This document shows positions 1-64,000 of a stretch of 64,000 nt of DNA, in pieces; within the stretch, counting starts at the first letter, position 1, and each line of letters starts with the position of its first letter. Made by a program: the position numbers and the translations under genes. The notes beneath the pieces were generated by a model. That model saw only the letters and a list, made by a program, of their open reading frames with translations, was not told where the DNA came from and did no database searches. Source of the stretch: Desulfatirhabdium butyrativorans DSM 18734 (GTDB lineage Bacteria; Desulfobacterota; Desulfobacteria; Desulfobacterales; Desulfatirhabdiaceae); contig NZ_AUCU01000008.1 of the NCBI RefSeq assembly GCF_000429925.1, positions 62,001 to 126,000 on the forward strand, read 5' to 3'.

Positions 1-759
1 ATGTACACGTCGATGGGTATCACCGCCGAGAACGTGGCCAACCGCTACAAGATCAGCCGGGAAAGACAGGACGAGTTCGCCTACAATTCCCATCGAAAAG
101 CTGCCGAAGCCAAGGAAAAAGGTCTTTTTACGGAACTGGTGCCGACTCCTGCAGCCAAATTCGTTCTGCAGGCCAACGGCACATACAAGAAAGAGACGTT
201 CATCCAATCGTTTGACGATGGCATTCGCGCCGATACGACGATTGAAGGGCTTGCCAAGCTCCGGCCCGTTTTCGCGCTCAATGGTAGCGTAACGGCGGGC
301 AACTCTTCCCAGACCACCGATGGTGCAGCAGCCACCCTGATCATGAGCGAGAACATGGTTCGGGAACTGGGGCTCACGCCGATTGCAAAGCTTGTCTGTT
401 ATACGACCGTCGGTTGTGAACCGGATGAAATGGGCGTCGGTCCCCGCTACGCCATTCCGAAGCTGTTGAAGAAGGCCGGCATGGACATCAAGGACATCGA
501 TCTATATGAAATCAACGAAGCCTTCGCGTCCCAGGCCATCTATTGCGTCGAAGAACTCGGCATCGATTTCGCCAAAGTCAACCTGAACGGCGGCGCCATT
601 GCGCTGGGACATCCTCTGGGATGCACCGGTGCAAAACTGTGTGCAACGCTTCTCGCCAACATGAAACGGGTAGGCGCCAAGTACGGCGTCGAATCCATGT
701 GTATCGGCGGCGGAATGGGTGCAGCAGCCCTGTTTGAAATGATCGACAACTGGAAATAA
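1..759 (+). CDS. Thiolase (acetyl-CoA acetyltransferase), 3' part
   Basis: This is the C-terminal 252 residues of a thiolase, which condenses or cleaves acyl-CoA with CoA in beta-oxidation or ketone and butyrate metabolism. The window edge cuts it: family members are about 390 residues, and the N-terminal domain with the first active-site Cys is missing, so the Met at base 1 is probably internal. Visible signatures are NEAFASQAIYC, GGAIALGHPLGCTGA (catalytic His in GHP) and CIGGGMGAAALFE, which holds the second catalytic Cys. The substrate, acetoacetyl-CoA or longer 3-ketoacyl-CoA, cannot be told from this part. The next gene is about 400 bases downstream across a repeat-rich gap, so this is probably the end of an operon lying to the left. 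Confidence 0.93.
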   Translation: MYTSMGITAENVANRYKISRERQDEFAYNSHRKAAEAKEKGLFTELVPTPAAKFVLQANGTYKKETFIQSFDDGIRADTTIEGLAKLRPVFALNGSVTAGNSSQTTDGAAATLIMSENMVRELGLTPIAKLVCYTTVGCEPDEMGVGPRYAIPKLLKKAGMDIKDIDLYEINEAFASQAIYCVEELGIDFAKVNLNGGAIALGHPLGCTGAKLCATLLANMKRVGAKYGVESMCIGGGMGAAALFEMIDNWK

Positions 760-948
760 TTTCCACTTCAAAATCGGCGATCCGGATTTGCAGGTTTTCC
801 GGATCGCCGATTTTCTCCGAAGTTTCCCCCTCGACCGTCCCGGTTTTCTTCTTCGATTGATATCCAGGCCAAATCACCTTATACTGCATTTGGTGCTTTC
901 ATGTGCGGTGACTGCTCAAACAAGCACGGAAACAAATGAAATGTTCCC

Positions 949-1022
949 GCTGCATCGCAAAACAGTCTGCCCTCCGGCTCAGGTTGTCACCAAAACCGGG
1001 CCTCCGTTCAGGCACTACGTAG
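949..1022. repeat. Half copy of dispersed hairpin repeat, family 2
   Basis: The segment runs from CTGCATCGCAAAACAG to CAGGCACTACGTAG. It matches the left arm of the long hairpin at 29293-29431, including the CTCCGGCTCAGG and CCGTTCAGGCACTACGTAG blocks. It lies in the gap after the thiolase and abuts a family-1 repeat. No gene is needed to explain it. Confidence 0.65.
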
Positions 1023-1029
1023 AGGAAGC

Positions 1030-1146
1030 GATTGCAAAAGTTCTTCGGTGTCATTCCGGAGAAGGCCGGAATCCACTCATTTCCAAGCATTATGAACCCC
1101 AGGCCTTCGCCGGGGTGATGGAAAATGGGCGTTTTACAATTGGCTT
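1030..1146. repeat. Dispersed inverted-repeat element, family 1 (copy A)
   Basis: The left end is ATTGCAAAAG and the right end is TTTTACAATTGG. Inside are a GTCATTCCGG block and a CCTTCGCCGGGGTGATG block in opposite orientation. The size and order match the copies at 16758-16876 and 63880-63998. It ends about ten bases before the start codon of the PA14 gene, so that gene's leader is partly repeat-derived. Confidence 0.7.
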
Positions 1147-1156
1147 GGAGGAAACC

Positions 1157-1786
1157 ATGAAAAAGTTCGCTTGGCAGTTGCAGTTGAACCTTTTTTCCCT
1201 ATTCGTTTTTGCCCTTGCGCTGGCTCTTGCCCCACTGACACAAGGCAATGAGCGTGCCTGCGCAGCAGAAAGCCCCAGTACATTCACCCTGGCGCCTGCC
1301 GGAATTCAGCCCGCCGATCTTGCCCCGGGACTCGATACGCGAATCATCGACAAATTGTTCAGCACCATCAATCAAATGCCGGAGGATGTCTCCTTTTCCA
1401 AAGGAAAACCCATCGCAAAACTCGATTATCAATACGATGGATCGGCGCCGATGTTCGGAACCGACCGAAATCAGTCCATCGGGCTGGTGATCAGCGGCTT
1501 TTTGAAATTCGATCCGGCCGGCCGTTACGAAATCAAAGCCAAATCGAACGACGGCATACGGATAAAACTGGCCGACAAGATCATCATCGAAGATCCGGAC
1601 GTTCATTCGGATCGATTTTCATCGGTTGCGATCCTCGATGCGCCCCAAGCCGGATTCGTTCCGCTTCGCATCCAGTATTTTCAGCGCAAGGGATCTGCAT
1701 GCCTCCAGCTCTACTGGAAACGCCCCGGATCGGATCATTTCGACATCATCCCGGAAGAAGCCTATTGGAGAACGAATCAACCGTGA
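1157..1786 (+). CDS. Secreted PA14-domain protein
   Basis: A 209-residue protein with an N-terminal signal peptide: MKK, then a hydrophobic stretch rich in Leu, Phe and Ala to about residue 35, with AAES near cleavage. The mature part, about residues 60-195, reads as a PA14-like beta-barrel, with an opening FLKFDPAGRYEIKAKSNDG, then DGIRIKLADKII and LRIQYFQRKGSACLQLYW. PA14 domains usually bind carbohydrate. No enzymatic domain is fused to it, so a cell-surface or periplasmic binding role is inferred. The ATG at 1157 is chosen over an earlier in-frame start because GGAGG at 1147-1151 precedes it and the signal peptide starts there. Its stop overlaps the GTG start of the next gene (GTGA), suggesting coupled translation. 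Confidence 0.8.
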   Translation: MKKFAWQLQLNLFSLFVFALALALAPLTQGNERACAAESPSTFTLAPAGIQPADLAPGLDTRIIDKLFSTINQMPEDVSFSKGKPIAKLDYQYDGSAPMFGTDRNQSIGLVISGFLKFDPAGRYEIKAKSNDGIRIKLADKIIIEDPDVHSDRFSSVAILDAPQAGFVPLRIQYFQRKGSACLQLYWKRPGSDHFDIIPEEAYWRTNQP

Positions 1787-2457
1787 ACCCAGGTGACAGC
1801 GAAGGCGTCATCCGTTTTCGCGTGCATCTGAACCGAACGCCGCTGCATGAAGAGCCCGAAATCCGGCAACTGATCGTCTGGCGGGACATTCTGTATCGAC
1901 TGGATCTTGTCGGACGTGATCCGCTGCGCTATTCCGGACTGGGATTCGGCAATCTGAGCGTCCGATCCTTTCGGAAACCGGATGCGTTTGTCGTCACCGG
2001 CTCCCAGACCGGCGGTATCGAACGGCTTTCCGAAATGCATTTTTGCCGAGTGACTGCCTGGAAATTCGAGTCTCCCGAGCTCTGGGCCGAAGGCCTCGCG
2101 TCACCTTCGAGCGAATCCCTGACCCATGCGGCCATCTATGAAAGCGAAAAACGGGTTGGCGCCGTCATCCATGTGCATTGCCCCGAAATCTGGCATCAGG
2201 CCGCAACCATCGGCCTTGCCGTATCCAATCCTGCGGCCGGATGCGGCACTTCAGCCCTTGCACTCGAAATGCGCTCGATGATGGCGGCATTGAAACCAGC
2301 CGGCGGCGGCATCTGGATTCTGGGCGGTCACGAAGACGGAATCATTGCTTTTGGAGCCGATTTGATGCAGGCAGGGCTTCTGGTCCTGCAATGGTTTGCA
2401 GCGGCAAAAATCCGATCCGCCGATGTCGTACGGCAAACCCTATCAAAGCGCCTTTGA
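1783..2457 (+). CDS. Class II aldolase/adducin family protein
   Basis: A 224-residue protein of the class II aldolase/adducin fold, a family of zinc-dependent sugar-phosphate aldolases, epimerases and dehydratases. Support comes from SGLGFGNLSVR, FVVTGSQTGG near the phosphate-binding region, the metal-binding VIHVHCPEIWH segment and GGHEDGIIAFG near the C-terminus. The GTG start at 1783 overlaps the stop of the PA14 gene by four bases; an upstream ATG at 1699 would bury 87 bases in that gene and adds no family sequence. The catalytic acidic residue and the substrate cannot be assigned with confidence, and members of this shape are often annotated only to family level. Confidence 0.8.
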   Translation: MNPGDSEGVIRFRVHLNRTPLHEEPEIRQLIVWRDILYRLDLVGRDPLRYSGLGFGNLSVRSFRKPDAFVVTGSQTGGIERLSEMHFCRVTAWKFESPELWAEGLASPSSESLTHAAIYESEKRVGAVIHVHCPEIWHQAATIGLAVSNPAAGCGTSALALEMRSMMAALKPAGGGIWILGGHEDGIIAFGADLMQAGLLVLQWFAAAKIRSADVVRQTLSKRL

Positions 2458-2567
2458 CAGATCCCATGCAGGAAGCATCTTGTGCCAAAGGGTATCGATC
2501 CGGAGGCGGCATTTCCGATCAACGTGCCGGCCAATCATAAAAAACCCCCTTACCTGGAAAACAGACC

Positions 2568-5000
2568 ATGATCCATCAGTTGAAACTGGTGCCCTCAGCG
2601 CTCCGGAAAACCTGTCATATCGACCATTTCCCATTTGAAGATACAACAGCCATCGAACCGCTCGATGACGTGATCGGCCAGAAACGGGCTGTTCAAGCCC
2701 TCGATTTCGGTCTGAACATGGTCAGTCCCGGCTACAACATCTTTGTAACCGGCATCGATGGAACAGGCAAATCCTCCATTGTCCGGGACATCGTCGAACG
2801 GCATGCCGCCACGCTGCCGGTCCCGGAAGACTGGTGCCTGGTCAACAACTTCAAGGACGAATCGAGCCCCAAGACGCTGGGGCTTCCTTCCGGTCAGGCG
2901 CCGTCCTTTTCCAAGGCCATGGGCAAACTGATCGATGATATCCGGATTGAGCTGCCCAAAGTGCTCGAAAGCGCCGCCTATCAGGAGCAGTACCGCCGGA
3001 TTCAGCGGGAATACGGTGAAAAACAGCGAAGACTTTTCGAAGAGCTGGAAGCCGTCGCACGGGCCAAACACCTGCGGATCGCCAGCGATGATGAAGGCTA
3101 CCACGCGGTCCCCCTGGAGAATGACACGGAATTGACGGCCGAAGCGTTCCAGAAACTGCCGCCGGAAAAGCAGTCCGAAATCGAGCGCAACCTCATGGAT
3201 GTGCAGCAACACCTGGAATCCACACTTCGCGAAATCCAGAAAATCACCGATATCATCCATGACCATGTCGAGGAAATCACACGCGAACTGGCTCAGATGG
3301 TGATTACCGAACGGATGAGGCCCCTTCGGGAACGGCATGCCGATCATGAGGGCTTGCTGAGCTTTCTGGAAGAAGTCCAGGAGGACATTCTCGATCATAT
3401 CGATCGCTTCGTGTCTCCCGAAGAATCGGAAGAAGAAGCCGATGAAGAAGATCCGCTTGAAGACGGCATCGAAACCTTTCTGCGGCGTTACAAAGTCAAT
3501 GTTCTGGTCGATCATGCCGATCAGAAGGGCGCGCCGGTCATTTTCGAAACCAATCCAACGTATCCCAACGTGATCGGCAGAATCGAAAAACGCTCCCAGA
3601 TGGGCATTCTGACCACGGATTTCCTGATGGTTCAGGCCGGATCGATGCTCAAGGCCAACGGTGGTTTTCTGATCATGGAAATCGATGCCATCCTGCAGAA
3701 CCCGTTTATCTGGGATGCGCTCAAACGGTCGCTTCAGAATCGATCCCTCGTCATCGAGGAAATGTCAACCGATCTGGGCTACGCCACGGCCACCTTGCGC
3801 CCCCAGGAAATTCCGCTGAACATCAAGGTGATTTTGCTCGGCGAATACGAGCTGTTCGAATGGCTGCAGAACGAGGATTCCAAGTTCAATCGCATTTTCC
3901 GGGTTCGGGCCGATTTCGATTATGAAGTCGCCCGCTGCGCAGAAACGGAAGAACTGTATGCCCGATTCGTCGCGCTGGTGTGTAAAAAGGAAGGGTTGCT
4001 CCCGTTCAGCAGGGATGCCGTTGCGGCCGTCATCGAATACGGCCACCGGCTGGTGGAGGATCAGCAGAAACTGTCGTTGCGCTTCGGGCCTATCGTGGGA
4101 CTGCTCAAGGAGGCGGAATATCTTGCGCGAAAAGCGGACAAAGCGGTTGTCGATGTCACGTTCATCGAAAAGGCCATCGAAGCCTACCGCTTTCGATACA
4201 ACCTGTATGAAGAAAAAATTCATGAATCCTATGTCGATGGCACCATTCTGATCGATGTGGCCTCCCCCGTCGTCGGCCAGGTCAATGGGTTGACCGTCTA
4301 TCAGATCGGTGAAATCAGCTTTGGGAGACCTTCGCGCATCACGGCCGTAAGTTTCATCGGAAAGCCCGGTATCATCAACATTGAACGGGAAGTCGAATTG
4401 AGTGGCGCTTCCCATGATAAGGGCGTCATGATTTTTTCGGGCTACCTGGGGAAGACCTTCGCCAAAAAATATCCCATCGGTGTTTCCATCAGCATTACCT
4501 TCGAGCAGAGCTATGGCGAAATCGACGGGGACAGCGCATCTCTGGCGGAACTGCTTGCCGTTCTGTCGAGTCTTGGCGATATTCCCATCGACCAGGGAAT
4601 CGCCGTTACCGGTTCCGTCAACCAGAAGGGTGAGGTCCAGGCCATTGGCGGCGTAAACGAAAAGATCGAAGGATTCTATGATGTGTGTCTGGCCAAAGGG
4701 TTGACCGGACGGCAGGGGGTCATTCTTCCGAAAACGAATGTTCGGCATCTGATGCTCCGAAAAGATGTCGTTGCCGCTGTGGAACAGGGGCGTTTTCATC
4801 TTTACGGCGTTACGGATGTGCGGGAAGCGATCGAAATCCTGACCGGCTTGCCTGCAGGCCAGGCGGACGCAAACGGGGTGTATCCCCAGCATACGGTGTT
4901 TGGTACGGTGCAGCAGGCGCTGCTTGCCTCATGGATGCACCTGAAGGAGTGGTATCGACTTGGGGAAGGCATGCATGCGCCGTTTCTGGATGCCAAGTGA
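2568..5000 (+). CDS. Lon-type ATP-dependent protease (AAA_32/LonB-like)
   Basis: An 810-residue ATP-dependent serine protease that degrades unfolded or regulatory cytoplasmic proteins. The N-terminal part has a Walker A box (GIDGTGKSS, about residues 62-70). Next comes a long acidic, charged and probably coiled insert at about residues 140-310, then the rest of the AAA module (GGFLIMEIDAIL, and LKRSLQNR before a sensor region). The C-terminal Lon protease domain has the catalytic Ser at about 656 in DGDSASLAE and the Lys at about 699 in GGVNEKIEGF, the 43-residue spacing expected of Lon. The architecture matches the AAA_32 class, not classical LonA, because the substrate-binding N-domain is absent. 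It overlaps rsmE by 26 bases. The upstream ribosome site is weak. Confidence 0.92.
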   Translation: MIHQLKLVPSALRKTCHIDHFPFEDTTAIEPLDDVIGQKRAVQALDFGLNMVSPGYNIFVTGIDGTGKSSIVRDIVERHAATLPVPEDWCLVNNFKDESSPKTLGLPSGQAPSFSKAMGKLIDDIRIELPKVLESAAYQEQYRRIQREYGEKQRRLFEELEAVARAKHLRIASDDEGYHAVPLENDTELTAEAFQKLPPEKQSEIERNLMDVQQHLESTLREIQKITDIIHDHVEEITRELAQMVITERMRPLRERHADHEGLLSFLEEVQEDILDHIDRFVSPEESEEEADEEDPLEDGIETFLRRYKVNVLVDHADQKGAPVIFETNPTYPNVIGRIEKRSQMGILTTDFLMVQAGSMLKANGGFLIMEIDAILQNPFIWDALKRSLQNRSLVIEEMSTDLGYATATLRPQEIPLNIKVILLGEYELFEWLQNEDSKFNRIFRVRADFDYEVARCAETEELYARFVALVCKKEGLLPFSRDAVAAVIEYGHRLVEDQQKLSLRFGPIVGLLKEAEYLARKADKAVVDVTFIEKAIEAYRFRYNLYEEKIHESYVDGTILIDVASPVVGQVNGLTVYQIGEISFGRPSRITAVSFIGKPGIINIEREVELSGASHDKGVMIFSGYLGKTFAKKYPIGVSISITFEQSYGEIDGDSASLAELLAVLSSLGDIPIDQGIAVTGSVNQKGEVQAIGGVNEKIEGFYDVCLAKGLTGRQGVILPKTNVRHLMLRKDVVAAVEQGRFHLYGVTDVREAIEILTGLPAGQADANGVYPQHTVFGTVQQALLASWMHLKEWYRLGEGMHAPFLDAK

Positions 5001-5751
5001 GCAGCTTCGGCAGGATCGGGCCATCCTCTGCGGTGAAGAGGCTCATCATCTGATCCGGGTGCTTCGGGGAAAGCCCGGGCAGCACATCCTGCTGGTCGAC
5101 GGTAAGGGTACGGAAGCTGAAGCCGAAATTCTGGATGTGATGCGGGATCGTGTCGCGCTTGCCATCCTCGGCCGCAGGAAGGCTGCGGCAAACCGGATGC
5201 GGATCGTTGTCGCGCAGGCCCTTCTCAAGGATGCGTACATGGAGGATTTGATTCGCAGATGGGTCGAACTGGGCATGGACGAATGCCTACCCTTCGTCTC
5301 GGAGCGATCTGTGCCCATCCTCGATGCCGAGCGAAGCCGAAAACGGCTGCGCCGCTGGGAAACGGTCGCCAGGGAGGCCATGAAACAATCGGGAAACACC
5401 ATCCAGCCCGCCCTTCATGAACCCACCGGTTTAGCCGGTTTGTTCGCTTCTCTCGATCCAGGCAGCGCTAAGATTCTGTTCTGGGAAAAAGAAATTCGCC
5501 CGCTTTCCCGGGAGATCTTTCAGACGGCCGAATGGCCATCGATACCGGAAATTTGTGTGGCTTTCGGACCGGAAGGCGGTTTTACAGATGACGAAGTGGA
5601 TGCCTTTCGCCAAAACGGTTTTTTCACGGTTTCTCTGGGGCCCCGGATTCTTCGGGCCGTAACGGCCGGAATCGTCGGGTGCGCTCTGGTGCAATTTCTG
5701 GCGGAAGAACAGTTGGATGCAGGGGATGAAATGCGGGAAAAAGCGCCGTGA
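4975..5751 (+). CDS. rsmE: 16S rRNA m3U1498 methyltransferase
   Basis: A 258-residue SPOUT-class methyltransferase that methylates N3 of U1498 in 16S rRNA of the small ribosomal subunit. The N-terminal PUA-like part starts MRRFWM and contains EEAHHLIRVLR. The C-terminal SPOUT knot shows FGPEGGFTDDEVDAF and SLGPRILRAVTAGIVGCAL, the SAM-binding signatures of RsmE. The ATG at 4975 is preferred over a TTG at 4960 because GGGGAAGG lies five bases upstream and the family normally begins with this motif. Overlap with the Lon gene suggests cotranscription. Confidence 0.94.
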   Translation: MRRFWMPSEQLRQDRAILCGEEAHHLIRVLRGKPGQHILLVDGKGTEAEAEILDVMRDRVALAILGRRKAAANRMRIVVAQALLKDAYMEDLIRRWVELGMDECLPFVSERSVPILDAERSRKRLRRWETVAREAMKQSGNTIQPALHEPTGLAGLFASLDPGSAKILFWEKEIRPLSREIFQTAEWPSIPEICVAFGPEGGFTDDEVDAFRQNGFFTVSLGPRILRAVTAGIVGCALVQFLAEEQLDAGDEMREKAP

Positions 5752-5809
5752 TTTCTTGGCAATCATCGAAGCGTGCGGCTCCAATGCCTACCCTTTTCCA
5801 AGTTTTTGC

Positions 5810-5838
5810 TTGACTTTCAAGAGCGTTTCTCATAAATA
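5810..5838 (+). promoter_or_regulatory. Probable sigma-70 promoter of tRNA-Phe
   Basis: TTGACT at 5810-5815 and a CATAAATA stretch at 5831-5838 form a -35/-10 pair with near-standard spacing, about 20 bases before the mature tRNA 5' end. The -10 box is imperfect. Confidence 0.5.
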
Positions 5839-5857
5839 ACTGGGTCACATTGGGCAT

Positions 5858-5933
5858 GCCGAGGTAGCTCAGTCGGTAGAGCAGGGGACTGAAAATCCCC
5901 GTGTGGGCAGTTCGATTCTGTCCCTCGGCACCA
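5858..5933 (+). tRNA. tRNA-Phe (anticodon GAA)
   Basis: A 76-base tRNA with CCA encoded. The acceptor stem GCCGAGG pairs with CCTCGGC, the D-arm begins TAGCTCAGTCGGTAGAGC, the anticodon stem is GGGGA/TCCCC with loop CTGAAAA and anticodon GAA at 5891-5893, and the T-arm contains GTTCGATTC. The 3' half is duplicated at 14468 onward, so this gene is the integration target of the downstream element and was rebuilt intact by the insertion. Confidence 0.97.
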
Positions 5934-5976
5934 GTAAAATAAAGGGGTTAGGCCAACAAGGCTTAACCCCTTTTTC
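5887..5976. repeat. attL direct repeat
   Basis: Left copy of the 90-bp duplicated attachment region. It contains the tRNA-Phe 3' half and its terminator and differs from the right copy only at 5951 (G versus A at 14532). Recombination probably occurs in the anticodon-loop or T-arm part, as is usual for tyrosine integrases that target tRNAs. Confidence 0.9.
5941..5976 (+). terminator. Rho-independent terminator after tRNA-Phe
   Basis: AAAGGGGTTAGGCC, loop AACAA, GGCTTAACCCC, then TTTTT. One G-T pair is the only flaw. A perfect-stem version sits at 14522-14556, inside the duplicated attachment region. Confidence 0.85.
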
Positions 5977-5991
5977 GTTGCAGGGCGATTT

Positions 5992-6013
5992 TGCCCCATA
6001 TCTGCCCCATATT
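5992..6013. promoter_or_regulatory. Candidate integrase arm-type site, left
   Basis: Two direct copies of TGCCCCATAT separated by one base, just inside the left end. The same pair in the same orientation sits inside the right end at 14331-14352. Paired decamers flanking the core at both ends are what arm-type sites of tyrosine integrases look like; binding is inferred. Confidence 0.55.
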
Positions 6014-6093
6014 TTTGAGTACCGCCTTCTACCTGAAACAGAAAACCCGCTCAATCTTCTCGATAGGGCGGTCTCTGAATCCGGTGTCCATGA

Positions 6094-6130
6094 AATGAAA
6101 AAGCCGCACCTTATTCAGGATACGGCCTTT
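6094..6130 (-). terminator. Possible terminator of the leftward element operon
   Basis: Read on the minus strand, GCCG and CCT pair with AGG and CGGC, and the stem is followed by TTTTTC. The stem is interrupted. The position suits the end of the leftward gene set that finishes at 6348. Confidence 0.4.
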
Positions 6131-6347
6131 CATCCGTTCGTATTACTCCAGCTTCAGAACCCCGCTTCGCTACAGCCCCGCAGGACAACGAAAAAACGTC
6201 AACGCAGAAGGTATTCCTTGTCCTGAAAGCGTCGCTCAGATGGCCCCTGGTGAAGCGGCGCAAACTATCCCGGTAATGAAATCATGTCGATGGTGTCGGA
6301 TAGCGAAAATTGGATATCCGATGTGTCGGTGTCAAATGAGGTGGGGG

Positions 6348-6530
6348 TTACGCCAGGTCTTTGAATCGGCCCCTCATTATTTTTTCCGATTCCTTGTGAT
6401 CGTCCTTCAGCGATTGCAGCTCTGATGGCGTCAACATTCGTCCACGATAGAAGGTATCGGCCTTCTCCTTCGGTAAGGGCTTCGAGGTTTCCGATTCCGC
6501 CACTGGCTCATTCGGTGTCTCATTTTTCAT
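6348..6530 (-). CDS. Small hypothetical protein of the element
   Basis: A 60-residue, highly charged and hydrophilic protein with no recognised domain. It starts MKNETPNEPV and has a Lys/Glu-rich second half (LKDDHKESEKIMRGRF). Its start overlaps the stop of the next upstream gene by four bases (ATGA), the same pattern as the helicase/primase pair, which supports it as a real gene in a tightly packed leftward operon. It is the last gene before the non-coding left end. Function unknown. Confidence 0.55.
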   Translation of the reverse strand: MKNETPNEPVAESETSKPLPKEKADTFYRGRMLTPSELQSLKDDHKESEKIMRGRFKDLA

Positions 6531-6700
6531 GGCTCAACCTTTCCACTTGAGACAGTCTTATATTCCGCATCAATGGCCCGGCAAATTTCAAGCCATTCCT
6601 CGATTGAATTGCATTCGATAAAGCCATCGGTCATCGGTATCGGTTCGGCAGTGTCACCATGAACCGATTCCAGCCGCTCAATCCGTGTTTTCAATGTCAT
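6527..6700 (-). CDS. Small hypothetical protein, paralogue of the adjacent gene
   Basis: A 57-residue protein beginning MTLKTRIERLES. The N-terminus matches the neighbouring gene's MSLEIRIDKLEQ, so the two look like diverged duplicates sharing a short amphipathic helix. This match is why the ATG at 6700 is chosen over the one at 6715. The rest is acidic (DGFIECNSIEEWLEICRAID). No known domain is recognised. The stop overlaps the start of the downstream gene by four bases. Confidence 0.55.
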   Translation of the reverse strand: MTLKTRIERLESVHGDTAEPIPMTDGFIECNSIEEWLEICRAIDAEYKTVSSGKVEP

Positions 6701-6704
6701 GGCA

Positions 6705-6893
6705 TCACCCATCAATCACAATCAGTTTGCCGGAAGCCCCGGACGCATCGACGGCCGCATCGAATGCCGCTTCATCTTGGAACAGTTGACCATTCCACTG
6801 AAACCCGGTTCCGACCTGTCGGGCTACGAGTGGTACAGCACCGGCAGCCGCCCACGCCTGTTCCAACTTATCAATTCGGATTTCCAGACTCAT
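6705..6893 (-). CDS. Small hypothetical protein, paralogue of the adjacent gene
   Basis: A 62-residue protein starting MSLEIRIDKLEQ, related at the N-terminus to the gene at 6527-6700. The remainder includes FQWNGQLFQDEAAFDAAVDA. The start overlaps the upstream gene's stop (6890-6893, ATGA). No known domain. The N-terminal helix resembles short tail- or chaperone-associated helices in phage-derived elements, but that is only an impression. Confidence 0.55.
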   Translation of the reverse strand: MSLEIRIDKLEQAWAAAGAVPLVARQVGTGFQWNGQLFQDEAAFDAAVDASGASGKLIVIDG

Positions 6894-7093
6894 TTTACAC
6901 CCCCCGCCAATCGTTCTTCAAGCGCCTTCACTCGATTTTCCAAGTCATTATCCAGCAGAACCTTGTGCAACACGCTGGAAACGTAACCCCTAACTCTGGC
7001 ATCATCTTTTTCGATGCTGCCGTCTTCCAGTCCGTTCAGGACGTGTGCCAGGTACTTTTTCACATCGTTCAGGTTGTTGAAGCGTCTTGCCAT
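6890..7093 (-). CDS. Small hypothetical alpha-helical protein
   Basis: A 67-residue protein starting MARRFNNLNDVKKYLAHVLN and ending with an amphipathic helix (LENRVKALEERLAGG). The start at 7093 is chosen because the longer reading frame upstream is Trp- and Gly-rich and unlike protein. The composition (DVRKY/LNxLE-type helices, VRGYVSSVLHKVL) suggests a small regulator or a multimerising partner; no family is recognised. It overlaps the next gene by four bases. Confidence 0.6.
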   Translation of the reverse strand: MARRFNNLNDVKKYLAHVLNGLEDGSIEKDDARVRGYVSSVLHKVLLDNDLENRVKALEERLAGGVK

Positions 7094-7204
7094 ACCACTA
7101 CCCCCATAACCCCCCTGCAAAATCCATATCCACAAAATCCGGACAGCGAAAACAGAATGACGGATTATGCCCCATCCCGGCCATTGAAATGACAAAAAAT
7201 GTCA

Positions 7205-7912
7205 TCACTCAGTCCCGCCCAACAATGCCGCTTCCTTCGCCCGGATTTTGGTTTCGGCATCATCAAGGGATAAACCCAAATGCACCCCATAGACCCGGCC
7301 CTTGATCTTTCTGAATGCCCTGAAGTATCGGCCCGACTTTGCGACCGTCCATCCGGATATATTTAACTTCTGTTTAACCGGCTCATCCATGGTATTTAAC
7401 TCCTTGTCGGATTTATTTAACTGCCCATTAGTATTTAACTCATTTAACTCGACATCATCGAATACATTTAACCGGTATTTAACCAACTGACTGTTTAACC
7501 GTTCATTTAACCGACGTGATTCATTTAACCTGTCATTTAACCGATCAATGGAATTATTTAACTCAGCATTTAACCTTTGCGAATTATTTAACTGCTCATT
7601 TAACCTATCGATGGTTTTATTTAACTCAACATTTAACCGTTCAGCATTATTTAACTCGCATTTAACCGTTTCCAGTTCTTTATTTAACTTTACATTTAAC
7701 CCAGCCAATTCATTTAACCTGCCATTTAACCGGGTATTATAAAATCGGCAGGTTTCGACGAATGGTTTAAGGATCACCCGGAACGTATTCTCTGACATTG
7801 CCTCATGAATCTGAGTCTGGGCATCCAGAACCCGCCATGATTCTTTTGCTGAATCAACGGGTGACGCAAGAACCTTCTCTCTGTGTTCGAGTAGAAACTC
7901 AATCGGTGTCAT
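7205..7912 (-). CDS. Leu-Asn repeat coiled-coil protein
   Basis: A 235-residue protein in three parts. Residues 1-55 are helical and begin MTPIEFLLEHREKV. The middle, about residues 60-180, holds 21 Leu-Asn pairs in patterns such as RLNERLN and ELNNSIDRLN and is predicted coiled coil. The C-terminal 50 residues (ISGWTVAKSGRYFRAFRKIKG, then YGVHLG) resemble a small domain common at the ends of mobile-element proteins. Every Leu-Asn pair is written TTA-AAT or TTA-AAC after a G, in a genome that otherwise avoids TTA. The same DNA motif also appears in another frame (Val-Lys) and upstream of the gene. The coding sequence therefore doubles as a motif array. A DNA-binding or partition role is inferred only. 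Confidence 0.75.
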   Translation of the reverse strand: MTPIEFLLEHREKVLASPVDSAKESWRVLDAQTQIHEAMSENTFRVILKPFVETCRFYNTRLNGRLNELAGLNVKLNKELETVKCELNNAERLNVELNKTIDRLNEQLNNSQRLNAELNNSIDRLNDRLNESRRLNERLNSQLVKYRLNVFDDVELNELNTNGQLNKSDKELNTMDEPVKQKLNISGWTVAKSGRYFRAFRKIKGRVYGVHLGLSLDDAETKIRAKEAALLGGTE

Positions 7913-7982
7913 GGTACCCCCTGGTTAAATGTTCTTCATGATTTAACCTATAAGCATTTAACCGTCAAGAGGATCATTTAAC
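7362..7982. repeat. TTTAAC motif array (27 direct copies, one inverted)
   Basis: TTTAAC occurs on the plus strand with first bases at 7362, 7373, 7395, 7416, 7434, 7443, 7467, 7478, 7494, 7506, 7524, 7536, 7557, 7569, 7587, 7599, 7620, 7632, 7650, 7661, 7683, 7695, 7713 and 7725 inside the gene, and at 7942, 7957 and 7977 in the intergenic gap. Twenty-five are ATTTAAC and two are GTTTAAC. One inverted copy (GTTAAAT) is at 7924-7930. Spacing mostly alternates 11-12 and 18-22 bases, a repeat of about three helical turns. The pattern fits iterons, a partition site or a protein-coated nucleation array. Confidence 0.85.
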
Positions 7983-8004
7983 CTCTTTCAGGCGTTTGCC
8001 ATCA

Positions 8005-9387
8005 TCAATCCGCATCCGCTACGCTGATTCCCGCCATGCGCCGATAGGTCCGAAGCCTCGACAAAGCCCCGGCTCGAAGCACAGGAACCCGCACATCCTG
8101 AAAATCGATGATCCTTGCCGCCGTCTTACCGGGTGACGGCCTCAATGCCCGGCCAACGAATTGAGTCAAGCGCCCATCGAATTTGATGGGCGATGCAAGC
8201 GCCAACGCCTCGACCGCTGGCATGTCGAACCCTTCACCCAGCAATGAACCCGTACCGATCACGACCTTGACTTCTCCGGCCTGCATTCGCTTCACGACTT
8301 CGGAGCGCTTGCCGTTTGCCATGTCGCCGGTCAATACCTCTGCCTCGATGCCCTGAACGGAAAGCAAGCGCCTGATCTCTTCGCAATGGGCTTTCCTGTC
8401 CGACAAGACAAGAACGATACCCATCGATCTCTGAACTTCATCGATTACGGTATTCACAACCAGCATGTTCCGCTCTGGGTCTTCCGTCAGCTCCGACAGC
8501 GCCCGGCTGTAGTATTCGGAGGCGTCAATGTTTGACTCGAATTCCGTCGGAACCTGGACCACCTCAGCCCGGACAAGAGAACCATTACTCATAAGCTCCT
8601 GCTGGTCGATTCGATGCACCACAGGCCCGATATGCCACTCAATCAACCGGGTAAGTCCATCCCGCCGGTATGGTGTTGCAGATAATCCCAACTGATACTT
8701 GCAATCGAAAGCGCCCACGGCCTCGGTGAACGTCCTTGATGGGCAGTGATGGACTTCATCAATAATCAGAAACCCGACATGAGGCGCCACTTCCCCGGCC
8801 CGGCCATAAAGGCTCTGAACCAGCGCAATGGTCAACCGTTCGCCTATCTGGAATTTCCCGCCGCCGATCATGCCGATCTCGCTTTTGTCCATGCCCAGAA
8901 ATGAAGCGGCTCGATTCCTCCATTGTGAGGCAAGCTCTTTCGTATGACAGACGACAAGCGCCGGTTGCCGCCTTGCCGCAACGACTGCCAGCGCCATCGT
9001 TGTCTTGCCGCTTCCGGTCGGTGCTTGCAGCGTTCCGAAATCCCGCCGTAGGATCGCTGCAACGGCTTCATCCTGATAGTCTCGAAGCTGTCCGGTAAAG
9101 GCGAAATCGACTTCGGGCATCGTTCGCCGGTGGTCGATGACCTGCCATGATTCCCCGGACTGCTTCGCAATGTGAATGCATAACCCGGTTGCGCCTCTGG
9201 GTACGACAATCCCGCCCCGGATAAGCTCGAAACCTTCGATCCATCGAGGCGTTTGCCAATTGCTGTAGCCCCGCCGTTGATTTTCGGCATATTGCGGATT
9301 CGGGAAGGAAAGCGCCTTCCGGATCGTTCTGATGGTTGTTTGAGGCGCATCGGTGATGGTTGCCTTGGCTGCAATCTCAATCTTCAT
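8005..9387 (-). CDS. SF2 DEAD/DEAH-type DNA helicase (XPB/UvsW-like)
   Basis: A 460-residue superfamily 2 helicase. Motif I is APTGSGKTT (about residues 120-130), after a Q-LRDYQDEAV segment; motif II is IIDEVHH; motif III region is LSATPYRR; motif VI is QFVGRALRPS, and TGSLLGEGFDMPAVEAL precedes it. The layout is that of XPB-like or phage UvsW-like translocases used in replication and recombination of mobile elements. The start overlaps the primase stop by four bases (ATGA at 9384-9387), so the two are translationally coupled and probably act together in element replication. The 92-base gap to the next gene carries three TTTAAC motifs. Confidence 0.9.
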   Translation of the reverse strand: MKIEIAAKATITDAPQTTIRTIRKALSFPNPQYAENQRRGYSNWQTPRWIEGFELIRGGIVVPRGATGLCIHIAKQSGESWQVIDHRRTMPEVDFAFTGQLRDYQDEAVAAILRRDFGTLQAPTGSGKTTMALAVVAARRQPALVVCHTKELASQWRNRAASFLGMDKSEIGMIGGGKFQIGERLTIALVQSLYGRAGEVAPHVGFLIIDEVHHCPSRTFTEAVGAFDCKYQLGLSATPYRRDGLTRLIEWHIGPVVHRIDQQELMSNGSLVRAEVVQVPTEFESNIDASEYYSRALSELTEDPERNMLVVNTVIDEVQRSMGIVLVLSDRKAHCEEIRRLLSVQGIEAEVLTGDMANGKRSEVVKRMQAGEVKVVIGTGSLLGEGFDMPAVEALALASPIKFDGRLTQFVGRALRPSPGKTAARIIDFQDVRVPVLRAGALSRLRTYRRMAGISVADAD

Positions 9388-10436
9388 TTGTTGCCCTTGT
9401 CCTGATACCTTATCAAAGATTTCGTTGTGTTTGTTCCTGCCTCAATCCATGCCCGAATCGGAACCCCTGTCCGCATCATCTCACATGGGTCTTTGCCCCG
9501 GATTGCAGGCCATCGCTTGAACCCCGGATACCGATGCCAGAATGTCCATGTCACAGCCGCCCCGGCTGTATCGGAATCGAGGCCGACCAGGACAAGGGAA
9601 TCGTTCATCAATCGATCATGCAGCGCCGCATCCGGTTTCGCTTGCGCCGATCCCATCGCCACGGTATCGAGCATGTCACCTGCCTCTTGCGCAACAAGGA
9701 TTGCGTCAAGCTCGCTCTCGACAATGACAACGGCTTGCTTTGTCCTGCCTATTTCCATCGCCTTGCATGATGATCCCGATACCACCACGTAACGGCTCCC
9801 ATCGCCCGGATTATGCCGCCGGATTCGAAGCCGGATCACCCGCCCGCCTGGAAAGTATGGGATCACAAGCCCCGCCGGAAACCATAGCTTCTTGGCCTTG
9901 CCGTCTGGCTTGACGGCCTCTGGTAGCCCCCATGCTTGCCGATCTGCCCATTGGTCTTTCGGGTTCCATCCCAATCGGAACCTCCTGATTGTTTCGTCAG
10001 TAAGGCCACGCTCGATGTGAAGCCACTCGATGATTTCAGGATGCCGTTGAAGTGCGTCGATGCAGGACAACAAGAAATGGTTTGCCTTGTCTTGCCACTT
10101 CTCGCAAGGTTCCGGTTTTGGTGGAGACGGATCCCATCCATGTTGTATCGTTGCAGCAACATCAAGCGCCGGTTGATCGATACCGATTGCCGTGCAAGCA
10201 GCCCTGAAATCCATCCCTTGCCGTTTCATCAAATAGGCAACCGCATCCCCGTGCAAGCCGCATTGACGGCAAACGAAGCGCCCGCCCATGTATTGCCCGT
10301 TGCGATTCTTGGCGTGCGGCCAACATGAAAACCGATCCTTACCGCCGCATTCCGGACAAGGTGAGTGATGTTCGTCCAAGGATGCGTGTACCGGGTTGAT
10401 TCCGTCTGCCTGGAGAAGGTCGATTATGGTCGTCAT
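9384..10436 (-). CDS. TOPRIM DNA primase, phage/plasmid type
   Basis: A 350-residue primase. It opens with a zinc-binding region, HSPCPECGGKDRFSCWP followed by FVCRQCGLHGDAVAYL, as in DnaG and phage primases. A primase core follows, then a TOPRIM domain with VVIVESELDAILVAQ (catalytic Glu) and VLVGLDSDTAGA (DxD). The ATG at 10436 (MTTIIDLLQADG) is chosen; the longer reading frame upstream would translate the ACGGAATAAA repeat array as a Phe/Arg-rich leader and is not credible. It makes RNA primers for element DNA. The dyad array begins only seven bases upstream of the start. Confidence 0.9.
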   Translation of the reverse strand: MTTIIDLLQADGINPVHASLDEHHSPCPECGGKDRFSCWPHAKNRNGQYMGGRFVCRQCGLHGDAVAYLMKRQGMDFRAACTAIGIDQPALDVAATIQHGWDPSPPKPEPCEKWQDKANHFLLSCIDALQRHPEIIEWLHIERGLTDETIRRFRLGWNPKDQWADRQAWGLPEAVKPDGKAKKLWFPAGLVIPYFPGGRVIRLRIRRHNPGDGSRYVVVSGSSCKAMEIGRTKQAVVIVESELDAILVAQEAGDMLDTVAMGSAQAKPDAALHDRLMNDSLVLVGLDSDTAGAAVTWTFWHRYPGFKRWPAIRGKDPCEMMRTGVPIRAWIEAGTNTTKSLIRYQDKGNK

Positions 10437-10442
10437 TTTTTT

Positions 10443-10693
10443 AAAAACCCTACGGAATAAACGGAAAAAACGGAATAAATACCTATTCACCCGTTATTAC
10501 TACAGAAAACCCCTGCATTTTTTCCGTTTTTGGCTACGGAATAAATACGGAATAAATACCCCGGACAAAGCACCTGCCATTTATTCCGTATTTATTCCGT
10601 ATTTATTCCGTTCGTTGAAAAAATCAGATAACTATTTAATTTCAAGATGTTGTCTATTTATTCCGTTTTTTCCGTTTATTCCGTAGGGTTTTT
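10443..10693. repeat. Concentric dyad array of ACGGAATAAA decamers (candidate origin)
   Basis: Forward ACGGAATAAA lies at 10452, 10470, 10536 and 10547. The inverse TTTATTCCGT lies at 10580, 10591, 10602, 10657 and 10675. One-mismatch versions are at 10461, 10518 and 10666. The outer arms are a perfect 39-bp inverted repeat (10443-10481 and 10655-10693); an inner 23-bp inverted repeat (10535-10557 and 10579-10601) has the same centre at 10568. Outer sites are spaced by 9 bp, inner sites by 11 bp. The block sits between the primase and the DUF3987 ATPase. A replication origin with iterons is the first reading; an operator or a very long RNA hairpin is also possible. Confidence 0.9.
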
Positions 10694-12088
10694 GATTCGG
10701 TATGTGGTCTTGGGTCGTCCCTTTCGCCCCGGAATAGATATTTGTTCGCAATCGATCTTCCCCTTCTCAATCAACCTTTTGAGACTGTCCTTAACCCCCT
10801 TCGAGTTATGGCACAGCGCCCTATCGATTTCGGTAAGGCTTTTGGGGCCTTCTGTAAGAATCTGCAAGAGACGTTCGGCAAACGGATCAGGAAGTCGTCT
10901 TGCGTCGAAAATGTATGCAGCCGATGCCCGACAATATTCCCATACCGCCAGCGCCGCCCGGATGTGTTCGGTACTGATAGTGGATGTGCTGTTGCATAAG
11001 GCATGAAGCATAGCCATCCGCAGCACAAGAACCGGCCCTCGTTCCAGGACAACGGACAAGAACCCATCTTGCGGTTCGGACAGCGCCGGATAGACTTCGC
11101 GCCATAAATCTTTACCTTCCGGACTCAAGACCATTTCACCTGTCCTGCCCGCAAAACCGGCAACATCTCGAATGATGGCTCGAAAATCCTCAAGGTCTGC
11201 ATCGCTCATTGGCTTCGGAAATGGCTCGGTCTTCTGCCGCCTTGAACAGAACCACAGGAAGCGATTCACAAGGCCATTCTGGATCTGACATTCTTTCAGG
11301 AGTTCGGATAACTCAAACGTTGTGATGTGCCCCAGAATACCTATGTGTGCCCCGGTTGCCTTGCATTTCGATGTTTTTGTAAGCGGATCAAGGGTTCCGG
11401 TATCGAATATTTGCCGGACAATCGCCGATAACGTGTTTCCCTCACGCGCCATCGCCGCAAATGCGCTTGCCAGTTCTTCCGTTGCGATGAAAAGCCTCTT
11501 ATCTTCGATTCCCGGATCGGTCACAACCCACGATCCGGGTTCACCTTTTTTACCCTTCTCGAAGGTCTGAATTTCGTCACGTACGGCCCAGATGATCCCC
11601 TCTCCAGATGATAGCGGCCCGGGCGTCCACCGTGCACCCTGATATTGTTCGTCTGTCAGTTGCGTTACCCTCATGACTGGTTTCAGACTTGTACCTTTTC
11701 GGCCATTACCAGAAGGCCCAACGATAGCCGCCAAAAGGTTGACGTGCTGCCGATCATCTCCGATCATCAGATATGGTGAACGCCCAACCTCTACCGATAA
11801 CCGGACAAGAAATGATGCCAGCACAGCAGCCGGATCGGCCTCCGAATGAGCCGTTGCGCAATCCACGAACGTTCGGATCAATCCCGGATACAACGCATCA
11901 CGGGACAGGGCAGGCCATGGTGTAAGGTCGTCATATTCAGTGGTGTCATCGGCCACGACACACCCCGCCGCACACGCACACCGCTCCTGTTCAGCCGCCC
12001 GGATCGCTTCGGAGCAAATGGCATCGATGGTCATGAGATTTTCCGATTTGACTTGATTTTCGAGGGGAATAACGGGTAGGATTATCAC
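10676..12088 (-). CDS. DUF3987 ATPase (RepA-like, replication-associated)
   Basis: A 470-residue DUF3987-family protein. The family is a RecA-fold ATPase found in phages, satellites and plasmids, often beside primases. A Walker A-like loop reads AAIVGPSGNGRKGTS (about residues 118-132). LFIATEELASAF marks a Walker B-like region, followed by GHITTFELSELL and LVNRFLWFCS. The C-terminus, about residues 395-465, is a winged-helix region (LTEIDRAL...GVKDSLKRLIEKGKI) ending RGRPKTTYRIKNPTE; the last codons lie inside the right arm of the dyad array. A GTG start at 12088 with GAGGT upstream is taken; ATG at 12034 is the alternative. Confidence 0.85.
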   Translation of the reverse strand: MIILPVIPLENQVKSENLMTIDAICSEAIRAAEQERCACAAGCVVADDTTEYDDLTPWPALSRDALYPGLIRTFVDCATAHSEADPAAVLASFLVRLSVEVGRSPYLMIGDDRQHVNLLAAIVGPSGNGRKGTSLKPVMRVTQLTDEQYQGARWTPGPLSSGEGIIWAVRDEIQTFEKGKKGEPGSWVVTDPGIEDKRLFIATEELASAFAAMAREGNTLSAIVRQIFDTGTLDPLTKTSKCKATGAHIGILGHITTFELSELLKECQIQNGLVNRFLWFCSRRQKTEPFPKPMSDADLEDFRAIIRDVAGFAGRTGEMVLSPEGKDLWREVYPALSEPQDGFLSVVLERGPVLVLRMAMLHALCNSTSTISTEHIRAALAVWEYCRASAAYIFDARRLPDPFAERLLQILTEGPKSLTEIDRALCHNSKGVKDSLKRLIEKGKIDCEQISIPGRKGRPKTTYRIKNPTE

Positions 12089-12156
12089 GCTCGTTACCTC
12101 ATTTGGCCCGTCAGAGAATCGCCCACTCTGACGGGTTTTCTTTTTTGTGGGAAAAA

Positions 12157-12414
12157 TTACGCCGCCAACTTCCGGCTGCTCCAGCTTTTAGAGGCGCGGG
12201 ATTTCAGCCATGCGATAAGAGATTCAACCGGGTAGGCGGTCTGGTTCATCAGCAGGAACCTACCTTCCGGCCCGGTTCCTTTGCTGTCCTCGTTCGCCAA
12301 CGTTTTTGGCGACAAAACCCCGCCGGAAAATTCCTTGACGCTTTTGCGACACACTACGGGTGACGGCCATTTAGTGGCCATCTCATCAATGATGCTTTCG
12401 ATTTCTGCGCTCAT
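12157..12414 (-). CDS. AlpA-like small DNA-binding protein (possible excisionase)
   Basis: An 85-residue protein with a winged helix-turn-helix of the AlpA/excisionase type: VVCRKSVKEFSGGVLSPKTLAN, then GPEGRF, then AYPVESLIAWLKSR. That last pattern, a beta-hairpin followed by a helix ending in W-L, is typical of excisionases and of transcription factors in tRNA-integrated elements. It lies between the integrase cluster and the replication genes, where a directionality factor or a regulator of the downstream operon would be expected. Which of the two it is cannot be decided from the sequence. Confidence 0.7.
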   Translation of the reverse strand: MSAEIESIIDEMATKWPSPVVCRKSVKEFSGGVLSPKTLANEDSKGTGPEGRFLLMNQTAYPVESLIAWLKSRASKSWSSRKLAA

Positions 12415-12453
12415 GGGTGCATTCCTTTTGTTGAAGTGTTATTTGGCCAAAAA

Positions 12454-12507
12454 AAAGGCCCGAAAAGGCAAGACGCAGATATAACGTCTGTCCTTCTCGG
12501 GCCTTTG
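12454..12507. terminator. Long GC-rich hairpin, probable bidirectional terminator
   Basis: AAAGGCCCGA, AAGG and AGACG pair with CGTCT, CCTT and TCGGGCCTTT around a short A/T loop. A-rich and T-rich flanks on both sides would let it work in both directions. It separates the DUF29/integrase genes from the AlpA-like gene. Confidence 0.7.
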
Positions 12508-12638
12508 ACTAAACCCTTTAGATAAAGGGCGGTCTTGGGTAACCGAAAGTCTAATCTTTAAAATCTATTCAATGATAATTGGGGATTCCTAAATTGTCAA
12601 TGTATTTTCATTCGCCTTTTTTCATCCGCACTGAAAAT

Positions 12639-13055
12639 TTATTCTCCCATGATCTGCTCTATGGTGTATGGGCAGGTTTCCGGAAAGGCCGATTCGGGTA
12701 GCCCGGTTTCAGCAGCAGCAGACAATCTTGAGTCAGAATATACGGAAATTACTGCATCCGGAATAATCCTATTCAGACTCGGATTGTCCAGTAATAAAAA
12801 TTTAAGCTCCCGTCTTTGGGTCAAGATGGTGCTTTTCCAACTGCCTGAACGTTGTTCTGCCTGATAATCCCATTTCAATAAATGCATCAACAACACGGCT
12901 ATCCTACTGAACAGTTCTTTCTTTTGGCTTTTGCCCATTGATTCCACTTCCTCAATCAAGTTCTCAATGTCAAGCTGGGATAGCGCCCCGGCCCGCAACA
13001 GGGTTGCTTGTTCGATTGTCCATTGATAGAAGTCTTGATCATACAGATTACTCAT
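12639..13055 (-). CDS. DUF29 family protein
   Basis: A 138-residue DUF29 protein. The family pattern is clear: LYDQDFYQWTIEQATLLRAG at the start, then DIENLIEEVESMGKSQKKEL and LLMHLLKWDYQAE with RSGSWKSTILTQRREL. DUF29 proteins are small helical proteins of unknown function, abundant in cyanobacteria and in mobile elements. It starts 16 bases after the integrase stop on the same strand, so they are probably cotranscribed. Confidence 0.85.
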   Translation of the reverse strand: MSNLYDQDFYQWTIEQATLLRAGALSQLDIENLIEEVESMGKSQKKELFSRIAVLLMHLLKWDYQAEQRSGSWKSTILTQRRELKFLLLDNPSLNRIIPDAVISVYSDSRLSAAAETGLPESAFPETCPYTIEQIMGE

Positions 13056-13071
13056 GTTGCACCCCCCTTTT

Positions 13072-14313
13072 TCACCCGGCCCAGCCTATCATGGGAATGA
13101 CCTTGCCCGAATTATTGATCCGCTCCATATTCTTGATTGCGCTTCGCAAACGGTCAGCCGTTACATGGCTGTATCTTTCGGTGGTCGTTACGTTGGCATG
13201 CCCCAGCAGCTCCTTTACCCGGTAAATGTCTGCACCAGATTCAAGCAACCTGCTTGCGTGCGTGTGCCTCAGACTGTGGAAAACGCATTTCAGCCGATCA
13301 TCGTCAATGCCATGATTCAACCCAAGGTCTGCAACAACTTCATCAAAGGTTTTAGAGATATGTTTTATCCGGTTCCCGTTTTGGTCAGGGAATACCAGTG
13401 CATCCGGCGCGGCTTTTGGCATCCCGGCCAGCATCGCTTTCACCCGATCTGTCATATATACCGTACGATTCCTGCCGGATTTCGTATCCATGAGCGCCAG
13501 CGTTTCCCGGACAAGGTCAACATTCTGCCATTGAAGCCCGGCAATTTCGGAAAACCGCAACCCGGCATCAAGTGACAATAGCGCCATACGATAGGTGACA
13601 TCAGAACGCTTCCCCAATGCCTCAAGCAATTTGTCGCATTCAACAGGTGACAGATACCGTTGACGTTTGTTATCAAACTTTGGGATTTTGACGTTCCGTG
13701 TAGGGCAATCTCCTGAAACGATTCCAATCCGCCTTGCATGATTCCATGTCTGCCGGATCGTGGCAAAACAATATTGAATTGTCCTCGGTGTTCTACCTGC
13801 ATCCAACAGGGCTTTCTTGATCCGCTCGATATGGAAACTGGAAACATCCTTTAAGGGAACATTTCCAATTATCGGAAATATCCAGTTCTTGCCATGCTGA
13901 CATTCCTTTATCCAGGTATCCCGGCCTTTGTGTGTTGTCTGAATGGGAAGGTACTCATTTTCAAAGAAAGTTTGAAATGTGATGTTTCGCTTCTTTGCGA
14001 TCTCCGCTGCTTCCTGTTCCGCCCGTAACCGGTCAAGCTCTGCCTGCTTGAGAGCTTCGGCCTTGGCTCTCTTTTCGGCCAGGGTTATTTCACCTTCGCC
14101 GGTTCTGGCATTGCGCTTGAGTTCAGCCAGAGTATCCGCCGCTTTCGCAACCGTCCAGCCTTCGCTTGCCCAGCCTAAACCCTCTTCTTTGTAAGTCCCA
14201 TTAACCCGATAACGAATGAAATAATAGCGATCAAGCTGTAGCCCATGCTTCCGGGTTGCATGTTCCCGATACCTCACGCCTTGCACCTTCGTTTTGATTC
14301 GTTTCTGCGCCAT
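13072..14313 (-). CDS. Tyrosine recombinase (tRNA-Phe integrase)
   Basis: A 413-residue phage-type integrase. The N-terminal arm-binding domain (MAQKRIKTKVQG, then a charged coil near residues 80-125) precedes a core-binding SAM-like domain and the catalytic domain. Catalytic residues visible are Arg in LDAGLRFSEIAGLQW, His-x-x-Arg in HSLRHTHASRLL, His in ELLGHANVTTTE and the nucleophile Tyr in RYSHVT. The ATG at 14313 has CGGAGGGG five bases upstream. The longer frame to 14604 translates the antisense of the att/tRNA sequence and is rejected. It should catalyse integration and excision between 5887-5950 and 14468-14531. Confidence 0.95.
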   Translation of the reverse strand: MAQKRIKTKVQGVRYREHATRKHGLQLDRYYFIRYRVNGTYKEEGLGWASEGWTVAKAADTLAELKRNARTGEGEITLAEKRAKAEALKQAELDRLRAEQEAAEIAKKRNITFQTFFENEYLPIQTTHKGRDTWIKECQHGKNWIFPIIGNVPLKDVSSFHIERIKKALLDAGRTPRTIQYCFATIRQTWNHARRIGIVSGDCPTRNVKIPKFDNKRQRYLSPVECDKLLEALGKRSDVTYRMALLSLDAGLRFSEIAGLQWQNVDLVRETLALMDTKSGRNRTVYMTDRVKAMLAGMPKAAPDALVFPDQNGNRIKHISKTFDEVVADLGLNHGIDDDRLKCVFHSLRHTHASRLLESGADIYRVKELLGHANVTTTERYSHVTADRLRSAIKNMERINNSGKVIPMIGWAG

Positions 14314-14330
14314 TTTGCCCCTCCGAATTC

Positions 14331-14352
14331 TGCCCCATATCTGCCCCATATT
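14331..14352. promoter_or_regulatory. Candidate integrase arm-type site, right
   Basis: A second pair of direct TGCCCCATAT decamers, one base apart, in the leader of the integrase gene about 115 bases inside the right attachment core. Integrase binding here could also repress its own gene. Confidence 0.5.
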
Positions 14353-14467
14353 TTTTCTGGAAATAGAATGATTTCTAAGGATACCTTGTGAAATAGAATA
14401 CAGGCAACTAATTGAAATGTCAACAGGATAAAGAAACAATAGGAAAGCATAGGAAAGTACAAAAATA

Positions 14468-14557
14468 GACTGAAAATCCCCGTGTGGGCAGTTCGATTCT
14501 GTCCCTCGGCACCAGTAAAATAAAGGGGTTAAGCCAACAAGGCTTAACCCCTTTTTC
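14468..14557. repeat. attR direct repeat
   Basis: Right copy of the duplicated region: the 3' half of tRNA-Phe from the anticodon stem to CCA, then the terminator with a fully paired stem (14522-14556). Not a functional tRNA, because the 5' half is missing. Confidence 0.92.
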
Positions 14558-15196
14558 ATTGTGCGGTGATTTTGTCTCACATCTGTCCCACATTTTTGGT
14601 TCATCCGCCAAATGCATATCCGATGTGTATTTTCATCGGCCCATCTGGATTACATAGAATGGCGCTGTGTTCCTGAAAATGCATATATTGTACTACGCCG
14701 CTGCATAAACAGCGGATCATTCGACATCGTTTGGTCTTGACAATGTGTCAGGGGGAGGATTATTGGAAAGCAGATACCATTTTTTGACTCACCCCATGTC
14801 CTCTATTTCGTGTCCGAACGGAAACCCGTATTCGGGATAGCATACCGCCTATAGTCGAGTACTTTTACTTTTCAGCGGGAAAACTTGAGCCTACGGTCCG
14901 GGCGGAGTGCAGCCTCGGCTACGCTGAGGATTCCATATCTTGCCGGAATTCCGAGGACAGGCTCCTGTCCCCTCCAGCCAAAGTCGGGATTTCACCAGCG
15001 GGACGGGAATGAAAAAGCCGTTTTTTGCTTTGTTGAGCCGAATGTTCATAGCAAGGTACCAATGTCCTTGATTGTTCAGACAACAATGGGCAGGGTGAAT
15101 TGTTTGGCGCCAATCATGCAGAGGTGATCTTTTGTTCGCAGGGGGTAACATGAAACCGCAATAACCGTATAATTCATTCAATCAAGGAGGCGTTAC
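14558..15196. other. Gene-free stretch with scar of a related element
   Basis: No gene is supported. Directly after attR, TGTCTCACATCTGTCCCACAT (14573 onward) is a decayed form of the paired TGCCCCATAT site found just inside the left end. The flanking bases also match, so this looks like the end of an older related insertion. Further on, near 14812-14890 and 14930-15020, are weak copies of dispersed repeats. Confidence 0.5.
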
Positions 15197-16630
15197 ATGG
15201 TGCACATCAGATTCTCATTGTTCCTGACGGTTCTTCTCACCCTGTTGTTTTCACACACGGTTCGGGCTCAGGCCGATTTGAGAACCCATTTATCTCCGCG
15301 GGCCATTACCGCAAATTCCCTGAAAGCGAGCATGACGGAAAATGAAATTCAGGTCTCTACCTGGACATACGGTACCGTCGATGTAGCCTGTCTGGTATGC
15401 AATGGATATCTTCCCTCCGGATATGGAAACAATGCAGGAGCTCTCTATCTGTCCGTCGTCGATCAATACCCTGCTCAAAACGGTAGCGTCATTAACGCCC
15501 CCAAAGATATGAAGTTGAAAGCCAATGATGCCGTTGTCATCATCGGAAAGACTCCTCCGCCTATGGCATATTTCAGCTATACGGGTTTTGTTTTTGATCG
15601 GTATAATGCCGATGATCCAAACAACCGTTTGGTCATTTTTTCCAGCCTGGGAGATACGATCAATCAGTACAGGGTTCATGCGGCTGACCCCAGAAATCCT
15701 TTCAATCAGGATATTGTCATCATCCTGACAGCGGATCAGAAAACAGATGCGACCATTCGGTATGCCCTTGTTGAAATGGGGATTGATCCATCCATCATCA
15801 ATACCTATATCATCCCTTCTTCAGTCGCCAAAATGGGAAAGACAGAGGAAGCAGACACATTTGTCTTTCTCCAACGCGTGTTTTTACCGGAAAATAAGGC
15901 CGAATTTGACAGTTATTTGAATACTGCCAGTCAATGGGCTCAGGTCTTTTATCTTTCATTCCCCGACCAAAGCTCTCTGAGACCGTTTCTCATGCCGGAA
16001 ATGAAAATTCGGGGCACTGGAAAAACCGAAGTGGATATGATGCCCGCTCTTGACAGATTGGAGTCGACCATTCTGGCAAACCATCCAGGTTATCAGGCGA
16101 AGAAGCTGGAAACCGGCATTTGGCTGAACGAGTGGCTGGATGGTTTTCAAAGAGGCGTAAATCTTCTGGGGGAATGCCGGGACACGACGTATTTGCGGAC
16201 ACCTGATTTTTCACTCGATTCGGATAGTTTCTTGATGGTTTTCGGCGTAAACCATGAAGCTACAGGGAAAGCAACTTATTCGAATTTCAGCGTGTATCAG
16301 GCGGAGATGGAACTGGGAATTGCTGGAAAGAACAGCAGGGAGTTTGCAGACAGCGCCGACGGGTATGATCTGGGACAATACAACAGCCTGACCCGTTATT
16401 TGTATGCCTATAAAATCGCCCGTAATTGCAATAATGAGACGAACTGTTTGCCCGTCAATACCGTTCCTACTACAGCAAGCTGCCCATTCTCAAACGGCTG
16501 TCCTTTTGTTGATCTGAAAGGGGATCTTTTCCTTGGATTCCGCGCATATGTTGAGCCGGAAACCGGTGTGGGCCCTTACTGGTATGAAATTTTGTGGGAT
16601 CGAGCCATTCTTTTTACGCCAAAACAATAA
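15197..16630 (+). CDS. Secreted protein of unknown function
   Basis: A 477-residue protein with a clear signal peptide (MVHIRFSLFLTVLLTLLFSH, cleavage near RAQA). GGAGG at 15186-15190 fixes the start. I do not recognise a domain. The mature part has a beta-rich first half (VDVACLVCNGYLPSG, VVIIGKTPPPMAYFSYTGFVF), a middle with STILANHPGYQAKKLETG, and a Cys-rich C-terminal segment (CNNETNCLPVN, CPFSNGCPFVD) that could form disulfides in the periplasm or outside. Codon use is more A/T-rich than in most neighbours, and it sits alone between the element scar and a repeat, so acquisition by transfer is plausible. Confidence 0.75.
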   Translation: MVHIRFSLFLTVLLTLLFSHTVRAQADLRTHLSPRAITANSLKASMTENEIQVSTWTYGTVDVACLVCNGYLPSGYGNNAGALYLSVVDQYPAQNGSVINAPKDMKLKANDAVVIIGKTPPPMAYFSYTGFVFDRYNADDPNNRLVIFSSLGDTINQYRVHAADPRNPFNQDIVIILTADQKTDATIRYALVEMGIDPSIINTYIIPSSVAKMGKTEEADTFVFLQRVFLPENKAEFDSYLNTASQWAQVFYLSFPDQSSLRPFLMPEMKIRGTGKTEVDMMPALDRLESTILANHPGYQAKKLETGIWLNEWLDGFQRGVNLLGECRDTTYLRTPDFSLDSDSFLMVFGVNHEATGKATYSNFSVYQAEMELGIAGKNSREFADSADGYDLGQYNSLTRYLYAYKIARNCNNETNCLPVNTVPTTASCPFSNGCPFVDLKGDLFLGFRAYVEPETGVGPYWYEILWDRAILFTPKQ

Positions 16631-16677
16631 CGGCATGATGCCCATATGTGGTAGCCGCCGGTTATGACGCTGGTTTT

Positions 16678-16713
16678 CAGGATCGCCAGTGCCTGTGTTC
16701 CTGAGCGATCCTG
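16678..16713. terminator. Weak hairpin after the secreted protein gene
   Basis: CAGGATCGC pairs with GCGATCCTG across an 18-base loop. There is no T-run, so it may instead be part of a repeat. Confidence 0.35.
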
Positions 16714-16757
16714 TTAGCACAAATTCATGGTTGTTACACCAAAAAACTTGGAATCGA

Positions 16758-16876
16758 GACAATTGCAAAACCATCGTATTTGGTCACCCCGGCGAAAGCC
16801 GGGGCCCGGAACGTGCTAAAAAGACTGGATTCCGGCTTTCGCCGAAATGGCACAAGAGGACTTTTGCAATTGGCTC
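16758..16876. repeat. Dispersed inverted-repeat element, family 1 (copy B)
   Basis: 119 bp from CAATTGCAAAA to CTTTTGCAATTGGCTC, with opposed internal blocks CACCCCGGCGAAAGCCGGGG and GATTCCGGCTTTCGCCG. This is the best-preserved copy together with the one at 63880-63998. The rest of the gap 16631-17174 shows nothing recognisable. Confidence 0.85.
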
Positions 16877-17174
16877 AATCTTATCGATAAATGTGACAAG
16901 CTCCGATTTGGGCGCTACGGATTTTTCAGTCGAAATCTCATGGCGTCGGAAAATCCGACGGTATCGTTTCTTGTTTTAGACATACGTCTCGATATCCAGC
17001 TTGTGTTTGAGCACGATTTCATTTTGATAGCAAAATGGAGTCGGCAATCGGCAACCCGAAATCCCCGATCAGTAATTGTTGCGGTTCTTCGTTTACGGCA
17101 CACTGAAACGGGTCTACCGGAACCATCGATGTTTCTGAGCCCAAGCCCAAGATCACAGGACATTTTGAGAAAAC

Positions 17175-17774
17175 TTACGATCTTGGATAGTCACCTATAT
17201 GCGGTGTGATGGCCCTGCCGAGCCAATCGATACATTTGCCCAAATGGCGCATGTTGGCCAAACCCTCTTCGTCCTGAACAACCTCTCCCATACCCAAACC
17301 AAAGCCCATATTCCAGTAGGTCGAGCCAGGGATGATCATTCTGGACATCTGGAACATGTGGTTGATGGTATCATATACGTGTGTAGCGCCGCCGCGTCTT
17401 ACCGCCACTACAGCCGCGCCTATTTTCCCGGAAAAAGCGTGATCGTTGGCATAAGCGACATAGCCTGCCCGTTCAATCAATGCCTTTAAATCGGCGGATA
17501 CGGCCGCAAAATAGGTTGGAGATCCCAAAATGATGGCATCAGCCTTCAACATTTTTGCGAAGACATCGTTGAATTTATCCTTTTTGAATGCGCATTCGTT
17601 GTCCTTGTTTTCAAAGCATTTCTGGCAGGCAATACAACCCCGGATTGCCGTGCCGCCAACCTGGACAAGTTCCGTTGTCCAGCCAGTGCCCTGCAATTCC
17701 TTGAGGACCTCCCTCAGCAGCAGCTCGGTGTTTCCTCCCTTGCGTGGGCTTCCGTTTACAGCCAATGCATACAT
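17175..17774 (-). CDS. Flavodoxin-like NADPH-dependent FMN reductase / iron-sulfur flavoprotein
   Basis: A 199-residue flavodoxin-fold protein. The N-terminal FMN-binding loop is ALAVNGSPRKGGNTELLL. IRGCIACQKCFENKDNECAF has the CxxC-plus-Cys arrangement that binds a 4Fe-4S cluster in iron-sulfur flavoproteins, and ILGSPTYFAAVSADLKALIER is the second FMN contact. The ATG at 17774 is chosen because AGGAG lies six bases upstream of it. Such proteins shuttle electrons or reduce quinones and FMN in anaerobes; the partner is unknown. Confidence 0.88.
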   Translation of the reverse strand: MYALAVNGSPRKGGNTELLLREVLKELQGTGWTTELVQVGGTAIRGCIACQKCFENKDNECAFKKDKFNDVFAKMLKADAIILGSPTYFAAVSADLKALIERAGYVAYANDHAFSGKIGAAVVAVRRGGATHVYDTINHMFQMSRMIIPGSTYWNMGFGLGMGEVVQDEEGLANMRHLGKCIDWLGRAITPHIGDYPRS

Positions 17775-17966
17775 GAGCATCTCCTTGTTTGAAATTGTTT
17801 GATCGAAACGTATGAAGTACCGTCATCCGTAGGTCTCTCATGCAAAAGCCTTGCAACGCCGAAATCGGTCATTCGAAGCGGTCAACATCATTCGGCACGC
17901 AGTCTTTCGCAGGAGAGGCAACTGTTCGCACGGCCACCTTATGCGTACGTCGTGGCCAACCAGGGG

Positions 17967-18515
17967 TCAGGATTCCTGTAAAATCCCTTTTGAGGCTACT
18001 TTCTGGCCATCCGCCCTGAATCCTTCGTGAAACGTGACAGTGCCCTGCGGGATATGCCCGTCGAACGACAGGGCGAAGAAAACCTCCGGCGGAACGCCTT
18101 CGACCACAAGTCCAGGCACATTCTCGAATCCGAATCTCGCGTAATAATCCGGATGCCCCACGAGACAACATCCCTTGGCATTCAGGTCTTTCAGCCGTGA
18201 CAATCCTTCTTGGATCAGCGCCTTGCCAATACCGTTGAGCTGATGTTCCGGCAAAACGGAAACGGGTCCAAGTCCATACCAGTCCGGTGTCCCGTCCGAA
18301 ATGGTCACGGGAGAAAACGCGATATGGCCGATGACCCTGCCATCCATTTCTGCGACCAGCGATAGCGAAAGGGCCCTGGCGGCGCGCAGCGCCTCGATAA
18401 TGAACTGTTCCGTGTGGCTGCCGATTGCCAATGTCCTGAATGCTGCCACGGTAACATCGGCAATTGCCCCAACATCGTCACGCGTCTCGTATCTGATAAC
18501 AATCGCTGCGTTCAT
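17967..18515 (-). CDS. GNAT family N-acetyltransferase
   Basis: A 182-residue GNAT. The acetyl-CoA site motif A is visible as LGPVSVLPEHQLNGIGKALIQEGL (positions about 80-103), preceded by GRVIGHIAFSPVTI and followed by GCCLVGHPDYYARFGFENV. The YYARFGFE block and the overall pattern match the YhbS-like subgroup, whose substrate is not known. It is a single gene between a flavoprotein and an amidotransferase, both also leftward. Confidence 0.9.
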   Translation of the reverse strand: MNAAIVIRYETRDDVGAIADVTVAAFRTLAIGSHTEQFIIEALRAARALSLSLVAEMDGRVIGHIAFSPVTISDGTPDWYGLGPVSVLPEHQLNGIGKALIQEGLSRLKDLNAKGCCLVGHPDYYARFGFENVPGLVVEGVPPEVFFALSFDGHIPQGTVTFHEGFRADGQKVASKGILQES

Positions 18516-18561
18516 GGTCTCTTGTCTCGACTATTCCCGAATGCGGTTTTGAAACCGATTT

Positions 18562-19257
18562 TCATCCATTGCCCCTCAGCAGGAACGCGAGGATGCTGCC
18601 CATCAGATGATGGATCGATGTGTAACGGTCCTGACTTGCAGAAAGGATCTCTTCTTCTGCCTGAATATATGGGGATGGCACCAATTCATCGCGGCAATTG
18701 AAGACCAACTCCCTCGCCGATTCCGGTGTTGTTTCAAGGTGAAATTGAAGGCCGATCACCGACTGGCCTATCTGAAACGCTTGATTCCGACATCCCGCAC
18801 TCTTCGCAAGGCGTATCGCCCTCGATGGCAAATCGAATGTCTCGCCGTGCCAATGAAAAACCGTTGCAAACGGCGGAAAACCGAAAACACTGCCGTCGTT
18901 GGAACCAATCGCATGAATCGGAAACCATCCAATTTCCTTTACCGGATTGCGAAAAACTCTTGCACCCATTGCGTTTGCAATCATCTGGGCGCCAAGACAA
19001 ATGCCCAAGACCGGCTTTCCGGACCCAATAAATTCATGAATGAACCGCTTTTCGGCAACCAGCCACGGGAATTGATCTTCATCATTCACACTCATGGGAC
19101 CACCCATGATGACAAGAAAATCGATTTTCTTGTCATCCGGGAAATTTGCTGCTTCGAAGAGCCGGGTATGGGTGATCTCGTACTCGGCAGCATTTAACCA
19201 GGGTTCAATGCTGCCAAGACCTTCGAACGGAACGTGCTGGAAGTAGTGTGCGCGCAT
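18562..19257 (-). CDS. Class I glutamine amidotransferase
   Basis: A 231-residue type 1 glutamine amidotransferase. The nucleophile elbow is GKPVLGICLGAQMIANAMGAR (Cys about 90), the catalytic His-x-Glu is in IGLQFHLETTPE, and FHWHGETFDLP matches the family. Stand-alone members of this subgroup are related to GMP synthase-type domains but act on unknown substrates; some are gamma-glutamyl hydrolase-like. The start at 19257 has AGGAGG four bases before it, while the longer frame to 19320 has no ribosome site. Confidence 0.9.
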   Translation of the reverse strand: MRAHYFQHVPFEGLGSIEPWLNAAEYEITHTRLFEAANFPDDKKIDFLVIMGGPMSVNDEDQFPWLVAEKRFIHEFIGSGKPVLGICLGAQMIANAMGARVFRNPVKEIGWFPIHAIGSNDGSVFGFPPFATVFHWHGETFDLPSRAIRLAKSAGCRNQAFQIGQSVIGLQFHLETTPESARELVFNCRDELVPSPYIQAEEEILSASQDRYTSIHHLMGSILAFLLRGNG

Positions 19258-19328
19258 TATTCCTCCTGAGATGGTCAACTGCAGCATAAGTGGAGACGTC
19301 AAACCGGAGTGCCGTATCACCCTCGGGT

Positions 19329-20036
19329 TTATTCCGACAACGGGTTCATCGGGAGATTTGGCGATCCAGTGGAGCGGCCTCCTTCGGTCATGCTTTCCAG
19401 ATATGCAGCCAAATCAGATGGGGAATGAAAAATGAAATCAGGACTGGCTCCCTCAATTTCTTCCCGGCTTCCGTAGCCATAGGTAACCGCAGCAGTGGCA
19501 AGGCCGTTCTGTTTTCCCCCAACCATGTCGTAAACGCGATCTCCTACCATGAGTGACATTCGAGGGTCAAGGCCTTCGGTTTGCATTATGTGTGCTATCA
19601 GCTCTGTCTTGTCGGACAAACGGCCGTCAAGCTCGCTTCCGTAAATCCCACGGAAGTACCGGCTGAGCTGGAAATGTTCGAGAATGCGGGTAGCGAACAC
19701 GGCAGGCTTCGAAGTTGCGAGGAAGATGTGGAATCCTGCCATGGAGATGTTCTGGAGAGCGGTCTCGATTCCCGGGTAGACAGAATTCTCGTAGATGCCG
19801 ATTTCAGAGAACCTTTCCCGATAGTGCCGGAGAGCCAGGTCCAGCAACTTGCCGTCATGATCCTCCAGCAAATGGGAAAACGACTGTCTCAGCGGAGGGC
19901 CGATGCACCATAGAAGCTGGTCACTCGGCGGTGCTTCCCTCCCCAACCGGTGTAGGGAGAACTGAATGGAACGGGTTATCCCCTCTTTTGGATCCGTGAG
20001 GGTGCCGTCCAAGTCAAAGAGTACGTCACGAATCAT
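19329..20036 (-). CDS. HAD-superfamily phosphatase (phosphoglycolate phosphatase-like)
   Basis: A 235-residue HAD hydrolase. Motif I is DVLFDLDGTLTDPKEGI with nucleophile and acid Asp; motif II is FLATSKP, motif III Lys is in SDKTELI, and motif IV is MVGDRVYDMVGGKQNGL. The helical cap between motifs I and II places it in the Gph/PgmB class. The start ATG at 20036 gives the usual MIRDVLFDLDGT opening. Substrate is likely a small phosphoester; phosphoglycolate is the family default, not proven here. Confidence 0.9.
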   Translation of the reverse strand: MIRDVLFDLDGTLTDPKEGITRSIQFSLHRLGREAPPSDQLLWCIGPPLRQSFSHLLEDHDGKLLDLALRHYRERFSEIGIYENSVYPGIETALQNISMAGFHIFLATSKPAVFATRILEHFQLSRYFRGIYGSELDGRLSDKTELIAHIMQTEGLDPRMSLMVGDRVYDMVGGKQNGLATAAVTYGYGSREEIEGASPDFIFHSPSDLAAYLESMTEGGRSTGSPNLPMNPLSE

Positions 20037-20187
20037 TGATGTCCTGTATAGCGAAGGGTCGGGGCAAGGGTTGAAAAAGGCCAGATTGTGACCGCTCAAG
20101 GTGTACTTGACCACTTCCCGAGTTGGGCTGGTTGGCGACAAGATATTTGCGCCGAAAAGATCGTTGGTGCCGCGATGGGGGAGTGGT

Positions 20188-21249
20188 TCAGGGCATTCGA
20201 TACACCATGGCATTGACGTTCATACCTGCCCCAACGGAAGCAAATACGGCAACATCCCCCGAGTTCAACTGATGATCATCGAGTTTTTCTTTTAAAATCA
20301 AATCGAGCAGCGTGGGCAGGGTTGCCACAGAGCTGTTGCCTGCCCAGGAAATCATCATGGGCATAATGGTTTCGGGGATTGGCCCGAAACCGTATAGGGA
20401 AAAAAGATTCTTGAGAATGGCCTGATCCAATTTCTCATTGGCTTGGTGAACAATGACCTTATTGACATCCTCCAGTCTGAGACCGGCTTTTTCAAGGCAT
20501 TGTCGAATCACCAGCGGAACGGTTTTGATGGCATAACGATAGATATCGTGCCCATGCATTTTAATGAAAAGCTCTTCGCACGGTTTGCCAGGATTATACG
20601 ATGGCCCCATCTTGAGCAAATAGGCATGATCCACAGCGTCGGTGCGGCTCACATGGGATATGATTCCATGGTCGGTGTCAGCGGATTCCACTACGGCGGC
20701 CCCAGCTCCATCGGCGTAAATCATGCAATCCACATCATGGGGATCATAAAGGCGTGACAGCGTCTCAGCGCCGATCACCAGCACCCGCTGAACATCGCCT
20801 GACCGAATGTAATAGTCGGCCATGATCATCCCCTGCAGCCAGCCCGGACATCCAAAGGGGATGTCATAGGCCACGCAATAGGGATTGTTGATGCCCAGTC
20901 GATGCTTGACCCTGGAAGCGATGGTCGGAACCTGATCCACACGCGTGCCTCCGGAGCGCACATCACCGAAATTATGGGCGACGATGATGTAATCCAGCGA
21001 TTCCCTGTCTGTATCTCCGAGCGCTTCCACAGCGGCATAGTAGGCAATATCACTGGTGCACAATTCATCATCGACGTATCGGCGTTCCCGGATACCGGTG
21101 ATCTCCTGGAGCTTTTTGATAATCTTTTCGTTGGGCTGATTCAGTGGCCGGCCATCCCGATCGTAGAAGCTGCTGTCTAAAAACGCCGAATTGGGAATTG
21201 CTTGATTGGGAATGTAAGAACCTGTAGCGGAAATGATGGCGTGTATCAT
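20188..21249 (-). CDS. 3-oxoacyl-ACP synthase III family protein
   Basis: A thiolase-fold KAS III-like condensing enzyme of about 353 residues. The catalytic triad is visible: Cys in DIPFGCPGWLQG, His in VIVHQANEKLD, Asn in SWAGNSSVATLPT. AGMNVNAMVYRMP closes the protein. It condenses an acyl-CoA with a malonyl group, or a related acyl donor. A large family relative to FabH with unknown starter; the FabH-like insertion (DRDGRPLNQPNEKI) is longer than in housekeeping FabH. The start at MIHAIISATGSYIP is chosen by family; ATGs at 21258 and 21270 are also possible. No fatty-acid genes adjoin it. Confidence 0.88.
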   Translation of the reverse strand: MIHAIISATGSYIPNQAIPNSAFLDSSFYDRDGRPLNQPNEKIIKKLQEITGIRERRYVDDELCTSDIAYYAAVEALGDTDRESLDYIIVAHNFGDVRSGGTRVDQVPTIASRVKHRLGINNPYCVAYDIPFGCPGWLQGMIMADYYIRSGDVQRVLVIGAETLSRLYDPHDVDCMIYADGAGAAVVESADTDHGIISHVSRTDAVDHAYLLKMGPSYNPGKPCEELFIKMHGHDIYRYAIKTVPLVIRQCLEKAGLRLEDVNKVIVHQANEKLDQAILKNLFSLYGFGPIPETIMPMMISWAGNSSVATLPTLLDLILKEKLDDHQLNSGDVAVFASVGAGMNVNAMVYRMP

Positions 21250-21280
21250 GGGTTCCATAAAACCATTCATGGATGTGTTT

Positions 21281-21997
21281 TCATGTGAGCCAATTGCAAA
21301 AGTCCTTCTGCGTCATTCCGGCGAAAGGAGGAGTCTGCCGGGGAAGCGGTCGCAACGGAGCGGCGGTATCCGAACAGGAAATACTTGCCTGGGTTGCAGC
21401 CGCTTTGGCTTCATCCAAAATCTGGATGCCGCCGCGCAGTACGATCACGCCGATGATCGCGCCAATCAGCAGATCCGGATAATTGCTGCCCGTGATCCAG
21501 ACAAGCGAGGCGGAAATCAGCACACCGACATTTGCGATGACATCGTTTTTAGAAAATATCCAGGATGCCCGCATGTGAACCCCGCCGTCTCTGTGCCTGG
21601 CGATCAGTACCAGACAAACCACGTTTGCGGCCAGCGCCGTGACGCTGACCACCATCATGCCGATGCCCACCGGCTCGCTTCCCGTAAAAAAGCGATGCAT
21701 CACCTCCACCAGCACGCCAAGCGCGAGTAGAAACTGCAACACACCTGCCGTCGATGCGGCATCCGCCTGAAGTTTTTTCGATTTGCCGATTGCATAGAGA
21801 GAAATCCCGTACACCCATGCATCGGCAAACATGTCGATCGAATCGGCCACCAATCCCATCGAGTCGAAAAGCCATCCGAAAAGCAATTCCCCAAAAAACA
21901 TCGCTGCGTTAATCCCCAACAGGATCCACAGCGCTTTTCGCTCGATCGATCGACTGGTTTCCACACTGCAGCCACAGCCACACCCGCATCCCGGCAT
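21281..21997 (-). CDS. Cation diffusion facilitator-like transporter with repeat-derived tail
   Basis: A 238-residue integral membrane protein. The N-terminus MPGCGCGCGCS is a Cys-rich metal-binding stretch. Transmembrane segments follow with the CDF-type pairs DSIDMFAD and KNDVIANVG, which bind the transported divalent cation. The usual cytoplasmic C-terminal domain is absent. The last about 20 residues (PPFAGMTQKDFCNWLT) are translated from a family-1 dispersed repeat at 21286-21345, so the original C-terminus was replaced. The start has GGGAG seven bases upstream. It probably exports a heavy metal such as zinc or cadmium; the ion is inferred. Confidence 0.82.
   Translation of the reverse strand: MPGCGCGCGCSVETSRSIERKALWILLGINAAMFFGELLFGWLFDSMGLVADSIDMFADAWVYGISLYAIGKSKKLQADAASTAGVLQFLLALGVLVEVMHRFFTGSEPVGIGMMVVSVTALAANVVCLVLIARHRDGGVHMRASWIFSKNDVIANVGVLISASLVWITGSNYPDLLIGAIIGVIVLRGGIQILDEAKAAATQASISCSDTAAPLRPLPRQTPPFAGMTQKDFCNWLT
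21286..21345. repeat. Dispersed inverted-repeat element, family 1 (copy C, partial)
   Basis: GAGCCAATTGCAAAAGTCC followed by CGTCATTCCGGCGAAAG, the left half of the 119-bp element. It forms the last codons and stop of the cation transporter on the minus strand. Confidence 0.8.
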
Positions 21998-22139
21998 TTT
22001 CGTTCTCCCGAATCCAAGGAGAAAAAATAAGCGCCCACACTGGAATTTTACCTAAGAGCCATTATTGTCTAAATCAACCTGCCAATCAAGTCTTTGCTTC
22101 AGGCCGTTTCATCAACGCAACCCAAAAAGGAAACCGATC

Positions 22140-23342
22140 ATGCTGACAGACACCGACAAACTGGCTGCAATTACATTCACCATCGATTGGGAAAGCGAAA
22201 TCGCCCATCATACGGATCAGTACCACGGACAACGGATCAATTTCTGGCGGGATTGTTTCCCCAAATCTTTCGGACAGGACCTGTTGAACCGGTTTCCGGG
22301 CGATACCATCGAAAAAGCTTTCCCGCCCGGGGAAATCGTTCCGCCGTTCAACCCCAAACATGAATTTTCCATTCAATCAAACCAATTCACCACCAGGGGT
22401 TCCGATGGGCCGATCCACCCGAGGCAAGGTCGTTTTTACCCCAAAGGCTTGCTGCAGGGCATCGCCAATGTGTTCCCGCAGAATATCGAGCCCTTCCGGG
22501 TGCTCTCGATGGAAAAAGAAAAAATATACATCAGCTTCAACCATCCCCTGGCAAGCGCCCCCCTCCAGTTTCGGGCCGAAATTACCGAGGTAATATCCAA
22601 GCCAGCCGACCGTGGCGGGACCTGTATCGATTGGATGGAAACGCTGACCAGCGGGCCCGGAATGCAGGCTCGCGCTTCAGGGCAGCCCACCGATTTTTTT
22701 TCGGACGATCCGTTCGGGCGGGAGGATGGAACCGATGACGGTATCTTTTATGGCAAGCCCCGTCTGGTGCAGCACCTGGATGATCGGGCGATCCTCGAAA
22801 TCCGGCGGCTGTATGAAAAGCTTCTGCCCGAAAACGCAGATGTTCTCGATTTGATGAGCAGTTGGACATCCCACCTGCCCGATGATTTGTCCCTGGGCGC
22901 TGTCACCGGATTGGGCATGAACGCCGAAGAACTCGAACAAAACCCCAGGCTGAATCGCCGGATCGTTCACGATTTGAATCGCGATCCGAAGCTGCCGTTT
23001 TCGGACAACGCCTTCGATGCCATCACCTGTACGGCATCTGTCGAATACCTGATCCAGCCGTTTTCGGTGTTCGAAGAACTGGCCCGGGTGCTCAAACCCG
23101 GGGGGATCTGCATCGTCACCGTCTCCAACCGCTGGTTTCCGCCAAAAGCCATCCGCATCTGGAAGGACTTGCACGAATTCGAACGGATGGGCCTGATCCT
23201 CGAATATTTTCTGTCCACCGGAAAATTCGAGGATTTACATACACATTCTCTGCGAGGCCTGCCCAGACCCGAGACGGACAAGTATTTCGGATCACAGCGA
23301 TATTCCGATCCGGTATATGCGGTATGGGGCAGGCGCCGGTAG
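22140..23342 (+). CDS. FKBP-like domain fused to SAM-dependent methyltransferase
   Basis: A 400-residue protein with two parts. Residues about 70-160 resemble an SlyD-type FKBP: FYPKGLLQGIANV, then ISFNHPLASAPLQFRAEITEV, which matches the NHPLAGK...F-V-V signature of SlyD-like peptidyl-prolyl isomerases. Residues about 215-330 are a class I methyltransferase: NADVLDLMSSWTSH (motif I), AVTGLGMNAEEL, LPFSDNAFDAITCTASVEYL and LKPGGICIVTVSNRW. The start at 22140 has AAAGGAAA upstream and a plausible MLTDTDKL opening. It sits alone, divergent from the cation transporter. Substrate unknown. Confidence 0.85.
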   Translation: MLTDTDKLAAITFTIDWESEIAHHTDQYHGQRINFWRDCFPKSFGQDLLNRFPGDTIEKAFPPGEIVPPFNPKHEFSIQSNQFTTRGSDGPIHPRQGRFYPKGLLQGIANVFPQNIEPFRVLSMEKEKIYISFNHPLASAPLQFRAEITEVISKPADRGGTCIDWMETLTSGPGMQARASGQPTDFFSDDPFGREDGTDDGIFYGKPRLVQHLDDRAILEIRRLYEKLLPENADVLDLMSSWTSHLPDDLSLGAVTGLGMNAEELEQNPRLNRRIVHDLNRDPKLPFSDNAFDAITCTASVEYLIQPFSVFEELARVLKPGGICIVTVSNRWFPPKAIRIWKDLHEFERMGLILEYFLSTGKFEDLHTHSLRGLPRPETDKYFGSQRYSDPVYAVWGRRR

Positions 23343-23344
23343 TT

Positions 23345-24670
23345 TCAGGCGTCCGGCGAAAGCGTCTGCAGCAAATTGTCCCCGGCGATCCAGAGCATCT
23401 GAATCCGGGCTGCGATGTATTCCCGTTTGGCCCGGGCAAGGGATGTCCTGGCCGAGGTCAGGTTGAGCTGTGCATCATCGACTTCAAGCCGGGTCTTGAC
23501 GCCGGCCCGGTATCCGGCCTCGGCCATTTCGAGAAGTTTTTCGGCCTGTTCGACCGTGGTCTGCATGGCATCCAGGATATCGATAGCTTCCGCAATTCGG
23601 TTGACGGCATCCCGGGCTTCGAGGGCAATGTCATCGATGAGCCGGTCCTTTTCGATTCTGGCGTTGGCGATGCGGCTGTCGGCCTGGATGAGGCTTCCCT
23701 TTGTCTTCAAACCGTCAAAAAAGGGAAACGAGAGGTACAGTCCGGCGTTCCAGGATTCGCCCGGGTAGTCAAACCGGGCGTTTCCGTAGCTTTGCCACTG
23801 GAGATTGGCCTCGAAGTCGATCCGTGGCTTGTCTCCTGCGGATGCGACTTTCTTCAACTTTTCGTATATATGGATCTGGCTCTCGGCATAGGCCATTTCC
23901 GGACGACTGGCCAAAGCCTTTTCGATCAGGACTTCCAGCGACAGTGGCTGTTCGACCCGTGCGGACAGGCTTCCCGTCACATCGAAGGGACCGGGATGGC
24001 CGATCATGTAGCGCAACCGGTCTACGGCAAGCCGCACGGTGTTCTCGGATCGCGTCTTCTCCACCCCTGCATTGGCCAGAGCCACCCGTGCGGCAAGAAC
24101 ATCATAATCCGTCGCAACACCCAGCTCGTTTCTCCGCATGGTTTCATCGAGATGGCGGCGTTTCTGGGAAACGGTTGCAGATGCCACCCGTTCGAGCTCC
24201 CGGGACAGGAGCACGTCATAAAAGCGGATGGCCGTCTCCCGAAGCGCCAGGGCCCTTGCCTGTCGCAGCCGATGCTCGGACGCCTCCTTGTCGAGTGCCG
24301 CCGCATCGAGGGCAGCGCTCACCTGTCCCCAGGTGAAAACGGCCTGCTTGAGGGTGAGGCCGGATTGATAGATGTCGGTTTCGGTTTCCATGTCGGGCCC
24401 CATGGCCATCGATTTGTCCCGTGAACGCAGCAGCCCGGAATTGAAGCTGATCCTGGGCAATGCAGCCGATCGTTCCTGAACGTACAAGCCTTCCGATTGC
24501 CGGATACCTTCTGTTGCGGCAAGCATTTCCCGGCTGTAGTTCAGTGTCATTTCGAGGCAATCCTGCAGGTTCAGTATCGGAGCAGATTCCCCAGCCCGAG
24601 CGGGTTCCAGGCCCGCATTCCCGATCAGCCAAAAGAGGCACAGAATGCCATACCAGACGCGGGGCTTCAT
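23345..24670 (-). CDS. TolC family outer membrane efflux protein
   Basis: A 441-residue outer membrane channel of the TolC/OprM type with a signal peptide (start MKPRVWYGILCLFWLIG, cleavage near ARAGE). Two repeats of the outer membrane efflux domain are visible: LQDCLEMTLNYSREMLAA at the N-terminus and EAIDILDAMQTTVEQAEKLLE in the second half, with GYRAGVKTRLEVDDAQLNL. The stop-start overlap (ATGA) with the upstream RND gene, plus GGAGGG upstream of the start, puts it last in an RND operon. It forms the outer channel through which drugs, metals or lipids leave the cell. Confidence 0.93.
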   Translation of the reverse strand: MKPRVWYGILCLFWLIGNAGLEPARAGESAPILNLQDCLEMTLNYSREMLAATEGIRQSEGLYVQERSAALPRISFNSGLLRSRDKSMAMGPDMETETDIYQSGLTLKQAVFTWGQVSAALDAAALDKEASEHRLRQARALALRETAIRFYDVLLSRELERVASATVSQKRRHLDETMRRNELGVATDYDVLAARVALANAGVEKTRSENTVRLAVDRLRYMIGHPGPFDVTGSLSARVEQPLSLEVLIEKALASRPEMAYAESQIHIYEKLKKVASAGDKPRIDFEANLQWQSYGNARFDYPGESWNAGLYLSFPFFDGLKTKGSLIQADSRIANARIEKDRLIDDIALEARDAVNRIAEAIDILDAMQTTVEQAEKLLEMAEAGYRAGVKTRLEVDDAQLNLTSARTSLARAKREYIAARIQMLWIAGDNLLQTLSPDA

Positions 24671-27600
24671 CCTTGCACCCTCCTTTCCTGCCGCAGCGCC
24701 CATCGGAGCTTCCATTTCCTGATCCAGTCCATCCCGTCGAGCAGCAGGGTGTAGACAACGGGTACCATGATCAGTGTCAGCAAGGTGGAAGTGATCAACC
24801 CGCCGATGACCCCGCGCGCCATGGGTGCACGCATTTCGGCGCCGGGCCCCAGGGCGAGGGCAAGCGGCAGCATGCCGAAGATCATGGCCAGTGTCGTCAT
24901 CAGGATCGGCCGAAGTCGGGTCTTACCCGATTCGACAAGGGATGCGAACCGATCGTATCCCCGGCTCTGGAGTGTCTGGGCATAGTCGACGAGCAGAATG
25001 GCGTTCTTGGTCACAAGCCCCATCAGCATGATCAGGCCGATGAGGGACATGATGTTCATCGTGTCGTGCGTCAGGTACAGGAGCCCGACGACGCCGATCA
25101 GAGACAGCGGCAGGGAGACCATGATCGAAAGGGGAGCGATGAAGCTTTCGAACTGAGCCGCCAGAATCAGGTAGATCAGAATGACGGCCAGCGCGAGCGC
25201 TTCGAAAATGTATTGAAAGGTCTCGGCCATGTCTTCGGCCTCACCGCTCCAGCTGAGGGCATAACCAGGCGGAAGCGGAATCGATGCCGTCTGCTGTTGA
25301 ATCTGCCCTACCGCGTCCCCAAGGGAAACTCCGATGTTCTTTGCTTGAACGGTGACCCGGCGACGCAGATCGAGGCGTTGGATCTTGGCGGGAGAGACGT
25401 CCTGACGCAGCTCGATCACATCCGAAAGGGGGATGGCTACCCGGGCCCCATCGGGCCTCATCGAAACGAGGCTTAGCTTGCGAATCTGGGACATGTCCCT
25501 GCGATCACTGTCTGGTAGGCGCACCCTCACGTTGTAGGCATCACCGTCGGCATCTTCCCATGTCGTTGCCACCGTTCCACCCAGAAATGCGCCAAGGCTT
25601 GCACGAACCTGATCCGTCGCGATCCCTACACTCATCGCCCTGGCCCTGTCCACCCGCACCCGGATCTCTGTCTTGTCCTGATCGAGAGAGCTCGTGATAT
25701 CGACGATTCCCGGAATCCTGGCCATCTCCCGTTTGAATCGTTCGGAAAGGATTTTGAGCGTTTCAAGGTCTTCACCCCGGATGTTGAGATTGATGGGGGA
25801 AGCCCCATGTAGATTGCCGACCTCCCCGATCTTGGCGATGATGCCCGATATCCGGATCATTCCCTGGCGAATCTGCTCTTCGATCTGCTGTTGATTAAAC
25901 CGCCGTTGCGACTTTGGCACAAGCTTGACGAAAATCGATCCGTCGCGGACGGTTCCGGTTGTACCCGCGCCAATGGTGGCATACGTCAGTTCGATCCCGG
26001 GTGTTGTCTTCAGCAGTTCCAGGATTTCGAGCGTTCGGCCCCGGGTTTCGAGAAGACTGGCATCCGGTGAAGCCGTAAAATCGATCTGGAACTCGGCCCG
26101 GTCATAGGTCGTGAAAAAGGAGCTGCCCAGATGAGGGGCGAGCATCAGGGCGGAAATGAAGGAAAGGCTCCCGAGGCCAACGACGGCGACGCGGTGCTGC
26201 AGCGCCCAGGTGATGATGGACTGGTAGCCTTTGGCCAGGGATTCGAACCAGCGGTTGAACCTTTCCAGCATGTGGTAGAGCGCATTTCTGCGTCTGCCGG
26301 TTTCGTCGTTCGATTCGATGTCCGGATCCACCCATCGGGAGGAGAGCATCGGGTCCAGTGTAAAGGAGACAAAGAGCGATACGAGCACGGCGAAGGTGAC
26401 CGTGATCCCGAACTGATAGAAAAAGCGACCGATGATACCTTTCATATAGGCAACCGGAATGAATACGGCTACGATGCTGAAGGTGGTGGCCATGACGGCA
26501 AGGCCGATTTCCCGGGTTCCTTCCAGGGAAGCCGTTTGATGGTCTTCGCCTTGCTGCAGGTGCCGGACGATGTTCTCCCGCACCACGATGGCATCGTCAA
26601 TCAGTAGACCGATGGCCAGCGAGAGCCCCATCAGGGTCATTACGTTGAGGGTGAACCCCAGCGCCATCATGACGATAAAGGAGGAGATGACGCTGATCGG
26701 AAGAGTCAGACCTGTAATGACCGTCGAGCGCCAGGAGTTGAGAAAGCAGAACACGATAAGCACTGTGAGGATGCCGCCGATGATCATGGTGGTTTCCACA
26801 TCCTCTACCGATTCCCGGATGAAGACCGATCCGTCCCGCACGATTTCGAGCCGGACATCGGCAGGCAGCTCGTTTTTCAGGGTATCTGCGACATGTTTGA
26901 CGGCATCGGCGACTGCCACCGTATTGGCGCCGGATTGTTTGAGCACGTTGAGCGCAACGGCGGGCTGGCCATTGACAAGTGCGAGGGTGCGGGGCTCTTC
27001 GATCCCGTCTTCGATCCGGGCGATATCTCCAAGACGCACCGGAAGCCCATTGCGGTAGGCAACGATCATGGTCTCGTATTCGTTTACGTGATTGGGTTTT
27101 CCGGAAATGCGCACCGGAATTTCCATCTCCCCCCGGTTGATTCTGCCGAGCGGCGTGTTGACGTTTTCTCCCCGCAGACCGGAGATGATTTCGTTGATCC
27201 CGAGCCCCATCGCCTCGATTCGTTGCAGGTTGAGCCAGACATTGACTTCACGTTTTCGATCCCCGACAAGATCGACCCTGCCGACACCGGATACGTTTTC
27301 GATTCTGCGCTTGATCCGTTTGTCAACCAGGGTTGTCAGTTCACGGTCCGAGCGGGTATCGCTTCGCACAGCCAGGGATACGATGGGCGCGGCTGAAAAA
27401 TCGAGTTTTTGAATGACCGGATCCTCGATTTTTTCCGGAAGCTCCGATCGGATGGCATTGATTTTGGCCCGTCCCTCCTGAACGGCGTCGTTGAGTTTGG
27501 TTTCCAGCGTGAATTCCACGACCACGCTGGAAATGCCTTCCTGGGATGTCGAGTGAATGTGCTTGACGCCCTGGATGGTGTTGATGGCTTCTTCGATTCG

Positions 27601-27795
27601 GCGGCTGACTTCCCGTTCAACGGTTTCGGGAGGGGCGCCTTCGTAGACGGTGGTAATGCTCATGACCGGAATTTCCACATCCGGATATTCATCGATCGTC
27701 AGATGACGGTAGGCAAAGGCGCCGAGGGTGACAAGCGCCAACATCATGACCGTTGCAAATACCGGCCGTTTGATGGACAGTGCGGAAAGAAACAT
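24667..27795 (-). CDS. RND efflux pump inner membrane transporter (HAE1 family)
   Basis: A 1042-residue RND transporter, the usual length for AcrB-like pumps. MFLSALSIKRPVFATVMMLAL opens it, the first large periplasmic loop follows (YEGAPPETVEREVSRRIEEAI), and the proton-relay region GLSLAIGLLIDDAIVVRENI carries the DD pair of transmembrane segment 4. A second half repeats the fold (RDMSQIRKLSLVSM, LIGLIMLMGLVTKNAILLVDY). It is proton-driven and exports drugs, detergents or metabolites through a TolC partner. It overlaps the adaptor gene by one base and the TolC gene by four, a compact operon. Confidence 0.96.
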   Translation of the reverse strand: MFLSALSIKRPVFATVMMLALVTLGAFAYRHLTIDEYPDVEIPVMSITTVYEGAPPETVEREVSRRIEEAINTIQGVKHIHSTSQEGISSVVVEFTLETKLNDAVQEGRAKINAIRSELPEKIEDPVIQKLDFSAAPIVSLAVRSDTRSDRELTTLVDKRIKRRIENVSGVGRVDLVGDRKREVNVWLNLQRIEAMGLGINEIISGLRGENVNTPLGRINRGEMEIPVRISGKPNHVNEYETMIVAYRNGLPVRLGDIARIEDGIEEPRTLALVNGQPAVALNVLKQSGANTVAVADAVKHVADTLKNELPADVRLEIVRDGSVFIRESVEDVETTMIIGGILTVLIVFCFLNSWRSTVITGLTLPISVISSFIVMMALGFTLNVMTLMGLSLAIGLLIDDAIVVRENIVRHLQQGEDHQTASLEGTREIGLAVMATTFSIVAVFIPVAYMKGIIGRFFYQFGITVTFAVLVSLFVSFTLDPMLSSRWVDPDIESNDETGRRRNALYHMLERFNRWFESLAKGYQSIITWALQHRVAVVGLGSLSFISALMLAPHLGSSFFTTYDRAEFQIDFTASPDASLLETRGRTLEILELLKTTPGIELTYATIGAGTTGTVRDGSIFVKLVPKSQRRFNQQQIEEQIRQGMIRISGIIAKIGEVGNLHGASPINLNIRGEDLETLKILSERFKREMARIPGIVDITSSLDQDKTEIRVRVDRARAMSVGIATDQVRASLGAFLGGTVATTWEDADGDAYNVRVRLPDSDRRDMSQIRKLSLVSMRPDGARVAIPLSDVIELRQDVSPAKIQRLDLRRRVTVQAKNIGVSLGDAVGQIQQQTASIPLPPGYALSWSGEAEDMAETFQYIFEALALAVILIYLILAAQFESFIAPLSIMVSLPLSLIGVVGLLYLTHDTMNIMSLIGLIMLMGLVTKNAILLVDYAQTLQSRGYDRFASLVESGKTRLRPILMTTLAMIFGMLPLALALGPGAEMRAPMARGVIGGLITSTLLTLIMVPVVYTLLLDGMDWIRKWKLRWALRQERRVQG

Positions 27796-28982
27796 CAGCC
27801 GTTCTCCTTTTCTTGCGCTGGCGAAAGAGCAGGCGATTGCTGGGATACACGCACCTTATCCCCGGGCTTGACGGTGAAGCCGCCCCGGATCACCACCCGG
27901 TCCGTCGGATCGATGCCGGAGCGGATCTCCACCCATTGCTCATCGCTCATGCCGGTCGAGACGGCGCGGGATTCAATGATGTTTTCTGCATTGACGACGA
28001 GAACGGAGGCCGTTCGCTGTTGAAGGTCCCACTGGACAAGTCCCGATTTGGGAAGCACAGCAGCGTTTTCATGCCGCTTCACCACAATCCGGCCGCGTAC
28101 GAACAGTCCGCCGCGCAACAGCTCTCCGGAGTTGGCGACTTCGGCGACGATCTTTCCGGAGCGATCGGTTGCATCGACTACGGGATTGATCCGCTTGACG
28201 GTTCCCTCAAACGTGCGATCCCCGAACCCGTCCACGGAAAAGAGGATTTGTTGTCCTTCGTGCACCGAAACCAGATCGACTGCCGCAACCGTTGCCGTCA
28301 GGTCCAGGATCCGGTTATCGACGATGGTAAAAAGTGCGGCGCCCTTGTCTACAAAATGACCGATATCGACATGCCGCTGGGAAACCGTGCCCTGAATGGG
28401 GGAGACCACGGTCATTTTTTGAAGGCTCCGGCTCACCTCCGCAAGTCGGGCGGCTGCCTGCGATACCTGTGCCCTGGCCAGCTCAAGCCTTGCCCGTGCC
28501 GCTTCCAGTGCGCTTAGCCGCTCGTCGCATTCCTGGGCCGTGATCAGGCCGCCCTGCTTCAACCGTAGACTCCTGTCCCATTCCCGTTGCGCCCGATCCA
28601 GGTCGACTTTTGCCTGGGTTTCCTGTGCAAGAGCCATTTGATGCGAAGCCTTTGCCTGCTGTACGGCCAGTGAAACATCCATTGGATCGAGCTGAAGCAA
28701 TGTATCTCCGGTTTTGACCTTGTCCCACTCTTTCACCCGAATGCTCTGAACGGTTCCCGGAATTTCGACCCGCACCTGTGTAGCAAGCTTAGGTGCCAGC
28801 GATCCATAGATATCTACGGATTGTATCATCGTTGTCTTCTCGATCCGGACGGTTTCAACACTTGTGGTAGCGGATTCCGGAGCCGGGGCAGCCACCGAGG
28901 CAGGCGGCTGATGTTTCAGAACGACCCAGGTCAGACCTGCCGCTAGCAGGAGGCCGATGCAGATAAAATACAATTTTTTCAT
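27795..28982 (-). CDS. RND efflux periplasmic adaptor (membrane fusion protein)
   Basis: A 395-residue adaptor with an N-terminal membrane anchor (MKKLYFICIGLLLAAGLTW). A lipoyl half-motif is at VEIPGTVQSIRVKEWDKVKTGDTLLQLD, a long coiled-coil hairpin follows (SHQMALAQETQAKVDLDRAQREWDRSL), and the second lipoyl half is at VSPIQGTVSQRHVDIGHFVDKG. It bridges the RND pump and TolC channel. It is first in the operon; AAGGAG at 28988-28993 precedes the start. The only gene between it and TolC is the pump. Confidence 0.95.
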   Translation of the reverse strand: MKKLYFICIGLLLAAGLTWVVLKHQPPASVAAPAPESATTSVETVRIEKTTMIQSVDIYGSLAPKLATQVRVEIPGTVQSIRVKEWDKVKTGDTLLQLDPMDVSLAVQQAKASHQMALAQETQAKVDLDRAQREWDRSLRLKQGGLITAQECDERLSALEAARARLELARAQVSQAAARLAEVSRSLQKMTVVSPIQGTVSQRHVDIGHFVDKGAALFTIVDNRILDLTATVAAVDLVSVHEGQQILFSVDGFGDRTFEGTVKRINPVVDATDRSGKIVAEVANSGELLRGGLFVRGRIVVKRHENAAVLPKSGLVQWDLQQRTASVLVVNAENIIESRAVSTGMSDEQWVEIRSGIDPTDRVVIRGGFTVKPGDKVRVSQQSPALSPAQEKENG

Positions 28983-29070
28983 TTCGTTATCTCCTTGAAA
29001 GGGAAAACGCTAATCGGTGTTGATCAGAAGGACTTCAACCATCGTGGATGATCTCGAACGAGCCGATTAC

Positions 29071-29150
29071 GTAGTGCCTGAACGAAAAACCCCTATTTGG
29101 GGCAGCGCGTCGCCTGCGGACAGGCAATTTTACGATACAGCGGGAAAACT
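29071..29150. repeat. Half copy of family-2 hairpin repeat
   Basis: From GTAGTGCCTGAACG through CCCCTATTTGGGGCAGCGCG to ATACAGCGGGAAAACTCAGCCGC. It matches the right arm of the hairpin at 29293-29431. The whole gap 28983-29586 upstream of the efflux operon is made of this repeat type plus an A/T-rich spacer and contains no gene. Confidence 0.65.
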
Positions 29151-29292
29151 CAGCCGCCCGATATCGTAAGGGCCGGGCGATTCCATGTCCATTAAGAAAA
29201 GTCCAATCAATAGATTTTACTCAATTTATATTGTGCAATCTCATTGATAACGCCCGGCCCAACGATCTCCGGCGGCTTCAGACAAGTTCCCT

Positions 29293-29431
29293 CTGCATCG
29301 CAAAACAGCCTGTCCTCCGGCTCAGGTCGGGTAAAAAACGAGATTTCCGTTCAGGCACTACGTAGTGTCTGAACGGAAAACCCCTATTTGGAGCGCCACG
29401 CCGCCTGCGGGCAGTCAATTTTGCGATGCAG
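29293..29431. repeat. Long near-perfect hairpin repeat, family 2
   Basis: Arms run from CTGCATCGCAAAACAG to TTTTGCGATGCAG. The centre is a 34-bp near-palindrome around CACTACGTAGTG (29345-29378) with TTCCGTTCAG/CTGAACGGAA arms. Half copies lie at 949-1022, 29071-29150 and 30252-30370. Confidence 0.8.
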
Positions 29432-29586
29432 CGTGAAAACTCAGCCGCCCCCATACCCATATCCGGAGAGAACGGAAAATCAGGATTGGAGAAATTGGTT
29501 GCGAGACCGTCAAATTTCCTGGCGGATGACGATGATGCCTGTCTTTGGTCGTGTAAAGCATGCGACGCCCTTTGGCGATACCGGTT

Positions 29587-30204
29587 TCAATCAGAAAAAG
29601 CGGGCATGTCGCGTTTGGCACCATTCAAAATCGTGTGGATCACGCGTTCGATTACCTGTTCATCCAGAACAATTCCTTGAGGTTTCAGCACGACGATGGC
29701 CTGCATGCTGTGCAGAAAACCGAGAAGCAGCAGGATGAGCTCCGGAATCCGTGCCTTGGAAAATTCTCCCTGGCTCGCTCCTGTTTCCAGAATTTCCTGA
29801 AACGCCGATTCGACGATACGGTGTTTGGCGGTAAAGTCGAACCGGGGAGCGGAGGCGACGTTGTACCAGATCAGGGAATTGATCATGCGAACCATGTCTG
29901 CATTCTTCCGGAACAGATCATAGATGCTCAGAAACATGCGGTTCAGCCGTTGCTCCGTAGTGCCGTTTTCCGAGCGGCTTTCCTGAAGAACGCCGTGGAA
30001 CGTATTGATGGCGGTCTCCATCAAATCGAGATAAAGTTCTTCCTTGTTTTGGAAATAATAGTACAAGGTGGGTTTGGTAATGCCTGCCGCTTCGACAATC
30101 TCCCGGATGGAAGTGCCTGCATATCCATTTTCTGAGAACAGCTTTGCAGCCGCTTTCAATATCTGTTCCTTGTTTTGGTTGCTGCATGACGCTTCTGAAA
30201 TCAT
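29587..30204 (-). CDS. TetR/AcrR family transcriptional regulator
   Basis: A 205-residue TetR-type repressor. The N-terminal helix-turn-helix is SIREIVEAAGITKPTLYYYFQNKEELY (about residues 30-56), and the rest is the alpha-helical ligand-binding domain. The C-terminal region contains a leucine-rich helix (IPELILLLLGFLHSMQ) of the AcrR/NfxB type. It lies downstream of the efflux genes on the same strand, separated by a repeat, so it may control that operon; an operator-like sequence lies upstream of it. The ATG at 30204 begins a typical TetR N-terminus. Confidence 0.9.
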   Translation of the reverse strand: MISEASCSNQNKEQILKAAAKLFSENGYAGTSIREIVEAAGITKPTLYYYFQNKEELYLDLMETAINTFHGVLQESRSENGTTEQRLNRMFLSIYDLFRKNADMVRMINSLIWYNVASAPRFDFTAKHRIVESAFQEILETGASQGEFSKARIPELILLLLGFLHSMQAIVVLKPQGIVLDEQVIERVIHTILNGAKRDMPAFSD

Positions 30205-30251
30205 CTCTATTGCATTCTTGAACGATCGACAACCGTTGGAAAAAAGGGATG

Positions 30252-30370
30252 ATGTCTGAACGGGAACCCCGATTTTTGGCCGACCCGAGCCGGAGGGCAG
30301 GCCATATCGCAAAATCGCCTGCCTGCAGGCGATGCGTCGCTCAAAAGAAGGGTTTCCATTCGGGCACCGT
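30252..30370. repeat. Variant of family-2 repeat
   Basis: TGTCTGAACGGGAACCCCGATT, then TCGCAAAATCGCCTGCCTGCAG and GGGTTTCCATTCGGGCACC, a diverged member of the family at 29293-29431 between the TetR gene and its promoter area. Confidence 0.5.
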
Positions 30371-30373
30371 ATA

Positions 30374-30385
30374 TACCGAACGGTA
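30374..30385. promoter_or_regulatory. Possible TetR-type operator
   Basis: TACCG-AA-CGGTA, a short inverted repeat, inside a stretch with GTATACAG and ACCGATAT upstream of both the TetR gene and the antiporter gene. Operator function is inferred from position and form. Confidence 0.35.
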
Positions 30386-30541
30386 AGTATACAGACAAAT
30401 ACCGATATGTCAATTCTTCCGCCTTATCGCTGCATGTTTTCGGCTTGACCCTTTCCCGGTTTTCATCTAATGGATCAATTGCGATATTGGAAAGTCATGG
30501 AAAGCGTCGTATTTCCGAATGCCTCCGTCAAAGGAGCCGCA

Positions 30542-31990
30542 ATGAAAAAAGCATTCTGCATCGCCATCCTGTCGGCCCTTCTCGCCTTTTTCCTCGAAAC
30601 AAGCACGCTTCTGGCTTCGAGCCCGGAATCCGCCACTCTGCCGCTGGGAGAAACCTTGCCGCTATGGTCCTGCCTGCCGTTTGCGGGAATGCTGCTCTCC
30701 ATCGCCTTGTTCCCGTTGCTTGCGCCCAATTTCTGGCACCACCATTTCGTCAAGGTCTCTTTCGGGTGGGCGGCGGCCATGGCCATTCCCTTTGCATTTT
30801 CCTACGGTATGATGGCAGCTCATGAGATCGTGCACATCCTGCTGGCGGACTATATCCCCTTCATTATCCTGTTGTGGTCGCTATACACGGTATCCGGTGG
30901 CATTCTGCTGAAAGGATCCCTGGCAGGAACGCCGATCGTGAATGTGCTCATACTGCTGCTGGGCACGTTTCTGGCATCCATCATGGGAACAACGGGGGCC
31001 GCCATGCTCCTGATCCGGCCCTTTCTGCGCGCGAACCGCCACCGGAAAAACCGAAGCTTCATGGTGGTGTTTTTCATTTTTGTCGTGGCCAACATCGGCG
31101 GCGCGCTGACCCCCCTCGGTGATCCACCCCTGTTTCTGGGTTTTCTGCATGGCGTGCCCTTCTTCTGGACCCTTCATCTGATTCCGCATCTGCTGGTTGC
31201 AGCCGGCGTTCTGCTGGGGGTTTATTTCCTGCTCGACTGGATGGCCTACCGGAAGGAATTTCCGGATGGCCCCAAGCCGGTATCCGGTGAAAAAGAACCG
31301 TTGCGGCTTGCGGGTGCGCACAACTTCATTTTTTTGTGCGGCGTTCTGGCTGCGGTTTTGCTGAGCGGTGTGGTGCATTTGGGTGAGGTGAACGTGCTGG
31401 GTGTGCATCGCGGAATTCAGGACTGGCTGCGCGATGGGATTCTGGTGCTGATGGGCATCCTCTCCCTGATTACGACATCCATCACCATCCGTGAAGACAA
31501 CCAGTTCACCTGGTTTCCCATCCTCGAGGTCGCCTACCTCTTTATCGGCATTTTCATCACCATGATCCCCTGCCTGGCCATCCTCAAAGCCGGGACCAAG
31601 GGGCATCTGGCTTTTCTGATCAACGCGGTGCGGGAGCCAGCGCATTATTTCTGGGCTGCAGGCATCCTGTCCAGTTTTCTCGATAATGCCCCGACCTACC
31701 TGACGTTTTTCAGTACGGCACTGGGCAGTTTCTATCCCGGAATCCCGGAGTCACAGGCGGTTCATCATCTGATAGCCGAATCAAACGTTTACCTGAAGGC
31801 GGTTTCTGCAGGTTCCGTATTTTTCGGCGCCTGCAGTTACATCGGCAATGCGCCCAATTTTATGGTGCGATCCATCGCCGAGGAATCGGGCACCCCCATG
31901 CCGAGTTTTTTCGGGTATATTTTGCGGTATTCGCTGGTTTTTCTGATTCCGACATTCGTTGTCGTGACGATCGTATTCTTTCGGGCATGA
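30542..31990 (+). CDS. Sodium:proton antiporter (NhaD-like)
   Basis: A 482-residue membrane protein with about 12 hydrophobic segments, of the NhaD/ion transporter superfamily. A signal-like first helix is followed by LPFAGMLLSIALFPLLAP. GTTGAAMLLIRPFLRANRHRK and VANIGGALTPLGDPPLFLGFLHG are the characteristic NhaD motifs, with the TPLGDPPL hairpin near residue 190. The C-terminal half has SFLDNAPTYLTFF and GSVFFGACSYIGNAPNFMV, the second inverted repeat. It exchanges Na+ (or Li+) for protons. The ATG at 30542 has AAAGGAG upstream and gives the best helical start; an ATG at 30470 is too early. It stands apart from the HD-GYP gene that follows. Confidence 0.9.
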   Translation: MKKAFCIAILSALLAFFLETSTLLASSPESATLPLGETLPLWSCLPFAGMLLSIALFPLLAPNFWHHHFVKVSFGWAAAMAIPFAFSYGMMAAHEIVHILLADYIPFIILLWSLYTVSGGILLKGSLAGTPIVNVLILLLGTFLASIMGTTGAAMLLIRPFLRANRHRKNRSFMVVFFIFVVANIGGALTPLGDPPLFLGFLHGVPFFWTLHLIPHLLVAAGVLLGVYFLLDWMAYRKEFPDGPKPVSGEKEPLRLAGAHNFIFLCGVLAAVLLSGVVHLGEVNVLGVHRGIQDWLRDGILVLMGILSLITTSITIREDNQFTWFPILEVAYLFIGIFITMIPCLAILKAGTKGHLAFLINAVREPAHYFWAAGILSSFLDNAPTYLTFFSTALGSFYPGIPESQAVHHLIAESNVYLKAVSAGSVFFGACSYIGNAPNFMVRSIAEESGTPMPSFFGYILRYSLVFLIPTFVVVTIVFFRA

Positions 31991-32039
31991 TGCGCCGGTA
32001 TCCGAGCGGTGAACCAGGGTGGATGGACCCAGGAGAAAG

Positions 32040-33689
32040 ATGCAAAAACCATCTGCTGCACAACCCGTTTTTCAAAGCGAGCCTGGTCTGGATCAACTGA
32101 TCGAAACCATCGGGGCTGAAGTCCGCAGATTTGTCGCCGACTCCCACCGCAAGACACTTCGGCTCGTCGAAATCGGAACGGCACTGACTGCGGAAAGGCA
32201 TACGGGCAGGCTTCTCGAGCGGATCGTGGAAGAGGCCTGTGAACTGACCGGTTCCGACGGCGGGACGCTCTATCTTGTCGATTGTGCCAAGACGCATCTG
32301 TCCTTTGCCATCGTTCTCAACCGGACGCTGGGAATAGCCATGGGCGGGAGCAGCGGGAGAATCCCGTGGTCCGCCGTCCCCCTTTTCGATGACGATGGAT
32401 CGCCAAATGAACGGAATGTCAGCGCCTATGCCGCACTCAAGGAGCAGGTCGTCAACATTCCGGATGTGTATCAAGCCGAGGGATTCGACTTCGAAGGCAC
32501 CCGCACCTATGACCGGCAGGCGGGATACCGATCGAAGTCCATGCTGGTCGTACCCCTTCACGACCATGAGCGGGAGTTGATCGGGGTGCTCCAGCTCGTG
32601 AATGCGCTGGATCCGGCAACCGGAGACGCGATCCCCTTTTCGATCGAGAACCAGAAGATTTGTGAATCGCTTGCTTCGCTGGCCGGTACGGCATTGATCC
32701 AGACAAGGCTCATCAATGACCTCGACAAATTGCTCCAGGCATTCATCCGAAGCATCGGTATGGCTATCGACGAAAAATCCACCGTCACCTCGGGTCATGT
32801 GCGTCGCGTGACCGAGTTGACCACGAGCATTGCCCAGGCGCTCAATGCAGAGACTGGGGGGGTATTCGGCCCCGTCCGGTTTGGCCCGGATGAATTGAAG
32901 GAGCTGCAGATGGCCGCATGGCTCCACGATCTGGGCAAGATCACCACCCCCAACCACATTATGGACAAATCGACCCGGCTCGAAGGGATCTATGATCGGA
33001 TTGAGCTGATCCGGACGCGTTTCGAAGTCCTCAAACGGGATGCAGAGATCGCGTTTCTGCAGGTGCAAGTCCAAGGCTTGGATACTGCTGCCATCCGGGA
33101 AGCGAAAGAAAAACGGGATCAGGTTCTGTCAAGCCTTCAGGAGGATATCGAATTTTTATCCCTGTGCAACCGGAAGGATCGGCTCAGTGATGCAGATATC
33201 GATCGGATTCAGACTATCGCGCAACAATCCTTTTACGTGGATCGGGTTCAACAACAGGTGCTTGGGCCTGCAGAAATCGAGAATCTGTCGATTCGGGCCG
33301 GAACATTGAATACGGCGGAGCGCGATATCATGCAACATCATTCGGAAATGACCTACCGGATGCTTTCCGAGCTGCCCTTTCCGAAAAAACTCAAACAAAT
33401 TCCGATTTTCGCGGCGTACCATCATGAGCGAATCGATGGCATGGGGTATCCCAAAGGGGTGAAGGGCGATGAAATACCGCTCCAGGCGCGGATTATCGCA
33501 TTGGCGGATATTTTCGAGGCGCTGACCGCACGGGATCGTCCCTACAAGCGAACCATACCTGTTGCAGAGGCCACAGAAATATTGCTGCAGCTTGGCCGAA
33601 GCGGGCACCTCGACCCGGAACTCGTGGCCTTTTTTATCGAACATCGCCTCTATGAATTTCAGACGGATGACATGGCCCATATCGTGTAG
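32040..33689 (+). CDS. GAF and HD-GYP domain phosphodiesterase-like protein
   Basis: A 549-residue signalling protein. A GAF domain spans about 40-230 (HTGRLLERIVEEACELTGSD, then YRSKSMLVVPLHD). An HD-GYP domain follows: HVRRVTELTTSIAQAL, AAWLHDLGKITTP with the metal-binding HD at about 296-297, and YHHERIDGMGYPKGVKGDEIPLQARIIALADIFEALT with the GYP. HD-GYP enzymes hydrolyse cyclic di-GMP (or cGAMP). About 100 more residues than usual separate the HD from the HHE motif, a helical insert (IDRIQTIAQQSF). GGAG five bases upstream fixes the ATG at 32040. Confidence 0.92.
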   Translation: MQKPSAAQPVFQSEPGLDQLIETIGAEVRRFVADSHRKTLRLVEIGTALTAERHTGRLLERIVEEACELTGSDGGTLYLVDCAKTHLSFAIVLNRTLGIAMGGSSGRIPWSAVPLFDDDGSPNERNVSAYAALKEQVVNIPDVYQAEGFDFEGTRTYDRQAGYRSKSMLVVPLHDHERELIGVLQLVNALDPATGDAIPFSIENQKICESLASLAGTALIQTRLINDLDKLLQAFIRSIGMAIDEKSTVTSGHVRRVTELTTSIAQALNAETGGVFGPVRFGPDELKELQMAAWLHDLGKITTPNHIMDKSTRLEGIYDRIELIRTRFEVLKRDAEIAFLQVQVQGLDTAAIREAKEKRDQVLSSLQEDIEFLSLCNRKDRLSDADIDRIQTIAQQSFYVDRVQQQVLGPAEIENLSIRAGTLNTAERDIMQHHSEMTYRMLSELPFPKKLKQIPIFAAYHHERIDGMGYPKGVKGDEIPLQARIIALADIFEALTARDRPYKRTIPVAEATEILLQLGRSGHLDPELVAFFIEHRLYEFQTDDMAHIV

Positions 33690-33939
33690 GCGCAAGGCCA
33701 TGGTGCGCAAGGAGTCGTCGTTATTGTGAAAATCCAATTTCAGGGAAAAGAGAAGAGGGAAGAGGGAAAAGGGGCGGATGGGAACGTTTGGATAAGGGCA
33801 ATAGCTTTTGCGATTTTCATTGCCAGAGGCGGAGACACCGCCCTGGACACATCTTGAAAACAGGAGTCGGAACTCAGAAGAACGGCGGCTGATTCCATTG
33901 TCATGCTTCCGAAATCATCATCCACAGAGGAGCCTTGAA

Positions 33940-34845
33940 ATGCAAGACCAACCCCGGAAAAGCATTCGAAAAATTCTGTTTCACACCCGATTCCGCGAAC
34001 ATGCGTTTCAGGCCCTCGAATCCCTGCTCGAACTCCGAAAAGTCGGGCTTTCCGAGGTGGTGCTGACCCATATCGTGCCGACGGAAGAAGTTTCCTTCGT
34101 GCCGTACGGCGGATACTTGAAGGAGCAGGCGGATCGGTTTGTGGAAGAAGCGAGACTGCGTTTCGAGGACTGGAGCCACCAACTGTCCGACAGAGGCATT
34201 CGCTTTCGATACCGGATCGATATCGGGCAACCGAACGCCAAGATTCTGGCCATCGCCGAAGAAGAACAGGTCGACTGGATCGTGACCGGCCGAAAGAAAC
34301 GGACCCTTCTCGAGATGGTATATGTGGGCTCGCATCTTCTCGACATTCTGCGAAGAAGCGACAGACCAGTACTGATGCACAAATACATCGTGGAATGCAA
34401 GGAAGGCTGTGAAGCGAAAATCCGGGTGAACGAGCGGATTTTCGCCAGGCCGCTCATCACGACCGACTGGTCCGACCCCTGCCTCCATGCGAGAGACGAA
34501 TTGCCGCGCTTCGGCGGGTTGATCGAGAAAGTGCATATCGTCCATGTGATGGATGAGAAAAGCACGAATGGCCGGAACCGGGAGATGCTCCTGCAGATGG
34601 AAGCCGAAAATCGCGGCAAATTGGAAACATGGCGGAAGTGGTTTGCGGAGCAGGGAATCAAATCGGAAACCCATCTTTCGGCCGGAAAGGCGACTTCCGA
34701 AATTCTGCGAATGGCTCACGACTACGATGCGACTCTCATCGTGATGGGGCGAACCGGGAAAGACTGGCTGGATGAATACTGGCTGGGCGGTGTGTCCCAT
34801 CGGGTGGCCGAAAAGGCCGAACTTCCCGTCCTGATCGTTCCCTGA
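33940..34845 (+). CDS. Tandem universal stress protein
   Basis: A 301-residue protein with two Usp domains. The first begins KILFHTRFREHAFQALESLLEL and has the ADWI-type stretch VDWIVTGRKKRTLLEM. The second begins RPLITTDWSDPCLHARDEL and ends DATLIVMGRTGKDWLDEYWLGGVSHRVAEKA, the G-x9-G(S/T)xS ATP-binding loop. AGAGGAG lies eight bases before the ATG at 33940. It shares its two-domain form with the Usp at 39637-40503. It lies just before a kinase gene on the same strand, so it may be a stress-linked partner of this signalling block. Confidence 0.88.
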   Translation: MQDQPRKSIRKILFHTRFREHAFQALESLLELRKVGLSEVVLTHIVPTEEVSFVPYGGYLKEQADRFVEEARLRFEDWSHQLSDRGIRFRYRIDIGQPNAKILAIAEEEQVDWIVTGRKKRTLLEMVYVGSHLLDILRRSDRPVLMHKYIVECKEGCEAKIRVNERIFARPLITTDWSDPCLHARDELPRFGGLIEKVHIVHVMDEKSTNGRNREMLLQMEAENRGKLETWRKWFAEQGIKSETHLSAGKATSEILRMAHDYDATLIVMGRTGKDWLDEYWLGGVSHRVAEKAELPVLIVP

Positions 34846-34859
34846 ATTCTCCATCAGCG

Positions 34860-37415
34860 ATGAGCGGAATGGAAAATCCCCTCGAAAACAAGACGATTGC
34901 CTTTGTCGGCGCCGGCCGATTCTTTCGGCGGTTTTGCGAGCTGCTGATGAACTCCTATTTCCGGGGAAAAGGCATCCGTATCCGCCATGTGGTGGACATC
35001 GATCCTGCAGCGGAAGGTCTGGACATGGCCAGGCAATACGGCCTATCCATCCTGAGCCGTTATGAAGATCTGTTGACGGATGCGGAAATCGATGTATTGG
35101 TTGAACTCACCAGAGATCTTTCCGTTGCAGAGGCTATCCGGGCCATCAAGCCGGAGCGTATGACCGTGATCGACCACTTCGAAGCGAGCCGGTTGTGGGA
35201 TCGCCTGCGGATAGTGCAGGCCTGGGACGCTTGTCTGGCGGTCGTTTCCCGGGCAAACCGGGATCATGCCGATATCCGTCAGGCGGTCGATACCTTTGCC
35301 CAAGATGTCGATGCCATTGTCAGCGAGCGATGCGCCTATTCCCATGACATGGAAAGCGAACTGGTCGCCCACCAGCAGAAAATTTCCCAGATCATTGCCG
35401 GCAGCACGATTCCAACCTTTGTCATTGATCAGAACCATGTGATCACCCACTGGAACAAGGCCATGGAACGGTTGACCGGATACGGCGAGGCCGAGATGGT
35501 CGGGACCAGAAGGCAATGGGAGCCTTTCTGGGAAAAGCCCAGACCGTCAATGGCGGATGTCATTCTCGACCGGATCGACAAGGAGGAGATCGAGCGGCTC
35601 TATGGCGGCAAATGGCGCCCTTCGGCCCTGATCGAAGGGGCTTACGAGGCGGAGATCTTTTTCCCCAAACTGGGAACGGGGAAATGGTGTTTTTTCACCG
35701 CAGCACCGATCCGCTCCGCCGGCGGCAAATACATCGGCGCCATCGAAACCCTGTGGGACACGACGGAAAACAAAAAGGCCGAAGAAGAGCGGGAAGCCCA
35801 TACCCGGGAGTTGAGCGTATTGTGCGCCATATATTCCGAATTGAGTGCATCCGAAGATATCACCAGGCGGGTTCAGCACTCCATCGAAATGGTGCGGGAT
35901 TTTTTGGGCGTCCACTGTATGGGCCTGTTTCTGTATGAACCATCCCGGGGGTATGTCCCGAAATTTCTGGCGCTGGCCGGTGAAAATCCGTGCGCGCAAC
36001 CGCTGGAAGACGACTGGATGCGGGTGTTGAAGGAAGCGGTGACGACATCAACCGTACGGACCCTGTCCGTGCTCGATGGCGGCATGAACAGGCATGCTCA
36101 GCCTGCCGAAAAGCCGTCGCTGCATACCATCCGGTTCGTTCCCGTCAGCACCAAGGCCCACAAGGCCATGGGCGCGCTCGTGATCGGTGAAGCGGGTCAC
36201 AGGCTCTGGACCGTGCATGAACAGAACATTCTGGAGTTGATTGGAAACCGCATCGGTGTGGCGATCGAAAACACCGTGCTGCAGGAACAGTTGCTCGAAT
36301 CCGAAGAGAAGTACCGTTCCCTGTTCAACAACGATCCCCATCCGATTTTTCTGCTGGATGCCGAAAATTATCGGATTTGGGACATCAACCAGCGGGTGAC
36401 CGAAGTCTATGGATACACCATCGGGGATCTGGCCGGAAAAACCATCGCCGATCTCGGCGACGAAACCGATACCGACGTGCTGGAGCAGATTCGCCGCCTC
36501 GCATCCAACCGCACGCTGCTGCTGACCAAGAAAAGGCATTTCAAAAGCGACGGCCGTCCCTTCTTCGTCAACATCAATGTGCGCCGCGCCAGTGACATTC
36601 ATGAAAATATCCTGATCGTCACCACCACCGACATCACGGAAGTGGTCGAAAAAGAAACCCAACTGATTCAGGCCGGAAAAATGGCGACCCTCGGCCTGAT
36701 GGCCGCAGGGATCGCGCACGAGATCAACCAGCCGCTCAACGTCATTCAGGTCTGCGCCGACTATCTGCTGAAAATGGTTTCCCGGAAAGCGGAGATCCCG
36801 GAGGCGGACATGGCCTCCATCGCCAACGACATCGGGCGAAACGTCCAGCGTGCGGCGGACATCATCCGGCATATGCGGGATTTTTCCAGACAGGCCGAAG
36901 CGGTGAAAACCCAAATTTCCATCAATGACCCGATCCGGGACGTGCTCAAGGTGCTCGGCCATCAGGTCAAGGCCCATGACGTCTCGCTTTTCGTATCCCT
37001 CGACGACGATCTCCCGCCGATCCTGGCCAGCCACAACCGGCTGGAGCAGGTCTTCATCAATCTCGTGACCAATGCCGTGGATGCCATGGACGAAAAGCAG
37101 GCGAGGCCGGACTGCAAGGGATACCGGAAACGGCTCGAAGTGATTACCCGCCTGGAGCAGGGGTTGGTCAGCGCCCGGATTACGGATAACGGTATCGGCA
37201 TGTCTCCGGAAATCCGGGATCGCATTTTCGAGCCGTTTTTCACGACCAAATCGGTCGGCAAGGGAACGGGCCTGGGTGTCAGCATCAGCTATGGCATTGT
37301 CCGGGATTATGAGGGTACACTCGAGCTGGACAGTGAACCTGGCCAGGGAACCAGCTTCATCGTACGATTCCCGCCAGTGGAGCAGGGGCATGCATCGCAT
37401 TCTGCTGATCGATGA
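34860..37415 (+). CDS. Hybrid sensor histidine kinase with N-terminal Rossmann-like domain
   Basis: An 851-residue kinase. Residues about 10-130 form a nucleotide-binding-like fold ([16 protein letters not shown], then [18 protein letters not shown]), like NAD-dependent oxidoreductases. A PAS domain follows near 175-300 ([18 protein letters not shown]), then a GAF at about 320-480, a second PAS near 490-600 ([20 protein letters not shown]), a HisKA with the phosphorylated His at about 620 in [11 protein letters not shown], and an ATPase domain ([32 protein letters not shown]). The Rossmann part is the odd one and could sense NAD or a ligand. The start is not firm (34860 or 34869). Its stop overlaps the next gene. 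Confidence 0.9.
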
Positions 37416-38946
37416 CGAGCCCGACATCGTACGGGTGCTGGCCATGTCCCTTCGGGCGGACGGGCATACCGTGCACACCGCCTGCAGCGGCGAGGAAGGG
37501 GTCGCGCTGTTCCGGGAATACGAGCCGGATATCGTGATTACCGATATCCGGATGCCGGGCATGGATGGCATCGAGGTGCTCAAGCGGGTTCGCAGTTTGA
37601 GTGATCGGGTCGAGGTCATCATCGTTACGGGTCACGGGGATGTCGATGTCGCGATCGAGGCATTGAAATACGGCGCCAGCGATTTCATCAACAAACCGGT
37701 TCGCGACGAAGCGCTGGCCGTCGCTTTGAAGCGGGCCGGGGAAAAGCTGGCCATCCAGCAGCAAATCCGGGATCATACCCGCGATCTGGAAGAAAAAGTC
37801 GAAGAGGCCACGCGGGCCTTGCGGCGTCAGACCGTTTTTTTACAGGAATTGATCAACAGCTCCTGGGATGGTATCGTCGGCATCGACGCCGATGGCGCCA
37901 TCGCCGTATACAATCCGGCTGCGGAGCGCATTTTCGGAAAAACGGCCCGGCAGGTGCTGGGAGTGGCCATCGATGCGCTCGAAGATGAAGTCCGCTGCCT
38001 CATCGAGCAGGCGATCTCATCGAACGTCTGTCATCTCGATTCTCAGGAAATCACGGTGACGGCGGCAAGCGGCGAGCGAATCCCAGTCGATTTTTCAGGC
38101 TCCTGCCTTTTCGACAGCGAGGCGCAGATCGGCTTCGTCGGCTTTTTTCACGATCTGCGAGAAATTCGCAGGCTGCAACAGGAGTTGATCGAAAAGGAAC
38201 GGCTGGCCACGATCGGCCAGACGGTTGCAGGTCTCGCGCACTGCATCAAGAATATCCTGCATGGGCTGGAAGGCGGCAGCTACATCCTGGACGCCGCCAT
38301 CAAGCGCAAGGATTACGATAAGCTCACCAACGGCTGGCGGCTGATTCAGCGCACGGTTCATCGGACGGCGGATCTGTTGAAGGATCTGCTCACCTACTCC
38401 AAAAAGCGGGAACCGGAATACCGGACATGCCATCCAGCGGCGATCGTGAAAGAAGTCTGCGATCTGCTGCAGCCGGTCGCCGCAAAAAGTCGGGTGAGCC
38501 TCGATCTGCAGGCCGAACCGGAAGACCGGGATGCATGGCTCGACCCGCAGACCCTGTACCGGGTGGCGATGAACCTCATTTCCAATGCCATCGATGCCTG
38601 CATGTTCGATGAAAACCGGCTGAAAAGCTTCCATGTTCAGGTGAAGCTGGCCATTTCATCCGGGAAACGGGTCGATTTGTGGGTGGTTGACAACGGAAGC
38701 GGCATGGACGAAGAGACCCTGTCGAAATTGTTCATTTCGTTTTTCAGCACCAAAGGCTCCCAGGGAACGGGCCTGGGGCTGTTGGTCACCCGCAAGCTCG
38801 TCGAGGAGCATGGCGGCGGCATCGAGGTGCAGTCCAGAGCGGGTGAAGGAACGACGTTTCATGTGTGGTTGCCCATCCTGCAGGCGCAGCCACCCGATGA
38901 CCAGGGGGAGAATCATGGCCAAGAAAGTGTTGTTGGTGGACGATGA
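37390..38946 (+). CDS. Receiver-PAS-histidine kinase hybrid
   Basis: A 518-residue protein with the receiver first: [20 protein letters not shown], phospho-acceptor Asp near 52 in DIVITDIRMPGMDGIE and Lys in FINKPV. A coiled linker (LEEKVEEATRAL) leads to a PAS near 150-260 (WDGIVGIDADGAIAVYNPAAERIFG) and a kinase core with His at about 284 in AGLAHCIKNILHGLEG, an HxxKN-type box. The ATPase domain reads DNGSGMDEETLSKLF and GTGLGLLVTRKLVEEHGGG. The overlap of 26 bases with the preceding kinase and 32 bases with the next response regulator implies tight coupling of all three. Confidence 0.93.
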   Translation: MHRILLIDDEPDIVRVLAMSLRADGHTVHTACSGEEGVALFREYEPDIVITDIRMPGMDGIEVLKRVRSLSDRVEVIIVTGHGDVDVAIEALKYGASDFINKPVRDEALAVALKRAGEKLAIQQQIRDHTRDLEEKVEEATRALRRQTVFLQELINSSWDGIVGIDADGAIAVYNPAAERIFGKTARQVLGVAIDALEDEVRCLIEQAISSNVCHLDSQEITVTAASGERIPVDFSGSCLFDSEAQIGFVGFFHDLREIRRLQQELIEKERLATIGQTVAGLAHCIKNILHGLEGGSYILDAAIKRKDYDKLTNGWRLIQRTVHRTADLLKDLLTYSKKREPEYRTCHPAAIVKEVCDLLQPVAAKSRVSLDLQAEPEDRDAWLDPQTLYRVAMNLISNAIDACMFDENRLKSFHVQVKLAISSGKRVDLWVVDNGSGMDEETLSKLFISFFSTKGSQGTGLGLLVTRKLVEEHGGGIEVQSRAGEGTTFHVWLPILQAQPPDDQGENHGQESVVGGR

Positions 38947-39313
38947 CCCGGATATTCTGGTCCTGAACCAGACCGTGGTCGAGGAGAACGGTTTCGATCC
39001 GGTCGCGGCGGAAAACGGGGAACAGGGATTGGCCATGGCCAAATCCGAAAAACCGGATGCCATCGTTCTCGATATTCTGATGCCGCGGCAGAGCGGGATC
39101 AAGATGTACCGGGCGCTCAAACTCGATGCGGATTTACGGGAAATTCCCGTTGTGGTGCTCTCGGGAATCGCCCGCAAATCCTTTTTGAAGTCCCAGGATA
39201 TCCTTTCCGGAAACGACGGCGTGCGTGTTCCGGAGCCGGAAATATATCTGGAAAAGCCCGTTTCACCCGATATGCTGGCGGACGCCATCCGGAAGGTTCT
39301 GGCGGGCAGATAA
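38915..39313 (+). CDS. Stand-alone response regulator receiver
   Basis: A 132-residue CheY-like receiver: KKVLLVDDDPDILVLNQTVVEENGF, acceptor Asp near 54 in DAIVLDILMPRQSGIKMY, switch Ser in VVVLSGIARKS, Lys in LEKPVSPDML. No output domain. GGGGGAG precedes the ATG at 38915. Its overlap with the preceding hybrid kinase implies they are made together, and this receiver is probably phosphorylated by one of the two kinases. Confidence 0.92.
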   Translation: MAKKVLLVDDDPDILVLNQTVVEENGFDPVAAENGEQGLAMAKSEKPDAIVLDILMPRQSGIKMYRALKLDADLREIPVVVLSGIARKSFLKSQDILSGNDGVRVPEPEIYLEKPVSPDMLADAIRKVLAGR

Positions 39314-39636
39314 CGGGATTGCGGCATGGAAGCGGCAAGGGAGAAACGCACATCATCATGGCGAAGGGCGCCACCCCCAGAGATGAAAACGCCATCGTCA
39401 TTCCGGCAGATGCGGTAACACAGACCAAGGCATTCGCAGGGACTCGTAGGGGCGACCGGCCGGTCGCCCCTACAGGCTACCCACTGACCACTGATGTATT
39501 TTCACGATAATCCCCCATGCAACCGGGTTTTCACCCCGGTGAATGGAAGTCGCGGGGGCGACTTCCGTAGGAATCGGAGTCAGGCGCTGTTTTTCCGACT
39601 TCTGGCTTCTAATTTCTGACCCAAGAGGCTCTGCCC
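39314..39636. other. Gene-free stretch with palindromes and repeat remnants
   Basis: The 323 bases hold a perfect 28-bp palindrome (39446-39473) and, from about 39528, a block that resembles the heptad element at 55633-55929 (ACCCCGGTGAATGGAAGTCGC, then TTCTGGCTTCTAATTTCTGAC). No gene. Confidence 0.6.
39446..39473. repeat. Perfect 28-bp palindrome (GTAGGGGCGACC type)
   Basis: GTAGGGGCGACCGG and CCGGTCGCCCCTAC, symmetric without a loop. This palindrome is a known wide-spread dispersed sequence in bacterial genomes. It is probably a cruciform or a remnant of a small transposable repeat, not a gene. Confidence 0.7.
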
Positions 39637-40503
39637 ATGAAAATTCAGAAAATGCTCTTTGTGACCCGTTTCGAGGATATCCGGTTCGACGATTTGCTGC
39701 CCATTCTCGAGTTGCGCAAGGCATCGCTCGATCATGTGGTCTTCCTGAACGTCATCGAGCCCGAGAAGATCGCCCTGCGAAGGGGCCTCGGATATCGCAA
39801 GGACGAGGCCGTCCGGTTGCGGGAGCGGGCCAACGTCCGCTTCATCGACTGGGCGGAGCAGCTTTTCGAACAGGGGCTCGAGGTGGGGGTGTACATCGTT
39901 GTCGGGCCGATGGCCCAGCAGGTGGTCAAGGCGGCCAAAAACGAGGAGGCGGACCTGATCGTGATGGGGTACCACAAAAAGAGCAAGGTGCAGGAGCTGA
40001 CCGAAGGGGTGGATATCAGCGAAATCGCCTATCGCACGAAAGCCCCGGTGCTGATGCTCAAAGAAAGCCGGGATGAACCAACCGAATGCCCTTTCCGCCG
40101 GCCGCTTCTGGCCACGGCATGGAGTCCGGCATCGAACCGGGCCATTGAATTGATCGAATCGATGGGCAGCGTCATCGAGACGGCGCATGTCATTCACGCG
40201 GCATCGGAGAGCTCCCTCAAGGCGGAATCGTCGATGGCCATCCAGGAAACCCGGAAAACCACCCGGAAGAAACTCGACGAGATTTGCGAGCGGCTTTCCC
40301 GATCCGGCATATCGGCAAAGCCCCATGTCTACATCGGGGAGCCGGCTGCGGAAATCCAGAAGGCGGCCCTCGAATTTCAGGCATCGATGGTGGTGCTGGG
40401 CATGTCCAGAAGGGCCGGATGGCAGGAGCGCTGGCTCGGGAGCGTGCCCAAGCGGCTGATCGAAACCTTGAATGTCCCGCTCCTGGTAGTGCCGACGGCA
40501 TGA
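39637..40503 (+). CDS. Tandem universal stress protein
   Basis: A 288-residue two-domain Usp. Domain 1 runs KMLFVTRFEDIRFDDLLPILELRKAS to EEADLIVMGYHKKSKVQEL; domain 2 starts RPLLATAWSPASNRAIELIES and ends ASMVVLGMSRRAGWQERWLGSVPKRLIETLNVPLLVV. The ATP-loop GS motif is present in the second domain and partly changed in the first. It is a paralogue of the gene at 33940. Usp proteins bind ATP or AMP and act in stress survival; the partner here may be the adjacent kinases or RecN. Confidence 0.88.
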   Translation: MKIQKMLFVTRFEDIRFDDLLPILELRKASLDHVVFLNVIEPEKIALRRGLGYRKDEAVRLRERANVRFIDWAEQLFEQGLEVGVYIVVGPMAQQVVKAAKNEEADLIVMGYHKKSKVQELTEGVDISEIAYRTKAPVLMLKESRDEPTECPFRRPLLATAWSPASNRAIELIESMGSVIETAHVIHAASESSLKAESSMAIQETRKTTRKKLDEICERLSRSGISAKPHVYIGEPAAEIQKAALEFQASMVVLGMSRRAGWQERWLGSVPKRLIETLNVPLLVVPTA

Positions 40504-40525
40504 TGAAAAAGGGTGCAACACCGCG

Positions 40526-42226
40526 ATGCTTCGTGAACTGACCATCAAGAATTTTGCCATCATCGACGATCTGCATATCGAATTCAACGAAGGCTTGACG
40601 GTGCTGACCGGCGAAACCGGTGCCGGAAAATCCATCGTGGTGCAGGCCGTCAACCTGCTGCTGGGCGCCCGGGCCGATGCATCCATGGTCCGCTCCGGAT
40701 GCAGCGCTGCGGAACTGGAGGCTTTTTTCGAGATTCCGGAAGCCTGCCCGGCCGCGAGCATCCTGCTGGAAAACGATATCGATCCCGGAGAAGGACTGGT
40801 CGTTCGCCGGGTGGTTTCGGAAAGCAACCGGCACAAAATCACGATGAACGGCAGGACCGTCACCGGTCAGATGCTCCAGGCGGTCACCGGGCACCTTGCG
40901 GGCATTTCCGGGCAGCATGCCCATCAACGCCTGCTCAGGGAAGACCATCATCTGCTGCTGCTCGATGCGTTTTGCGGGCTCCATGCGGAAAGACAGGAAT
41001 TGACCCGGTTGTACCACGTGTTGATGCCCCTGCTCCGGGAGCATGGCGCCATCCTGGATCTCCAGCGCCGCCAGGCGGCACTGGCCGAAGTCCTGGAAGC
41101 GGAGCGCCACGAGATTCGGGAAGCCAGCGTTCAAACCGGTGAAGACCAGGTTCTGGAAAGCGAGCGGGCCATCCTGAAGCACAGGGAATTTCTCGTTCAG
41201 GCTCTGCAGGAAGGCATGCAGGAGCTTTACAGCCGGGATGGATCGATTCTGGAACGGCTGGTCGCCCTGTCCAAAATCCTGGAAAAGGCGGGACGCATCG
41301 ACCCGGAAAGCGCGCGGATTGGCCAGCGGATTCAGGAAGCCCGCATCCTGGTGGAAGACATCGCCGGCGATGTCCGAGGCCGGTTGGGCGGGCTCGAAAT
41401 GGATGAAGGCAGGCTGGAGGCGATCGAGAAGCGGCTCGATGCCCTGAACCGGCTCAAACGAAAGTACGGAGGTTCCCTCGATGCGGTACAGCAGCGGCTG
41501 GAACAGGTTCAGCACGAACTTGCCTCTCTGGAAGATCTCGACAACAACCGCAGAACGATCGAAACCCGCATCGCTGCACTGAAAGAAAAGATGACCGCTC
41601 TGGCGCAGAGGCTTTCCGCCGAGCGCACGAAAGGTGCCGTGCAGTTGACATCCCGCATGGTGCAGGAACTGGCCGAATTGCGGATGGGATCGGCCCGGTT
41701 CGCGGTCCGGGTGGCACCCGCCGATCCGGAACCGGGAGACAGCGGCCCGGCGACCCGGGAGGACAAACGGATGCGGGAGACGGGGTGGGATACGGTATCG
41801 TTCTGGATCGCAACCAATGAAGGAGAAGAATTGAAGCCGCTGGCCCGTATCGCATCCGGCGGGGAGCTCTCGCGCGTGGTTCTGGCCATTCATGCCATCA
41901 TGGCTCAGGCAGATGCCGTTTCGACCATCGTTTTCGATGAAGTGGACGCTGGCATCGGCGGCCGGACGGCCGATGTCGTCGGCCGGAAATTGCACGAGCT
42001 GGCAAAGCGGCATCAGCTCATCTGCATTACCCATCTTCCGCAAATCGCCCGTTTCGGCCAGCACCATTTTCATATCGCCAAACGGGTCGCCGGAAATCGA
42101 ACCGTCACCACCATCGAGGCGCTCGATGCCGAAAAACGGGTGATCGAAATGGCCCGGATGCTGGGCGGGGAGCACATGACGGAAACGACGCTGGCCCATG
42201 CCAGAGAGCTTCTTGAAACGGCATGA
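40526..42226 (+). CDS. recN: DNA repair protein RecN
   Basis: A 566-residue SMC-like ATPase of double-strand break repair, cytoplasmic. Walker A is LTGETGAGKSIVVQAV near residue 30; the coiled-coil arms span about 150-370 (ILKHREFLVQALQEGMQEL, LKEKMTALAQRLSAERT); the ABC signature is RIASGGELSRVVLAIHA and Walker B is STIVFDEVDAGIGGRTADVVG. Length and order match RecN. The four-base overlap with the downstream kinase (ATGA) is unusual for recN and suggests that this kinase is regulated with DNA repair. The ribosome site is weak. Confidence 0.95.
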   Translation: MLRELTIKNFAIIDDLHIEFNEGLTVLTGETGAGKSIVVQAVNLLLGARADASMVRSGCSAAELEAFFEIPEACPAASILLENDIDPGEGLVVRRVVSESNRHKITMNGRTVTGQMLQAVTGHLAGISGQHAHQRLLREDHHLLLLDAFCGLHAERQELTRLYHVLMPLLREHGAILDLQRRQAALAEVLEAERHEIREASVQTGEDQVLESERAILKHREFLVQALQEGMQELYSRDGSILERLVALSKILEKAGRIDPESARIGQRIQEARILVEDIAGDVRGRLGGLEMDEGRLEAIEKRLDALNRLKRKYGGSLDAVQQRLEQVQHELASLEDLDNNRRTIETRIAALKEKMTALAQRLSAERTKGAVQLTSRMVQELAELRMGSARFAVRVAPADPEPGDSGPATREDKRMRETGWDTVSFWIATNEGEELKPLARIASGGELSRVVLAIHAIMAQADAVSTIVFDEVDAGIGGRTADVVGRKLHELAKRHQLICITHLPQIARFGQHHFHIAKRVAGNRTVTTIEALDAEKRVIEMARMLGGEHMTETTLAHARELLETA

Positions 42227-44412
42227 GCGTTGGATACTGCATTCCACCGCTGCTCAGCCTGATCGGGTTTGCCTGGCTTGCCGTGTTCACCGCGCGATTC
42301 GGAGCGGCATTTCCAGGACGCAACATCTTCATCGGGATTTGTATCCTGGGCTGTTTCCTCTATATCGATGTCCTGCTGATCTTCAGCGTGTCCTCCGAAA
42401 GGATCGCCCTGTGGGTCAGCCGCATCGACCATATCTTCATCCTCTATCTCATTCCGCTCTACCTGCAATTCTTTTCCCGATATCTGGGCATCGACCGTTA
42501 CCGGGGCCTGATCCGGATCATTTACGCGGCAGCCGTGATGCTCATGCTGAGTGCGCCGACCGACTGGCTCATCCGGGGCATGAAGCGGCACGATTTCGGG
42601 TATTGGGCCGCAGGCGGTGATCTCTACTGGCTGGTGGGACTCTGTGCGGCATGCTCGACAGCCATCGTTTTTTCGATGCTTCTGCAGGCGATCCGCAACG
42701 AGTCCAGAGCTCTGTACCGCATCAAGCTCGTTTACATGGCCATCGGGTTTGCCTTTCTGGGGTTGTTGATCGGGCTCAACACCTTGCCCATTCTGGGGTT
42801 ATCGATCTATCCGCCGGGAAATTTCGCCTTCATTCCGCTGACCATCTTCGCATTCGGCCTTTTCCGCTACGATCTTCTCGGCATGAACCTGCTGGTCAGA
42901 AGAGGACTGCTCTACGGCCTGACAAGCCTCGTGCTCAGTGCGACCTATGCGACGACCCTGTGGGTTCTGCATCTGATCTTTCCGGCGTCGAACAACATCT
43001 GGATGCTTCTGATCACCTTCGTATTTTTCTTTGGCGTCGGCATCTCGATCGGGCCTCTTCAGTCCTGGCTGCGCAAACGGATCGACAGTCTGATCGGAAG
43101 GGATGCCGGGGATTATCCCGCCGTGATTCTCGCCCTTTCCCGGGATATCGTCACCATCCAGGAATCGGAAGTGATTGTCGGGCTTCTGGTCAAAACCGTT
43201 TATTCCGCCATGAACCTGACGGCATGCGCTTTCTACGGTGGCAATGATACCACAGGATGTTTCGAGCCGACGGTATGCATGCATAAGGAATCGGTGCGGC
43301 GTCCGGAGCGGGCCTATTGCCCGCAGGCCATTTTGCGGCAGGTGTTTCAAAATCATCCCAAGGCGATTTCGGCGGGTATCGCCAAATACCGGCTGGAGAA
43401 AAAGGCCCAAGAGGCGCTGCTTTCCGATTTCGAACTTCTGGGCGCATCGCTCATCGTCCCGCTTGTCGGTCGGCAGAGGCTGCACGGGTTGCTGATGGTT
43501 TCCGACAAGGTTTCCGGAGAACCGTTTACAGCGGAAGACATCAAGCTTCTCGACATTCTGGCCAGCCAGGGCGCCCTGGCGCTGGAAAATGCGGCCGGCA
43601 TCGAGAAGGTCCGGGCGCTCAATCTCGAACTGGAGAAAAAGGTCGAGGAGCGGACCCGCTCCCTTCAGGAAGCGCTGGAAAAGACCAAACGGATGCAGGA
43701 GCAGATGATCCGCTCGGAAAGTCTCGCCTCGATCGGCACGCTGGTTGCCGGTACGGCGCATGAGCTCAACAACCCGCTCGCATCCGCTGACAGCCTCGTC
43801 CAGTCGGTGCTGGAAGAATTGGTGGATCAGCCGGATACCGGCAGCGAAATCGTTTCGGATCTGGAATTTGTCCGGAAACAATTGGGAAAGGCCCGGGAAA
43901 TCATCCGGAGCCTGCTTGGCCTGAGCCGCCAGAATCCGGACAGCAGCGAGATGGTCCATTTGCAGGATGTTGTCAGCGATGCGCTGAAAGTACTTGGCAA
44001 CCGATTGAAATACAGCAAAATCCGGATCGAAACACTGCTCGCGCCCGATGTGCCGCCGCTCCGGGGGAGCTTTTCGGAGTTGGGCCAATTGGTGCTCAAT
44101 CTGATTGACAATGCGTTTCAGTCGGTCGATCCTGAAAAGGGGATCGTTCGTATCCAGGTTTTGGTTGACTTTGAGGGCAAACGGATTATTTTCGACTGTG
44201 ACGACAATGGGCCGGGGGTTCATCCGGAACTGCGCCAAAGCATTTTCCAGCCGTTTTTCACCACCAAAGCCCCAGGGAAAGGTACCGGGCTTGGCCTTTA
44301 CATTTGCCATGAAATCGCCGCAAGGCATGGGGCCGAGATTACGGTAGGGGAGAGCCCCCTGGGCGGGGCCCGATTCCGGGTGACGTTTTCTGGCGTGATG
44401 CGTGATGAATGA
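42223..44412 (+). CDS. Membrane-bound sensor histidine kinase (7TM, GAF)
   Basis: A 729-residue kinase. The N-terminal about 270 residues contain seven or more hydrophobic segments (PLLSLIGFAWLAVFTARFG, IFILYLIPLYLQFFSRYLG, LWVLHLIFPASNNIWMLL), a 7TM-HK-like sensor. A GAF domain follows near 310-460 (GASLIVPLVGRQRLHGLLMVSD), then a coil, the HisKA with His at about 513 in GTAHELNNPLASADS, and the ATPase domain (DDNGPGVHPELRQSIFQPFF, GKGTGLGLYICHEIA). It overlaps recN by four bases. The signal and its output regulator are unknown. Confidence 0.93.
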   Translation: MSVGYCIPPLLSLIGFAWLAVFTARFGAAFPGRNIFIGICILGCFLYIDVLLIFSVSSERIALWVSRIDHIFILYLIPLYLQFFSRYLGIDRYRGLIRIIYAAAVMLMLSAPTDWLIRGMKRHDFGYWAAGGDLYWLVGLCAACSTAIVFSMLLQAIRNESRALYRIKLVYMAIGFAFLGLLIGLNTLPILGLSIYPPGNFAFIPLTIFAFGLFRYDLLGMNLLVRRGLLYGLTSLVLSATYATTLWVLHLIFPASNNIWMLLITFVFFFGVGISIGPLQSWLRKRIDSLIGRDAGDYPAVILALSRDIVTIQESEVIVGLLVKTVYSAMNLTACAFYGGNDTTGCFEPTVCMHKESVRRPERAYCPQAILRQVFQNHPKAISAGIAKYRLEKKAQEALLSDFELLGASLIVPLVGRQRLHGLLMVSDKVSGEPFTAEDIKLLDILASQGALALENAAGIEKVRALNLELEKKVEERTRSLQEALEKTKRMQEQMIRSESLASIGTLVAGTAHELNNPLASADSLVQSVLEELVDQPDTGSEIVSDLEFVRKQLGKAREIIRSLLGLSRQNPDSSEMVHLQDVVSDALKVLGNRLKYSKIRIETLLAPDVPPLRGSFSELGQLVLNLIDNAFQSVDPEKGIVRIQVLVDFEGKRIIFDCDDNGPGVHPELRQSIFQPFFTTKAPGKGTGLGLYICHEIAARHGAEITVGESPLGGARFRVTFSGVMRDE

Positions 44413-44504
44413 GGCGGCACGCTCCCGCGGAACATGGAACATCCGGATTTCCGTGAAGTTTTCCCGTATGCCGATCACAAACTTCTGTTCAAGGAGAGCC
44501 AATC

Positions 44505-44750
44505 ATGCCGATTTATGAATTTCGATGTTTGAAATGCGATCATTGTTTCGAGTTTCTGACCACCAATGCGTCCGACATGGTTGAACTGAAATGTGAAAAA
44601 TGCGAGGCCACCGAACTCGAACGGGTGGTGAGCAAAACCAATTTCGTTATGACCGGCGGGTCCGGAGCGGGACCAAGCGCGGCTTCTTCCACAACGCGGT
44701 CCTGCTCTACGGGTTCCTGCACCACCTACGATATTCCGGGTCCCCGATAA
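44505..44750 (+). CDS. FmdB-family zinc ribbon protein
   Basis: An 81-residue protein with the regulatory FmdB zinc ribbon: MPIYEFRCLKCDHCFEFL then VELKCEKCEATELERV, two CxxC pairs. A Ser/Thr/Gly-rich tail ends the protein and includes CSTGSC. Family members often lie in gene clusters with dehydrogenases or sigma factors and their role is unclear. AAGGAGA upstream supports the start. It begins the rightward gene group that continues with the Fur-FeoA gene directly behind it. Confidence 0.88.
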   Translation: MPIYEFRCLKCDHCFEFLTTNASDMVELKCEKCEATELERVVSKTNFVMTGGSGAGPSAASSTTRSCSTGSCTTYDIPGPR

Positions 44751-45449
44751 ATGATGAAACAACTGCATACACGGGAAAGGGAACAATGCAGGGAGCTTCT
44801 GCAGCAGGAGCAGGTCGATCGCTACGAGGACAGGCTTCAGATCATGGATGCCTTTCTCCAGACCGAGCACCATGTGACCTGCCAGGATATGGTCCGCCAG
44901 CTCGAAGAACGGGGGACTCCCTATTCCCCGGATTTCGTGCAGGATACCCTTCGCCTGTTCTACCGCCTGGGCTTTGCCCGGAAAAACCGCTTCGATAATG
45001 GTCACGTCCGCTACGAGCACATGCATCTTGGCGAGCATCACGATCACCTGATCTGCACCGGATGCGGCGCGATCGTAGAATTCGAAGATGCGCAGATGGA
45101 AGCCCTTCAAAAACAGGTTGCCGAAAAATACGGGTTTGAACCGCTCCATCATCGGATGGAGCTCTATGGCATTTGCCCCCAATGTCGGAAACGGCATGTC
45201 GATGGCCGAGTCCTGGCTTTGGCCAAGCCCGGTGAAACGCTGACGATCCGGGAAGTGCTGGGCGGACCCGGGGCCAGGTTGCGCCTGAGAACGATGGGGC
45301 TCAAGGTCGGAGATACGCTCGAGGTCATCGCCAACATCAACCGGGGCCAGATGGCCGTTGCGGTCGGCAATACCCGCTTTGCCATCGGGAGGGGGCTTGC
45401 TCAGAAGATTCTCGTATCGCCCCTGGATGAAAAAGGAACCCCTCCATGA
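44751..45449 (+). CDS. Fur-family repressor fused to a FeoA domain
   Basis: A 232-residue fusion. Residues about 25-150 are Fur-like: QIMDAFLQTEHHVTCQDMVRQL as winged helix, the metal site HMHLGEHHDHLICTGCGAI and the structural zinc pair in GICPQCRKRH. Residues about 155-228 are a FeoA (SH3-like) domain: LALAKPGETLTIREVLGGPGARLRLRTMGLKVGDTL, and FAIGRGLAQKILV. This starts the feo operon, with a four-base overlap to feoA. The fusion could let the repressor sense Fe(II) uptake directly. FeoA-like fusions also occur in DtxR-type regulators; here the domain belongs to Fur. Confidence 0.9.
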   Translation: MMKQLHTREREQCRELLQQEQVDRYEDRLQIMDAFLQTEHHVTCQDMVRQLEERGTPYSPDFVQDTLRLFYRLGFARKNRFDNGHVRYEHMHLGEHHDHLICTGCGAIVEFEDAQMEALQKQVAEKYGFEPLHHRMELYGICPQCRKRHVDGRVLALAKPGETLTIREVLGGPGARLRLRTMGLKVGDTLEVIANINRGQMAVAVGNTRFAIGRGLAQKILVSPLDEKGTPP

Positions 45450-45700
45450 GCGACGAATTGAAAATGAGCCTTCTCCGGGAGGGGCAAAGCGCCGTCGTGC
45501 TCAGGATCGGTGGAAGCGGCGCCTTTCGCAGAAGAATCTTCGAGATGGGGATCGTCAAAGGCACGGTGATCGTCGTCGAAAAATATGCCCCCCTGCGGGA
45601 CCCCATTGAAATCGTCGTCAAAGGATACCACCTTTCCCTTCGGGTGGAAGAGGCCGCCAACATCGTTGTCGAACCCTTGCCGGGTAAAACTTCCGAATGA
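45446..45700 (+). CDS. feoA: FeoA ferrous iron transport protein
   Basis: An 84-residue small SH3-like cytoplasmic protein required for FeoB function. It shows LREGQSAVVLRIGG, FRRRIFEMGIVKGTVIVVEK, APLRDPIEIVVKGYHLSLRVEEAANIVV, all FeoA landmarks. It overlaps both neighbours by four bases (ATGA), a tight feo operon. Confidence 0.92.
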   Translation: MSDELKMSLLREGQSAVVLRIGGSGAFRRRIFEMGIVKGTVIVVEKYAPLRDPIEIVVKGYHLSLRVEEAANIVVEPLPGKTSE

Positions 45701-47883
45701 ATACGCCTGTCATCACTGTCGCGCTTGCCGGAAACCCCAATTCGGGCAAGACCACCATGTTCAACAACATGACCGGCGCCCATCAGAAGGTGGGTAACTG
45801 GCCCGGGGTGACCGTCGAAAAAAAGGAAGGGCTCATCGAGCGCTTCGGTTTTGATCTGCGCATCGTCGATTTGCCTGGCACATACAGCCTCACCCCTTTT
45901 TCCATCGAGGAAATCGTCGCCCGCAATTTCGTTCTCGAAGAACGTCCGGATGTCGTCATTGACATCATCGACGCTTCCAACCTGGAACGCAGCCTATATC
46001 TGGCCACCCAGTTGCGGGAAATCGACTGCAGGGTACTCTTTGCCCTCAACATGGCCGATATGGCCATGGCCAGGGGTATGAAAATCGATGCGGAAAAGCT
46101 CTCGGAACTGCTCGATGTTCCCGTGGTATTCACCGTTGGCAACAGGGGCGAGGGGGTGAACGAGCTGCTTTCCGCGGCCATCCGGCTGGCACAGGAGCCT
46201 TTTCGGGAACCCAAGGGCAGGCGGGTCAAATACAGCGCCGACATTGAAGCGGCTATCGCCAGATTGCAGGCATGGCTGAGCGATCGCGCAGGCGACCTGC
46301 TTCCCTATTCACCCCGATGGACGGCGGTGAAGCTGCTGGAAAACGATTCGGTCGTTGCCGAAAAAGTGTTTACGGTATTGGCCGATCCCCTCCTTCGGGA
46401 AGCGCTTGAGAAGCTGGTCGCATCCGAAAGGAGCTATATCGAGGATCGTTATGACGACGATCCGGAAATCGTCATGACGGACGAGCGTTACGGGTTCATC
46501 GCCGGCATCGTCAAGGAGGTCGTATCCGTATCCACCCGCCACCGGGTGGATATTTCCCGGAACATCGACCGGGTGCTCACGAACCGGTTTCTGGGTTTTC
46601 CCATTTTCATCTTTCTGATCTGGGCCATGTTCGAGCTGACCTACAGTGTCGGAGAAATTCCCAAGGAATGGATCGGTTCGGGAGTGGAGCTGCTCAAAAC
46701 CATGATCGAGCGCCAACTTGCCGAGGGCTGGTTCAAGGAGCTGCTGGTCAACGGCGTCATTTCCGGTGTGGGAAGTGTCGTGGTGTTCCTGCCCAACATC
46801 CTGATTCTGTTCCTGTGCATCTCGCTGTTCGAGGATACCGGCTACATGGCCCGGGCCGCTTTCCTGATGGACAAGATCATGCACACGATCGGGCTGCACG
46901 GAAAATCCTTCATTCCCATGCTGATGGGCTTCGGCTGCAACGTGCCCGCCATCATGGCCGCCAGAACCCTCGAAAGCGAAAAAGACCGGATTCTCACCAT
47001 TCTCATCACGCCCTTCATGTCCTGCTCGGCCCGTCTGCCGATATACATCGTCATCGCAGGTGCATTCTTCGCCGAAAAAGCCGGGAGCGTCATCTTCGGC
47101 ATTTATCTGGTCGGTATCCTGCTTTCCATCGTCACCGGGAGGCTGCTGCGCTGCACCCTGCTGAAAGGACAGGATGCGCCATTCGTCATGGAGCTTCCGC
47201 CCTACCGGGTGCCGATGCTCAAGAGCGTTCTGATCCACATGTGGGAGCGAAGCAAGATGTTCCTCAAAAAAATGGGGAACATCATTCTGATCGGGTCCAT
47301 CGTCGTATGGGCGCTGTCGGCCTTCCCCCGGATGCCGGAAGAACCGTTGGCGCCTGTCCAGGCGAATGGCACGGTGGCTCGCAGTGATGGCGGGATGCCT
47401 ATGGCTGCGGATCGGGAACAGGCTGATCGGATTGAATCCGAGAGGAAGGCGATACAAAACCGGTTGGCGGCTGACCGGCGGTTGCGGCAGACGGAGCAAT
47501 CCTATATGGGCCGGATCGGCAAATGGATCGAGCCGGTTTTTCTGCCGATTGGCATCGATTGGCGTGGCAGCGTGGCCTTGATGAGCGGCTTTGTGGCCAA
47601 AGAAATTGTTGTCAGCACGATGGGAATCCTCTATGCTTACGGGGGTAATGCGGATACGGAAGCCTTGTCCAGAACGCTTGCCGCATCCGGGATGACCAGG
47701 CGTTCGGCGCTCTCTTTCATGGTTTTTGTGTTGATCTATTTGCCGTGCCTCGCCACGGTGGCGGCAATCCGCAGGGAGACGGGCTCCATCCGCTGGATGA
47801 TGTTCAGCCTGGTCTACAGTTCCCTGATGGCCTGGGTGCTGGCTTTTGCGGTTTACCAGGCGGGGCGATGGATCGGGTGGTGA
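45697..47883 (+). CDS. feoB: FeoB ferrous iron transporter
   Basis: A 728-residue Fe(II) permease. The N-terminal GTPase shows G1 GNPNSGKTT, the G2 region VGNWPGVTVEKKEG, G3 DLPGTYSL and G4 NMAD. The membrane half has the paired Gate motifs, including CNVPAIMAARTLESEKDRILTILITPFMSCSARLPIY. Length is typical. It takes up ferrous iron, which sulfate reducers need for cytochromes and iron-sulfur proteins. It is regulated most likely by the Fur-like protein at the head of the operon. Confidence 0.96.
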   Translation: MNTPVITVALAGNPNSGKTTMFNNMTGAHQKVGNWPGVTVEKKEGLIERFGFDLRIVDLPGTYSLTPFSIEEIVARNFVLEERPDVVIDIIDASNLERSLYLATQLREIDCRVLFALNMADMAMARGMKIDAEKLSELLDVPVVFTVGNRGEGVNELLSAAIRLAQEPFREPKGRRVKYSADIEAAIARLQAWLSDRAGDLLPYSPRWTAVKLLENDSVVAEKVFTVLADPLLREALEKLVASERSYIEDRYDDDPEIVMTDERYGFIAGIVKEVVSVSTRHRVDISRNIDRVLTNRFLGFPIFIFLIWAMFELTYSVGEIPKEWIGSGVELLKTMIERQLAEGWFKELLVNGVISGVGSVVVFLPNILILFLCISLFEDTGYMARAAFLMDKIMHTIGLHGKSFIPMLMGFGCNVPAIMAARTLESEKDRILTILITPFMSCSARLPIYIVIAGAFFAEKAGSVIFGIYLVGILLSIVTGRLLRCTLLKGQDAPFVMELPPYRVPMLKSVLIHMWERSKMFLKKMGNIILIGSIVVWALSAFPRMPEEPLAPVQANGTVARSDGGMPMAADREQADRIESERKAIQNRLAADRRLRQTEQSYMGRIGKWIEPVFLPIGIDWRGSVALMSGFVAKEIVVSTMGILYAYGGNADTEALSRTLAASGMTRRSALSFMVFVLIYLPCLATVAAIRRETGSIRWMMFSLVYSSLMAWVLAFAVYQAGRWIGW

Positions 47884-47899
47884 TGTGTGGGGGGAATCG

Positions 47900-48364
47900 A
47901 TGACCCGAAAGAATCGATGGGCGTTTCGGTTTGCGGGAGTCATCCTGCTGATGATTCTGCTGATGCCGGCGGAATCACGGGTTTGGGCCCTTGCGGACAG
48001 GCTTTCGGTTACCGTTCGGGAGGCCAATGTGCGATCCGGCCCTTCCCTGGATTCACGGGTGTTGTGGAGAGCCGATCTGTACTATCCCGTCCAAATTATC
48101 CGGAAGCAGGGGGAGTGGATTCAATTCCGGGATTATGAGGGCGACCAGGGCTGGATCCATCAGTCCGTGGTCGGGCCGGCGCCAAGCGTCATCACCATCA
48201 AGGAAAATTGCAACGTCCGCGCCAATCCTTCTCTCGAAGCCGCTGTCCTGTTCACACTCGAAAGCGGTATCCCGCTCAAGGTTTCCCGGAAAGACGGCAA
48301 GTGGCTGTATGTGGAAACGGGTTTTGGCAAGAAGGGCTGGATTTTCGACGCCCTGGTGTGGTGA
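47900..48364 (+). CDS. Secreted SH3-domain protein
   Basis: A 154-residue protein with a signal peptide (MTRKNRWAFRFAGVILLMILLM, cleavage near VWALA) and two bacterial SH3 domains: VREANVRSGPSLDSRVLWRAD, then VITIKENCNVRANPSLEAAVLF. SH3b domains bind cell-wall peptides, so a periplasmic envelope role is inferred. A GGGGGGAA run precedes the ATG at 47900; the frame back to 47846 overlaps feoB and lacks a signal sequence start. Confidence 0.85.
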   Translation: MTRKNRWAFRFAGVILLMILLMPAESRVWALADRLSVTVREANVRSGPSLDSRVLWRADLYYPVQIIRKQGEWIQFRDYEGDQGWIHQSVVGPAPSVITIKENCNVRANPSLEAAVLFTLESGIPLKVSRKDGKWLYVETGFGKKGWIFDALVW

Positions 48365-48460
48365 TCGATGGCGGCTGAACAAAATCCACCCACCCCCCTG
48401 CGGGTCAATCAAGGGTATCAGACTTTTTGCGGGACCATCAGAATCGATTGAGGAAATAGA

Positions 48461-49453
48461 ATGAAAAAACCGGTTGTGGTCGGCTTTGGCTCTGCGCTCG
48501 TAGACATTCTGATTTCGGAAACGGATGCGTTTATCGAGAAAACCGGAATCCAGAAAGGCGGCATGGTGCTTGCCGAGGAGCATGAACTGCACGCCGTTCT
48601 GCACCAGACAACGGCGGAGCCGGTCGTTGTCCCGGGAGGCTCGGCCTGCAATACCATGATCGGCATCGCCAAACTCGGCGGTCATGCCCGATTCGTCGGC
48701 AAATGCGGCCCTGGTGAAATGGGGGGGCTTTTCGAAACCCATCTTGTACGCGATGGCGTCGAGGCACGGCTCGAAAAATCGCCGACCCGGACAGGCCGGG
48801 TGGTATCGATCATCACCCCGGATGCCCAGCGTTCGATGCTGACGTATCTGGGCGCATCGGCAGAGATCATTCCCGAAGATATCCAGCCGCAATGCCTGGA
48901 AGGCGCATCCATCGCCCATATCGAAGGGTATCTGTGCCATCAGGGGGACCTGATTCACCATATTCAGGCACTGGCCAAGCGATCGGGGGTACGAATCTGT
49001 CTCGATCTGGCCAGTTACACGGTCATCGAGGCGCATCGCGACAAGCTCAATGCGCTCATCGGGCAAGGGATCGATATCCTGATTGCCAACGAAGACGAGG
49101 CTGCGGCTTTCACAGGTGCGCATACCGATATGGATCAGCTCCGGGCAATGGCCAAGGCTGCGCCAATTGCGGTGTTGAAAGTCGGCAAACGGGGCAGCTA
49201 TATCGCCAGTCAAGGGCGGACCGTTCATGTGGCCGGTGTCGGAGACGGTTGCGCGCTCGACAGCACCGGAGCGGGTGACCTGTGGGCCGCCGGTTTTCTC
49301 TATGGTCTGAGCCGCGGCTATTCTATCGAGGAGGCCGGGAAATTGGCTTCTTTGTGTGGATACGAAGTCTGCCAGGTCATGGGCGCCAAAATATCGGAAG
49401 AAGGATGGGATCGTATCCGGGAACTGGCAAGACAGTTGGAAGCCGGGGCGTAG
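48461..49453 (+). CDS. PfkB-family carbohydrate/nucleoside kinase
   Basis: A 330-residue kinase of the ribokinase family, adenosine kinase-like. The first signature is GGSACNTMIGIAKLGG (about residues 50-65), and the second, with catalytic Asp, is ALDSTGAGDLWAAGFLYGLSRG (near 265). The length and the IANEDEAAAFTG block match the adenosine/sugar kinase group. It phosphorylates a nucleoside or sugar with ATP; which is not decidable by eye. GAGGAAATAG precedes the ATG. Confidence 0.9.
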   Translation: MKKPVVVGFGSALVDILISETDAFIEKTGIQKGGMVLAEEHELHAVLHQTTAEPVVVPGGSACNTMIGIAKLGGHARFVGKCGPGEMGGLFETHLVRDGVEARLEKSPTRTGRVVSIITPDAQRSMLTYLGASAEIIPEDIQPQCLEGASIAHIEGYLCHQGDLIHHIQALAKRSGVRICLDLASYTVIEAHRDKLNALIGQGIDILIANEDEAAAFTGAHTDMDQLRAMAKAAPIAVLKVGKRGSYIASQGRTVHVAGVGDGCALDSTGAGDLWAAGFLYGLSRGYSIEEAGKLASLCGYEVCQVMGAKISEEGWDRIRELARQLEAGA

Positions 49454-49519
49454 AACGGCCGGCCCGATCATGGTGGGCTCGAAAAAAGTCCACTAGCGGA
49501 ACATCATGGAGATCAAGGC

Positions 49520-50212
49520 ATGCAAAAGAAAGTTTCCCGCAAGCAATTGTTGAAGGAGCCGGACGAGTTTCTGACGCTGTCCGCCCGTCTGCTGCAGTGG
49601 ATTGCAGCGTATCAGAGCCGGATATTGATTGGTGTTGCCGTATTGCTCGGTATCGGGATCGTGTTTTCCGGATATCAAATGCTCAACCGTTCCTGGGAAA
49701 AGGAAGCGTTTACGAAGCTCGACAGCCTGACGACCCGCTTTGAAACGGTGAAGAAATCCGATGGCGCGGCCAAGGCCTATGAATCGGTCCAGAAGGATTT
49801 CGATGCGTTTCTTGCGGATGCCTCACGAAGAACCGCCGGGAAGATGGGCCTGATTCTCTGGGGACATATGTGCATGAGCGCCGGACAGACGGAAAAGGCC
49901 ATCGAGATATACAGCCGGGCAAAGGAGGCTTTCGAAGGGAATCCCCTGTTTGCTGCGGTTGCCCAATCCGCCCTTGGCCATGCCTATCTGAATCATTCCG
50001 ATATGGACAAGGCGATGGCCGCATTTGAGAGTTTGATCGCATCCGGTGGCGATGGTGCGAAGCTTGTTGCGGAAGATGCGCTGATCCAGCTTTCGGCCAT
50101 TTCCAGACAACGCAAGGATGAACCCAAAAGCCGCCAGTACCTGCAGCAATTGCTGAAGGATTACCCCAATACCATGTACAAGGAAATGGCGACCGGACTG
50201 CTGAACGGTTGA
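49520..50212 (+). CDS. Membrane-anchored TPR protein (YfgM-like)
   Basis: A 230-residue protein with one transmembrane helix near residues 35-55 (ILIGVAVLLGIGIVFSGYQM) and a C-terminal TPR region: GLILWGHMCMSAGQTEKAIEIYSRAKEAF, SALGHAYLNHSDMDKAMAAFES, ALIQLSAISRQRKDEPKSRQYLQQLL. It resembles the TPR_21/YfgM group that assists secretion of envelope proteins. It lies before an M16 peptidase and cytochrome c assembly genes, which supports an envelope role. The ATG at 49520 follows an AAGG-type site. Confidence 0.8.
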   Translation: MQKKVSRKQLLKEPDEFLTLSARLLQWIAAYQSRILIGVAVLLGIGIVFSGYQMLNRSWEKEAFTKLDSLTTRFETVKKSDGAAKAYESVQKDFDAFLADASRRTAGKMGLILWGHMCMSAGQTEKAIEIYSRAKEAFEGNPLFAAVAQSALGHAYLNHSDMDKAMAAFESLIASGGDGAKLVAEDALIQLSAISRQRKDEPKSRQYLQQLLKDYPNTMYKEMATGLLNG

Positions 50213-50355
50213 TACCGTTGTCCGAAAACGTCCCTGGTCCCGATGCGGCAAAGCCGCTTCCCTGAATCGTCGTTGAACGAATAACGAGGGGGAAGCGGTT
50301 TTTGATTTCTTTACCGGAGCGAGCCTGGCGGATGGGTTATCATGGAGCGGTGGAT

Positions 50356-53199
50356 ATGAGGAAATATCAGGCATACCTGAAAGCCGTTGTTGCGATCCTG
50401 TTGTTTCTCGGATCGTTCGGCACGGCCGGGGCGGAAGAAGTCTTCACCGGTGTTTGGCCATACGAAGGCGCCGGTCTCAAGCCGGATCCGGCTTTGCATT
50501 TCGGGCGACTGCCCAACGGGTTGACCTATGTCGTCGCGCGCAATACGACACCCAAGGCCCGGGTGAACATGCATCTGGTGGTGCGTGCCGGATCGCTCAA
50601 CGAGGCTGACGGTGAAAGAGGCATCGCCCATTTTCTGGAGCACATGGTTTTCTGCGGATCGACCCATTTCAAGCCGGGCGAAATCGTGCATTATTTCCAG
50701 AAACTTGGCATGGAATTCGGGCCGGATGCCAATGCCCACACGGGTTTCGATGAAACGGTCTACGACCTGAACCTGCCGGATGGATCCAGGGCCAGTCTGG
50801 ATGAAGCATTGATGGTCTTCCGCGATTTTGCCGACGGCGCCAGCCTGCTGCAGACGGAAATCGATCGGGAACGCAACGTCGTGCTGGCCGAAAAACGCGC
50901 CCGGGATTCTGCGTCCTACAGGACTTTCATTGCCGCCCTCGCTTTTGAATTTCCGGAACATCTGATCTCCAAGCGCCTGCCCATTGGTGTCGAAAAAGAC
51001 ATCGATGCTGTAGACGCCCAATCCATGAGGGTTTTCTATGAAACCTGGTACCGTCCGGATCACATGACGCTGGTGATCGTCGGCGATCTGCAGGTACAGG
51101 AGACGATCGATCTGATCCAGAGCCGGTTTGGAGACATGAAGCCCAAACGGGAAGCCGTCGCCGCCCCTGATCCGGGAAAAGTGATACATACCGGTGTGGA
51201 AGCGTTTTATCACCATGAGCCGGAGGCGGGCAGCACATCGGTATCCATCGAAAACCCCAGGCAGATCGATCCGGTTCCGGACAGCCGCCAGGCCCTGTTC
51301 GAACGGGCGGCGGCCATGCTCGCATCCCAGGTGGTGCAGAATCGGCTCGATGCGCGCAAGGATTCTGCGGATACGCCTTTTACGTCGTCGGCCATTTCTC
51401 AGGGAATTTTCCTGAAGAACATTTACTACAGTCAGATATCCGCAGAAACTGATCCGGACAAATGGCGCCGGGCCCTGCAGACGATCGAACGGGAGCTTCG
51501 CGGTGCGCTCGAAAAGGGTTTCAGCGATGCGGAAACCGAACGGGTTAAAGCCGATTACCTGGCTGAGCTGGACAAGGCCGCGAAACAGGCCGAAACCGAA
51601 AAGAGCGACCGGATTGCCAGCCGCATCATGCGGGACTTGTCCGAACATCGGGTGACCTTGTCGGCGCAGGAGCGGCTATCGATCCTATCGCCCTTTGTTT
51701 CCGGTTTGAAGGCATCGGATCTGCAGAATGCCATCCGCAAGGTCTGGCACGATGATGCGCGGCTGATCGAGGTGACCGGGAATCTGGCGTTGCCGGAACT
51801 CGGGAAGCAGGCCATTTTGCAGGCATATCATGAAAGCCTTTCCATGCCACCCGTCCTGCCGGTGGCTGCTGCGGAGATCGGTTTTCCCTATCTGCCCGAG
51901 CCGCTGGATACGGGGATCATTGCACAGCACGATACGGTGTCGGATCTGGGTGTATATCGCATTCAATACGAAAATGGCGTGAGGCTGGCTCTCAAACCGA
52001 CCCCGTTTCGGGAAAAGCAGATTCTGATTCAGGTGGTTTTCGGGCCGGGCAGCTCGGGGGAGCCTGCCGATAAACCGGGCCTTTCGCTTTTCGCGGCCGA
52101 TCTGATTCGGGAAAGCGGCACGGCAACGCTGAGCCAGACGGATCTGGAGCGGGCGCTCAGCGGGAAAACAACCCGCATCGCTTTTGGCATCCAGGAGGAT
52201 CGCTTCGTTTTTGGCGGAGAAACGATTCCGCAGGAACTTCCCACGTTGTTCCAATTGCTCTATGCCCGGCTGACCGACCCTGGATTCCGGAAACAGGCCG
52301 CCGATCGGGTGATCCAGCGGTACAGGCAGCGGATGGCCGAGTACCGCAGGTCCATCGAAGGCACGGCAGCCATTCAGGCAAGACGGTTCTTTGCGGGAGG
52401 CAATCCCCGATTCGGGCTGATCGACGAAGAGACTTTTTCCAAATATACCGTAACGGATGTGCGTGACTGGCTCGAGCCCTGGTTTCAATCCGGCGTGCTG
52501 GATGTGGCCATTGTCGGCGATTTCGACCTGGCCGAGGTGCATCGGCTGGCATCGCGCTATCTGGGCTCGTTGCCCGCCAGGGAAATGCATCCCGCAGCGA
52601 CGGTTCCAGCCGCTTGCATGCCGGTATTCCCGAAAGGAAAATCCCTCGAGCTGCGCGTGGAAACCGCAATTCCCAAAAGCCTTGTCATGGTCGGTTTTCC
52701 GACGACGGATTACTGGAACATGGCGATGACCCGCAAGCTGAACATGCTGACCGAAATTTTTTCGGACCGGATGCGGGAAAGAATCCGGGAGAAGCTTGGT
52801 GCCGCCTATTCCCCGTCAGCGTTTCACCTGCCTTCGAAAGCCTATCCGGGGTATGGCTATATTCAGAGTTTTGTGCAGACAAAACCGGCGGACATTCAAT
52901 TGATCGACCGGGAGATCGGGTTGCTGGCTGGCGGATTTTCGAAACACCCCATCACCCGGAAGGAGTGGGTTCGCGCCATCAACCCTGTCATGACCAGCAT
53001 TCGGGAAATGATCAAAACCAATGAATACTGGCTCAATTCCGTACTGGCCGGTCTTGGCAGAAGACCTGAGCAATTGCATTGGGCCAGAACCATCGAAACC
53101 GGGTATTCGGGGATCCGGCTCGACGAATTGAATGTCCTGGCGAAGCGTTACCTCGATCCTTCCCGAAGGGCGACACTGATCGTGACACCGGCATCTTGA
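50356..53199 (+). CDS. Periplasmic M16-family zinc metallopeptidase
   Basis: A 947-residue M16 peptidase (pitrilysin-like) with a signal peptide (MRKYQAYLKAVVAILLFLGS). The zinc motif HFLEHMVFCGS with His at about 92 and 96 and Glu at 95 is the HxxEH form of this family, and the distal Glu lies in TEIDRERNVVLAEKRARDS. The second inactive half is present (GVYRIQYENGVRLALKPTPF, IIAQHDTVSD). It probably cuts peptides in the periplasm. The ATG at 50356 gives the signal peptide; the frame start at 50302 adds a short non-signal extension. Confidence 0.9.
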   Translation: MRKYQAYLKAVVAILLFLGSFGTAGAEEVFTGVWPYEGAGLKPDPALHFGRLPNGLTYVVARNTTPKARVNMHLVVRAGSLNEADGERGIAHFLEHMVFCGSTHFKPGEIVHYFQKLGMEFGPDANAHTGFDETVYDLNLPDGSRASLDEALMVFRDFADGASLLQTEIDRERNVVLAEKRARDSASYRTFIAALAFEFPEHLISKRLPIGVEKDIDAVDAQSMRVFYETWYRPDHMTLVIVGDLQVQETIDLIQSRFGDMKPKREAVAAPDPGKVIHTGVEAFYHHEPEAGSTSVSIENPRQIDPVPDSRQALFERAAAMLASQVVQNRLDARKDSADTPFTSSAISQGIFLKNIYYSQISAETDPDKWRRALQTIERELRGALEKGFSDAETERVKADYLAELDKAAKQAETEKSDRIASRIMRDLSEHRVTLSAQERLSILSPFVSGLKASDLQNAIRKVWHDDARLIEVTGNLALPELGKQAILQAYHESLSMPPVLPVAAAEIGFPYLPEPLDTGIIAQHDTVSDLGVYRIQYENGVRLALKPTPFREKQILIQVVFGPGSSGEPADKPGLSLFAADLIRESGTATLSQTDLERALSGKTTRIAFGIQEDRFVFGGETIPQELPTLFQLLYARLTDPGFRKQAADRVIQRYRQRMAEYRRSIEGTAAIQARRFFAGGNPRFGLIDEETFSKYTVTDVRDWLEPWFQSGVLDVAIVGDFDLAEVHRLASRYLGSLPAREMHPAATVPAACMPVFPKGKSLELRVETAIPKSLVMVGFPTTDYWNMAMTRKLNMLTEIFSDRMRERIREKLGAAYSPSAFHLPSKAYPGYGYIQSFVQTKPADIQLIDREIGLLAGGFSKHPITRKEWVRAINPVMTSIREMIKTNEYWLNSVLAGLGRRPEQLHWARTIETGYSGIRLDELNVLAKRYLDPSRRATLIVTPAS

Positions 53200-53271
53200 A
53201 TTCGATATCCGGGACTTTTGAATCCATACCTGAAGCCGCCTGGCTGATCATAACACCAGAAAGGAACCCCT

Positions 53272-54636
53272 ATGTCCGAACCCGGAATGTCTTCCGGCAT
53301 CTGGACGGAAATCGTCTCCTTCTTTTCGTCCGTTCGTCTAACGATCGTGTTGCTGCTGACGCTGGCGGCCACATCCGTCATCGGGACGCTGATCCCGCAG
53401 AATGCCGCGCCAGCCCGCTATTTCATGCAGTACGGCGAGTTCTGGTTCAGAATTTTTTCCGTATTCGATTTTTTCGACATGTACCACTCCTGGTGGTTTC
53501 AGACGATGCTGATCCTGTTGGCGATCAACATCGTGGTCTGCTCCATCCAGCGTCTTCGGGCAACCTGGTCCGTTCTGTTCCCGAAGGAACCAAAAGGAAC
53601 GCCCGATCGTTTCCGGAAAAGCGGATTCCAGGTGGAAAAAATCCTGAACATCGATCCGCCGCAAGCCCGGCAAGCGCTGCTGCATCGGTTGGGAAAGCGC
53701 ACCAGGGAAATATCGGGGGAGGCGGGAACATGGGGAGCTTTCTGGGAATCCGGCAGAAAATCCCGGCTGGGCGTGTATGTCGTTCATCTGAGCGTTGTGC
53801 TTCTGCTGATCGGCGGCCTCATGGGCTCGATGTGGGGATTCGACGGTTCGGTCAGTATCCCGGAGGGCGAGCGTGCCGATACCATCCAGCTGATCGGAAA
53901 AAACATCCAGCATCGTCTGAATTTTGCGATTCGCTGTGATGCGTTCCAGATTCGATTCTACGAAAACGGCATGCCAAGCGAATATCGCTCGACGCTGACG
54001 ATCCTGGAAAACGGTTCCCCGGTGCTGACCCGGGACATCCTCGTCAACGATCCGCTGCAATACAAGGGGGTAACGATCTATCAGGCATCCTATGGTACGG
54101 TTCCTTCCAAAAAGGCGGTTTTCGAGTTTACCAGCAGGGACTCCGGCATGGTGTACCAGCAAGCGGTCGACGTGGGACAAGACATCGTACTGCCGGAAAA
54201 TCTCGGTACCTTTTCCCTGAAGGAGTTCGTTCCCGATTTTCGTTTCAAGGGCCACGACATCGGAGAAACCTTTCTGGCGGTCATTACACCGGAAACGGGG
54301 GCTCCGGTGGAAATCGCGATCCCCGTCCAGTTTCCGAGCTTCGACAAAATGCGGAAAGGGCCTGTATCGGTTTCGGTGGCGGATGTGAAAACGCGTTATG
54401 CCACGGGACTTCAGGTGAGCTACGATCCCGGGGTCTGGGTGGTCTATGCCGGGTTTCTGCTGATGATCGCCGGGTGCTACATCACGTTCTTCCGTTCGCA
54501 TCGCCAGGTCTATGTCGAAATCTCGGGGATCGAAGGCAAAACGAGGATGCAGATATTCGGTATCACCAACAAGAACCGTCTGGGCATGGAAAGATGGCTC
54601 AGGCGTTTTGGCGATCGGATCGCATCCGGGAAATGA
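53272..54636 (+). CDS. resB: Cytochrome c biogenesis protein ResB (Ccs1)
   Basis: A 454-residue System II cytochrome c assembly protein. Several transmembrane segments are visible (FFSSVRLTIVLLLTLAATSVIGTL and SRLGVYVVHLSVVLLLIGGLMG) with a large periplasmic domain (about residues 200-370). The histidine in LGVYVVHLSVV and the loop residues match ResB. With CcsA it moves and attaches haem to apocytochromes, as needed for the multihaem QrcA downstream. AAAGGAAC precedes the start. Its stop codon lies at the start of a family-1 repeat remnant. Confidence 0.92.
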   Translation: MSEPGMSSGIWTEIVSFFSSVRLTIVLLLTLAATSVIGTLIPQNAAPARYFMQYGEFWFRIFSVFDFFDMYHSWWFQTMLILLAINIVVCSIQRLRATWSVLFPKEPKGTPDRFRKSGFQVEKILNIDPPQARQALLHRLGKRTREISGEAGTWGAFWESGRKSRLGVYVVHLSVVLLLIGGLMGSMWGFDGSVSIPEGERADTIQLIGKNIQHRLNFAIRCDAFQIRFYENGMPSEYRSTLTILENGSPVLTRDILVNDPLQYKGVTIYQASYGTVPSKKAVFEFTSRDSGMVYQQAVDVGQDIVLPENLGTFSLKEFVPDFRFKGHDIGETFLAVITPETGAPVEIAIPVQFPSFDKMRKGPVSVSVADVKTRYATGLQVSYDPGVWVVYAGFLLMIAGCYITFFRSHRQVYVEISGIEGKTRMQIFGITNKNRLGMERWLRRFGDRIASGK

Positions 54637-54719
54637 AAGCCGGAACCCAATCTTTTCAGAACGTTCCGCCCCACCGGCTCTTGCCGGGGCGACGAAATAT
54701 GCCGAGTTTGCAATTGGCC
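54634..54719. repeat. Partial family-1 repeat between resB and ccsA (copy D)
   Basis: TGAAAGCCGGAACCC, then CACCGGCTCTTGCCGGGGCGAC and GTTTGCAATTGG, matching the right part of the 119-bp element in diverged form. It carries the resB stop and fills most of the gap before ccsA. Confidence 0.6.
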
Positions 54720-54757
54720 CTACTGAATTCTGTTTTGGTGATCATGCAAGGAGCCCT

Positions 54758-55603
54758 ATGAACAGTTCATTGATGTTGTCGATCGTTACCTTCGTCTATG
54801 CTGCTGCGGCCGTTCTCTATGTCGCTTCCTGGGTTTTTCGGAAATCGCTTCCGGCAACCATCGCCACCTGGGTATCGCTTTTAGGGCTGATCGGTAACGT
54901 GGCAGGCATAGCCATGAGATGGATCGAATCCTACCAGATGGGCATCGGACATGCCCCGCTTTCCAACCTCTATGAATCGCTCGTTTTTTATTCGGCTGTC
55001 ATTACCCTGCTCTATCTCGTCATCGAGCGGCGATACGAAACGCCCGTCATCGGGGCTTTCAGCATGCCGCTGGCATTTCTGGCCATGGCCTATGCTTCGC
55101 TCTCGCCCAATGTCAACGACCGGATTCAGCCGTTGCTGCCCGCCCTCAAAAGCAACTGGCTGATCGCGCATGTCATCACCTGCTTCATCGGATACGCGGC
55201 CTTCGCCATTGCCTTTGGTTTGAGCCTGATGTATGTGCTGAAGGCGCGCCATTCGGGGGATGGCAATTCGCTGATCGGCCGTTTCCCGGACATTCGTATC
55301 CTCGACGAACTCAACCACCAGATGATCATGTTCGGGTTTCTGTTTCTGACGGCTGGCATCATTACCGGATCGGTGTGGGCCAATTCCGCCTGGGGCCGGT
55401 ATTGGGGGTGGGATCCGAAGGAAACCTGGTCGCTCATTACCTGGTTCATTTATGCAACCCTGCTTCACGCACGCTTCATGCGAGGCTGGCAGGGCATGCG
55501 AATCGCCTATCTGTCCATGGCAGGATTTGCGGCCGTCCTGTTCACCTATTTCGGGGTGAATCTGCTTCCGGGGTTGCACAGTTACGGTTCGATGGGGCAG
55601 TAA
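54758..55603 (+). CDS. ccsA: Cytochrome c biogenesis protein CcsA (haem export)
   Basis: A 281-residue integral membrane protein with eight hydrophobic segments. The haem-handling WWD region appears as YWGWDPKETWSLITWFIYATLLHARF, the tryptophan-rich signature of CcsA/CcsB proteins, preceded by GSVWANSAWGRYWG. His residues in LLHA and in LIAHVITCFIGYA are conserved in the family. It exports haem to the periplasm and acts with ResB. AAGGAG precedes the ATG at 54758; the longer frame from 54512 runs through the resB 3' end. Confidence 0.92.
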   Translation: MNSSLMLSIVTFVYAAAAVLYVASWVFRKSLPATIATWVSLLGLIGNVAGIAMRWIESYQMGIGHAPLSNLYESLVFYSAVITLLYLVIERRYETPVIGAFSMPLAFLAMAYASLSPNVNDRIQPLLPALKSNWLIAHVITCFIGYAAFAIAFGLSLMYVLKARHSGDGNSLIGRFPDIRILDELNHQMIMFGFLFLTAGIITGSVWANSAWGRYWGWDPKETWSLITWFIYATLLHARFMRGWQGMRIAYLSMAGFAAVLFTYFGVNLLPGLHSYGSMGQ

Positions 55604-55632
55604 AATGCTCATGGCGGTGTCCGACCCACAGA

Positions 55633-55929
55633 TGAAAAGTCACGTCATTACTACAGGAGTCAGAAGTCAGGAGTCAGAAGAAAGCGGATCGTTCCCATTT
55701 TTTATCGCTTGCTCCTGTGACTTTCATTAACCGGGGTTTCACCGCGATAAATGAAAGTTGCAGGGCCGAGCCTGAAAAGGCAGGGTTCTTCCGCTCCTGT
55801 CTCCTGACTCCTGTCTCCTGACTCCTGTCTTCTGACTTCTGTCTTCTGACTCCTGGCCCCTGACTTCTGTCTTCTGACTCCTGGCCCCTGACTCCTGACT
55901 CCTGCGAGACCATCAAAGAGTGACTTTTC
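55633..55929. repeat. Heptad-repeat element with inverted flanks
   Basis: The outer ends AAAAGTCAC (55634-55642) and GTGACTTTT (55920-55928) are inverted copies. On the left are CAGGAGTCAG-type heptads (55654-55680), and on the right a run of about 16 degenerate heptads (consensus TCCTGAC/TTCTGTC, 55794-55904) in opposite orientation. The heptad family recurs at 33857-33890 and about 39590-39630. Such GAGTCAG-type heptads are widespread in bacterial genomes. Confidence 0.8.
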
Positions 55930-55984
55930 CCAAAGTCGTCAGGTGCATTGGTTGAGCATTTCATATCGTTTGCTGGATTTTGGC

Positions 55985-56012
55985 TTGACAAATGCCGCTT
56001 GAGCCTTTAAAT
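55985..56012 (+). promoter_or_regulatory. Candidate promoter of the qrc operon
   Basis: TTGACA at 55985-55990 and TTAAAT at 56007-56012, with a 16-base spacer, form a sigma-70-like pair about 285 bases before qrcA. The -35 box is perfect, the -10 box only fair. Confidence 0.4.
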
Positions 56013-56296
56013 GAAATCCTCTTATGGTGAGGCTCGATAACAATCGTTTTTCGGGAAAGATGGCCATCTCGATGCTGAATTCCGTTTGAAAAGCCGGATA
56101 GAAAGCCCATGCAACCTGTCGGTTTCCCTATATGGAAATACCTTTGCGCTGATATCCTGTCCCCGTATCTTCCCCCAACGCCTTCTGTATCACGGTTTTC
56201 ACTTTGCCCTCATAACCATCTGCATGCTTTCTCTGATATCCGTAGTGATAGCCCAATAACGCTTTTGCCGTGTAACCCAAGCAGGATGGAGTCCCT

Positions 56297-56971
56297 ATGA
56301 GCGAACACGAACACATGGAAGTATCGGCCGCCCATTCACCCCGGAACAACCTGAAGGATGGCTCGGGAGGGATGGTTTTTCTCTTCTTCTTGATCGGTCT
56401 TGCTGCAAGCCTGATCGTCGGCTGGGTGATCTTCCCCAAGTTGCTGTATTCCCAGAAACGTCAGCCCGTCGATTTCAACCATGTGCTGCATAATGGTCTC
56501 GTGTCGGATGGATGTACCAGTTGCCATTTTTTCAGGGACGATGGTACATTCTCGGGAGCACCGACCTTGGCCCAGTGTGTGGATTGCCACAGCGACGTTC
56601 AGGGAGAAAGCGATGAGGAAAAGCGATTCGTGGAGGAATACGTCAAAAAGGAAATCGAAGTACCATGGCTGAGTTATGCGCGTCAGCCGAACTGCGTTTT
56701 CTTCTCTCACGCCGCCCATGTCAAGATTGCCCAGATGGACTGCGTCACCTGCCATGGCGCAACCGGTGAGAGCGAACATTTGCGGCCCTACGAATACAAC
56801 CGGATTACGGGATACAGCCGGGATATCTGGGGGCACAACATTGCCGGTATCAAGCACAATACCTGGGATCGCATGAAAATGGATGACTGCGCCGAATGTC
56901 ATCAGCAGAAACAGTCGATGCTCGGCAGTGTTCAAACCCAAAAGGAAGGCTGCTTCGTCTGCCATAAATAA
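56297..56971 (+). CDS. qrcA: QrcA, multihaem cytochrome c of the Qrc menaquinone reductase
   Basis: A 224-residue membrane-anchored periplasmic cytochrome c. One transmembrane helix near residues 27-50 (GMVFLFFLIGLAASLIVGW) is followed by five haem-binding CxxCH motifs (CTSCH, CVDCH, CVTCH, CAECH, CFVCH). It accepts electrons from periplasmic cytochrome c3 and passes them into the complex. The D. vulgaris subunit is described as hexahaem; only five canonical motifs are seen here, so a sixth site would need an atypical motif. GGAG lies five bases upstream of the ATG. It opens the qrc operon. Confidence 0.92.
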   Translation: MSEHEHMEVSAAHSPRNNLKDGSGGMVFLFFLIGLAASLIVGWVIFPKLLYSQKRQPVDFNHVLHNGLVSDGCTSCHFFRDDGTFSGAPTLAQCVDCHSDVQGESDEEKRFVEEYVKKEIEVPWLSYARQPNCVFFSHAAHVKIAQMDCVTCHGATGESEHLRPYEYNRITGYSRDIWGHNIAGIKHNTWDRMKMDDCAECHQQKQSMLGSVQTQKEGCFVCHK

Positions 56972-57051
56972 TCGCCGGAACAGAAGCTCCCGAATCCGGC
57001 CGGATTCGGGGAAAATTGCTGCCCTGATAAAGGCTTCAAGGGGAATTGGTC

Positions 57052-59268
57052 ATGAAAATCGACAGAAGATGCTTTTTATCGCTGGCTATCGGTGCCGGAG
57101 CAGGAATAGCGCTTTCTCCGCTGCCATGGAAGTTGACGGACGATTTGGCGATCTGGACCCAGAATTGGCAGTGGACGCCTGTTCCAAAACGGGGAGCTGC
57201 CAAAACCGTGAATTCGGTCTGTACCCTATGCCCGGGAGGATGCGGCATTTCCGTGCGGAAAATCGACGATCGGGCTGTCAAGATTGAAGGAATGGAGACT
57301 CATCCGGTCAACCGCGGAGGCATTTGTACGCTGGGACTGTGCGGTCTGCAGCTCCTTTATGGCCCGACACGGGTGAAGGGACCGCTCAAACGTGTTGCGG
57401 ATCGGGGCAAAGGACAATGGATGCCGATCACCTGGGATCAGGCGATCCGGGAAGTCACCGAAAAGCTGTCCGCTATCCGCAAATCCGGCAGACCACAGTC
57501 GGTTGCAACGATGAGCGGTGCTTCTTCCGCCACCCTCGATGCCCTCCTGGATCGATTTGGCCAGGCATACGGGACGCCGAATACCATCCGGTTTCCTTCC
57601 GTCGACGACGCATACCATCTGAGCGTATCCCTGATGAGCGGCGGCAAGGCCCGGGTCGCGTTCGATTTTGAACATGCCGGATATGTCCTGAGCTTCGGAG
57701 CCGGACTCCTGGATGGTTGGGGATCTCCGGTAAGGATGTTCAAGGCCAATGCGCTCTGGAAACAATCGGGGGTAAAGCTCGTGCAGGTCGAACCGAGACT
57801 GAGCCGCACCGCAGCGAAGGCAGACACTTGGATTTCGATCGTTCCGGGCTCCGAAACGGCCCTCGCGCTCGCGATGGCCCACGTCATCATTTCCGAATCG
57901 CTGTATCAGGCCGAATTCGTCGAATCCTGCAGCGAAGGCATGGAAGGCTTCAAAGAATTTGTGGCTGCAAAATATACTCCGGATATTGCGGCCAAGATGA
58001 CGGGCGTGGATGCCGCCACCATTACGATGCTCGCAAGGGAATTTGCCAAGTCCAAGCGGCCGATTGCCGTCTGCGGTCGCGGTCAGGGAACCATCCCCGG
58101 CAGTATGGACATGTTTATGGCGACACAGGTGCTGAACGCGCTGGTCGGCAATCTGAATCAGCCTGGCGGGGTGTGGTTCGTCACCGATCAGACAATGCAG
58201 GAATGGCCTGAGGTGGAACCCGATGCAGCAGCCAAGGCCGGATTGGCTTATCCCCGTCTCGACGGGGCGAAAGGCATGGTACCCCTGAAAAGATCCTTGC
58301 CGAATCAGTTTGTTCAGGCCGTTGCCTCCGGAAAGGACTACCCCATCGAAGCCCTTCTGGTGATCGAATCCAATCCGCTGTACACACTCAACGATACGGC
58401 GCTCGTCAAGCAGGCGTTTTCCAAAATACCCTTTATCGTGAGTTTTTCATCGTTCATGGACGATACGGCTGCATACGCGGACATGATCCTTCCGAACCCC
58501 GTATATCTGGAGCGCATGGAAGACGTCATCGGCGCATCCGGCTTCCCCTATCCCACCATCGGACTTTCGCAGCCGGTGGTTAAGCCCCAGTGCAACACAA
58601 GGCATGTCGGCGATGTGCTGATACAACTCGCCAAAGGGCTCGGAGACACCATGGCCCGCGCATTTGCCTGGAAGGATTTTTCGGCCTGCCTGGAAGCATC
58701 TTTGGGGGATCGATTCAAAACCCTCAAGAAATCGGTTTTTCAAGTGGACAAATCCTACCAGCCGCCGGCGCCAAACGAGATCTTCGCCAGCGAACGCTTT
58801 TCCTTCATCCCGCGAGGTATTCAGGCCGATGTGGCATTCAAACCGATCGCCGCGGAAGGAGACACGGGCGGCTATCCGTTGATGCTGATGGCCTACGATA
58901 CGATGCGGCTTTCGAATGGTTATATCGGTAATCCACCATTTCTGACCAAGATACTGGAAGATACGGTGTTGAAAAACCAGGATTGCCTGATCGAAATCAA
59001 TCCCAAAAGCGCCAAAGCAGCCGGACTCGATGAAGGAGACAGGGCCGAAATTCAAACCCCCAAAGGGAAAGCCCTGGTTCGAATCCATCTGGATGATGGC
59101 ATCATGCCCGGCATCGTGGCCATTCCGAGAGGGCTGGGGCATGAAGCCTATGACGTCTACCTGGCTGGAAAAGGAATCAATGTGAACAGCCTTGTCGGAT
59201 CGCTGAGCGATCCCATTTCCGGTTTCGAAGCTGCATGGGGAATCCGGGCCAAACTGAGCAAAGCCTAA
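57052..59268 (+). CDS. qrcB: QrcB, molybdopterin-oxidoreductase-like subunit
   Basis: A 738-residue protein with the molybdopterin oxidoreductase fold. A twin-arginine-type start (MKIDRRCFLSLAIGAGAG) points to export. A Cys region near 60-70 (SVCTLCPGGCGIS) and RGGICTLGLCG follow. The C-terminal dinucleotide-binding part ends with KIMEDTVLKNQ-type segments and GDRAEIQTPKGKALVRIHLDDGIMPG. In the characterised complex this subunit carries no molybdenum. The ATG at 57052 is taken; a TTG six bases earlier is the only rival. It works with QrcC and QrcD in menaquinone reduction. Confidence 0.93.
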   Translation: MKIDRRCFLSLAIGAGAGIALSPLPWKLTDDLAIWTQNWQWTPVPKRGAAKTVNSVCTLCPGGCGISVRKIDDRAVKIEGMETHPVNRGGICTLGLCGLQLLYGPTRVKGPLKRVADRGKGQWMPITWDQAIREVTEKLSAIRKSGRPQSVATMSGASSATLDALLDRFGQAYGTPNTIRFPSVDDAYHLSVSLMSGGKARVAFDFEHAGYVLSFGAGLLDGWGSPVRMFKANALWKQSGVKLVQVEPRLSRTAAKADTWISIVPGSETALALAMAHVIISESLYQAEFVESCSEGMEGFKEFVAAKYTPDIAAKMTGVDAATITMLAREFAKSKRPIAVCGRGQGTIPGSMDMFMATQVLNALVGNLNQPGGVWFVTDQTMQEWPEVEPDAAAKAGLAYPRLDGAKGMVPLKRSLPNQFVQAVASGKDYPIEALLVIESNPLYTLNDTALVKQAFSKIPFIVSFSSFMDDTAAYADMILPNPVYLERMEDVIGASGFPYPTIGLSQPVVKPQCNTRHVGDVLIQLAKGLGDTMARAFAWKDFSACLEASLGDRFKTLKKSVFQVDKSYQPPAPNEIFASERFSFIPRGIQADVAFKPIAAEGDTGGYPLMLMAYDTMRLSNGYIGNPPFLTKILEDTVLKNQDCLIEINPKSAKAAGLDEGDRAEIQTPKGKALVRIHLDDGIMPGIVAIPRGLGHEAYDVYLAGKGINVNSLVGSLSDPISGFEAAWGIRAKLSKA

Positions 59269-59288
59269 CGCCATAGCATGAGGTTCTG

Positions 59289-60068
59289 ATGAAAAACGAA
59301 CAATCACATGAAACGACCAAAAAATTCGGCATGGTCATCAACCTGGACCTGTGCACGGGATGTGGCTCATGCATGGTGGCATGCATGGCCGAAAACAACG
59401 TTCCGTTCAAGCCCGATGAAACCGACAAACTGAAAAGCATCACCTGGATGCGGGTATATCGGTTGACAAACGGCAAATCCTTTCCGGAAACCGATATCTG
59501 TTATCTCCCCCGGCCTTGCCAGCATTGCGAAGGCCATGGCGGCCATTCTCCCTGCGTATCGGTATGCCCCGCAACGGCGACGGATTACGACAGCCAGACG
59601 GGAATCGTCAGCCAGATCTATACCCGGTGTTTCGGATGCCGGTATTGCATGGCCGCATGCCCTTACCATGCCCGGTACTTCAACTGGTTCGATCCGGTCT
59701 GGCCGGATGGGATGGAAAAATACCTCAATCCCAACGTTTCTCCCCGGATGCGCGGGGTGGTGGAAAAATGCAGTTTCTGCTACCACCGCTATCAGGCGGC
59801 CAAAGACAGGGCCTACGTTGAAGGACAGCGGGAAATCGAGGAGGGTGATTACCAGACGGCCTGCACGCAGGCCTGTCCGGCCGGTGCCATCACTTTCGGC
59901 GACCTGAACAATCCGGAGCATGCCGTCTACAAACTCAAACAGGACGCCAATGCGTTCCGGCTTCTGGAGAGGCTCGGTACGAATCCCAAGGTCTATTACA
60001 TTTCCAGCAAGGAATGGGTTCGAAGGGCTGCAGACAATTATCTGCCGAACGAGAAGACGGGGAAATGA
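59289..60068 (+). CDS. qrcC: QrcC, iron-sulfur subunit
   Basis: A 259-residue ferredoxin-like protein with four cysteine clusters for iron-sulfur centres: CTGCGSCMVACMAEN, CQHCEGHGGHSPCVSVCP, CFGCRYCMAACPYHARYFN and CSFCYHRY with CTQACPAGAI. It passes electrons between QrcA/QrcB and the membrane subunit. Same family as DmsB/PsrB/NrfC subunits. It follows QrcB after a 20-base gap. Confidence 0.95.
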   Translation: MKNEQSHETTKKFGMVINLDLCTGCGSCMVACMAENNVPFKPDETDKLKSITWMRVYRLTNGKSFPETDICYLPRPCQHCEGHGGHSPCVSVCPATATDYDSQTGIVSQIYTRCFGCRYCMAACPYHARYFNWFDPVWPDGMEKYLNPNVSPRMRGVVEKCSFCYHRYQAAKDRAYVEGQREIEEGDYQTACTQACPAGAITFGDLNNPEHAVYKLKQDANAFRLLERLGTNPKVYYISSKEWVRRAADNYLPNEKTGK

Positions 60069-60227
60069 CCGTCCGGTGCGGATGACGAACCTGACACCTG
60101 GATCGAAGCCCGGAGATCCCTTTCCATGGGCGATCGGCAGCCAGGGACGAGAGGATATGCAGCGCCCGGGTTGAAGCGTTCGGCCGGGCGTTCGAAACGG
60201 AAAACAGGATAACACGAGGACGATGCA

Positions 60228-61472
60228 ATGATAGATTCCGCGTTAATTCCAAATGGCGTCAGACGATGCGCTTTCGGAAAGTTCCTCCTGGGGCTTGCCA
60301 TCGTGGGGGCGGTATTGCTGTGGGGTGTTTATGCCATGCTGCTTTGCTGGTTCAAGGGGCTCAACCAGACCAACATGAACGACAATTATGGGTTTGCACT
60401 CTGGATCTGGGCCGATCTGGCAGTCATTGCGCTGGGCGGCGGCGCTTTCTTTTCCGGGTTTCTCAAATATCTGGTCGGAAAAGACGAGCTCAAGCACATC
60501 ATCAACTATGCCGTGCTGATCGGGTTCATCTGTTACAGTTCTGCGCTGCTGATTCTGGCCATCGATGTCGGCCAGCCGCTCCGAAGCTGGTTCATCTTCT
60601 GGCATGCCAACGTGCACTCCATGCTGACGGAAGTGGCCTTTTGCCTGTCCTGCTACTTCGGTGTGCTGACAATCGAATTCATACCCCTGATCCTCGAAAA
60701 CCGCCAGATCAACAAGGTTTCCTTTTTCCACCATCTGGCGCACAACATGCATGAAATCATGGCCGTGTTTGCCGCAACAGGCGCCTTTCTGTCCTTCTTC
60801 CACCAGGGGTCGCTCGGTGGCGTTGCCGGCGTTCTTTTCGGCAGGCCGTTCGCTTACCGGGAAGGACTTTTCATCTGGCCCTGGACGTTCTTTCTCTTCA
60901 CCTGGTCGGCGGCAGCTTATGGTCCCTGCTTTACCCTGCTCATCACCAAAATAACGGAAAGCATCACCGGAAAGAAGCTCGTGAAGGACAACGTCGTTGA
61001 ACTCCTGGCGAAGATTTCCGGCTGGATGATGGGTACCTATATCGTTGCCAAGATCATCGACACCATTTACTGGGCCAGTGTGACAGCGCCGTCCAAGGGC
61101 TTTCAAATCTCCCAATTCTATGCCAACAATTCCTTTTACGGCATGTGGATACTGATAGCTGAAATCCTTTTTGGGGGCGTAATTCCCGCCCTGATCCTGA
61201 TCATGCCGAGCGGCCGGAAAAATCCGAAAGCCAGATTGCTTGCCATCGTGCTTGCCGTCATCGGCGTATGCATCAACCGCTGGGTGATGGTGCTGCAGAC
61301 GATGGCCATTCCGGTCATGAGCTTCGACAAGTGGGCGCTCTATTATCCCAGTTGGCAGGAAGTGGCAACGACCGTTTTACCCGTGGCCTACGGCACGATT
61401 CTCATCATGATCTGCTATCGCTATCTGCCGATTTTCCCCCAGGAAGCGGAGCTCAATCCGGCCGTTGACTGA
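60228..61472 (+). CDS. qrcD: QrcD, NrfD-like membrane subunit (quinone site)
   Basis: A 414-residue integral membrane protein of the NrfD/PsrC family with about ten hydrophobic segments (FLLGLAIVGAVLLWGVYAML, LIGFICYSSALLILAID, FLSFFHQGSLGG, VLAVIGVCINRWVMV). It is the likely menaquinone-binding and reducing site. It shares its topology with alternative complex III subunits. A 159-base gap with no gene separates it from qrcC. Confidence 0.94.
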   Translation: MIDSALIPNGVRRCAFGKFLLGLAIVGAVLLWGVYAMLLCWFKGLNQTNMNDNYGFALWIWADLAVIALGGGAFFSGFLKYLVGKDELKHIINYAVLIGFICYSSALLILAIDVGQPLRSWFIFWHANVHSMLTEVAFCLSCYFGVLTIEFIPLILENRQINKVSFFHHLAHNMHEIMAVFAATGAFLSFFHQGSLGGVAGVLFGRPFAYREGLFIWPWTFFLFTWSAAAYGPCFTLLITKITESITGKKLVKDNVVELLAKISGWMMGTYIVAKIIDTIYWASVTAPSKGFQISQFYANNSFYGMWILIAEILFGGVIPALILIMPSGRKNPKARLLAIVLAVIGVCINRWVMVLQTMAIPVMSFDKWALYYPSWQEVATTVLPVAYGTILIMICYRYLPIFPQEAELNPAVD

Positions 61473-61489
61473 GACAAGGAGGATGACCG

Positions 61490-61654
61490 ATGTTTCCGTT
61501 CAATTTCGAGTGGATTTGGGATATGTCCCACATGGTGTTCATGGGGGGCTTGTGGTATGCACTGACGATCCTCGGGATCGGCATGACCTGGTGCATCGTG
61601 AAGGCCATCATCGACATGGGAAAGGGTGAGGCGGGTCACGGCAGTCATCACTGA
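61490..61654 (+). CDS. Small membrane protein downstream of qrcD
   Basis: A 54-residue protein: MFPFNFEWIWDMSHM at the start, one transmembrane helix (GGLWYALTILGIGMTWCIV), and a His- and Gly-rich tail (GEAGHGSHH). AAGGAGG lies seven bases upstream of the ATG and it follows qrcD by 17 bases, so it is almost certainly in the qrc operon. It is followed at once by a strong terminator. It could be a small Qrc subunit or assembly factor; no function is known. Confidence 0.7.
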   Translation: MFPFNFEWIWDMSHMVFMGGLWYALTILGIGMTWCIVKAIIDMGKGEAGHGSHH

Positions 61655-61688
61655 GCCCTGGTTTTGCTCTGAAATCCCACCGCTATCG

Positions 61689-61726
61689 GCGCTTTCTGCG
61701 GAAATTCGTAGAAAGCGCTTTTTTTT
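61689..61726 (+). terminator. Terminator of the qrc operon
   Basis: GCGCTTTCT pairs with AGAAAGCGC around a 12-base loop, followed by eight T. A textbook intrinsic terminator just before murA. Confidence 0.9.
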
Positions 61727-61740
61727 GAGGCCAAAGAATC

Positions 61741-63003
61741 ATGGATCGAATCCGAATTGAAGGGGGAAGGCCGCTCAAGGGTGTTGTCGAGATCAGCGGG
61801 GCCAAGAATGCGGCGCTTCCCATTCTCATCTCTTCCCTGCTGGGTACAGGATGCAATGTATATCGCAATGTACCCGATCTTCGGGATATTCACTCCACGC
61901 TGGATCTGCTGAACCATCTGGGGGCCGATTGCCGCCTGAACGCTGCGGCGCACGAAGTGACCATCTGTGCGGACGGGCTCATTCATCCCGAGGCGCCTTA
62001 TGATCTTGTCCGGAAAATGCGCGCCTCGATTCTGGTGCTGGGCCCTCTGGTGGCCAGGCTGAAAACGGCGAGGGTATCGCTTCCCGGTGGATGCGCCATA
62101 GGGGCACGGCCCATCAACCTGCACCTGAAGGGTCTTTCGGAAATGGGTGCTCGCATCGAATTGCAGCACGGTTACGTCGAAGCGAAGGCCGATCATCTGA
62201 AGGGAGCGGATATTTACTTCGATCTGGTAACGGTGACCGGTACCGAAAACCTGATGATGGCAGCCACCCTGGCCGATGGTACGACCGTGCTGCGCAACGC
62301 CGCCCGCGAACCCGAGGTTTCGGCCCTGGCAGATACCCTCAATGCCATGGGTGCAAGGATCGAAGGAGCAGGTACATCGGTGATCACCATCCATGGCGTC
62401 GAGAGCCTCCATCCTGTCAAATTCCGAATCATTCCGGACCGGATCGAGACAGGAACGTTCATGGTGGCTGCGGCCTTGACCCGGGGAGATGTGGAAATCG
62501 TCGGCTGCGAGCCTGGCCATCTGGATGCGATCATACATAAGCTGCGCCTGACGGGCGCCCGAATCGATACGGGGCCGGATCGTGTCCGGGTGATCGGGCC
62601 CGAGACCATCCACAGTGTGGATATCAAAACCCTGCCGTATCCAGGGTTTCCGACCGACATGCAGGCCCAGTTCATGGTGCTGATGTCGGTTGCGCAGGGG
62701 CTCAGCCTCATATCCGAGACCATTTTCGAAAACCGATTCATTCACGTCAGTGAATTGCGGCGGATGGGAGCCGACATTACCGTTTCGGGAAATGCCGCAC
62801 TGATCAAGGGGGTGCCGAAGCTCTCCGGCGCACCGGTGATGGCGAGCGATCTTCGGGCCTCGGCCTGTCTGGTGCTGGCGGGACTCATCGCCGAGGGCGT
62901 TACGGAAGTACAGCGGGTGTATCATCTGGATCGGGGCTATGAGGCGATGGAGAAAAAATTTCAGGCGCTTGGAGCGGCAATCGAGCGGGTCCGGGATGGA
63001 TGA
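61741..63003 (+). CDS. murA: UDP-N-acetylglucosamine enolpyruvyl transferase MurA
   Basis: A 420-residue enzyme of the first committed step of peptidoglycan synthesis, transferring enolpyruvate to UDP-GlcNAc. [17 protein letters not shown] holds the conserved Lys-Asn near residue 22, [18 protein letters not shown] holds the catalytic Cys (about 118), the residue blocked by fosfomycin, and the C-terminal half contains [16 protein letters not shown] and [13 protein letters not shown]. Length matches. Its start lies 14 bases after the terminator T-run and no clear promoter is visible, so it may be expressed by read-through or a weak internal promoter. Confidence 0.95.
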
Positions 63004-63133
63004 GGCGGTTGCATACCGCCGCTGCAAGCTCTATTATTTGTGAAAGTTGGGCTTGAAATTGGGCGATGGTCGCCTCTTTGCCGCCGTACAACAGTTGCTT
63101 GCCTTGGTATTACACAAAAAAAGGAGAAGACCG

Positions 63134-63703
63134 ATGCATCCAAAAAGAATTGCCGTTATCGTCGGAAGTCTGCGGAAAGAATCCTTCAACCGGAAAATGG
63201 CCAGGGTGCTCTCTGACCTTGCTCCCGAGTCTCTCAGCCTGGAAATTGTCGAGATTGGCGATCTTCCACTTTACAATGAGGATTTCGACGCGAATCCGCC
63301 TGCAGAATGGGTGCGGTTTCGTGAAAGCATCCGGAAATTTGATGGTGTCCTGTTCGTTACCCCCGAGTACAATCGTTCCGTTCCCGGGGTACTCAAGAAT
63401 GCCATCGATGTCGGTTCCAGACCCTACGGCCAGAGCGTTTGGGCCGGGAAACCGGGTGCCGTCATGAGTGTTTCGATCAGTGCAATCGGGGGGTTCGGCG
63501 CCAACCACCATTTGCGCCAATCCCTCGTGTTTCTGAATGTTCCCGCCATGCACCAGCCTGAGGCTTACATTGGCAATGCCGCCAGCCTCTTTGACGAGAA
63601 GGGAAACCTGATCAACGATTCGACCCGGGATTTTGTACAGAAATATATCCGTGCGTTTGCCGCCTGGGTCGAAACCAATCTCTCGGGTGTCCATTCCGGG
63701 TAG
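63134..63703 (+). CDS. NADPH-dependent FMN reductase (chromate reductase-like)
   Basis: A 189-residue flavodoxin-fold reductase. The FMN loop is VIVGSLRKESFNRKMARVL, the second contact is FVTPEYNRSVPGVLKNAIDVGSR, and AVMSVSISAIGGFGANHHLRQSL completes the pattern. This set matches the YieF/ChrR class that reduces quinones or chromate. It differs from the iron-sulfur flavoprotein at 17175 in lacking the Cys cluster. AAGGAG lies a few bases before the ATG at 63134. Confidence 0.9.
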   Translation: MHPKRIAVIVGSLRKESFNRKMARVLSDLAPESLSLEIVEIGDLPLYNEDFDANPPAEWVRFRESIRKFDGVLFVTPEYNRSVPGVLKNAIDVGSRPYGQSVWAGKPGAVMSVSISAIGGFGANHHLRQSLVFLNVPAMHQPEAYIGNAASLFDEKGNLINDSTRDFVQKYIRAFAAWVETNLSGVHSG

Positions 63704-63879
63704 AATGGTGGGTGAACCGAACCTCTGGTCTTGTGCTGGACTGGCGAGCGCGCAAGGGCGCAAATATCCCGCTGTTTCGCAAGATTTTCCGTCTGCAGGC
63801 GAGGCGTTGCCTTGAAAGTGGATTTCCGTTCACGCAGGGCGGAGGTGTCGAAAAAGCGCGAAACGGTTTTTGTGATGAA

Positions 63880-63998
63880 CCAATTGAAAAAGTCCTTTTC
63901 CGTCCTTCCGGAATAAGTCGGAATCCAACCTTTTCGCCACATTCTGGAACCCGGCTTTCACCGGCGTGATGAAGCAGGCTGTCCTTGCAATTGGCTCT
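63880..63998. repeat. Dispersed inverted-repeat element, family 1 (copy E)
   Basis: 119 bp from CCAATTGAAAAAGTCC to CTTGCAATTGGCTC, with opposed internal blocks CCTTCCGGAATAAGTCGGAATCC and GGCTTTCACCGGCGTGATG. It is the same size and layout as copy B. The bases 63704-63879 before it hold weak family-2 repeat remnants and no gene. Confidence 0.8.
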
Positions 63999-64000
63999 GA

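Follow-up and report, generated by a model that had tools for sequence, protein, structure and literature searches.

A dispersed 121-bp element of Desulfatirhabdium butyrativorans: most probably a MITE of an IS1182-like insertion sequence with a CGTC-1 REP dimer as its core

Results and discussion

Five copies of the element in the window

The window (the whole stretch of 64,000 nucleotides analysed here) is C2:62001-126000 of the 4.48-Mb, 73-contig genome of Desulfatirhabdium butyrativorans. An earlier note, made from the letters of the window alone, had described five copies of a dispersed element, and all five were confirmed, three of them full and two partial, with limits a few bases wider than first given once they were set by the terminal repeats. 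The element is 121 bp long and bounded by GAGCCAATTGCAAAA...TTTTGCAATTGGCTC; as the note had said, its ends are inverted copies of GAGCCAATTGCAAAA and opposed CGGCGAAAGCCGG blocks lie inside. The features are as follows (window positions; the element is named as the putative MITE).

16756..16876, + strand: full MITE copy, 121 bp, limits set by the terminal repeats
16756-16770: terminal inverted repeat (TIR) GAGACAATTGCAAAA of this copy
about 16783-16806: CGTC-type hairpin of this copy, followed by the spacer
about 16823-16849: opposed hairpin of this copy
16862-16876: second TIR of this copy
16752..16755: target-site duplication AATC, left of this copy
16877..16880: target-site duplication AATC, right of this copy
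1025..1146, - strand: full but diverged MITE copy of 122 bp, whose TIRs have 3 and 2 mismatches
63877..63997, - strand: full MITE copy, 121 bp, with the exact duplication TGAT
63873-63876: left TGAT of the 63877-63997 copy; the right TGAT extends past the window end and is taken from locus L347
about 21287-21335, - strand: partial copy, one exact TIR (21287-21301) and one hairpin
54635-54720, - strand: partial copy, one TIR (54706-54720) and the adjoining hairpin

In BLAST, the copy at 16758-16876 matched each of the other four window copies with E values of 1.2e-9 to 1.3e-15. The 12-base end alone was not above chance in the window (12 matches with at most 2 mismatches versus 8.1 expected; 15 of 100 shuffles were as high). 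Exact target-site duplications border two of the three full copies, and the flanks of the 1025-1146 copy read AGAG and GGAG, which do not agree exactly. The 121-bp consensus consists of GAGCCAATTGCAAAACC, a few bases, CGTCACCCCGGCGAAAGCCGGGGTCCA, a spacer, TGGATTCCGGCTTTCGCCGGAATGACG, a few bases and GACTTTTGCAATTGGCTC. At its gathering thresholds Rfam gave only a tRNA in the window, which rules out a known structured RNA as the identity of the element.

Both partial copies lie at gene ends. The one at 21287-21335 reaches into the 3' end of a cation-efflux-family ORF (21281-21997, minus strand), and the one at 54635-54720 starts where a ResB-family ORF (53272-54636, plus strand) ends; thus, the last codons or the stop of these genes may come from the MITE.

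Copy number and age of the family

Genome-wide, the 15-base end had 186 matches with at most two mismatches (98+88), versus 3 (1+2) for a reversed-pattern control. Since no copy has more than two ends and a few of the ends belong to the insertion sequence (IS) described below, the genome holds roughly 90 copies or more. The whole-genome count that the earlier note had proposed came out in its favour, and its prediction of many copies was borne out, yet the window is richer than a sample of 12 stretches of 20 kb: five clusters of the terminal repeat (TIR1) were present in its 64 kb, versus two in the 240 kb of the sample, where roughly 10 ends would be expected from the 186.

A set of 46 end pairs was collected from 438 kb of own-genome stretches, mostly chosen around TIR hits, with pairs up to about 275 bp and at most 3 mismatches per end; it includes one pair that shares its right end with another and leaves out the 63877-63997 copy, which lies at the window end. 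Twenty-four of these pairs span 118-123 bp, 11 span 133-136 bp and four span 149-150 bp, the rest being 60-64 or 196-258 bp long. The classes of about 121, 135 and 149 bp differ in whether none, one or both of the hairpins have some 14 additional bases. Mean identity to the consensus was 88% among the 24 copies in the 118-123 bp class, with 95% for the closest pair; the family is an aged one.

Some ends continue into other repeats. At C16:33527, C19:9285, C37:4576 and C3:140448, TIR1 and part of the hairpin run into GGAGTCAGAAGTCAG-type short-repeat arrays, another dispersed composite family that is joined to the MITE at the hairpin. At C66:77219 and C15:15356, the hairpin core beside TIR1 is replaced by a repeat whose first bases are GTGCCTGAACGGAAAACCCC or nearly so.

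Target-site duplications

Target-site duplications, which the earlier note had named as a check, were frequent: 20 of the 46 end pairs had an exact 4-bp duplication, versus 0.40 expected from mismatched flank pairs, and lengths of 3 and 5 occurred once each. When the boundary was shifted one base inwards, only five of the 46 pairs still agreed (6 bp), so that the duplication length is 4 bp. C preceded the duplication in 13 of the 20 cases and G followed it in 10, which suggests a target preference. The other 26 pairs had no exact duplication, as would be expected of old copies with a mean of 88% identity to the consensus.

An IS1182-like transposase with the same ends

Two matches to PF01609 were found in the genome. 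The better one is an intact 363-aa ORF (C67:231063-232151, minus strand) that carries a DDE transposase domain (Pfam DDE_Tnp_1, PF01609, 52 bits, over the cut-off of 23) together with DUF772 (27 bits). On the 3' side of the ORF, the IS closes with GAGCCAATTGCAAAACCTCC at C67:230867. The first 17 bases of this end are those of the left end of the MITE consensus, and in some copies, for example C22:13418, the identity extends to 20 bases. The contig stops 66 bp upstream of the transposase start codon. The 5' end, GAGGTAATTGCAAAACCTCC, adjoins an IS copy on C38 (98.8% identical over 341 bp), and the second PF01609 match, on C14, is a truncated IS copy (97.6% identical over 973 bp). No complete IS copy was found in the window's own assembly, C67 being cut at the contig end and C14 truncated, and the 5' end is known from C38 and from G007, a genome of the same family, alone. 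In G007 there is a complete IS of 1455 bp with both such ends and an ATGT duplication, whose protein is 86% identical. A transposase with the same terminal repeats, as the earlier note had suggested looking for, is thus present as the DDE ORF of this genome and in the complete IS of G007.

Relatives of the IS in named genomes were taken from the best 80 of 146, with ends chosen without regard to flanks; the nearest named relative in the search was the Desulfobacteraceae MAG DAIEFO01. Both ends and flanks were available for 62 of these relatives, and an exact 4-bp duplication was present in 32 of the 62 (0.41 expected), nine of them from one Lentisphaera genome, six from one Entotheonella and 17 from others. 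Lentisphaera marina has many related IS copies (16 of the best 80 loci; L180-L193, L195 and L219), and the two whose ends were read closely have an end GAGCCTTTTGCAAAAG.

With regard to family, the transposase, whose named relative is of the ISUnCu17 family (43% amino-acid identity), resembles IS1182 in being of the DDE type and in having several plasmid homologues annotated as IS1182 family; it differs in scoring 85.7 bits with the NCBIfam IS1182 model NF033551, below the cut-off of 270. It also fell below the cut-offs of the IS5 models. Given the annotated homologues and the low model score, we call it 'IS1182-like' only.

A CGTC-1 REP dimer between the ends

In the parts of the survey by Di Nocera et al. 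(2013, PMC3733652) that we draw on, a CGTC-1 REP is described as a CGTC tag, an 8-bp stem, a 4-nt loop and a CCA tail, mostly found as head-to-head (HH) dimers with the tags outside, and the CGTC-1 group includes dRS3 of Neisseria. The consensus core of the element has this anatomy: two head-to-head units with outward tags, each with the tag (CGTC/TGTC), 8-bp stem, 4-nt loop and CCA tail. Many single units depart from it, being degenerate or in part long-loop variants. Among 76 unit strands from 38 dimers, [CT]GTC stood 8 nt before GAAA in 55, at least seven of the eight stem pairs were kept in 29, and the CCA end was present in 27. A search for outward-tag pairs alone, which counts this orientation and no other, gave 72 dimers in 678 kb of TIR-enriched sequence: 38 had both TIRs, 20 had one and 14 had none. 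The proposal that the element is like a MITE or a REP pair therefore holds on both counts, by its ends, duplications and IS on the one hand and by the anatomy of its consensus core on the other.

The earlier note had also proposed a double hairpin. Such a fold is possible, but in the lowest-energy RNA fold a single long fold-back was favoured over two hairpins in all 38 two-ended cores (mean -39.8 versus -23.9 kcal/mol; by more than 5 in 36). The 121-nt strand folds far more strongly than its shuffles (z -6.4 as RNA, -5.1 as DNA), as any near-palindrome would.

CGTC hairpins also occur apart from the ends. Above a reversed-sequence control, 25 of 34 hairpin units in 304 kb had no TIR1 within 110 bp, and outside the window (240 kb, 12 stretches of 20 kb chosen by position) this was so for 24 of 27. 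Thus, the IS accounts for only part of the CGTC repeats of the genome. This abundance would also suit a REPIN-like pair spread by a RAYT (Y1 tyrosine transposase), with the CAATTGCAAAAG ends as incidental flanks; the core is a REP dimer, and the genome has six Y1_Tnp matches, some partial. However, the duplications begin just outside the TIRs, and the tag is CGTC instead of the GTAG of REPIN/RAYT systems. Moreover, none of the six Y1_Tnp loci was flanked by the repeats on both sides, with flanks of up to 1.5 kb read (contig ends truncate three of the loci): five had neither a CGTC hairpin nor TIR1, and the sixth had one MITE about 0.5 kb away to one side only. RAYT mobilisation of a mere REP pair is not supported by these loci, and we regard it as highly improbable.

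A different possibility is that the CGTC dimers are themselves the mobile unit and have inserted into pre-existing solo palindromes of IS ends, in the sense of the 'target palindromes' of Halothiobacillus, a dimer-insertion phrasing used in the cited part of the 2013 paper (PMC3733652). The occurrence of dimers with both, one or neither TIR1 would fit this, as would a 34-bp TIR pair without a core at C6:15644-15677. This pair is one of four very short TIR1 pairs of 34-64 bp (the others being C2:205065-205128, C27:15682-15741 and C16:62771-62833), which look like, and probably are, internal deletion derivatives of the MITE. In addition, the core, the spacer and the TIR-adjacent bases are common to the copies, as seen in the consensus, and the 4-bp duplications show that the whole TIR-to-TIR unit moved. 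We consider insertion of dimers into empty palindromes very unlikely.

On the basis of these observations, the element is, in all likelihood, a non-autonomous transposon (MITE) of the IS1182-like IS that has been spread by the IS machinery and holds a CGTC-1 REP dimer instead of the transposase gene. The DDE transposase of the IS would recognise the terminal repeat GAGCCAATTGCAAAA..., presumably acting on the MITE in trans, and the element would be inserted at a 4-bp staggered cut, giving the 4-bp duplications. The MITE would have retained the IS ends, with the head-to-head dimer standing where the transposase gene was and being carried along as a passenger core. We infer that it was the MITE that took up the core, and not the other way round.

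Ends and cores in the order

To place the element in a wider context, its ends were searched in 291 genomes of the order. At no more than one mismatch, seven genomes (G000, G010, G078, G097, G201, G218 and G243) had 28-131 ends, the next one having 13. In the last six of these, 32 distinct two-ended elements were read (two loci without a pair and two duplicates being left out), of which 21 had an exact 4-bp duplication and seven (five in G078, two in G201) had cores without CGTC hairpins, both judged by eye. The same ends and duplications around other cores indicate that the hairpins may be dispensable for transposition. It should be noted that none of these six end-rich genomes was among the eight of 291 with a match to this IS1182-like transposase at E<=1e-30; their mobiliser is presumably lost, missed or more distant.

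A like core was also found between other ends. Our consensus matched G026 DNA at 83% over 72 bp, across both hairpins and the spacer, and CGTC dimers in G016 and G026 were bounded by TTGAYRRNNTCGYAAAAAGTC-type ends in 24 pairs (L133 twice), from loci fetched for their CGTC match (nine of the 29 G016/G026 loci had no pair). With the same ends on other cores and a like core between other ends, ends and core look separable. In our genome the spacer of most end-less dimers is longer, and it recurs in several one-ended copies (by eye), which suggests exchange through the hairpins.

The TTGAYRRNNTCGYAAAAAGTC-type ends occurred in 234 of the 291 genomes. A single genome has as many as 646 of them, our own has 97, and G001, G016, G026, G088 and G215 are among those with more than 200; a reversed control gave at most 2 per genome. 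These ends enclose many different cores, for example at L309:163-299, L306:3125-3457 and L315:19374-19691. Among 17 pairs from other genomes taken by the end motif alone, one (L323) had a clear CGTC core by eye; thus, CGTC is one of many cores between these ends. In 53 distinct pairs, the flanks agreed over 2, 4 and 6 bases, with the boundary moving inwards, in 32, 27 and 22 cases (expected 4.2, 0.9 and 0.6). The outermost base belongs to the duplication, since in 16 of the 20 cases in which it departed from T...A it still agreed with the opposite flank at both ends. The next base was uninformative in most pairs and agreed in one of three informative pairs. The duplication is thus either 6 bp long or 4 bp long within an ANNNNT target, 4 being as likely. 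With regard to a transposase, none of 19 PF01609 places in five genomes was bounded by TTGAYRRNNTCGYAAAAAGTC-type ends on both sides, and none of 20 places in 14 genomes for IS1634, a guessed candidate, was so bounded, though two IS1634 loci have such ends as a short pair on one flank.

Taken together, we tentatively propose, as a possibility that falls somewhat short of an even chance, that CGTC-type REP dimers have spread through the order as interchangeable MITE cores. The ends differ (IS1182-like with 4-bp duplications; TTGAYRRNNTCGYAAAAAGTC-type with 4 or 6 bp), hence probably the transposases as well, and cores would have passed from one end type to another, perhaps by way of the hairpins that they share, as the one-ended copies with the spacer of the end-less dimers suggest.

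Comparison with known systems

In the cited parts of the 2013 survey (PMC3733652), CGTC REPs are reported without a dedicated transposase, a broad spectrum of transposases may move them, and their association with other transposase genes nearby is regarded as only fortuitous; the choice between RAYTs and other transposases as movers is left open there. For part of the CGTC REPs the present genome offers a concrete answer, namely a DDE IS and its dimer-carrying MITE, with 4-bp duplications. Should MITE families generally exchange cores, this would also account for the arrival of one hairpin pair in unrelated genomes although it has no enzyme of its own. No link between CGTC REPs and a DDE transposase appeared in the titles or abstract starts among the matches listed, an open-paper search by element sequence found nothing, and a long search phrase, a weak test, gave no later papers naming CGTC-tagged repeats together with MITEs. 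The MITE as such is ordinary; the link between a DDE IS and a CGTC REP dimer is less ordinary, and clear.

As far as the cited parts of the survey describe them (PMC3733652), CGTC-1 HH dimers share with our core the tag, stem, loop, tail and head-to-head order, whereas here the dimer lies inside IS ends with target-site duplications, and the loop region of many units is longer by about 14 bp. The CGTC-1 dimers of Halothiobacillus neapolitanus, which lie in 41-bp palindromes, are similar in being enclosed by an inverted repeat; compared by description only, their palindrome is a different one, and those parts of the paper report no duplication or transposase for them. Finally, the element resembles bacterial MITEs in being short and non-coding, with terminal inverted repeats, a fixed-length target-site duplication (exact 4 bp in 20 of 46), many copies and a matching IS, the candidate autonomous element, with which it shares its ends and duplication length. 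Unlike them, it has a REP dimer as its core, which shows no evident IS remnant and resembles cores that lie between other ends.
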